Source of the DNA: an uncultured Desulfuromonadales bacterium
GTDB lineage: Bacteria; Desulfobacterota; Desulfuromonadia; Geobacterales; CAIOGM01
Length of the DNA: 34,861 nt
Assembly (NCBI GenBank): GCA_903929485.1
Contig: CAIYUY010000336.1
Location: 1 to 34,861 of the forward strand
Reading direction: 5' to 3'
Position 1 is the first letter of the stretch, and the number at the start of each line of letters is the position of its first letter. Position numbers and translations under genes: made by a program. Shown piece after piece: positions 1 to 34,861 of the stretch. A model generated the notes under the pieces. The model did not search any database and was not told the DNA's origin. It was given only the letters and a program-made list of their open reading frames with translations.

Positions 1-1260
1 AACTTTGCTGATTGGATCCACTACCGTAACGCCCATGGCCTGACTACCGCGGTCTTCGGTTTCACCCACAGCCTCAGCTATCAGCGCTTCACCGCCGACA
101 TCTACCGGATCCTCTGCGCCCGCCCGTCACCCAGGGACGGCATCCTCTGCACCTCACTCTGCGCGGAGGAAGTCCTGGGAGCTCTTTTCAGGCAGGTACA
201 GTCGACCCTGAGTATCCGGACAGTCCCCCCTTCCCTGCTTCGGTTTCCACTCCCGGTCCAGTCGGACCGGGCCGCGGTGGAAGGGGTCAAAGCCCCCTCC
301 CCCTTCCAGGTGCTGTTTATCGGCCGACTGGACTGGCAGACAAAGGCGGATCTGCTGACACTGAAAGGGATCATCCCCAAAATTTCCAGCGAACTTGATA
401 TCAGGTTCGTCATCGCGGGACCCGCCGATAACGAGGCGTACCTGATGTTGTTGCGCCGTGAACTGGAACCGCTGGGGGTGATACTGAAGCTCTCGGTGAG
501 TGAAGAAGAGAAGCACCGCCTCTACGAAGGTAGTCATCTCCTCTTTTCACCATCCGACAATTATCAGGAGACCTTTGGCCTCACCGTCATCGAGGCGATG
601 CGGTACGGCTGCGTCCCCGTGGTCACGGATTTCAACGGTTATCGGGATCTGGTGGGGGAAGGGGTCGGCTTCAGGCTAAAAACCGTGGCGGCGCGAATTC
701 CACCAACTCTTTTCGCGGCCCAGGGGGTGGTGAGCGAGGGGACATACCATGGGTGGTGGTCCGCCGGGGTCTCCTTCGACCCGCTGGAGGCGGTTCGAAG
801 GATCCAACAACTGGCTTCCGATCGCTCTCTTTGGGAGCGGATGAGCCTTGCAGCCCGGGAGGCGGCGGCTCATTACAGCCTGGGGCGAACATCCGAGAGG
901 ATCGGTTCGCTTCTCCGTCGCCACTTTCCCGCCACGGACGAGGAGAATGATCCTGCAACGACCGCCGGGGACAATCCCTTCCTCTGGGATTTCACCCGGC
1001 TATTCGCTACGCACCCCACCGAACTCTGGAGTGAACAGAACCTGACGCTCACGGAAGAAGGGATGCACTACCTCACCTCTCCCGGAGATCTCCCCCAGTT
1101 CATCCTCCTTTCCCGCGCCGTGGGCGTGGAGGATCTCCGCAAATTTCTGTTCCTTGTCAGACGTGGTCATGACGTGTCTGCATGTCTGGGAAGAGGCGTC
1201 GAACCGGTGATCATGAGCTTGGCGCTAAAAAACGGACTGATAACCCTTGCCGATATGTAG
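1..1260 (+). CDS. Glycosyltransferase, GT4-like (5' end outside window)
   Basis: The frame is open from base 1 (first residues NFADWIHYRN), so the N-terminus lies outside the window; about 419 residues are visible. The segment beginning VLFIGRLDWQTK and the later stretch ETFGLTVIEAM carry the look of the C-terminal nucleotide-sugar-binding Rossmann lobe of GT-B retaining glycosyltransferases. The EX7E motif (E-TFGLTVI-E) is present, followed by a GCVPVVTDFNGYRDLV segment typical of GT4 enzymes. Such enzymes move a sugar from an activated donor to an acceptor; donor and acceptor cannot be read here. It is convergent with fliW and not co-transcribed with the flagellar genes. A role in flagellin or surface glycan modification is possible from position only. 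The C-terminal ~110 residues after the GT lobe are not recognised. An internal Met at 277 is not a credible start because the GT-like sequence continues upstream. Confidence 0.75.
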   Translation, partial: NFADWIHYRNAHGLTTAVFGFTHSLSYQRFTADIYRILCARPSPRDGILCTSLCAEEVLGALFRQVQSTLSIRTVPPSLLRFPLPVQSDRAAVEGVKAPSPFQVLFIGRLDWQTKADLLTLKGIIPKISSELDIRFVIAGPADNEAYLMLLRRELEPLGVILKLSVSEEEKHRLYEGSHLLFSPSDNYQETFGLTVIEAMRYGCVPVVTDFNGYRDLVGEGVGFRLKTVAARIPPTLFAAQGVVSEGTYHGWWSAGVSFDPLEAVRRIQQLASDRSLWERMSLAAREAAAHYSLGRTSERIGSLLRRHFPATDEENDPATTAGDNPFLWDFTRLFATHPTELWSEQNLTLTEEGMHYLTSPGDLPQFILLSRAVGVEDLRKFLFLVRRGHDVSACLGRGVEPVIMSLALKNGLITLADM

Positions 1261-1284
1261 GGGCGACGCATGCGTCGCCCCTAC
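1257..1284. repeat. 28-bp perfect palindrome between convergent genes
   Basis: The 14-bp arms, starting GTAGGGGCGACGCA, are exactly self-complementary with no spacer. The palindrome covers the TAG stop of the glycosyltransferase (1258-1260) and lies 44 bp beyond the fliW stop. As RNA it would form a stable GC-rich hairpin from either strand, so it could end or protect both convergent transcripts, but no T-tract follows on either side. Its form resembles dispersed intergenic palindromes (REP-like). Whether it is dispersed cannot be seen from one window. Confidence 0.7.
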
Positions 1285-1327
1285 GGTACATACGGATTAC
1301 ATTGGTATCGTCCGGTTCGCGCCCCAT

Positions 1328-1837
1328 TCAGGCGGCAGCTAATGAAAGTCCGATATTCTGGAACAGGGAGGAGACCAGGGAAACCGCCGAATGGGACGCG
1401 AACTCCGGCGCCGGCCTGGGGTTTGCGAAGAGCGGGTGCCGGGTTGCCGCTTGAACCGTCTCCAGCACGATCTGCCTGGCAATCATCCTCTCCGGGTTAA
1501 TGACGATGGGCCCCTGAAGATTCATGGTAATCTGGCGCGGATCGCGGGCCATGGTCACCACCGAGAGGAGAACGATCTCATCGGAGGAATCGATCTTTAA
1601 CCTGTCGTACTCATCCTGGGTCAGTTTCACCTTATACTCCGGCACAAAATGGGTCGGATCAACCACGACAAAGGCCAGATCCGGGTTGTTAACCGCCTGC
1701 AACCAGCAGAAGGGTCCATTGTCGGGATGGAGCAGGATGTAACGATCCTCACTGAAACCGACCAGCCCATCGGCTATTTCAATGACCTTGCTCTCCTCGA
1801 TTTCCTGTTCTCCGAAACGTGATGTTGAAATTTTCAT
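1328..1837 (-). CDS. fliW: Flagellar assembly factor FliW
   Basis: This 169-residue protein matches the FliW family in length and pattern. The N-terminal half has [24 protein letters not shown] and [13 protein letters not shown]-type sequence; the middle carries LLSVVTM and the NLQGPIVIN stretch characteristic of FliW. In the known family FliW binds CsrA non-competitively and is displaced by cytoplasmic flagellin, so CsrA repression of flagellin mRNA is matched to filament secretion. Its ATG overlaps the csrA stop by 4 bp (ATGA at 1834-1837), implying translational coupling and near-equal output. It is the last gene of the flgF-to-fliW run. A C-terminal extension of roughly 20 residues (from [10 protein letters not shown] on) is less typical. 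Confidence 0.93.
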
Positions 1838-2082
1838 TGTCGCAACTCCTTTTCCTGGTCGCTAAGCATATTCACAACGTTCTGGAAATCGGCCAGATCC
1901 CACGTGGCGGCCAGCCGATTCTGCTCCTGTACCTTCAGATAAATTTCTTCCCGATAGATCCTGAAATCAGCCGGCGCCTCGATCCCGATCCGGACCGAAT
2001 TCCCCTTCACCTCGACTACCCTGATGTTTATTTTATCCCCGATGGCGATGGATTCGCCAACCTTCCTGGTCAATACCAACAT
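1834..2082 (-). CDS. csrA: Carbon storage/translation regulator CsrA
   Basis: The 82-residue product begins [16 protein letters not shown], the canonical β1-β2 of CsrA, and continues with the [20 protein letters not shown] core. CsrA dimers bind GGA-containing hairpins in mRNA leaders and block translation; in FliW-containing bacteria flagellin mRNA is the classical target. I chose the ATG at 2082, not an in-frame ATG 21 bp upstream, because AGGGAGGG sits at the right distance before it and the family starts here. The C-terminus is long (about 20 residues past the core, rich in charged helix), as in CsrA proteins that are regulated by FliW. It lies 62 bp after flgL and overlaps fliW by ATGA. 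Confidence 0.95.
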
Positions 2083-2144
2083 CGTTTTCGCCCTCCCTGG
2101 CATATTTTTTTACACAGTGCTTTTTGCTGGTGAGATAATCCCCG

Positions 2145-3029
2145 CTATTTAATATAGTTGAGCAATGAAAGTTGTGAAATCTTTGAAGTCGCGGTAAGGG
2201 ACGCCTGATACGCCGTCTGTTGGCTGGTAAGGTCACTATAGGTTTTTATGATATCAATATCCTGAATACCGGAAAGATTACTATTCAGATTAATATTCGC
2301 GCTGTCCAGGGTCGTGGAGGCGCTTTCCACCGTGACCATGCGGGAGCCTGTCTCCGCCCTGGCGCTGTTAATCTGATTCTGCGCACTGTCCAACGACGTG
2401 AGGGACCCCTGCAACCCCGCCTGATCGTTGGTGGAAAGCGCGGTGGAGAGACTCTTCAGTTGCGCAAAGATATCCACCCCGCCTCCGGTGCCGTTCAGCA
2501 GTTTCCCGCCGGAATAATTTATCGCCACCTGTGAGCTCTTCCCCACCTGAATATTCACTTGGTCTTCGGTCCCCGTAAAGGCGCCGGTTGCATCATAGGG
2601 AGGGGTATCATTATTGAAGCCTCCGAAAATATATTTCCCCCCCGCCTGGGTGTTCCCCAACTGCACCATCTGGGCCGTCAACTGCGTCACCTCGCCAATG
2701 GCGGCGGCCCGGTTGGTGGCGCTGACCGTGCCGGTGGACATCTGCATGGCTATTTCGTGAGCCCTGGCCACCACATCTCCCATGCCGGCCATGGCGTTAT
2801 CGGCCTGCCCCAACCAGGCGGTTCCGGCGACGATGTTTCGTGCATACTGTGTATTATCGGCAAGAGTTCCTTTTAACTGAAGCGCCTTTTGAGCGCCGGC
2901 GGGATCATCCCCCGGAGCGTTGATCTTCAATCCGGACGACGACTGTTGCTGCAGCGTGGAGAGCCGTTCCAGATTGCGCTGCATGCCGGCCAGGTTGTTG
3001 TTTGCGATACTCTTGTCGGTGACGCGCAT
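2145..3029 (-). CDS. flgL: Flagellar hook-associated protein 3 FlgL
   Basis: FlgL is the second hook-filament junction protein, exported through the flagellar type III apparatus and assembled distal to FlgK. The 294-residue protein has the flagellin-like N-terminal helix (MRVTDKSIANNNLAGMQRNL, then LQQQSSSGLKINAPGDDPAGAQ) and a C-terminal helix ending SLLNYIK, with a variable middle containing GGKYIFGGFNNDTPPYD, a typical FlgL sequence. These terminal helices form the D0 packing domain shared with flagellin. It has an AAGGA ribosome-binding site 7 nt before ATG and follows flgK by 10 bp. Length is normal for FlgL and too short for a FlgK; flagellin is excluded by neighbours and by the GGYIFGG-type motif. 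Confidence 0.94.
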   Translation of the reverse strand: MRVTDKSIANNNLAGMQRNLERLSTLQQQSSSGLKINAPGDDPAGAQKALQLKGTLADNTQYARNIVAGTAWLGQADNAMAGMGDVVARAHEIAMQMSTGTVSATNRAAAIGEVTQLTAQMVQLGNTQAGGKYIFGGFNNDTPPYDATGAFTGTEDQVNIQVGKSSQVAINYSGGKLLNGTGGGVDIFAQLKSLSTALSTNDQAGLQGSLTSLDSAQNQINSARAETGSRMVTVESASTTLDSANINLNSNLSGIQDIDIIKTYSDLTSQQTAYQASLTATSKISQLSLLNYIK

Positions 3030-3039
3030 GATCCGATCC

Positions 3040-4461
3040 TTATTTCACCATGTTAAGCACGGTATCAATCATCTCCTGCCCCGTGACGATGAGCTTGGCA
3101 GCCCCTTCATACCCTTTCTGAAAGGAGATGAGGTTGGACAACTCCTCATCCATGTTCACCCCCACCGAGGATTCCCGGAGATTATCCAGTTGGGTAAGCA
3201 TGGTGCTGCTCTGGGTAACCCCCTGGGCGGCGTTCTGCACCGCCAACCCCACATTCCCCACCAGGGCGCCGTAGAGCCCCGGCACGGTGGTCTGACTCCC
3301 GGCAACGGTTATGGAGCCGCTCTTCAGGGCGGCGAGAGCCAGGGCATTGGTATTATCGCCCGTCCCGGTGGAGGGGGTTCCCGAAGCGGCCACATCATTG
3401 GGGGAGGTAATATTGAGAGCCATAAGCCCGCTGTAACCGGACGAACCGGCCGGTGTGGTGAAGAAATCAAGCCCCGTGCTCCCGGTAAGTCCTGTCCCCG
3501 CGGAATGGAGAGTGTTCACCTGCGTCGCCAGATTGGAGGCAATGCTATCCAGTGTCCCCAGGAACCCCGGCAGGGTCTGATCCCTCACCTGAAGAGCTCC
3601 CCCCAATTCACCGGACTTGGCATCGGCCGAGATCAGCGACGTAACATCGGTTCCCGAATCGCCGGCGCTCCCCTTCAGCATGATTGCCGAAGCCGCCGGA
3701 TTACTCGAATCCACGCCGAGAATGGAGGCTGTCGTCCCGCTCACCAGGGTAGGACCACCGGAACTGCTGCCTAGAGTCACCGTAACGGTGCCGTCGCTCT
3801 GCTCCTGGGAGCTGATCCCCACCTTCTTGGCAAGCCCCTTGAGCAAAAGATCGCGACTATCCCGCAATTGGTTGGCGCTTCCCCCCCCCGACTCCAGAAT
3901 CTTGATCTGGGCATTGAGATCCGCCACCTGCTTCAGCGAGGTGGAGATCGTGTCGGTGGTGGTGGCAAGAGAGCTATTGGCCTGCGTCATCTGATCGTTC
4001 AGACTCTGGGAGAGCTGGTGAAAATTATCCACCACCGTCTGCCCGTTGCTCAGCACCGCCTGCCGCTCGGCGCTCCCTTGGGGATTGTTGGCAAGATCCT
4101 GCCAACTGCTATAAAAATTCTGCAGAGAGGTTCCCAAACCGGTGGTAGTGGTGTCGGTGAACAACGGCTCCACCTGGGCCATGGCGTTCTGCAAAGTACT
4201 CTGCTTGCCGTTGGTGCTCGTCTCACTCAGTGTCTGGCTCTGCAGGAACGCATCCTTTGACCGCTGTATGGCGGCGATCCGGACCCCGTCACCGGTGACA
4301 TTCAGGTAATCGACACTCCCCCCTGAGTTCTCCAGAACCACGCTCTGCCGTGAATAGCCGGCGGTGCCGACGTTGGCGATATTCTGGCCGGTGACATCAA
4401 TGGCGGTCTTTTGCGCCACCAGAGCCTTGCTGGCCACATTGAGTATCCCCATGACACTCAT
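3040..4461 (-). CDS. flgK: Flagellar hook-associated protein 1 FlgK
   Basis: The 473-residue protein starts MSVMGILNVASKALVAQKTA and has the rod/hook-family signature DVTGQNIANVGTAGYSRQSV within the first 40 residues. The C-terminus, with SSVGVNMDEELSNLISFQKGYEGAAKLI, is the matching D0 helix. FlgK forms the first junction ring between hook and filament. The middle is Ser/Thr/Gly-rich, as in exported flagellar axial proteins. The first ATG has GGGAG 7 nt upstream; the Met at codon 4 is an alternative. It starts 1 nt after the flgN stop, fitting the known pairing of FlgN with FlgK and FlgL as chaperone and clients. It is expected to be expressed late from the σ28 promoter before flgJ as well as by readthrough. 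Confidence 0.95.
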   Translation of the reverse strand: MSVMGILNVASKALVAQKTAIDVTGQNIANVGTAGYSRQSVVLENSGGSVDYLNVTGDGVRIAAIQRSKDAFLQSQTLSETSTNGKQSTLQNAMAQVEPLFTDTTTTGLGTSLQNFYSSWQDLANNPQGSAERQAVLSNGQTVVDNFHQLSQSLNDQMTQANSSLATTTDTISTSLKQVADLNAQIKILESGGGSANQLRDSRDLLLKGLAKKVGISSQEQSDGTVTVTLGSSSGGPTLVSGTTASILGVDSSNPAASAIMLKGSAGDSGTDVTSLISADAKSGELGGALQVRDQTLPGFLGTLDSIASNLATQVNTLHSAGTGLTGSTGLDFFTTPAGSSGYSGLMALNITSPNDVAASGTPSTGTGDNTNALALAALKSGSITVAGSQTTVPGLYGALVGNVGLAVQNAAQGVTQSSTMLTQLDNLRESSVGVNMDEELSNLISFQKGYEGAAKLIVTGQEMIDTVLNMVK

Positions 4462-4462
4462 C

Positions 4463-4957
4463 TCAGATCTCCCGGCTGAGAAAGCTCAGCCCCGTTGTAC
4501 CGGTGGAGAGACGCCCCTGGGCGCCGTAGGTATCGGAAAAACGAAAGAGTCCGCCGAAGAGCGACAGCGACTGCCGAACCAATCCCAAGGAGCGAAGAAT
4601 CATTTTTCGATTCAGCTCCTGTTGCCGCAGCAGGTTTCCTCCCAGAAGGAGCAAGCGCTGCTGGAGCGGGAGAAGGTCAAGCCGTTCCGAATCGGAAGCA
4701 ACGGCGATGAGGGGGGTGAGCGTGCCGCCGGAAACTCCCCGTTCGGCGCCCACCACCGCCATGAGCTCGCGACAGAGTACGGTGGCTCGGGTAAGGCGTG
4801 TCGTCACCTCTTCCTTGCTCCGGTTGGAGGCTTCCACGGCGGCAGGGTTCATCTCCATGATCCGGTTCTGCTCCTCGGACAGGGATTGGACCATTTCCTC
4901 CATGATTCGCTCCTTCTCGCAGAGGAGCACGATTAACCGATCCATGTTAGCAGGCAT
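4463..4957 (-). CDS. flgN: FlgN-type export chaperone for FlgK/FlgL
   Basis: This 164-residue protein is predicted to be largely α-helical and charged (MDRLIVLLCEKERIMEEMVQ at the start, repeated Leu/Glu/Arg heptads to about residue 130), the expected shape of the FlgN family. It lies between flgM and flgK, the standard position. FlgN binds the C-terminal helices of FlgK and FlgL in the cytoplasm and delivers them to the FlhA export gate. The ATG follows GGAGGGG by 5 nt and overlaps the flgM 3' end by 11 bp. The last ~35 residues (from FRFSDTYGAQ) are low-complexity Gly/Ser/Thr. Primary sequence conservation is weak in this family, so the call rests partly on position. Confidence 0.85.
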   Translation of the reverse strand: MPANMDRLIVLLCEKERIMEEMVQSLSEEQNRIMEMNPAAVEASNRSKEEVTTRLTRATVLCRELMAVVGAERGVSGGTLTPLIAVASDSERLDLLPLQQRLLLLGGNLLRQQELNRKMILRSLGLVRQSLSLFGGLFRFSDTYGAQGRLSTGTTGLSFLSREI

Positions 4958-5252
4958 TTAATCCCCTCCAACTATCCAGCATTTTTCCGGCAGTCTTGGC
5001 GGCCGCGACCTGATAGGAGCCGTCGGTGATCTGCTGCCTGAGCTGGGCAACCTTCCCCTGCTGATCGTCCGGGAGTTGCTTCATCATCGCCTTGAGCTGA
5101 TCAATTTTCGTACTGTTTCCGGAAAGCACCAGACGATCCGAACCTTGACCGACAGCACCGGAGACGCCACCCTGGAAGGCATCCCCCTTAAGGGAACTCT
5201 CGTTTTTAAAGCGATATGCCGATGGCGCCGGCTGTTCACTGTTTATTTTCAT
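4947..5252 (-). CDS. flgM: Anti-sigma-28 factor FlgM
   Basis: The 101-residue product has a hydrophilic, disordered N-terminal half and a C-terminal σ28-binding half with STKIDQLKAMMKQLPDDQQG followed by KVAQLRQQITDGSYQV, a clear FlgM pattern. FlgM holds FliA inactive until the hook is complete, then is exported. I chose the ATG at 5252 because GGAG lies 6 nt upstream; the in-frame ATG at 5264 has no good site and would lengthen the overlap with flgJ. The chosen start still lies 17 bp inside the flgJ 3' end. Lying downstream of a σ28 promoter (before flgJ), flgM would be under feedback control by its own target, a standard arrangement. Confidence 0.92.
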   Translation of the reverse strand: MKINSEQPAPSAYRFKNESSLKGDAFQGGVSGAVGQGSDRLVLSGNSTKIDQLKAMMKQLPDDQQGKVAQLRQQITDGSYQVAAAKTAGKMLDSWRGLNAC

Positions 5253-5649
5253 TTTTGACTCCATACATGCTAAGAGCGTTTTTTTGGTTCTGACTTACAC
5301 CGGCACGGCTTTCTCCGCTCCCTTGGATGGGAGGAATCATCTGTTTTTCCAGCATAGCCGCCAAACCTACTCCGCCACGCTCAGTCATAACCCGTGCGTA
5401 CTCCTGATCCAACATGGAGCGGTACACCTCTTCGCCATGGCCGCCATCGGTGATCGGATCCTTCCCCACCGTTTCCCTCATGGATTTCACCATCATCCCC
5501 ACAAAGAGCGCTTCGAACTCCCTGGCGACCTTTTTCGCGGCAAGGTCACCCTTGACGCCGGTCTGGGCGCCGCTTCTCTTAGCCAACGCATCGGTAGCGA
5601 GCGAACCGGCATACTGCAGCGTATCCGTGATCCCGCTTTTCAGTTCCAT
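5236..5649 (-). CDS. flgJ: Rod-binding protein FlgJ, N-terminal type only
   Basis: The 137-residue protein contains the rod-binding domain: KKVAREFEALFVGMMVKSMRETV, then GGHGEEVYRSMLDQEYARVM and GGVGLAAMLEKQM. In enteric bacteria FlgJ has this scaffold domain fused to a peptidoglycan hydrolase; here the hydrolase half is absent, so a separate muramidase must open the wall for the rod, as in many non-enteric bacteria. The final ~25 residues (SGESRAGVSQNQ onward) are polar and not typical. It follows flgI by 96 bp, a gap that holds the σ28 promoter at 5663-5689. The ribosome-binding site AGAGG sits very close to the inferred σ28 transcription start, so FlgJ is probably made mainly from the longer σ54 transcript. 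Confidence 0.93.
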   Translation of the reverse strand: MELKSGITDTLQYAGSLATDALAKRSGAQTGVKGDLAAKKVAREFEALFVGMMVKSMRETVGKDPITDGGHGEEVYRSMLDQEYARVMTERGGVGLAAMLEKQMIPPIQGSGESRAGVSQNQKNALSMYGVKNENKQ

Positions 5650-5662
5650 ACCTTTACCTCTT

Positions 5663-5689
5663 CTATCGACGTGTTATAACGAAACTTTA
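5663..5689 (-). promoter_or_regulatory. σ28 (FliA) promoter before flgJ-flgM-flgN-flgK-flgL
   Basis: On the minus strand TAAAGTTT (5689-5682) is an exact match to the enteric σ28 -35. It is followed by an 11-nt spacer and GTCGATAG (5670-5663), 6 of 8 to GCCGATAA. Expected transcription start is near 5656, only about 7 nt before the flgJ ATG at 5649. The promoter makes sense mainly for the late genes flgM, flgN, flgK, flgL and perhaps csrA-fliW. Confidence 0.85.
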
Positions 5690-5745
5690 ACAAGCTGACA
5701 ATTCACGGGAAACCTCGGGAAAAGAGTAATTCCTAAGCTATCAAG

Positions 5746-6840
5746 TCAGATGATGATGAGCTCCGCATTGAGAGCGCCGGCGGCCTTGATGGCCTGCATG
5801 ATCCCGATCAGATCGCGGGGTGTCACCCCCAGAGCATTCAGCGCCCGCACCACATCACCGATATTCGCGCCGGCGTCAACCACGGCCAGCCCCCCTCCCC
5901 CTTCGGTCACCTTGATGGAGGTACGAGGCGTCACCTGGGTGGTTCCCGTGTTGCTGAAGGGGGACGGCTGGGAGACCTCGGGGGTCTCCTTGATATACAG
6001 GGTAAGATTACCATGGGAGACCGCCACGGTGGATAACCGGACCTTCTCCCCCATGACGATGGTGCCGGTCCGCTCATTGAGAACCACTTTGGCCGAGTTG
6101 TCAGGAGTCACCTCAAGCCGTTCCAGTTCCGCCACGAACGCCACAGTCTTCCCCTGATATTCAGGTGGAATGATCAAAATGACCGCCCCCGGATCATTGT
6201 TGGATGCCGGAGCGCTGGGGAATCTGTCGTTTATGGCCTTGGTCATCCTGGTAGCCGTGGTGAAGTCCGCCTGGTGCAGGTTAAGTTTGAGCATGCTCTT
6301 ATCGGCGAGGACGTTGGGAAGTTCGCGTTCAACCAAGCCCCCACCGGGAACCCGTCCGGCGGTGGGATGATTTTTCGAGGTGGAAGCTCCCTGTCCTCCG
6401 TAGGAAAAGGCATTGGTGGAGACCGGCCCCTGAGCCACCGCGTAGACCTGGCCGTCCGCCCCCTTAAGCGGTGCAAGGAGGAGTGTCCCCCCCGAAAGGG
6501 AAGTCGAGTCCCCCAGGGACGAGACCAGAACATCCATGGTCGCCCCCTGCTTGGCAAAGGGGGTGAGGGTCGCCGTTACCATGACCGCCGCCACGTTCTT
6601 CACCTTGATATCGACCCGGTTCACCGTAACCCCCATCCGTTCCAGCACGTTGACCAGGGATTGCACGGGAAACTTGGTCTGATCGCTGTCGCCGCTGCCG
6701 TTCAGCCCCACGATGAGACCATACCCCACCAACTGATTGTCCCGCACTCCGTCAAAGCTGGCGATGTCCTTGATGCGGGTCCCCAGGACCGGCTCCACAC
6801 TGCTCAGAAGAAGCACTAAAAACAGAATAAACCGTTTCAT
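5746..6840 (-). CDS. flgI: Flagellar P-ring protein FlgI
   Basis: The 364-residue precursor begins MKRFILFLVLLLSSVEPVLG, a Sec signal peptide with probable cleavage near residue 20. The mature start TRIKDIASFDGVRDNQLVGYG continues into GLIVGLNGSGDSDQTKF, the strongly conserved FlgI N-terminus. Other family landmarks are MDVLVSSLGDSTSLSGGTLL and the C-terminus VVRALNALGVTPRDLIGIMQ, followed by AIKAAGALNAELIII. FlgI forms the periplasmic bushing around the rod in peptidoglycan. The start at 6840 is preferred over an upstream in-frame ATG because the signal peptide begins here and GAGGG lies 6 nt upstream. It starts 17 bp after the flgH stop. Confidence 0.97.
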   Translation of the reverse strand: MKRFILFLVLLLSSVEPVLGTRIKDIASFDGVRDNQLVGYGLIVGLNGSGDSDQTKFPVQSLVNVLERMGVTVNRVDIKVKNVAAVMVTATLTPFAKQGATMDVLVSSLGDSTSLSGGTLLLAPLKGADGQVYAVAQGPVSTNAFSYGGQGASTSKNHPTAGRVPGGGLVERELPNVLADKSMLKLNLHQADFTTATRMTKAINDRFPSAPASNNDPGAVILIIPPEYQGKTVAFVAELERLEVTPDNSAKVVLNERTGTIVMGEKVRLSTVAVSHGNLTLYIKETPEVSQPSPFSNTGTTQVTPRTSIKVTEGGGGLAVVDAGANIGDVVRALNALGVTPRDLIGIMQAIKAAGALNAELIII

Positions 6841-6857
6841 AGGGTACCCTCGGCCGG

Positions 6858-7532
6858 TTAAAACGGCCAGACCACATCGACTATATTCATGAGCCACCCC
6901 GGGCTCTGCCGGTCACTGATGACCCCCTTCCCACTGTAGGTGATCCGCGCATCGGCAATGAGCGCGGAAGTTACGGTGTTATCGGGAGTGATGTCACGGG
7001 AACGGACGGTCCCCTCCAGAACAATCATCTGGTCTTCATTGTTGACCATGATATTACGCCGCCCCTCTATGAGCAGATTGCCGTTGGGGAGAAGCTCCAT
7101 TACCCTCACCGTCATGGTGGCGGTCAACGCGTCATTTCTGGTTGTGGAACCGGTTCCGGCGTACTTCGTATCCGTTGAGGCGCTGAGAAGTTTGGTGGGA
7201 TCCATCCCGTTTAAACCGGCCATCTTGGTCTCAAACCCCAGCAGGTTGGGGATGCCGGCAGCCACCGAACTGCTACGCCCGGTTCCGGTGGTGGCGGCCT
7301 TGCTGGCGCTGGTCTGCTCGGAGACCACTACCGTCAAGGTGTCCCCGACCCTGCGCGCCTTAAGGTCATCAATGAGACTGTTTGATGATGTCTGCCAGAG
7401 CGAACCGTTGGAATAACTCACGCTGGGTTTTTCCAGACGCTGTTCCCGGGCAGGAAAGGTGCTCACCGGGAGTTGATGGGCGCATCCGGCAAGGAGTGAC
7501 CATAATAAAAAGGAAAAAATGAGCTTTTTCAT
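6858..7532 (-). CDS. flgH: Flagellar L-ring lipoprotein FlgH
   Basis: The 224-residue precursor starts MKKLIFSFLLWSLLAGCAH, a lipoprotein signal with lipobox LAGC and lipid-carrying Cys at residue 17. Downstream are GSLWQTSSNSLIDDLKARRV, DTLTVVVSEQTSASKAAT, and the C-terminal IEGRRNIMVNNEDQMIVLEG and RSRDITPDNTV-SALIADARI-YSGKGVI segments, all FlgH hallmarks. FlgH forms the outer-membrane L ring, so the cell is diderm. The start at 7532 is set by the signal sequence and GGAG 7 nt upstream; a longer reading that begins 30 bp earlier overlaps flgA. The gene begins 1 nt after the flgA stop. Confidence 0.97.
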   Translation of the reverse strand: MKKLIFSFLLWSLLAGCAHQLPVSTFPAREQRLEKPSVSYSNGSLWQTSSNSLIDDLKARRVGDTLTVVVSEQTSASKAATTGTGRSSSVAAGIPNLLGFETKMAGLNGMDPTKLLSASTDTKYAGTGSTTRNDALTATMTVRVMELLPNGNLLIEGRRNIMVNNEDQMIVLEGTVRSRDITPDNTVTSALIADARITYSGKGVISDRQSPGWLMNIVDVVWPF

Positions 7533-7533
7533 A

Positions 7534-8253
7534 TCAGAACTCCACCCGTACCGTGCCGTCACTGGCCACCACTGCCTGAATATCTTTCTGCGCGTTCAAA
7601 TTCTGCACCATTATCAGATCCCCTTCGGCGCCGTTTCCCCGAGCCTTTCCGGTGGCGGTGACCCGAAATGCTCCGTTCTCGGCAATGATGGTAACCATCT
7701 GCCCGCTCTTCACCAAGGGTGGTTTCTCCAGGTAGTCACCATGGATCGGCGTATTACCCCTCATCCCCACCCGCACTCGCTTTCCCACCACCTCATCCGG
7801 ATTCCGGCAAAACCGTCCTTGGATCAAACCCAGATCCCGTTTCTGCATGACCACGTCCCCCGGCTTCAGCACCATGCCGTAATCCAGTTGCCTGGCTGCG
7901 ACCATGATACCGGCCATGGCCTCTACTTCCAGATTGAGTGTCAGGTTTTTTTCAACCTGATCATCCACCCTGACGATGAGGGCCAGTGACGCCCGCCCCC
8001 ACCCTTCCCATTCGGGGGGAGCAATGATCTCATAGCTGACAACCCCCGAAGGGAGAGCCATCTCGCCGGAATACCCCAGTTTCTTGATCCTCAGCTCTAC
8101 CCCCATGTTCTCGGTTCTCTGCAGGAGGTATTCAGTGACGACCTGACGCACCCTGGCTTCAGTCAAAACAGCGCGGCCACCGGCCTGGAGGGATTGCGCC
8201 CCCGGCACCAGCATGAAAGCCCCAACCAGTGTCATAAGAAAAAATCGTTTCAT
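7534..8253 (-). CDS. flgA: P-ring assembly chaperone FlgA
   Basis: The 239-residue protein has an N-terminal signal peptide (MKRFFLMTLVGAFMLVPGAQ). Its C-terminal SAF domain includes GMVLKPGDVVMQKRDLGLIQ, DEVVGKRVRVGMRGNTPI, and VTIIAENGAFRVTATGKARG, then EGDLIMVQNLNAQKDIQAVV. FlgA is a periplasmic chaperone that helps FlgI polymerise into the P ring. Its placement directly before flgH and flgI fits this role. It follows flgG by 26 bp with a modest ribosome-binding site (GGTGAG). Length is typical. Confidence 0.94.
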   Translation of the reverse strand: MKRFFLMTLVGAFMLVPGAQSLQAGGRAVLTEARVRQVVTEYLLQRTENMGVELRIKKLGYSGEMALPSGVVSYEIIAPPEWEGWGRASLALIVRVDDQVEKNLTLNLEVEAMAGIMVAARQLDYGMVLKPGDVVMQKRDLGLIQGRFCRNPDEVVGKRVRVGMRGNTPIHGDYLEKPPLVKSGQMVTIIAENGAFRVTATGKARGNGAEGDLIMVQNLNAQKDIQAVVASDGTVRVEF

Positions 8254-8279
8254 GATCTCACCGTTTTAAAGCCGCACTG

Positions 8280-9065
8280 TTACCGTTTGAGTTCATTGGC
8301 CTGTTTGAGCATCTCATCGGAGGCCTGGACTGCCTTGGAGTTTGTCTCATAGGCCCGCTGGCTGACGATCATGTTGACCATCTCTTCCATGATGCTGACG
8401 TTACTCATCTCCAGCATCCCTTGGGCGGTGGAGCCGAGACCATTCTGCCCCGGGGTTCCCGTGGTGGCGGTCCCCGAAGAGTCGGTGGCCTGATAAATAT
8501 TGTGCCCCATGCTGGAGAGCCCCGAAGGATTGGAAAAATTGGCCAACTGGATATTCCCCACGGTGGTGGCGGTGGGTATACCGGCCTGAAGCACCGAGAC
8601 TGTCCCGTCATTCCCTATGTTTATGGTGGTGGCGTTACTGGGAATAGTGATCGCCGGGAGCAGGGGATAACCGTCGGAGTTAACGATACGCCCCTGGTTG
8701 TCCCTCTTGAAGGCGCCGGCGCGACTGTACCCGGTGGTGCCGTCGGGGAGCTGTATCTGAAAGAATCCATCCCCTTCCACGGAAATATCCAGTTGATTCC
8801 CTGTTTGGGAAATATTGCCGGCGGTAAAGAGCTTGGTGACGGCGGCGGCCTTTGTTCCGAGCCCCACCTGAATCCCCGCGGTCTGGGTCGTGCTGGTGGA
8901 CGGAGCTCCGGTCGTTTTAAGATTCTGGTACATAAGATCCTGAAAGTCAGCCCGGCTCTTCTTGAAACCTGCCGTATTCACGTTGGCCAGGTTGTTGGCG
9001 ATCACATCCATGTTCAGTTGTTGCGCCTGCATTCCCGAGGCCGCGGTCCAGAGTGCACGTATCAT
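8280..9065 (-). CDS. flgG: Distal rod protein FlgG
   Basis: The 261-residue product begins [20 protein letters not shown] and continues [20 protein letters not shown], the exact FlgG pattern. It closes with [20 protein letters not shown] and [20 protein letters not shown], the matching C-terminal D0 helix. FlgG forms the distal rod that crosses the P and L rings. I chose ATG 9065, which has GGGGAG 6 nt upstream; a Met 18 bp earlier would add MKGEII, absent from the family. It follows flgF by 51 bp. Confidence 0.97.
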
Positions 9066-9116
9066 GATAATCTCCCCCTTCACCTTCCGCCAGGTTGTCC
9101 GGCGGCTAAAAGCTTC

Positions 9117-9851
9117 TTATACCTTCCCCAATTCGTTGGACGCCTTGGCCGCCATGTCGTCGTAGCTCTTCACCGCCTTGATGCAGCTCTCGTAATAGCG
9201 GGTTGTTTCTATAAGGTTCGCCATCTCCAGGATGGGGTTCACGTTGGAACCTTCAAGAGAGCCTTGCCTGATCGCCGTCGTTTTAGCCGGCGTTCCCGTA
9301 ACCCCCGCCGGGGCGGTAAAGATGGTCCCCCCTGTTTTATCCAGGGCGTAGGGCTTGGGAAAATCCACCACATCCAGAGTACCGGTCTGAACACCATCGA
9401 CGAAAATTTCACCCTTGCCGTTAACGTCTATCTTGTTACCGGTGATGGTGACGGCCTTGCCGTTACCCAAGACCTCATCCCCCTGGGCAGTCAGCAGCTT
9501 TCCGCCGGTGTCCAGGTGAAAATTCCCCTGACGGGTGTACGCAGGCCCCTGGGAAGTGTTCACGGCGAAATAGCCGTCTCCATCCAGGGCGAAATCCAGC
9601 GTGGAGCCGGTCTGTCGAACCGATCCGGACGAATAGTCCGTCACGAACCGAACGCCGGACTGGACAGGGGTCTGATCAGGCACGGTGGTAGGGGGGGCGG
9701 TGGGATCGACAGCGGCCAGGACAGTCTCAAAAATAATCCGATCCTTCTTGTACCCGGAGGTATTCAGATTGGCCAAATTGTTGGTGAGAGATTCCATCCG
9801 CTGTATTGAAGCCATACTGCCTGAGAGTGCTGCATACATCCCGCTGTTCAT
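9117..9851 (-). CDS. flgF: Proximal rod protein FlgF
   Basis: The 244-residue protein has the rod-family N-terminal helix (MNSGMYAALSGSMASIQRME, then SLTNNLANLNTSGYKKDRII) and C-terminal helix (GSNVNPILEMANLIETTRYY, then ESCIKAVKSYDDM). The core FALDGDGYFAVNTSQGPAYT-RQGNFHLDTGGKLLTAQGD is typical of FlgF/FlgG. FlgF rather than FlgG is indicated by the short start and by order flgF-flgG. The protein forms the proximal rod. It is first in its operon: AGAGGAG precedes the ATG and a σ54 promoter lies 46 bp upstream. Confidence 0.94.
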   Translation of the reverse strand: MNSGMYAALSGSMASIQRMESLTNNLANLNTSGYKKDRIIFETVLAAVDPTAPPTTVPDQTPVQSGVRFVTDYSSGSVRQTGSTLDFALDGDGYFAVNTSQGPAYTRQGNFHLDTGGKLLTAQGDEVLGNGKAVTITGNKIDVNGKGEIFVDGVQTGTLDVVDFPKPYALDKTGGTIFTAPAGVTGTPAKTTAIRQGSLEGSNVNPILEMANLIETTRYYESCIKAVKSYDDMAAKASNELGKV

Positions 9852-9896
9852 GACCGACTCCTCTGAGGAATGTCGCCTTGGATACAGCAGACTATA

Positions 9897-9912
9897 TGCA
9901 GCTTTCAGGCCA
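9897..9912 (-). promoter_or_regulatory. σ54 promoter of the flgF-to-fliW operon
   Basis: The minus strand reads TGGCCTGAAAGCTGCA, with the required GG at -24 and GC at -12 separated by exactly 10 nt. Expected start is near 9886, giving a leader of about 35 nt to the flgF ATG. The site has the correct order, spacing and distance, and it is the only good promoter-like sequence in the 182-bp gap between fliA and flgF. Transcription from σ54 needs an activator of the FlgR/FlrC type, not encoded in this window. Confidence 0.8.
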
Positions 9913-10033
9913 AAATACCGGTTCGGTGCGCGAATGAAAGCATTAACCTGGGGAAAAACAGTATAAGGCTGATTTTATTGGGGAAGTATCTCTATAACCT
10001 TGGTTTCTTTTTTGGTGAATCACTTTTCCGGGA

Positions 10034-10789
10034 TCATTCGTAGTGAGGCTTCATTTTTGACCTGAGCCGCACGACAGCCTGACTATGCAACTGGGAAACC
10101 CGCGACTCGGTAAGTCCCAGCACCTCGCCGATATCCTTGAGCCTCAAGTCCTCGTAATAATAAAGGGTAATGACGATCCGCTCCTTTTCCGGCAAGGAGT
10201 CAATACAGGCGGCCAAAGAGTCAATAAGCTGACGGTACTGTAGTTGAGCCTGTGGAGTCAGTGCGGAACTGTCCGCCACCATATCCAGGAGCGTCACCAG
10301 GCTACCGTCATCATCTTCCATCGACTCGTTAAGGCTGACGAAGGAGAAGGTATGAACTTCCTCCAGTATCCGGTAATACTCATCCAGCTCCACGTCCATC
10401 CCCGCGGCGACTTCCTCGCTATTGGGATCACGCCCCAGTGTCTGACTGAGTCGGGAAAATTCCCGTTCCAACCGTTTGTACTTTTCTCGCACCGAGCGGG
10501 AGAGCCAATCCTGGGAGCGAAGTTCGTCGAGAATCGTCCCCTTGATTCGCTGTTCGGCGAAGGTTTTGAATAGAACGCCACGGGACGGTTCAAAACGCTC
10601 CGCTGACGAAATCAGCCCCATGACAGCCGCGCTCATCAACTCTTCCTCGTCAATATGCGGCGGCAAATGGGCCGCCATCCGTTTGACCAGAAACCGGGCC
10701 AACGGCAGGTGTTCAAGAATCAACCCGTCGCGGATCGCAAGGGAACTCCGCTGCGACTCCTCTGCGTAGACTTTAAGCTGGCGGTTCAT
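10034..10789 (-). CDS. fliA: RNA polymerase sigma-28 factor FliA
   Basis: The 251-residue protein has the σ70-family region 2 ([40 protein letters not shown], then [32 protein letters not shown]), where [15 protein letters not shown] is the FliA signature. Region 3 follows, and region 4 has [20 protein letters not shown] and the helix-turn-helix [19 protein letters not shown]. FliA directs late flagellar genes, and a matching promoter is visible before flgJ. The ATG overlaps the flhG stop (ATGA, 10786-10789), so FliA is last in the flhA-flhF-flhG-fliA operon. No clear terminator follows; the next 182 bp hold the flgF promoter. Confidence 0.97.
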
Positions 10790-11718
10790 GTATACCTCAT
10801 TTCATGATTTTCTTTAAAGTTTCGCCTGAACAGAAACTGAATATTTCCCTTCATCGGCGGTGAGGTCGGGCTGTTTTTCAGAGCTCGGGCCAGCTTGGCG
10901 AAACAACCGGCAGCGGGTGAGCGGGGGTGCAGTTCAACAACCGCCATCTGTTTCCGTACGGCGTCAATCAAGCGATCATCACGAACAATACAGCCGAAAT
11001 AATCCAGAGAGACATCCAAAAAACGGCTGACCACCTGGGAGAGCTTCTTAAACATTTCAAGCCCCTCGTCACTGTCCCTGACCATGTTGACGAGTACCCT
11101 GAACGATCGTTCCCCATGACGGTTTGTCAACAACTTGATCAAAGCGTAGAGATCAGCCAGGGAAGTCGGTTCCGGCGAGAGGACCAGCATGATCTCCTGG
11201 GCGGCCACATTGAAGTAGGTGACATTTTCCGAGACCCCGCTTTCCGTATCGATAATCAGAACATCAAACTCCTCGTCAAGAGCATCCAATTCATCCATCA
11301 GAAGGAGCCGCTCCCGCTGATTCAGCGTGGGGCATCGCTGACTCCCCGATCCGGCGGGGACGATCCTGATGCCGCCGGGCCCGGTAACAATGATCTCACC
11401 AAGACGCCTTGTGCCATCGAACAGATCGTCAAGGGTGAAGGTCGGCCGCAGCCCCAGGAGTATCCCGATATTACCCAGCCCCACATCGGCGTCCAGAACA
11501 AGAACCCGCTCCCCTTCATTGGCCAGGGCCAGCGCCAGGTTAACCACGACGCTACTCTTGCCGACCCCTCCCTTCCCGCTGGTGACCGAGATCACCCGAA
11601 CCCCTTTACGTTTTTTCACTACCGGAAGAGTCGCGGCAAAGCGGATCTGCCCGGGATACGCCCCGGCCATCTGTACCCGCGCATCGGTTTGCTTCATGGC
11701 CGGAGGGGCGCCGCTCAT
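10786..11718 (-). CDS. flhG: MinD-like ATPase FlhG (FleN/YlxH)
   Basis: The 310-residue protein has the deviant Walker A motif [10 protein letters not shown] at about residues 47-56, then [19 protein letters not shown] and [17 protein letters not shown], the pattern of ParA/MinD ATPases of the FlhG subgroup. FlhG limits flagellar number, acting on FlhF by stimulating its GTPase and in some species on the σ54 activator. The N-terminal ~38 residues precede the P-loop, where family members carry an activator helix (DQAxxLR); here I see only a degenerate version (TDARVQM). The gene is coupled by ATGA overlaps to flhF upstream and fliA downstream. The C-terminal tail [10 protein letters not shown] is basic and amphipathic-looking, suitable for membrane contact, as in MinD-type proteins (inference). 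Confidence 0.94.
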
Positions 11719-13478
11719 GGTATCATCTCCCCGAGAACAAGATCGGCAACTCTTTGAGGTGTTGCCACCAGTAGATCCTCCGGCACTCTCTGGCCGATGG
11801 AAAAGTAGGAAAGCGGCACCCTGTTTTTCAGGTGCATATTGATGATGCAGCCGAAACTTTCACTCTCATCCAGCTTGGTAAAAAGTACTCTGCTCACCGG
11901 AAGGGTGCTGAATCGTTGAAAAATCTGCTCCAGTTCCCGATCCCGCGTCGTAGCGGCCAAACAGAGATGAGTTTCAATGGCCGGATCCACATCCAGAAAT
12001 GACTTCATCTCCAGGAGCCGGTCCTGATCGCGGGGATTACGGCCGGCAGTATCGATAAAGATGAGATGTTTGTCGGCATTGGCCGCGATGGCCGCAGCCA
12101 AGGCATCGGGCGTTTCGGCAACCGCCAAGGGGAGCCCCATGATGGCTGCGTAAGCCTTCAACTGATCCACGGCGCCGATCCGGTAGGTATCGATGGTTAT
12201 AACGGCGACTCGGACCTTCTGTTTCACGGCAAACGCCGCCAGCTTCGCGATGGTCGTGGTTTTCCCCACGCCGGTTGGTCCCACAAGAGCCAGGATACGG
12301 GGCGAATTATTACTCAAGGTCATCTGCTTGGAGCAGACGACACTCTCCGTAATCGCCTCCCGCAGTCGTCCTCGAACCTGATCCGCTGTTTTCTCCCCCT
12401 CGGTTGCGGCGACAATGGGGATCAGAAGAGTTTCCACAGCCTCGCTGCCGACCCCGTTGGCCCGTAGCAGTTCCCTCATCGCCTCCAACTGACCCCTGTC
12501 GGAATTACCAGCCGCCGGCGGTTGTCGACAACTCTCGGTTTCGGTGACTCCACCCGGATTCAGAAAACGTTGCAAGGCGTGCTTCAGTTCATCGGCCGCC
12601 GACCCCTGCTCGGGAGAGTGGCCCGCATGATCCACTCCTGTCCCCATGGCGGCCTCTCCCTCCAGTAACAATGAAGGGAAATCGGGAGAGATGTCGCCGT
12701 CTCGGAACGTGGGGCCGGACAAGGAAGCCGGAACCGATTGAGACGTGCCGGATCCGGCTGCGCCTTTTTTGATAATCTCCTGTCCCGGAACGCGCAACAG
12801 CAGTTGCTTTAACTCGTCGGCTTCTCCATGAGCATCACTTCGACTCTCCGGCGCCGCTCCTCTCCGGGGTGGGATAGGAACAACGATCTCGGGCTCTTTA
12901 CGTATCACCATGGATTTCAGCACCAACTGCTTCAACTCTTCAATATCGGAGCGAAGCTCTGTTATCGGCGCCGACTCCTTGACAGGTTTGCCGTCAAGAA
13001 CGACCCCGCTACCCCCTCCCGCCACTTTTTCAGCGTCCAGGGAACGAAGGAGAAACCGTTTCAGCTCTTCCATCCCGGGGCGGGGTTCGGCTGCAAGTTG
13101 TGTGTCGGAATCAACTGATTTTCGAGCAACGGGCGGAGGCTGGGGAGGCGCCTTTTCTTCCGCCACGGAGAGTGTTTCCACCCGAGAACGCAACTCCTTG
13201 AGTTCTCGGGCCAAGGGTCCCAACATTGATTTCTGGAATTCTTCCATGGTGTTGGACTGTTTAACCGGCTCTCTCACCGGTTCCGGTTCCGAGAAATCGG
13301 CCCGCGGTCGGTTATCCAGGAGAGCGGTGACCTCAAAGTACGACTTGGAAAAAAACCCGAAAAAACCACCGCGCTTCATCTTCTTGGAGGTCAAGATCAT
13401 GGCGTCCGGCCCGAACTCGGCCTTCACCAACCTGAGCGCCTCAGCCATATCGTTTGCCTGAAACGTTTTAATTTGCAT
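11715..13478 (-). CDS. flhF: Flagellar SRP-like GTPase FlhF, long linker
   Basis: FlhF places flagella at their cell site and recruits early basal-body parts. The N-terminal B region starts [20 protein letters not shown], with [12 protein letters not shown], the standard FlhF opening. The C-terminal NG domain begins near residue 330 and has the P-loop [15 protein letters not shown] at about residue 400, [15 protein letters not shown], the [10 protein letters not shown]3 segment, and TKLDE. At 587 residues it is longer than usual (often 400-480); the excess is a linker of about 250 residues, rich in Pro/Glu/Ala, that holds repeated ELK(Q/R/H)xLxR helices near residues 137, 178, 219 and 296. 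It overlaps the end of flhA by 11 bp and the start of flhG by 4 bp. Confidence 0.95.
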
Positions 13479-15561
13479 TGAGACTTACCACTCCCAAGGA
13501 TTGAATTTTTATGTTCGGCGGAACCTCACTGTGAGACAACACGGTGAGATTGGGAAGAAACCGTTCCGTGAGTTTTTTCACATGACGTCGGATGGACGGC
13601 GAGGCGATGAGCACCGGGGTGGTTCCGGTTACATTAAATTTCTCCATTTCATGACGAAGGCTCATAAGTATCTTCTGGACAATGGCCGGCTCGCAGGCGA
13701 CGTAACTCCCCTGATCACTGGATTGCACCCCATCAATGACAGCCTCTTCAACACTCCGATCCAGACTCAGGAGGCAAAGGGTATCATCATCGGATTTCAA
13801 CTGATCCACGATGCTTCGCCCCAGAGCCTGTCGCACAAACTCCGTCAACATTTCGGCATCCTTGGTGAGCCCCCCGAAATCGGCAAGCGTTTCCATGATG
13901 GTCCTGAAATCGCGCACGGAAGTCCCTTCACGAAGGAGATTTTTTATGACCCGCAGTACGGTTCCGATGGAGAGGAGCGACGGCACCAGTTCCTCTACGA
14001 CCTTCGGACAGGTAGTCGCCAGATTATCCATGAGCTGCTGCAACTCCTGACGTCCGATGAGTTCCTGTGCATATTTTTTGATTGTTTCGCTGATATGGGT
14101 CGCCACAACGGTGGTATTGTCCACAACCGTATACCCAAACAGCTGAGCCTGCTCCTTGTCGGCGCCCCTGATCCAGACGGCCGGAAGTCCGAACACCGGT
14201 TCCGTGGTGCGAGCCCCCTCGACTTCTCCGGTGGTAGCTCCCGAATCCATGGCAAGAAATTGGCCGGTCAACTCTCCCCCGCCAACCTTTGCCCCTTTGA
14301 TGAGAATACTGTATTCGTAGGGACGCAGTTGCAGATTATCATGAATATGAATCGGCGGCACAATAAATCCCATTTTTTGGGCGAATTGGCGACGAATATT
14401 ACGTATCCGGTCAAGAAGTTCTCCCTCTTGGGACTCATCCACCAACGGCACCAGAGCATAACCGACTTCCAATTCCAAAATTTCCAGCGGCTTGATGGAA
14501 GAAATCTGCTCCCCCCTATCGTCACCCTCAACGGCGCCGGCTTCAAGCTCTTCTTCGGCTCCGGCGGCGCCCCTTTCCTTCGCCATGCGACCGGCCAGAT
14601 ATGCTGAACCGGCAAGGAGCAGAAAGGCCACATGGGGTAATCCCGGCAACAGGCCGAAACAGAACAGTATTCCGGACAAGGTGTAACAAGCCCGGGGATA
14701 ATACAGGAACTGGCCGCTTATTTCATTCCCAAAATTGTTTTCATCGGCGGAACGGGTAACGATAATCCCCCCCGCGGTGGAGATGATAATGGCGGGGATC
14801 TGAGCCATGAGCCCCTCACCCACGGTGAGGAGACTGTAGTTGGCCAGCGCCGTATCAAAGGGCATCCCCTGCTGCCAGACACCGATGACGAATCCGCCGA
14901 TGAGGTTGACCAGCATGATGAGGATACCGGCCACCGCGTCACCGCGAACAAATTTACTGGCGCCGTCCATGGAGCCGTAAAATTCAGCTTCCCGGGAAAT
15001 CTTCAACCGACGAGATTTGGCTTCCTTGTCGGTTATGGAACCGGCGGAAAGGTCGGCATCGATGGCCATCTGCTTGCCGGGCATTGCATCCAGGGTAAAC
15101 CGGGCGGCAACCTCCGCCACGCGACCGGCCCCTTTGGTGATAACCACGAAGTTAATGATCACCAGGATGAGAAAGAGCACCGCGCCGACAACGTAGTTCC
15201 CTCCGACAACGAACTGACCAAACGCCATGATGACCGCGCCCGCCGCCTCCGGCCCCTCATTTCCGTGCAGAAGGATGAGCCGGGTAGAGGCGATATTGAG
15301 GGCCAGACGAAACAGGGTGGTCACCAGAAGAACGGATGGAAAAGAAGAAAAATCAAGTGGTTGGGTCGTATAGAGACAGATCAGCAGAATAGCCAGGGAA
15401 ACAGTGACGTTAACGGCCAGAAAGCCGTCCAGCATGAATGCCGGAAGCGGGATAACCATGAGCGCCAGAACTCCGATGAGCGCCAGCGCCATGATGACAT
15501 CAGAGTTTTTTTTGAACATCTGCGCATTAAAAGTCTGAGACTGGACCGCCTGATCTGCCAT
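13468..15561 (-). CDS. flhA: Flagellar export gate protein FlhA
   Basis: The 697-residue protein has 7-8 membrane spans in the first ~330 residues, starting VIMALALIGVLALMVIPLPA, followed by the FHIPEP region with GRVAEVAARFTLDAMPGKQM and AIDADLSAGSITDKEAKSRR. The cytoplasmic C-terminal half, with VGYALVPLVDESQEGELLDR and later RTIMETLADFGGLTKDAEML, forms the FlhA nonameric ring that receives chaperone-substrate complexes. FlhA couples proton flow to export. Its own σ54 promoter lies 50 bp upstream, unlike the common arrangement in which it follows flhB directly; here a kinase cassette lies in between. GGGAG precedes the ATG. Length is normal. Confidence 0.97.
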   Translation of the reverse strand: MADQAVQSQTFNAQMFKKNSDVIMALALIGVLALMVIPLPAFMLDGFLAVNVTVSLAILLICLYTTQPLDFSSFPSVLLVTTLFRLALNIASTRLILLHGNEGPEAAGAVIMAFGQFVVGGNYVVGAVLFLILVIINFVVITKGAGRVAEVAARFTLDAMPGKQMAIDADLSAGSITDKEAKSRRLKISREAEFYGSMDGASKFVRGDAVAGILIMLVNLIGGFVIGVWQQGMPFDTALANYSLLTVGEGLMAQIPAIIISTAGGIIVTRSADENNFGNEISGQFLYYPRACYTLSGILFCFGLLPGLPHVAFLLLAGSAYLAGRMAKERGAAGAEEELEAGAVEGDDRGEQISSIKPLEILELEVGYALVPLVDESQEGELLDRIRNIRRQFAQKMGFIVPPIHIHDNLQLRPYEYSILIKGAKVGGGELTGQFLAMDSGATTGEVEGARTTEPVFGLPAVWIRGADKEQAQLFGYTVVDNTTVVATHISETIKKYAQELIGRQELQQLMDNLATTCPKVVEELVPSLLSIGTVLRVIKNLLREGTSVRDFRTIMETLADFGGLTKDAEMLTEFVRQALGRSIVDQLKSDDDTLCLLSLDRSVEEAVIDGVQSSDQGSYVACEPAIVQKILMSLRHEMEKFNVTGTTPVLIASPSIRRHVKKLTERFLPNLTVLSHSEVPPNIKIQSLGVVSLNAN

Positions 15562-15610
15562 CGCGACTACTCCCGGACTAAAACATGATACCTATCTTTG
15601 CAGTGTCATC

Positions 15611-15626
15611 TGCAACCGTTGTGCCA
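15611..15626 (-). promoter_or_regulatory. σ54 promoter of flhA-flhF-flhG-fliA
   Basis: The minus strand reads TGGCACAACGGTTGCA, agreeing with the TGGCAC-N5-TTGCA consensus at every defined base and with exact spacing. Start is expected near 15600, about 39 nt before the flhA ATG. It is the best σ54 match of the four in the window, and it gives the flhA operon a promoter independent of the upstream kinase genes. Confidence 0.9.
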
Positions 15627-15708
15627 GTTAACGCAACATAAAATAGCATAACGACAACGGATAGTTACACCGTTCAACCGGTGCGACCGAGACAGTAATT
15701 TGACATCC

Positions 15709-15731
15709 CCCCGCTGTTGTGAAAACAGGGG
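15709..15731. other. Imperfect stem-loop in the kinase-flhA gap
   Basis: CTGTT (15714-15718) pairs with AACAG (15724-15728), and CCC/GGG adjoin across a single bulged G. It lies about 90 bp past the stop of the kinase at 15823 and before the flhA promoter. It could mark the end of the kinase transcript, but no T-tract follows on the minus strand, so a rho-independent terminator is not supported. The rest of the 261-bp gap holds the σ54 site and short hairpins (15668-15683, 15767-15785) of unclear role. Confidence 0.3.
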
Positions 15732-15822
15732 CCAAGGTTTTGACGTGCCGAAAAGAGGAGATGAGGAAACCGTTTACAGCGGTTTAGGAGAAGTAGTGAG
15801 GCAACCGGAGTATGTTTCGTTG

Positions 15823-18800
15823 TCAGGCAAGCTCCACCAGGAGCGCTTCTACTTGCTCAGCCGCGACGTCGAAAGCCAGTTCATCCAGAGTCGATGTCAA
15901 GGCATCCCCTTTTCCGGCCCAGACGGTTTCCTGGAGAAGCAGGGCGATCCGGGCGCCGATCTCCAACGCCTGGCAGTTTCTGTTCCGGATGAGTTCCGGC
16001 AATTCCCGCAGGAGCGACGCCAACACTGCACGGTCCGGCTCGCGGACTCCCCCGGCACTCCGCTCCCGGGGAAACAGCAGTACGATATCACCTTCCGCGG
16101 CCAGAACCACCGACAGGGCGTCGGCCAGCCCGGCAAGGGCGAAGGGAACATCGGAAAAACGCCCCTCTTTCAGCGCGGCATTCAACCGGTCCGCATGAAA
16201 AGAGACCTGCCGAGCCTCCAGGTTGCCGGCCACCCCCTTGAGAGTATGGGCCTGATTCTGAAGCCGAGCATAATCCCCCTCGGTGAACAGGGCCTGGAAC
16301 TTTGCCATCGTACCCTGATGTTCACGGCAGAATCCCGCCACCAGTGTGCCGTAAAGATCCCGGTTCCCCCGTAAGCGCTTTACTCCCGCGACCGGATCGA
16401 ACCCGGCTATGGTGGGAAGCTCTTGCCCGGCAACCTCCACCACCGCGCCCCGATCCGCCTCGGACTCTGCCGTCACCCAAGGAGTGTGTGGCGCAAGCCG
16501 GCCCATGAGCGTCCGATAAAGCTTCGTGTCCGAAATCGGCTTGGTCAGGTGGCCATCCATGCCGCTCAGCAGACAGCGCTCCAGCTCCTCCCGACCGGCA
16601 TGAGCGGTCATGGCGATGATGGGAAGCCCGCCCGCCGGCCACTGTTCCCGTATCAGCCTGGTCGCCTCATAGCCATCCATCACCGGCATCTGAATATCCA
16701 TGAGGACCAGATCGAACCGTGAGCCAGGCTCGCTCATGCAAACCGTGGCTTCTCGACCGTTATCCGCCAGGGAAACGATCATCCCCACCTGTTCCAGTAA
16801 TTCCCGCGCCACCTGCTGGTTGATGGGGTGATCCTCGACGATGAGAACTCGACGCCCCTTCAAGGCCGCCGTGACCACCTCCGGATCCAGGGGGGGGGGC
16901 GACTGTTCCACCGGCAGGTCACTGTGACCAAGAAAAACGGTGACCGTGAAGACCGCGCCCTGACCCGGCTTGCTGGCAACCCGGATCTCCCCCCCCATCA
17001 GCTCCACCAGCCGCCGGGAGATGCTGAGCCCCAGACCGGTGCCGCCGTAGCGGCGTGTGGTGGAGTTATCTGCCTGATTGAAGGGCTTGAACAGACGTGT
17101 CATCTGCTCGTCGGTCATGCCGATACCGGTATCAGTGACCGTGAAGATCACCGGAACCGGCTCATCTTCCACCGTGGGCTCGCAGGTCACTTCCAGCGCT
17201 ACGACTCCCTGGTGGGTAAATTTGACGGCGTTTCCCAGCAGGTTGATCAGGATCTGTTCCAGCCGGAAGGGATCGCCGGTCAGCTGAGTCGGAACCTCGG
17301 GTGCGACGCTGACCTGCAGCTCCAACCCCTTTTCCATGGACTTGACCCGGACGATACTCTGCACGGAGGCCAGGCAGGAGTTGAGGGAGAACGTGATGTT
17401 CTCCAGGGTCAGCTTGCCGGACTCCACCTTGGAGAGGTCCAGGAGATCGTTGATGAGATGCAGAAGCGTCCCTGCTGAAGAGTCGATCTTCTCCAGATAA
17501 TCCCGCTGCTTTCCGGTCAGTTCGGTGAGAAGCGCCAGCCGCCCCAGGCCAATAATGGCGTTCATGGGGGTCCGGATCTCATGGCTCATGTTGGCCAGGA
17601 ACTCGCTCTTGGCCCGATTGGCCGCCTCGGCCTGCAAACGGCTCTGCAGGAGAGCTTCGGCAAGCTCTTTCTGACCGGTGATGTCGGAGACACAACCGAT
17701 ATACCCGGTAATCCTGCCCGAACCGGTGGTCAGGGGAGACGCCACGCCTTGAACCCAGTGAATAGTACCCGAAGGTGTAATGAACCGGTATTCAAGGAAA
17801 AAGGGTCGGTTGTTCCGGATCGATTCGTCCCACTCGGCAAAGACCTTCTCCCGGTCTTCAGGGTGAATGGCCCGGGTCCAGCCGTCCCCCAGCGCCTGGA
17901 CGTCGGTGAGACCGGCCAGGCGACACCAGCAGTTATTCACGTAGAGGCACATCCCTTCCGTGTCGGCCTGGTAGATCCCCACCGGGACATGGAGGGCAAG
18001 AGTGCGGAACAGCGCTTCGCTGCCGCGCAACGCCTCTTCCGCCTGCCGCTGTTCGGAGATGTCACGGGTGACTGACAGATGGACCACTGCCCCATGGTCC
18101 ATCATGGGAACGGCGTGGGTTTCCAGCCAGCGCCTCCCCCCCCTGAGCCCCACCACTTCGTATTTCATCTGCATGGCTTCGCCGGCAATGACCCGCCGGT
18201 GCAGGTCGGCATAAGCCGCTTTGTATTCGGGTGCGATGACCCCGAGAATCGGAGTTCCCACAACCTGCTCCAGGGAGTCGGCTTCGATCATCGCCAAGCC
18301 GGCCGGGTTCATCTCCACCAATAGCCCCTGTCCATCCAAGATCTTGATGCATTCCGGCTCATTTTGGATAATGGCGCGCAATCGCGCCTCATTTTCGGTG
18401 AGCTTTACCTCGTCCTCTCTCCGTTGAGTGCTATCGTTGATGAAGCCGTGCCAGATGGTGGATCCGTCGGGTTCCCGCTCCGGCAGCGCGTTGCCGGAAA
18501 GCCAGCGCACCGTACCGTCGCTGAACCGCACACGGAATTCATGGAGCCACGGGATCAGCTCCTGGGCCGATTTCCGGATAGAGCCGATGATGCCGGCGCG
18601 ATCATCGGGGTGATGCACGGCGAAAGCTCTGGACGGATCCTCGTAGAGCTCTTCCGGAGACAGCCGGTAGAGTTCACCTATGCCGTCACTGACATACGGA
18701 AAGGAGGTCGTGCCGTCCGGGTGTAAACGGTATTGGTAGACAGCCCCGGGTATCCGACCGGCGATTTTCTGAAGACGACTCAGCGCCTCTTCCCGGGCAG

Positions 18801-20301
18801 CCTCCAACTGCTTGCGCGCCGTGATATTGGTATGGGCGACCACCGCCCCCCCATCAGCTTGCTGCAACGGGTTCACGGTCAACATAAACCAGCGCTGCTC
18901 CGCGGAGACGTGACAAGGGTACTCCAGGGTAAACAGGGGGAGAGTTCCCTTGAGCACCGCCTTAATGCCGTCGTGAGCCTCCCTGGCCAGTTCATGAAAG
19001 GAGCCGCCGGGATGAGGGAGACAGGCATCCAGGTAGTTGACCCCATGCCACTCCTTCATGGTGAGAACTTTGCCGCCGTTGTTCGTCCCGAACTCCAGCC
19101 AGGAGCGGTTCACCCCGGTGATGGCCCCCTCCCGATCAATGACCGCGATCTGCTCCGTCAGAGAGTTGAGAATAGTCCGGTTGGAAAACTCCTTCTCGGT
19201 TAACCGGCGAGTCATCAACCCCGCCAGGGATAAGGCGCTGTTTTGTGTTCGTAACAGTACGAAGGTCAAGGCGGTAATGAGCAGGCTGAAGAGGATGCTG
19301 AAGGAGAGGATTTGCCACGGCTTGAAATAATTCAACTGATGTCCGAAGCCGGGAAGAGAGGTAAAGGTAAAGCGCCAGGGGAGTCCGTAAGCCTGGACCG
19401 TCACGGTGGTGGTGAAAGCGGGAACATATCCCGGGGGAAGCGACTTTTTCCCCGCGGCGAGGCTGTCAAACAGAAGATTATCGGCGTCGGATTGGGCGCC
19501 GACGTGAATTTCCATGGCCATATGTTCCGGTATCGTCCCCAGCGTTCCGTAAATGAAGTCGTTCATCCGTATGGGGCTGTAGACAAAACCGAAGAGGGCC
19601 GCGCGGCGCTGCGCCACCGTATCCCTGGCCATCCCCTGCTTGTAGACCGGGTGGTACATCAGCATGCCGCTCTGCTTGTCCTTGTCGGTTTCCTGTACCA
19701 GGACGATCCGGGCGGCGATGGTGGTGACCCCTTCGTCACGGGCCAGGGAGAGGGCGGCCCGCCGCTTCGGTTCCGTAAACATGTCATAACCGAAGGCCCG
19801 CTGATTGCGCCAAGTGAACGGCTCAAGAAAAACTATGGAACTGTATTCCGGCCGCTCTCCCTCGGGATGGATCAGGTATTCGGGAAAACCCTCCGCCCGG
19901 ACGGCCCGGGTATGCGCTTCCTTCTCCGCCGGGGTCATCCATTTGGCAAAACCGATCCCCAGAATACCGGGATGGTTTTCATCCAGATGCAAGGAGGAGA
20001 CGTAGTGGCGCCAGTCGGTGCGGGTAGTCCCGTTCCGGACGTTGAACAGGCCGGCGCTGCCGCTGAGAACCTGCTCGTGATCATACAACCGCTTGATGAT
20101 GCGCGTGGAGATGTCGTTGCTTCGCTCGGCGAATATGGCATTGGCTCGTTCATGAAGATTGTCGTCAAAAATCCGCCAGAAACAGACAGCCATGACAAGG
20201 CAGATCGCCAGAACCAGATACGGGGAGATTCTGGCCAGCCGGGATAGTGGAACCACCTCCAATTCCGGTGACCGGGTTGTTTGCAAATTTTCGGTTATCA
20301 T
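15823..20301 (-). CDS. CHASE/multi-PAS hybrid histidine kinase with REC and Hpt
   Basis: The 1492-residue protein has, in order: a TM helix (about 27-46); a periplasmic CHASE-like sensor (about 60-300, with [20 protein letters not shown] and [13 protein letters not shown]); a second TM (about 330-352); four PAS-type domains (about 372-490, 509-630, 640-760, 765-885, with repeated W-x-G and DITxxKxxEE-type edges); a kinase core with H-box [12 protein letters not shown] (His near 906), N-box [12 protein letters not shown], and [14 protein letters not shown]; a REC with phospho-acceptor [15 protein letters not shown] (Asp near 1200); and an Hpt with [10 protein letters not shown] (His near 1352). 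A further helical tail of ~70 residues follows. All phosphorelay residues are present. The periplasmic CHASE domain would sense a small ligand, unknown here. It follows the regulator gene by 54 bp, with GAGGG before ATG. The same H-box DNA recurs in the kinase at 20879. Flagellar control is inferred only from location. Confidence 0.9.
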
Positions 20302-20355
20302 GTGCGCCCTCGGAGCGGGGAATAAATTTTACTGCCTGACCTTTCCCACATCACC

Positions 20356-20874
20356 TCAGGTGGCGCCGGAAACCAACTGAGTCAAACGATCGACTTCCTG
20401 AACAAGCCGGCGATTCCGCTCCAGAGCTTGTTCCAGGTCGGCCTGGAGTATTTTCAACTCACCACTTCTGCTGTTCAGCTCCAGGCGGGCCTGCCGGAGC
20501 TGCAGCGGGGTCGCCACCCGGGCCAGCAGCTCGCCGGAACGAAACGGTTTGGTCACATAATCCACTGCCCCCAGGTTGAAACCCTGAACAACATCCTCGG
20601 CATCAGCGCAACCGGTGATAAAAATCACCGGAATTTCCGCGGTCACGGCGTTTATCTTGAGCCGGCGACACACCTCATAGCCGTCCATCTCCGGCATGAC
20701 GATGTCCAAAAGAATCAGGTCCGGCACAAATCTGACGGCCTGTTCCAGGGCGTCGTTTCCTGTTGTGGCGAAGATGACGCGATACCGCTCCCGCAACAGG
20801 TTGTGCAGTATCCGGATATTGGATGAAGCATCATCAACGACAAGCACCAGGGATTTCTCTACCGGTTCGGACAT
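20356..20874 (-). CDS. Response regulator, REC plus coiled coil, no output domain
   Basis: The 172-residue protein has one receiver domain (about 9-128): acidic pocket LVLVVDDASSN, phospho-Asp in DLILLDIVMPEMDGYEV, then IPVIFITG and DYVTKPF with the conserved Thr and Lys regions. The C-terminal ~40 residues (QLRQARLELNSRSGELKILQ and onward) look like a coiled coil, and no DNA-binding, enzymatic or RNA-binding domain follows. It could act by protein contact, or take phosphate from the kinases on either side. I chose ATG 20874, which has a GGAGGAGGGG site and matches the REC start; a longer in-frame reading runs into the preceding kinase gene. It begins 4 nt after that kinase's stop, so the two are coupled. 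Confidence 0.9.
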   Translation of the reverse strand: MSEPVEKSLVLVVDDASSNIRILHNLLRERYRVIFATTGNDALEQAVRFVPDLILLDIVMPEMDGYEVCRRLKINAVTAEIPVIFITGCADAEDVVQGFNLGAVDYVTKPFRSGELLARVATPLQLRQARLELNSRSGELKILQADLEQALERNRRLVQEVDRLTQLVSGAT

Positions 20875-20878
20875 GGGT

Positions 20879-23800
20879 TCACCCCTCCTCCAAGGTAATG
20901 GCAAGATCTGAAGCCAGATACTGAAGCTCGGTGACCGCTCGTCGAAAATCAAGCTGATCCATGGCCTGTTCCAACTGCTCCACCCGGTCCGATTCACGGT
21001 GAGCCACCAACAGCTTGACCTGGTCGAACAACTCCACTGCCTGCATATCACGACACTCCAAGTTACGAAACAATTCGGTCAGCAGACCGGGCAACCGGCT
21101 GAGTTCCACCGGATGGATCTCAGGCTTCGGCGTTTCCGGGAACTCCCGCTCAAAACAAGCTACCCCGGTGAGGACCTCGGCCAAACAGTCAGCCAAGTGG
21201 GGCAAACAACGCTCCGCCTCGTCCGGTCGTCCTCCCTTGAGAGCCGCCTCCAGTTCGGCGGCGCCGGCGGAAAGTTTCAAGGCGGCGAGATTACCGGAGA
21301 CCCCCTTCAGCGTGTGGGCAAGTAACAGCGCCTTATCCGGCTTGCCTGCCGCCAACTCCTTTTGAATCAGGGCGACGTCGTTACAATGTTCCCGCCCGAA
21401 GAGGATAACCAGTTCCTGATAACATTCCAGGGGAAGACCCAAGCGCAGCAGCGCCGTCGCGACATCCAACCCGGGGAAAACCGGCATGGCCATCGACTCA
21501 GGCACGGCGCAGACCTCTTCCATCGGAACCGTCTCCGCGGAGGTCATGACGGATACGGGCCGGAGCCACCTGATGAGCAGGCGATGGAGTTCCTGTATCT
21601 CGTACGGCTTGGCCAGATGATCGTTCATTCCCATGTCGAGACATTTTTGTCGCTCCGTCGGCAGGGCGTCGGCCGTCAAGGCAATGATCGGCAGAAGATC
21701 GGCAGGGTACCGCCGACGGATGAGCCCGGCGGCTTCATAGCCATCCATGACCGGCATCTGGAGATCCATGAAGATAATATCAAAGGGGATGGCCGCCTGG
21801 GTTACCGCCGTTACCGCCTCCTTTCCGTTGTCCGCCATGGTCACCAGGAGCCCCGCCTGGGTCAGGAGAATCCGGACGACCTCCTGGTTGATGGCGTTGT
21901 CTTCCGCAACGAGAACCCGGGAACCGGATATGGTTTGAAGATCGACCGTGACGGGCGAAAGCGGCGGCGCTGCCGCCACGGAATGACTTGCCGCGAAGAA
22001 ACTCGCGGTAAAGATGAAGGTGCTGCCACTCCCCGGCTCCCCCTCCACCCGGATATGCCCCCCCATCAACTCCACCAGCCGCTTGCATATGTTCAGTCCC
22101 AGGCCGGTTCCACCATAACATCGGGTGGTGGAACTATCCGCCTGAATGAACGGCTCGAAAATTTTTTCCATCTGCTCGGGCGCCAGACCGATCCCGGTGT
22201 CTCTGACCTGAAACTGCAAGGTGATCGACTCCGGCACCCAAGAGTCAACCGGCGCCACGCTGAGCTTAATCTCACCCCGCGCCGTAAATTTCAGTGCATT
22301 CCCCAGCAGGTTGATCAGCACCTGCCCCAAACGGAACGGGTCGCCCCGCAACAGGTCGGGTGTCTCCGGGGCGCGAACGATAGTGAACGCCACCCCCTTG
22401 CGGCGCGCCTCCTCTGTAATGGAGTTTGCCGCCTGTTCCAGACACGCGGCCAGAGAAAAATCAACCAACTCCAGCGTCATCTGCCCCGACTCCACCCGGG
22501 AGACATCGAGAATGTCATCGATGATACGAAGGAGCCATCGGGCGGAGGAGTTGATCTTCTTGATAAAATCCAGCTGGCGGCTGTCCAGGGAGGTCTGCTG
22601 CAGGAGCTGCCCCAACCCCATGACGGCGTTCATGGGGGTCCGGATCTCATGGCTCATGTTGGCCAGGAACCTGCTCTTGGCGGCGTTTGCCGTCTCGGCG
22701 GCATCCTTGGCCAGCCGGAGGGCCACTTCGCTTCGCTGCCGTTCCACCACATTCCACAAGCCGTCCATGAACAGCTGAAGTTGCATGCAATCCTCTTCGG
22801 CATAGGGCTCCACTTTATTGCCGACTCCCACCACCGCCACAATCCGGCCATTTTGTTTGATGGGAATGCTCAGGAACCGGGTCAAGGAGATGTGCCCCTG
22901 GGGATACCCCTTTTTCAGTTCATGGGGAGCGGCGAAGTCATTGACCATGAGGGGTGCCCCTTGTCGGACCACTTCCCCCCAGAGCCCGGTCTGCTCCAGC
23001 ATATACTCCGCTTGCGGATCCATGATCAAGCAGGCCGGCATGACCTCTCTGGACCAGGAGTAAAGGGTAAAGATCCGCTTCTCTTCATCATAGAGATAAA
23101 TGTACCCGACAGTGCTGGCGGTAAGCTCCAAGGCCTTTTCCAGTCCGAAATCCAGCAGTTTCTGAAACGTGGACTCCCCCATGAGGTAGAGACTGATCTG
23201 AGCCTGCTGGCGAAGGAGGGTTATCTGTTCCCGCTCCTCAACCTGCTTCCTGGCGGTGACATCCCGAATCATCCAGATGGCCCCTTCGGCCGGATCTCCC
23301 GGTACAATTGCCTGTCCCGCCACCTCCGCCCAGAAAATATCACCATTTTTCTTGCGCAGCCGGAATTCCGCCAGGATCTGCTGACCGCGAAGGATCAGAT
23401 GATGAGACCTGTCGCCGAATTCCCGGCTGCTCTCCGCGGAGAGATGAATGATCCGACTGGGCTTCCCCAGCAACTCCTGTGATGAGTAGCCGAACAGCTC
23501 GCATACACTGGGGTTCGTATCCAGAATCACCCGATTCGCATCCGTTACCAGAATCCCCACCGGGCTGCGATCTTTCAACGCCGCCAGCCAGGCGGCGGTC
23601 TTGCGCAATACCGCAGTCCGCTCCTGAACCTGTTCCTCCAGACCGGCCTGCAGAGAGGCCGTTTCACGGAACGAAGATCTCAGCGCCTGTTCCATATTGG
23701 CAAAGGTGGCGATGAGACCGGCTATTTCACAGACCCGGCGGGTGGGAATATTCACGGCCATATCCACTTCTTGCTTAATCAAGGAAGGAATTTCACCGGA

Positions 23801-25282
23801 GCGCTCCCGAAGCATTCGCAACGGCGCGGCAATCCAGTTACTCCACTTCCGGGCCAGAAGCGAAGTCACCGCCAGCAACCCCAGCATCAAGACCAATGAG
23901 TCGATGGCTTCACGGGTCAGGGTGTCGATCATGGGCGCCATGGCGACCTCGGCGATGAGCCTCCAGGATGAACCTCCGCCGAGGGGCAACTCCTTGACAA
24001 CGAATGCCGTACGCCACTGCTGCATGAAACTGATGCCGGCGGGGCCCGTGGGGAGCCACTGGAAGACCCCGAAACCGAAAGTTTTGACGCTTCGCCCCTG
24101 GGGAAGATGATACGTATCCATGGGGCGATATCCCGACCGAGTGGAGGCAATAATCCTGTTGTTGCCATCAACGATGGTGAAATTACGGGGTCTGCCGCCG
24201 ACCATGGAGTTCAGAATCCGTCTCAGACTGGCCATGTCCACCACTCCGCTACAAAAACCCCGAAATTCTCCGCCGATAACCACCGGCGCCGCCAAGGGGA
24301 GAATCGGAGCGATGGGAAAAACCCTCCCCATTACCATATCCGGAACCTGGCTTTTCAGACTCTGCCGCATCCTGGCCACGTAGGGGCGGCCACTGGAGTT
24401 GAACCCCAGGAGCGATTTTCCGTTATCCTGTAACGGTGAATAGGCGACGGAAACGGCGTTACGGTCAAAGATCCCCATCCGGAGAAACTGAGGGCTGTGC
24501 CGGTGCATGGTCTCCACGGCTTGCTGCAACTCCCGGGAGGTCGCCCGGTTGGGATCACCCACAATGACGGCAAGGGTCTCCAGATCCTTCAGATGTTCCG
24601 TAAGCCACCACTGGAGGGCGTCCCGCGTAGTCCCGAACGCATGAGTCACCTCCACTGCCAGATGCTCTTCTTGTGCCCGAAATATCTCCCGCTGACTCAG
24701 AACCAGGTTAAGCAGCGCCGGAAACAGGATCAGCCCCGTCGTGGTGGTAAAGATCACCTCCTGCAATGACGGCAACCGTTCAGGGTCAGCCTGCCTGAAA
24801 CGAAATAACTGTTGAATCAGGGTGGCGGCAAAGGCATTCATGATGCCGTTGACCCCCTGCTTCAGCATGATGAGTTGCGTCGCCTGAGTCGGGACCCCCA
24901 TGACCTTATGATATAAAAGCCAGACAAGAGGTGCGCCCAGAAAGAGCCAGTAGCAGAGATCGGAAAGGATGAGATTGCGGGACCCCCGGCGCAGTCGCCA
25001 GGCCACGAACAGGGCTTCACAGAAGAAGATAACGACAGCCCAGGGATGATGCCACAGGAAGAGCGTACAGGAAGCCGCGATCAATCCGGCGATGACACCG
25101 GCGCCGGCGCCGTAACGAAGCAGAGCCAGCATGACGAAGATGGAGCCGAAGAGGAAATCAACATTAAAGAAGAGTTCCAGCTTGCAGTAGTTGGCGACGA
25201 AGCCGAGAATCCCCAGGACAATTCCAGCCGGGAGAGCTCTTTTCATGACGCCTTGGAAGGAACAACTACCGGCCTGCAGCAT
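20879..25282 (-). CDS. Multi-TM Cache/PAS/GAF hybrid histidine kinase with REC and Hpt
   Basis: The 1467-residue protein starts with a block of about five or six hydrophobic helices (residues ~15-200, FVANYCKLELFFNVDFLFGS and FLFGSIFVMLALLRYGAGAG), resembling MASE-type membrane sensors. A Cache-like extracytoplasmic region follows (~215-460), then a TM (~475-490), a linker, PAS (~585-690), GAF (~705-840, with YIYLYDEEKRIFTLYSWS and FLSIPIKQNGRIVAVVGVGN), and the kinase core with [12 protein letters not shown] (His near 876), [12 protein letters not shown], and GGTGLGL. Then come a REC ([15 protein letters not shown], Asp near 1171), an Hpt (HTLKGVSGNLA, His near 1321) and a tail like that of the other kinase. 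The first in-frame ATG has AAGG 5 nt upstream; ATG 25246 is the alternative. The ligand is unknown. It lies directly after flhB on the same strand. Confidence 0.9.
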   Translation of the reverse strand: MLQAGSCSFQGVMKRALPAGIVLGILGFVANYCKLELFFNVDFLFGSIFVMLALLRYGAGAGVIAGLIAASCTLFLWHHPWAVVIFFCEALFVAWRLRRGSRNLILSDLCYWLFLGAPLVWLLYHKVMGVPTQATQLIMLKQGVNGIMNAFAATLIQQLFRFRQADPERLPSLQEVIFTTTTGLILFPALLNLVLSQREIFRAQEEHLAVEVTHAFGTTRDALQWWLTEHLKDLETLAVIVGDPNRATSRELQQAVETMHRHSPQFLRMGIFDRNAVSVAYSPLQDNGKSLLGFNSSGRPYVARMRQSLKSQVPDMVMGRVFPIAPILPLAAPVVIGGEFRGFCSGVVDMASLRRILNSMVGGRPRNFTIVDGNNRIIASTRSGYRPMDTYHLPQGRSVKTFGFGVFQWLPTGPAGISFMQQWRTAFVVKELPLGGGSSWRLIAEVAMAPMIDTLTREAIDSLVLMLGLLAVTSLLARKWSNWIAAPLRMLRERSGEIPSLIKQEVDMAVNIPTRRVCEIAGLIATFANMEQALRSSFRETASLQAGLEEQVQERTAVLRKTAAWLAALKDRSPVGILVTDANRVILDTNPSVCELFGYSSQELLGKPSRIIHLSAESSREFGDRSHHLILRGQQILAEFRLRKKNGDIFWAEVAGQAIVPGDPAEGAIWMIRDVTARKQVEEREQITLLRQQAQISLYLMGESTFQKLLDFGLEKALELTASTVGYIYLYDEEKRIFTLYSWSREVMPACLIMDPQAEYMLEQTGLWGEVVRQGAPLMVNDFAAPHELKKGYPQGHISLTRFLSIPIKQNGRIVAVVGVGNKVEPYAEEDCMQLQLFMDGLWNVVERQRSEVALRLAKDAAETANAAKSRFLANMSHEIRTPMNAVMGLGQLLQQTSLDSRQLDFIKKINSSARWLLRIIDDILDVSRVESGQMTLELVDFSLAACLEQAANSITEEARRKGVAFTIVRAPETPDLLRGDPFRLGQVLINLLGNALKFTARGEIKLSVAPVDSWVPESITLQFQVRDTGIGLAPEQMEKIFEPFIQADSSTTRCYGGTGLGLNICKRLVELMGGHIRVEGEPGSGSTFIFTASFFAASHSVAAAPPLSPVTVDLQTISGSRVLVAEDNAINQEVVRILLTQAGLLVTMADNGKEAVTAVTQAAIPFDIIFMDLQMPVMDGYEAAGLIRRRYPADLLPIIALTADALPTERQKCLDMGMNDHLAKPYEIQELHRLLIRWLRPVSVMTSAETVPMEEVCAVPESMAMPVFPGLDVATALLRLGLPLECYQELVILFGREHCNDVALIQKELAAGKPDKALLLAHTLKGVSGNLAALKLSAGAAELEAALKGGRPDEAERCLPHLADCLAEVLTGVACFEREFPETPKPEIHPVELSRLPGLLTELFRNLECRDMQAVELFDQVKLLVAHRESDRVEQLEQAMDQLDFRRAVTELQYLASDLAITLEEG

Positions 25283-25296
25283 GGGAACCTTATGTT

Positions 25297-25315
25297 ACCT
25301 GTTATCATTACAGGT
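25297..25315. promoter_or_regulatory. Inverted repeat upstream of the kinase at 20879-25282
   Basis: ACCTGT and ACAGGT are perfect 6-bp arms separated by 7 nt (TATCATT), 15-33 nt before the kinase ATG. It could be an operator or a leader hairpin near the ribosome-binding site. No known binding protein is implied by the sequence. Confidence 0.35.
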
Positions 25316-25368
25316 CAAACCGTCAGACCATGCTGAGCAGGAAAATCGGGGGCAATTTACAACACATT

Positions 25369-25374
25369 ATTATA
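25369..25374 (-). promoter_or_regulatory. Possible σ70 -10 element for the kinase-regulator-kinase genes
   Basis: The minus strand has a perfect TATAAT in an AT-rich patch about 87 bp before the kinase start. The -35 region 15-17 nt upstream (TGTCAA-like) is poor, and there is no σ54 site in this 203-bp gap. So the cassette is either weakly σ70-driven or read through from flhB. No terminator is visible after flhB. Confidence 0.3.
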
Positions 25375-25485
25375 ATTTGCAATGGTTAGTTGACATGCAG
25401 CCCACGGAAAATTACAAAAACCGAACCCGACAACGACAAGCATTCAACAATTCCGTACCGATAACATGCCGACCGCTTTACCTTC

Positions 25486-26550
25486 CTATATTTTCCCTTT
25501 CATACTGAAGACATACGCGAGGATTTCCGCAACGGCGCCGTACAGACTCTCCGGGATTTCATGTCCCTCCTTGACCTGCTCGTACAACTCCCGAGCGAGA
25601 AATCTGTTTTCCGCGATCATTACCTTGTGCTCCCGCGCGAGCTCCTTGATCCGCTGGGCAAGGTTATCTGTTCCCTTGGCAAGGACCATGGGCGCAGCCA
25701 TCCGTTCCCGATCATATTTCAGAGCCACGGCGTAATGGGTAGGATTCGTTATGATGACATCGGCCAGAGGAATGAGTTTCTGCATGCGGCGACGCGCCTG
25801 GGCAAATTGGAGACTCCGTATTTTCCCTTTAATAAGCGGATCTCCTTCCGAATCCTTATGCTCCTGCTTGACCTCTTCCTTGGTCATCTTGATGTTCGAA
25901 GTAAAACGCCACCGGACATAAAATAGATCGAGAACGGCCAAAACGAACAGGACACCGCAACTATTGAGGATCAACCGAAAGGAGAGGCGGCTGACGTAGG
26001 AGAATACGTCGTCCAGATCCCGCTCTCCCAGAAACGTCAACGTCTCCGCCTCACCACGGATGATCCCATAGGCGATATACCCCACAATGGTGATTTTCAA
26101 GGATGATTTCACCATCTCCACCACGGCGTCCTTGTTGAAAAGCCGCTTGAAGCCGCTGAGTGGATTCATGTTTTCGAATTTTAGCGACATCTTCTCCCAG
26201 TTGAGCGACACATCTCCCTGGGCATAATGGAGGGCAACCCCCGATACCATGACGGTGATCAGAAAGGGACCAAGAACCAGCCCCATGATTCCAAAAAATT
26301 TAACCATGAGACCATAGACTCCTCCCTCGGTGACCTGGGAAGGCTCAAGATTGGCCAGTATCTCCCGACTGCTCTTTTCCAGAGTGGAAAGCATGTTACG
26401 ACCGGTGATGAAGAGGATAATAATTCCCGCAAGGAGGGTTATGGTGGAATTAAGGTCGCGACTTCGGGGGGGGCCGCTTTCTTTCAGCGCATCATCACGC
26501 CGTTTACCGGTGGGTTCTTCTGTTTTTGAATGTTTGTCTTCATCCGCCAT
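25486..26550 (-). CDS. flhB: Flagellar export switch protein FlhB
   Basis: The 354-residue protein opens MADEDKHSKTEEPTGKRRDD, the standard FlhB start. Four TM helices lie in the first ~215 residues, and the cytoplasmic domain follows (KMTKEEVKQEHKDSEGDPLI, then KGKIRSLQFAQARRRM). The autocleavage motif NPTH is at about residue 268, in VIITNPTHYAVALKYD. FlhB cleaves between N and P and, on a signal from FliK, switches export from hook to filament substrates. It follows fliR by 4 bp and ends the fliL operon. flhA does not follow; the kinase cassette does. Length and all key residues are normal. Confidence 0.97.
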   Translation of the reverse strand: MADEDKHSKTEEPTGKRRDDALKESGPPRSRDLNSTITLLAGIIILFITGRNMLSTLEKSSREILANLEPSQVTEGGVYGLMVKFFGIMGLVLGPFLITVMVSGVALHYAQGDVSLNWEKMSLKFENMNPLSGFKRLFNKDAVVEMVKSSLKITIVGYIAYGIIRGEAETLTFLGERDLDDVFSYVSRLSFRLILNSCGVLFVLAVLDLFYVRWRFTSNIKMTKEEVKQEHKDSEGDPLIKGKIRSLQFAQARRRMQKLIPLADVIITNPTHYAVALKYDRERMAAPMVLAKGTDNLAQRIKELAREHKVMIAENRFLARELYEQVKEGHEIPESLYGAVAEILAYVFSMKGKI

Positions 26551-26554
26551 GGAA

Positions 26555-27343
26555 TCAGGCTCCCAACAGTCGAAACAGGGTGGTTATCTGCTGTGATAGA
26601 GTGAGGAAGGCGTTTCCGAGGATATGGAAGAAGACCTTTACGGTAATCCCCAGAACGATGAATCCCAGACCGATATTCAGAGGAAAGCTCATCATGAAAA
26701 TATTCATCTGGGGGAAAATACGCGCCATAACCCCCAGGGATACGGTGGCGGCCAACAGCGACGCCATCAGGGGGGCCGCCAGTTTGATGGCCAGGGTAAA
26801 AATCCCCCCCGTCGTCGCCACGACGAAGGTAAGCAATTCACCGCTTACATGCCACGCTCCCAGTGGAATCAACTGATAACTCTCCATGATGGCGCGCAGG
26901 AACAGATGGTGCATCCCCAGGGACATGAACAGGAGCGTCGCCAGCAAGTTCTCCAGCACGGATAATACGGAGACTTGCGTCCCCATGGTGGGATCGAACA
27001 GGGAAGCGGTGGTGAACCCCATCTGCATGCCGATGAATTGCCCGCAGAATTCCACCGCGGAAAAAATCACCTGAGACAACAGTCCCAAGGAGAGCCCGAC
27101 AAGAACTTCCCTGGCCACGAGAAGACCCAGGGAAAGGACATCTTCCGGGACTGCCGTCAGGTAAACTCGAACGACCGGAAAAAATACCAGTGACATGGAA
27201 AAGATGAGAACAATCTTGATCCTGGTGGGAACTCCTTTGCCGCCGAAAAGAGGAATGGCCGAAAAGAGGCCTGCCATCCGCCCCAACACCAGGACAAACA
27301 GGGTAAACTCAGCCACATCGGCAAGATGAAACAGGGAAGACAC
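26555..27343 (-). CDS. fliR: Flagellar export protein FliR
   Basis: The 262-residue membrane protein has about six hydrophobic helices and family landmarks such as LGRMAGLFSAIPLFGGKGVP near residue 22, and QVIFSAVEFCGQFIGMQMGF with TTASLFDPTMGTQVSVL around residues 85-120. FliR joins FliP and FliQ in the export gate that crosses the inner membrane. The start is GTG (27343), with GAGG 8 nt upstream, and lies 2 nt after the fliQ stop. No other start fits the conserved N-terminus. Confidence 0.95.
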   Translation of the reverse strand: MSSLFHLADVAEFTLFVLVLGRMAGLFSAIPLFGGKGVPTRIKIVLIFSMSLVFFPVVRVYLTAVPEDVLSLGLLVAREVLVGLSLGLLSQVIFSAVEFCGQFIGMQMGFTTASLFDPTMGTQVSVLSVLENLLATLLFMSLGMHHLFLRAIMESYQLIPLGAWHVSGELLTFVVATTGGIFTLAIKLAAPLMASLLAATVSLGVMARIFPQMNIFMMSFPLNIGLGFIVLGITVKVFFHILGNAFLTLSQQITTLFRLLGA

Positions 27344-27345
27344 GA

Positions 27346-27615
27346 TCAGTGCCTCATATTAACAATCATTCCATAGATTTCCCGGGTGAAGTCGGACATG
27401 TAACTCATCATCCAGGGGAAGAAGACGATCATCGCCACCATGACCGCGACAATCTTGGGGACAAAGGCAAGGGTTGCTTCATTGATTGAGGTCACCGTCT
27501 GAAAAATACTCACCGCAAGCCCCACGACGAGACTGAAGATCAGAAGCGGCGCCGACAACATGAGTGTTACCTCGAAACTACGCCGCGCCAGTTGTACTAT
27601 CAACTCAGGGGTCAT
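27346..27615 (-). CDS. fliQ: Flagellar export protein FliQ
   Basis: The 89-residue protein has two hydrophobic helices and the sequence MTPELIVQLARRSFEVTLML, then GLAVSIFQTVTSINEATLAF and VPKIVAVMVAMIVFFPWMM, matching FliQ closely. Four copies enclose the FliP-FliR gate. Its ribosome-binding site is AAGGAG. It sits between fliP (13 bp upstream) and fliR (2 bp downstream). Confidence 0.96.
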   Translation of the reverse strand: MTPELIVQLARRSFEVTLMLSAPLLIFSLVVGLAVSIFQTVTSINEATLAFVPKIVAVMVAMIVFFPWMMSYMSDFTREIYGMIVNMRH

Positions 27616-27628
27616 GGGGAACTCCTTT

Positions 27629-28393
27629 TTATCCGAAACTCTTCACAAGAGAACCAATGACAAGTCCCCAACCGTCCACAAGGACAAAAAGAAGGATTTT
27701 GAAGGGGAGCGAGATCATGGCAGGCGGCAGCATCATCATCCCCATGGACATGAGTACCGAAGCGACCACCATGTCCAGCACCAGAAAGGGAATATAGATA
27801 AGAAAACCGATCTGAAAAGCCGTACGCAACTCACTGATAATGAATGCCGGAATAATGGTGAGGGTCGGGACATCTTCGGCATTCTTGGGACGAGCCTGCT
27901 TGGAAAGACTTATGAAAAGCGCCAGATCTTTCTCCCGCACCTGGGAAAGCATGAACTTCCTGATGGGAGCGATCCCCCGCTCAAGCGCCTGCTCCTGGGA
28001 GATGGTCTGCGCCTTGAACGGTTCCAATGCCTGGGTATTAACCTGCTGCCAGACAGGAGTCATGATAAAAAATGTAATAAACAACGAAAGGCCGATGATT
28101 ATCTGGTTGGACGGCGCCTGTTGAGTCCCCATGGCGTTTCTCAGGAAAGAAAGAACCACGACGATGCGGGTGAACGAGGTGGTCATGATGAGCAGCGCCG
28201 GCGCCAGGGATAGAACCGTCATGAGGAACAGAATCTGGATCACGACCGCCGTTTCACCCGGCTTCGCGGACTTCCCCATCCCCAGGCTGCCGAGGGTGGG
28301 TAAAGCCAACGGTTCAGCAACCGCAATTCCGGCTACCAGAAGGATCATCCCCACAACCAGCAGTGCGACATTTTTTTTAGTCATCACCATCAT
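27629..28393 (-). CDS. fliP: Flagellar export protein FliP
   Basis: The 254-residue protein has a cleavable signal sequence (to about residue 26, AGIAVAEPLALP), then VIQILFLMTVLSLAPALLIM, TTSFTRIVVVLSFLRNAMGT and QQAPSNQIIIGLSLFITFFI, the typical FliP core. The C-terminal half has LDMVVASVLMSMGMMMLPPA. FliP forms the central pore of the export gate. The first ATG (28393) overlaps the fliO stop (ATGA, 28390-28393) and has GGAG 6 nt upstream; Met codons 2 and 4 are alternatives. Confidence 0.97.
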   Translation of the reverse strand: MMVMTKKNVALLVVGMILLVAGIAVAEPLALPTLGSLGMGKSAKPGETAVVIQILFLMTVLSLAPALLIMTTSFTRIVVVLSFLRNAMGTQQAPSNQIIIGLSLFITFFIMTPVWQQVNTQALEPFKAQTISQEQALERGIAPIRKFMLSQVREKDLALFISLSKQARPKNAEDVPTLTIIPAFIISELRTAFQIGFLIYIPFLVLDMVVASVLMSMGMMMLPPAMISLPFKILLFVLVDGWGLVIGSLVKSFG

Positions 28394-28863
28394 CCTTGGC
28401 TCCGGGGGAAAGTCGACAGGAGTCGAGGAAACGTCACCTTACCCATCATTCCTTCCATCTTCGCCTGAAATTTCGTTCCGGACAACGGCGAACATTGCGC
28501 CAGATCCAACACCTCGGCATCTTCCACCATATCGATCTGCTTGATGAGGCTAAGACCATCGGCGCCATTGCTAAGGAGCAGGTACTCACCGGCTACTTCC
28601 ACAAGAATCAGCGATTTCTTCGGAGACAGAGAGCGTGACTCCACTACCCGGATATAGCTCCTGAACCCCTGTTTTCCGGAAAACCCGGGAAGACTCCGTC
28701 GGGCCAGAAACGCCAGGAGATATACAGCCCCCACCACAATGGCCAGCGCGGAGAACATTTGCAGCATGCAGGTCAAAAAGCTGAACCCGCTGCCGCCGCC
28801 GGCGTCTCCCCAGGCGATGCCGGGGATGAGCCCCCCTGCCATGATCGCCGTGAAAAGCTTCAT
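28390..28863 (-). CDS. fliO: Flagellar biosynthesis protein FliO
   Basis: The 157-residue protein has an N-terminal hydrophobic stretch (probably a signal, to about residue 19), one TM helix (LQMFSALAIVVGAVYLLAFL, about 34-53), and a small cytoplasmic β domain with VVESRSLSPKKSLILVEVAG and EYLLLSNGADGLSLI, the FliO pattern. FliO helps FliP assemble. It lies between fliN and fliP with ATGA overlaps at both ends, its usual place. The C-terminal tail after SLIKQIDM is variable. Confidence 0.9.
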   Translation of the reverse strand: MKLFTAIMAGGLIPGIAWGDAGGGSGFSFLTCMLQMFSALAIVVGAVYLLAFLARRSLPGFSGKQGFRSYIRVVESRSLSPKKSLILVEVAGEYLLLSNGADGLSLIKQIDMVEDAEVLDLAQCSPLSGTKFQAKMEGMMGKVTFPRLLSTFPRSQG

Positions 28864-29165
28864 AATACCTTCTCCATCCTCTCGGTGGGACTGACGATAT
28901 CCACTAAACGGACACCGAACTTCTCGTTGACCACCACAGCCTCGCCCCGGGCGACCAGTTTGGAGTTAACATAGATATCAAGAGGATCTCCGGCAAGCTT
29001 GGACAATTCGACAACGGATCCCTGATTCAGCTTCAGAACCTCTTTCACCAGCAGATTTGTCCGCCCCAGTTCAACGGTCAGCTGAAGAGGGATGTCCAGA
29101 ATAAAGTTCAGCTTCTGCATCTCCAGTTCAAGTTCGGCGCCATCATGCTCATTCCGTTCACTCAT
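28860..29165 (-). CDS. fliN: Flagellar motor switch protein FliN
   Basis: The 101-residue protein holds the SpoA domain: LNFILDIPLQLTVELGRTNL, then LVKEVLKLNQGSVVELSKLA, GDPLDIYVNSKLVARGEAVV and VNEKFGVRLVDIVSP. The short polar N-terminus (to about residue 18) precedes it. FliN forms the base of the C ring with FliM and FliG, sets motor direction and helps dock export substrates. ATGA overlaps link it to fliM and fliO. Confidence 0.96.
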   Translation of the reverse strand: MSERNEHDGAELELEMQKLNFILDIPLQLTVELGRTNLLVKEVLKLNQGSVVELSKLAGDPLDIYVNSKLVARGEAVVVNEKFGVRLVDIVSPTERMEKVL

Positions 29166-30151
29166 AGTACTTCCTCCCTGGTGACATTACGTAGTATCTG
29201 AAGAGCCTTGTTTCCGCGATAAACACCAGGGGAGCCAAGAAACTTACTGACACCGCCGACTTTCATCACCATGGGACTCTGAACATCCTTGTTGAGCATG
29301 ACGGTATCGCCGATTTCCAGATGGAGAAGCTCACGCAAGGTAATGTTGGCATGCCCCATCTCCACGTTGACCGCCATGGGCGCGTCACAGAGTTCAGTAG
29401 AAAGTTTGAATGTCCACTTGGGGTCACGGGTCTCCGTGTCTATCTGTCCGCCGTATTTAAGTTTTTCCTTGATGGGATCAACCGTCATATACGGGATCGC
29501 GAAGACCATGCTCCCCCGGGTATTTTCGATTTGAATTTCCAGTTCCATGGAAACCACGAGATATTCGGGCGGAACAATATTGACGAGACGCGGGTTCATT
29601 TCCAGGCGGAGCAGATTCATCTTGGCGTCATGCTGTAGATGCACCCAGGACTTTTCCATATCAAGGAGCGCATCCTTCATGATCTTCTGCATGATTCTCA
29701 ATTCGATGGAGGTGTAGAGCCGGTTGTTTTCCATGATGCTGGGGGCGCCGGAACCGCCCAAGACACTATCGATAATGGCGTAGACGAGATTGTTGTCCAT
29801 GGTCAACACCGAGGCGCCTTTAAGGGGATCGATTTTAAAGATCCCCATGCAGACCGGCGACGGCAGGGTCTTGAGAAAGTCGTCGAATTTATAGGGCCTT
29901 GCCCCTATTTTTTTAATTTCCACAATCTTTCTGAGTCGGTTGGACATGGAAACCCGATGATGACGGATGAAACTGTCATAAACGATATCCAGATTGGGCA
30001 TCAGCCCTTTGTGAGCCGTGGTATTGAAGAGATCGTAGGGGACGACCCCCCCTCGTTCGCGCGCCAACTCCTTTTCGGGATCGATGCGCCCTTCTGAAAC
30101 CGCAGCCAGCAGGGCTTCAATTTCATCTTTTGTCAGCAACTTATCCATCAT
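29162..30151 (-). CDS. fliM: Flagellar motor switch protein FliM
   Basis: The 329-residue protein begins MMDKLLTKDEIEALLAAVSE; LTKDEIEALL is the CheY-P-binding peptide. The CheC-like middle domain contains LDIVYDSFIRHHRVSMSNRL and ASVLTMDNNLVYAIIDSVLG, and the C-terminal SpoA domain has LRELLHLEIGDTVMLNKDVQ. FliM links FliG and FliN in the C ring and senses phospho-CheY. It starts 20 bp after fliL and overlaps fliN by ATGA. Either of the two opening Met codons could be used. Confidence 0.97.
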   Translation of the reverse strand: MMDKLLTKDEIEALLAAVSEGRIDPEKELARERGGVVPYDLFNTTAHKGLMPNLDIVYDSFIRHHRVSMSNRLRKIVEIKKIGARPYKFDDFLKTLPSPVCMGIFKIDPLKGASVLTMDNNLVYAIIDSVLGGSGAPSIMENNRLYTSIELRIMQKIMKDALLDMEKSWVHLQHDAKMNLLRLEMNPRLVNIVPPEYLVVSMELEIQIENTRGSMVFAIPYMTVDPIKEKLKYGGQIDTETRDPKWTFKLSTELCDAPMAVNVEMGHANITLRELLHLEIGDTVMLNKDVQSPMVMKVGGVSKFLGSPGVYRGNKALQILRNVTREEVL

Positions 30152-30171
30152 AACCTACCCTCGATCGGAGC

Positions 30172-30678
30172 TTACTGTACCACAAAATCGGTAAAGAACA
30201 CCTTGGTAACCTTGCCCCGGGGAAATATCCTGCAGGCAGAGCTCATTATTTCTTGTTTGAGGCGGGTTTTCCCCGCAACATCCTTCACTTCATCCAGGGT
30301 TTTGGACGTGAGAAGCATGAGAATCGCATCTTTCACCTGGGGCAGATAAGGGTCAAGTTCGGCCTTCACCTCCTTCCCCTCCGATTCCACCTCGAATTCC
30401 ACCTTGAGCTTCAGGTAGCGGACATCCGAATTATCCCTGATATTGACGACAAAGGGCTCCATGGCGAAAATGGCGGCAGGTTCTTCATTTTTCTGGGCAT
30501 GCTTCCCGGATTTCTTCCCCGCTGACGGATGCGACGACTCTCCATCGCTACTCTTGAGATAAAAAAAGACTCCGGCGCCGATGCACACCAAACTTACCAC
30601 AAGAATCACCACGATCATCATGCTCTTCTTGTTGCCGGCTTCCGGTTTTTCTTCCGGTTCTTCTTCGTCTCTGGCCAT
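30172..30678 (-). CDS. fliL: Flagellar basal-body protein FliL
   Basis: The 168-residue protein has an acidic cytoplasmic tip (MARDEEEPEEKPEAGNKK), one TM helix (MMIVVILVVSLVCIGAGVFF, about 20-39), a Lys/Ser linker and a periplasmic stomatin-like FliL domain: FAMEPFVVNIRDNSDVRYLK, then KVEFEVESEGKEV, TSKTLDEVKDVAGKTRLKQE, and VTKVFFTDFVVQ at the C-terminus. FliL surrounds the stator units and supports torque. The ribosome-binding site is GGAGGAG. A σ54 promoter lies 75 bp upstream; this is the first gene of its operon. Confidence 0.95.
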   Translation of the reverse strand: MARDEEEPEEKPEAGNKKSMMIVVILVVSLVCIGAGVFFYLKSSDGESSHPSAGKKSGKHAQKNEEPAAIFAMEPFVVNIRDNSDVRYLKLKVEFEVESEGKEVKAELDPYLPQVKDAILMLLTSKTLDEVKDVAGKTRLKQEIMSSACRIFPRGKVTKVFFTDFVVQ

Positions 30679-30752
30679 TATTACTCCTCCGTCACAGAAT
30701 CATTAACTTCACTGATATACATAGCAACTCCTGGCCAATAGTTCAAGTACTG

Positions 30753-30768
30753 TGCAACAGAAGTGCCG
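30753..30768 (-). promoter_or_regulatory. σ54 promoter of the fliL-to-flhB operon
   Basis: The minus strand reads CGGCACTTCTGTTGCA: GGCAC at -24 and TTGCA at -12 with exact GG-N10-GC spacing. Start is expected near 30742, giving a leader of about 63 nt. A nearby look-alike at 30724-30737 is one base short in spacing and is not favoured. Confidence 0.87.
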
Positions 30769-30909
30769 AAAGTCGCACGAGAGGCGCAAATGGCGTTACG
30801 TACTGTTTAACCACGTTTTTTCACACCAGGGAAAGAATTTTCGCCATTTTCATGAAGGATAAGATGACGGAATCATCGGAATAGGAACGTCAGGGTTTTG
30901 ACAAAAGGC

Positions 30910-30948
30910 AAAAAAAATCCAGGGCAGCCATGAAGACCACCCCGGATT
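30910..30948 (-). terminator. Rho-independent terminator after flgE
   Basis: On the minus strand AATCCGGGG (30948-30940) pairs with CCCTGGATT (30924-30916), nine pairs including one G·T. Eight T residues (30917-30910) follow and overlap the base of the stem by two. It lies 28 bp past the flgE stop and separates flgE from the fliL promoter. Confidence 0.8.
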
Positions 30949-30976
30949 ACGAGTTGCGTTAAAAAAACAAATGGTA

Positions 30977-31876
30977 CTATCTCACCATCTGGATGGCATC
31001 GTTGGTCAGCTGATCATTAACGGTAATTGTTTTTGAGTTGGCGGAGTAAGCCCGCTGGGTGACAATCATATTAACCATCTCCGAAGCCATATCCACGTTA
31101 CTGGACTCAAGGGAGTTGGCGACCATTTTTTCCGTGGGTGACAGGATACTTCCGGCGGCATTGGCATAGGAGGCAGGCACACCGGCGGAAGGGGTTGCGC
31201 CATAGGTGGAATCGCCATTCTTCTGCAGTTCCCCCGGCACAAGAACCCTGATCACGCCGATTTTACCGGTTCCGGCAGCCGTCATCGCCAAACCATTGGT
31301 GTCCAAGGCATGAATCGTGCCATCGGCGTCAATCGCGTTGATTTTACCGAATGTTCCCACCACACCTCCCGCGGGTGCGGCCCCAGGGGTCCATGTGGCA
31401 AAATTTATGGAAGAACCGGCGCTATCCAGAACGAACTTCCCGTCCGGGTTCACCAGATAATTCCCCGCGGCCACGACGGGAGGCCCGGCGGAGGCGGCAG
31501 TATTGCTGACGGCGAACGAACCTGCCTTGGTCAGCTTCGCGGAGGTATTAGTATTCACGTTGGCGACGACCGTGGTCGGATCGGTCGTCACCGCAAAAAA
31601 GAGATTATCTCCTTGCAGCGCCACGTCGGAGATATTGGATGTAGTCTGCAGGGAGCCGCCATAGAACTGGTTCTCAACCTTCTGAACCTGGGTGCCGAGG
31701 CCGACCTGGGAGTTGTTATGGCCGATACTCTGGGAAAGGAGATCGGAGAAGATGGTGCGAGCGTCTTTATAGCCGATAGTATTGACGTTGGAGATGTTGT
31801 TACTGATGACGCCCATGGCTTCACTCTGGGCTTTCATGCCGTTAACACCGGTAAACATTGCTGATGTAATACTCAT
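30977..31876 (-). CDS. flgE: Hook protein FlgE, short form
   Basis: The 299-residue protein has the rod/hook N-terminal helix MSITSAMFTGVNGMKAQSEA, continuing MGVISNNISNVNTIGYKDAR, with the typical TIFSDLLSQS. The C-terminal D0 helix is LESSNVDMASEMVNMIVTQR, AYSANSKTITVNDQLTNDAI. Position after fliK, flgD and the TIGR02530 gene argues for FlgE rather than a rod protein. It is short (E. coli-type FlgE is ~400 residues), and the middle is Ala/Gly/Pro/Thr-rich, suggesting that an outer domain is reduced. FlgE monomers form the hook, whose length is set by FliK. AAGGAG lies 7 nt before the ATG. It is 223 bp from the previous gene, with two 7-bp-period arrays and a hairpin between. Confidence 0.85.
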   Translation of the reverse strand: MSITSAMFTGVNGMKAQSEAMGVISNNISNVNTIGYKDARTIFSDLLSQSIGHNNSQVGLGTQVQKVENQFYGGSLQTTSNISDVALQGDNLFFAVTTDPTTVVANVNTNTSAKLTKAGSFAVSNTAASAGPPVVAAGNYLVNPDGKFVLDSAGSSINFATWTPGAAPAGGVVGTFGKINAIDADGTIHALDTNGLAMTAAGTGKIGVIRVLVPGELQKNGDSTYGATPSAGVPASYANAAGSILSPTEKMVANSLESSNVDMASEMVNMIVTQRAYSANSKTITVNDQLTNDAIQMVR

Positions 31877-31905
31877 GACATATCTCCTTGTGGCAGTTGG
31901 GTAGC

Positions 31906-31931
31906 GGGATACCTCTGTCGGTCGGTATCCC
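31906..31931. other. Leader hairpin upstream of flgE
   Basis: GGGATACC (31906-31913) and GGTATCCC (31924-31931) are perfect 8-bp arms with a 10-nt loop, 30-55 nt before the flgE ATG. No T-tract follows on the minus strand. It may act on the stability or translation of the flgE mRNA; no other promoter of σ54 type is visible between it and the upstream gene. Confidence 0.45.
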
Positions 31932-31969
31932 AGGGCTTCCTCATGGAGGTCCAGCCCGTTAAAGTTCAG

Positions 31970-32046
31970 GGTTTTGGGTTCTAGGTTCTAGGTTTTGGGT
32001 TCTAGGTTCTAGGTTCTAGGTTCTAGGTTCTAGGTTCTAGGTTCAA
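31970..32046. repeat. Tandem heptanucleotide array (GGTTCTA)
   Basis: Eleven contiguous 7-bp units fill 77 bp. Eight are exact GGTTCTA, two are GGTTTTG (31970 and 31991), and the last is GGTTCAA. A further degenerate unit may precede at 31963. The array lies in the gap between the TIGR02530 gene and flgE, and 7 is not a multiple of 3, so it is non-coding. Such short arrays change length by replication slippage. Confidence 0.92.
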
Positions 32047-32064
32047 GTGCGTAAAATTCGTTTT

Positions 32065-32099
32065 CCATTATCAATTATCAATTGTCCATTATCAATTAA
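32065..32099. repeat. Second, AT-rich 7-bp-period array
   Basis: Five heptads follow in series: CCATTAT, CAATTAT, CAATTGT, CCATTAT, CAATTAA, giving a 14-bp direct repeat of TCCATTATCAATTA at 32064 and 32085. The array abuts the TAA stop of the TIGR02530 gene at 32100. It has the same period as the neighbouring GGTTCTA array but an unrelated sequence. Confidence 0.75.
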
Positions 32100-32486
32100 T
32101 TAAATGACTGCGGCCGAATCGATGTTGGTAATGACGCTGCCGATCATGCTCTTCCGGTCCATTGCCGTGATGACCGTCCGGTTGGCAACACTGACTACAA
32201 ATGCCGTATCTCCCTGCATGATGAGCGACTCCTTGCCACCTTTTTTCGCCACACTCTCCATGGCGCCGGCCAGATTTTTAAGGTCTGACCTGCTCAGTAT
32301 AATTCCCCGAGACCGAAGCCTTTCCTGTGCATGCTGGGAAAACCTGATCTCTCGCGAAGGATTTCTTTCATCTAATATTCTACCAAAGAGTGACGTCCCA
32401 ATCACCGAGACACCGCTTTGCGTACCAACCGGTGGCCAGTTCGGCTGAATTACGAGTGGTTCGGGATAAAAAACAGTGTCGATCAC
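32100..32486 (-). CDS. TIGR02530-type flagellar operon protein
   Basis: The 128-residue protein matches the small family named "flagellar operon protein" (TIGR02530), found between flgD and flgE in many bacteria: REIRFSQHAQERLRSRGIIL, then LAGAMESVAKKGGKESLIMQ, DTAFVVSVANRTVITAMDR and the ending ITNIDSAAVI. The biochemical role is not established. It starts at GTG (32486), 6 nt after the flgD stop, with a G-rich ribosome-binding site 9 nt upstream; no ATG fits. The N-terminal ~40 residues are Pro-rich and variable. Its stop codon directly touches the heptad array. Confidence 0.87.
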   Translation of the reverse strand: MIDTVFYPEPLVIQPNWPPVGTQSGVSVIGTSLFGRILDERNPSREIRFSQHAQERLRSRGIILSRSDLKNLAGAMESVAKKGGKESLIMQGDTAFVVSVANRTVITAMDRKSMIGSVITNIDSAAVI

Positions 32487-32492
32487 ATCATA

Positions 32493-33146
32493 TCACCCCC
32501 CTACACCTATGACGTTAGCCAGCGGCACATCGACCCCACCCGCCGTCAGAACCGGGTTACTCTGATCGGTTTTGATCCCGGAAACGACCGCTTTGATGAG
32601 TGGAGTACCGGTAGATGTGCTCCCATCCTTATTGACCCCGGAAACGGAAAACGAATAGTGTCCGGCAGCCGCTTGCGCCCCATTACTATCCAACCCATCC
32701 CACGCCATGCTCCCCTGACCAGTCGCCGCACTTCCACCTGTCAGCACCCGAACGACGGAACCGGAGTTATTCTGAATCGACACTTTAACCTGATCCGTCG
32801 GAGAGGCCAGACTGTAGTTAATTTGAGAGGTTCCACCGGCAGCCAGCTGAATATCCGAACCTTGGGCGGTAATCGTCTTGCCGATATACGAGACTGTGGA
32901 TGAATTCGACTGACCGTTAAGCGCGGCAATGACGCTGGCCAGGTTAGTATTTGTATTGTACGCCTGCTCCACCTGGGTAAGCTGAGCCATCTGCGCCACC
33001 ATGGCATTACTATCGGTAGGATTAAGCGGATCCTGATTTTGCAACTGCGTAACAAACAGCTTCATAAAATCATCTTTATTGAGACCGGTCGTTTTTTTCA
33101 TGCTGGCGTCTGCGGCAGTCGTGTTCGTTGTAACGGCAGTTACCAT
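32493..33146 (-). CDS. flgD: Hook-capping scaffold protein FlgD
   Basis: The 217-residue protein has the FlgD N-terminal signature GLNKDDFMKLFVTQLQNQDP, then LNPTDSNAMVAQMAQLTQVE, and a C-terminal FlgD Ig/tudor-like region containing GSMAWDGLDSNGAQAAAGHY and SFSVSGVNKDG. FlgD caps the growing hook and directs FlgE assembly; it does not remain in the mature structure. ATG 33146 is preferred; a GTG three codons earlier abuts the ribosome-binding site, which spaces well (8 nt) to the ATG. A σ54 promoter lies 51 bp upstream. Confidence 0.93.
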   Translation of the reverse strand: MVTAVTTNTTAADASMKKTTGLNKDDFMKLFVTQLQNQDPLNPTDSNAMVAQMAQLTQVEQAYNTNTNLASVIAALNGQSNSSTVSYIGKTITAQGSDIQLAAGGTSQINYSLASPTDQVKVSIQNNSGSVVRVLTGGSAATGQGSMAWDGLDSNGAQAAAGHYSFSVSGVNKDGSTSTGTPLIKAVVSGIKTDQSNPVLTAGGVDVPLANVIGVGG

Positions 33147-33196
33147 CTCGTTCACCCCCTTCTGTTTTTCCTACAACACTACTTACTGAATCTCTT

Positions 33197-33212
33197 TGCA
33201 TCAGTAGTGCCA
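33197..33212 (-). promoter_or_regulatory. σ54 promoter of flgD
   Basis: The minus strand reads TGGCACTACTGATGCA, with a perfect TGGCAC -24 box, TGCA -12 box, and GG-N10-GC spacing. Start is expected near 33186, about 40 nt before flgD. It gives flgD, the TIGR02530 gene and probably flgE a promoter independent of fliK. Confidence 0.87.
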
Positions 33213-33381
33213 GTTAGCCGATATCCGCAGATTTTATTTAAGGCACGTAACATGCTGATATTAAGTGCTTTTTCTGCCATCGATTTTCACAAGGCCTCAT
33301 GAGCTGCTATTCTGTCGGAATTCTGAAACTGCGATTGTCATTCTCTTGACAAAACGACAAGTATCCATGACGCGGGGATCA

Positions 33382-34861
33382 TCAAGCACGGACATTTACC
33401 AGTGATTCGTCTCCGTCTTCATCAGCTTTCGCCCCCTTGGATTCCGGCAAAGCGGTGAGTTCAGCCTGTCGGGCAAATTGCCGTGGGGCATTGTTCCGTT
33501 GCTCACCGGTATCTCCCGTGAAAGCCTGATTGGAACTGTTGCCGTTGGCGCCCGTGGAAACATCAAAGCGCTCCATGGTGAAATTTTGCTTCAACAGCGT
33601 CTCTTTAAGACCTTCCATGTTATTCATCAATGCTTCTCGCACCGAACGATTCTCGGAAATGACCTCAACTTTCAGCCGCTGCTGTTCCACCCGTACGTTG
33701 ATGGTCAATTCGCCCAAATCTTCCGGGTTGAGCTTCAGCGAAATACTGCTCGTACCCTTACCGTCATGAATTGGTTCGGCGTGTTTCACCTGGGAAAAGA
33801 TGCTCTCTTTAAGCGCGTTCCTAACTTCATCCGGACTGGACGGGGCTGACGTCGGCACAGTTTCGCGGCTCTCCACAACATGGGGAACAGCCATGTTGAA
33901 GGCTTGAACAGGTATCTGTTCTTTTCTCTTACTCTGAGAACCCGGCTGGTCTTTACCTTCCGAAGGCGAAGAATCTCCTGAAGAAGATTTCGCAAAGGTG
34001 ACGTCCACCTTGGCGCTGGTCAGTTTTCCGTCATCGGCAGTCGCTCCCTGAGTGGGCGCCGTATTTCTGTCATCGTTATCAACAGCAATCCCTTTACGCG
34101 CTGTTTTTACGACGGACGCCACCGGCTTTAACTGAGCGACATTAATCTCCCCAATCGTGTTCTCTGCTTTCAAATTAACCTGTGCATTCTGAGGTTCATT
34201 AGCAAGCGCCATCTGCGGTCCATCCAGCAGATTGCCTTTTTCCTTCCCCGCAATTACGGCATCGGGCAGTGTCGTCCTGGCATCTGAGTTATCATATTTG
34301 ACAGTAGCGCCGGAAACGGTCGTGGCGGCCGGAGCCTCAGAGATCACGGTCTCCGGTGCGACTGCCGCTGACGCTACCGATACCGGCGACGATGCTACCG
34401 GCTCGCTAACTGCCGCGATGGGCGCCGACGTCACTGCCTGTTGTGGCGCCGAGGCTACGACCCGCGGTTGAATCGCAGTCTCAACAGCGAAAGAAGCTAC
34501 ACTCCGGACAGGAGTGGCGCTCTCTTGCCGAGAAGCGGAAGGAGCCACCGTTGCGGTCGCCACATTGCCGACTACCGGAGCTTCAATGGTCACGGCTGCC
34601 GGTGCGACTGCTGCTGACACGACCGATACCGGAGACGATGCTACCGGCTCGCTGACTGCCGCGATGGGAGCCGACGTCACCGCCTGTTGTGGCGCCGAGG
34701 CTACGGCTTGCGGGCGAATCGCAGTCTCAACAGCGAAAGAAGCTACACTCCGGACAGGAGTAGCGCTCTCTTGCCGAGAAGCGGAAGGAGCCACCGTTGC
34801 GGTCGCCACATTGCCGACTACCGGAGCTTCAATGGTCACGGCTGCCGGTGCGACTGCTGCT
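33382..34861 (-). CDS. fliK: Hook-length control protein FliK (N-terminus outside window)
   Basis: The frame is open to the window edge, so at least 493 residues are present and the start is missing. The C-terminal Flg_hook domain is clear: SISLKLNPEDLGELTINVRV, EQQRLKVEVISENRSVREAL, then LKETLLKQNFTMERFDVS. This domain contacts FlhB to stop hook export. The N-terminal part is Ala/Val/Pro/Ser-rich, as expected of an exported ruler, and is made of an 82-residue (246-bp) tandem repeat, with two full copies visible and a third entering at the edge. A polar tail of ~50 residues follows the FliK domain. FliK is secreted while the hook grows and its length sets hook length. It is 235 bp from flgD. 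Confidence 0.9.
   Translation of the reverse strand, partial: AAVAPAAVTIEAPVVGNVATATVAPSASRQESATPVRSVASFAVETAIRPQAVASAPQQAVTSAPIAAVSEPVASSPVSVVSAAVAPAAVTIEAPVVGNVATATVAPSASRQESATPVRSVASFAVETAIQPRVVASAPQQAVTSAPIAAVSEPVASSPVSVASAAVAPETVISEAPAATTVSGATVKYDNSDARTTLPDAVIAGKEKGNLLDGPQMALANEPQNAQVNLKAENTIGEINVAQLKPVASVVKTARKGIAVDNDDRNTAPTQGATADDGKLTSAKVDVTFAKSSSGDSSPSEGKDQPGSQSKRKEQIPVQAFNMAVPHVVESRETVPTSAPSSPDEVRNALKESIFSQVKHAEPIHDGKGTSSISLKLNPEDLGELTINVRVEQQRLKVEVISENRSVREALMNNMEGLKETLLKQNFTMERFDVSTGANGNSSNQAFTGDTGEQRNNAPRQFARQAELTALPESKGAKADEDGDESLVNVRA
34355..34861. repeat. 246-bp in-frame tandem repeat in fliK
   Basis: The landmark GGTGCGACTG begins at 34601 and near-identically at 34355 and 34847, each 246 bp apart, and CACATTGCCG recurs at 34561 and 34807. 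Two full units (34355-34600 and 34601-34846) differ at about 13 positions by my hand alignment (~95% identity), and a third unit starts at 34847 and runs off the window. The last ~130 bp of the two units differ at about one base. The period is 82 codons exactly, so copy-number change keeps the frame. Confidence 0.95.

Follow-up and report, generated by a model that had tools for sequence, protein, structure and literature searches.

Tandem 82-residue units in the FliK protein of a Geobacterales bacterium as a candidate repeat-built hook-length ruler

Here, we observe that fliK of an uncultured Geobacterales bacterium carries an in-frame tandem array of 82-residue units ahead of the C-terminal switch domain. 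On balance, we consider it probable that this FliK is a hook-length ruler whose central measuring region is built of these units, and that units are gained and lost in frame by unequal recombination. Both the route by recombination and the influence on hook length are inferred.

The window analysed, a stretch of 34,861 nucleotides, is the whole of contig C336 of the source genome (G000) and ends inside the array. Its terminal part (33382..34861, minus strand) is the C-terminal end of fliK, an open reading frame of 492 codons plus stop that is open at the contig end. The FliK C-terminus matches the Pfam domain Flg_hook (PF02120; 33538..33765, minus strand; E 1.2e-19, 70.3 bits, cut-off 29.8), i.e., the switch domain, as well as the structure of the Salmonella flagellar hook-length control protein (2rrl_A, PDB 2RRL; E 7.7e-4). 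Both matches bear out the identity that a first-pass annotation, made from the sequence alone, had given to the gene. The next gene downstream is flgD, encoding the hook cap (32493..33155, minus strand; Pfam FlgD). It is followed at some distance by a gene for an flgE-like hook protein of 299 aa (30977..31876, minus strand; Flg_bb_rod and Flg_bbr_C) and by flhB, encoding the export gate switch on which the FliK C-terminus would act (25486..26550, minus strand; Pfam Bac_export_2). The flgE candidate, the sole one noticed, matches terminal rod/hook Pfam domains only, and a similarly short candidate occurs in the congener G002. The spacer that separates the Flagellar_put gene from flgE contains heptamer tandem repeats (GGTTCTA and others) at 31977-32098; 7-bp repeats lie close by in both flagellated congeners, too (L008, 25-213; L043, 1740-1788).

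Tandem Repeats Finder (TRF) reports a period of 246 bp with 2.2 copies at 34329-34861. The unit corresponds to exactly 82 codons and is in frame with FliK. When 34355-34615 is shifted by 246 positions, 248 of 261 bases are identical (95.0%), while the next-best lag in the range from 60 to 600 reaches 39.6% identity. This is in good agreement with the annotated in-frame units of about 95% DNA identity. The array itself was annotated where it is found, but it starts at 34329, slightly before the annotated 34355, and across the full unit the two complete copies in the window are 92% identical. The C-terminal-most complete unit is located at 34329..34574 and the second at 34575..34820 (both minus strand, TRF), and repeat finding places part of a third unit, truncated where the contig stops, at 34821..34861 (minus strand). 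An exact copy of the final 99 bp of the contig is present at 34517-34615. A repeat of this length suffices to halt short-read assembly and accounts for the break at this point.

In a search of the source genome, which is assembled in 369 contigs, the only other contig with the array was C96. The left end of C96 holds 886 FliK codons (minus strand) with six more 82-residue units, in line with the expectation that the array continues past the window edge; fliJ, fliI, fliH and fliG, named from their sequences, lie behind fliK. Since fliJ on C96 and flgD on C336 give the usual order fliG-H-I-J-K-flgD, the two contigs were joined. Comparing the unit register base by base, the gap between them spans 29 bp and, in addition, zero or more whole units of 246 bp. 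A gap of 29 bp keeps the reading frame, and the spanning unit then comprises 55 + 10 + 17 = 82 residues. The joined FliK thus has a minimum of 886 + 10 + 492 = 1,388 residues, roughly double what is typical of FliK in the phylum. Extending the gene towards its start and counting the units, as had been proposed, yields at least eight units of 82 aa and one decayed unit of approximately 78 aa; as exact repeats interrupted the assembly, the count is a lower bound. At the C96 end, the exact repeat measures only 51 bp, and there is no overlap between C336 and C96. These two observations hint at further units missing between the contigs but do not prove it. A Pfam search with the 886-aa N-terminal part of FliK, where an export signal and a FlgE/FlgD-binding region would be expected, gave no match. 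The first-pass annotation was right to put the repeat ahead of the C-terminal switch domain, but its assignment to the N-terminal region does not hold: on C96, the array begins after approximately 340 residues, which makes its position central.

All units are exactly 246 bp long, with pairwise DNA identities of 70-93%. Nei-Gojobori dS between units ranges from 0.13 to 0.70, and the ratio of mean dN to mean dS is 0.41; units N503 and N831, for example, differ by 2 nonsynonymous and 10 synonymous exchanges. Judged by this ratio (approximately 0.4), the amino acids of the units are under purifying selection. The units had been described as near-identical and recent. High identity does apply to the two complete units in the window, but a recent duplication is overstated in view of these dS values and of the purifying selection. 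By eye, a distinctive VASFA.ETA stretch is common to the first and the two final units, and the units in between carry a different one, which suggests exchange or block duplication.

Homologous units of 79 aa were found in the congener G001. They are 81-93% identical to each other, 44-58% identical to those of the source genome, and form their own group in a unit tree with moderate support (0.84-0.86). Since units cluster by species, the array has turned over since the split from this congener. The array in G001 is cut off by the end of its contig, where an exact repeat of 119 bp is found, and the N-terminal half of the gene lies on another contig. In G002, fliK runs off its contig, and the contig carrying fliI ends 124 bp beyond this gene, before fliK. 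Each of the three flagellated MAGs of the genus thus has an fliK assembly that runs into a contig end. In the congener G003, no FliK match was found, and there were only distant ATPases in place of FliI; it is thus probably not flagellated.

Arrays in fliK are not confined to this genus. Taking as an array any tandem repeat with a period of at least 12 and a score of at least 90, we find one in 12 of 46 further fliK genes from the order, with periods of 15, 18, 24, 27, 30, 42, 54, 90, 114, 237 and 321, all divisible by 3. The flanking regions, which have twice the total length of fliK and served as control, contain arrays in one of 46 cases, and outside the order, within the same phylum, one of 43 fliK genes of similar mean length does so (Fisher p approximately 0.002 for each contrast, with species that are not independent samples). 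Between genera the units are unrelated, e.g., VEVQPQAR in 28 copies in the two-contig genome G034, which include 20 identical 24-mers, a unit of 30 aa in 5.5 copies in G009, and one of 107 aa in 2.7 copies in G006. Three species of genus g5 carry arrays of different units ahead of the same W-x-x-Y landmark. In genus g13, EVATA occurs three times in G043 versus once in its sister species G055, while the C-terminal domain aligns nearly gap-free. One genome per species was compared, so that copy-number differences are differences between species. At this level, the repeat number in fliK is not constant between sister species, and the clustering of units by species indicates turnover of the array. 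A 1,372-aa frame in G183 was rejected as a giant FliK, as it is mostly read-through upstream of the real gene and antisense to another frame. In G092 (L097), a FliK-like frame of 1,256 aa has just a small 51-bp repeat, which shows that large FliKs are not always repeat-built. Most genomes of genus g5 (L115-L128) have a second Flg_hook protein of approximately 700-740 aa without tandem repeats. A search of a limited set of papers for FliK with tandem repeats or VNTRs returned no description of such arrays, which is weak evidence of absence.

How could such an array act? In Salmonella FliK, length is measured by the N-terminal domain and the linker, and export is switched by the C-terminal domain, which binds FlhB (PMC6972891). 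Changes in the length of the measuring region alter hook length (PMC6972891, PMC6126814), and controlled hooks grow linearly by 0.2 nm per added residue between 363 and 785 aa (PMC6126814). The array described here is flanked by the N-terminal region on one side and by the FlhB-switch domain at the C-terminus on the other, a position matching the Salmonella region where length sets hook length, as the ruler reading of the first-pass annotation would have it. Each unit would thus add a fixed length to the ruler, approximately 16 nm per 82 residues at the Salmonella value, or more if the chain is extended. The measuring region of this FliK is probably disordered. An AlphaFold2 model of two units, computed from a six-row alignment, has a mean pLDDT of 43.7 and no structure, which suggests a disordered array. 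Unequal recombination between units would then change copy number in frame on an evolutionary time scale. We regard the ruler reading as plausible and prefer it, as it fits the known biology of FliK and YscP. Two points speak against it. The calibration of 0.2 nm per residue stems from helical inserts, while the unit here is rich in Ala, Val, Ser and Pro and has no predicted structure. Furthermore, 1,388 residues would extrapolate to hooks of approximately 250 nm, a value far beyond the tested range that assumes the whole array to be ruler. In soft agar, Salmonella with short and with long hooks both swim worse (PMC6126814), and a ruler of this minimum size with such hooks might, by analogy, be selected against.

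A different view holds that the array is a tolerated, largely passive growth of a disordered linker and that other parts of FliK set hook length. The predicted lack of structure would suit this, as would the emergence of unrelated repeats at similar places in several species and genera and the location of the hook-protein-binding parts of Salmonella FliK in the N-terminal domain (PMC6972891). We nevertheless consider it rather unlikely: the dN/dS of approximately 0.41 between units indicates constrained residues, arrays are rare (1/43) in the FliKs of other orders of the phylum, whose mean length is similar, and linker deletions, too, shorten the Salmonella hook (PMC6972891).

Unit number might also change frequently within a population, as in a contingency-type locus, and provide heritable, selectable hook-length variants. 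The exact repeats with which contigs end (99 and 119 bp), the 20 identical 24-mers in G034 and the contig ends met by fliK throughout the flagellated MAGs of the genus would suit such a locus, but at dS values of 0.13-0.70 most copies are old, and we give this explanation little credence. That the extra units are an assembly artefact is highly improbable. The contig is indeed broken within the array and the genome is fragmented into 369 contigs; however, a check for assembly error came out against it, as all units differ from each other (70-93% identical) and are thus not assembler copies of one unit, and genomes assembled into just one or two contigs (G009, G034) contain arrays of this kind, too.

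Returning to the preferred reading of a repeat-built ruler, repeatedly grown fliK repeats may be the way in which hook length evolves in the order. More tentatively, and with less than even confidence, the ruler region of the Geobacterales-type fliK could be a recurrent birthplace of in-frame arrays of unrelated units at comparable positions, such that hook length evolves in discrete unit steps, reaching at least 250 nm in some lineages. With units of 8, 30, 82 and 107 residues and different chemistry, the arrays provide naturally occurring variants in the length of a molecular ruler. These could be used to test whether hook length tracks FliK length in bacteria other than Salmonella, and whether a residue of a disordered ruler covers more nanometres than one of a helical ruler. 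Short-read assemblies of the group break in fliK, so FliK lengths taken from them are lower bounds.

Among known length rulers, the tape-measure proteins of phage tails scale in size with the structure, but they represent an unrelated protein and assembly route. Salmonella FliK shares the C-terminal Flg_hook domain, a long region before the switch domain and the flagellar gene context (here fliG-H-I-J on C96 and flgD 3' of fliK in the window), but has 405 residues (PMC6972891) versus at least 1,388 with at least eight tandem 82-residue units. The closest natural precedent is YscP, the needle-length ruler of the Yersinia injectisome, whose length varies naturally by repeat number: among strains of Y. 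enterocolitica, it differs by motifs of 14, 25 and 46 aa, and its size is reported to be linearly related to needle length (PMC3469391). YscP belongs to an injectisome instead of a flagellum, comprises 452-538 aa, and was compared between strains of one species, whereas the FliK arrays described here were compared between species.
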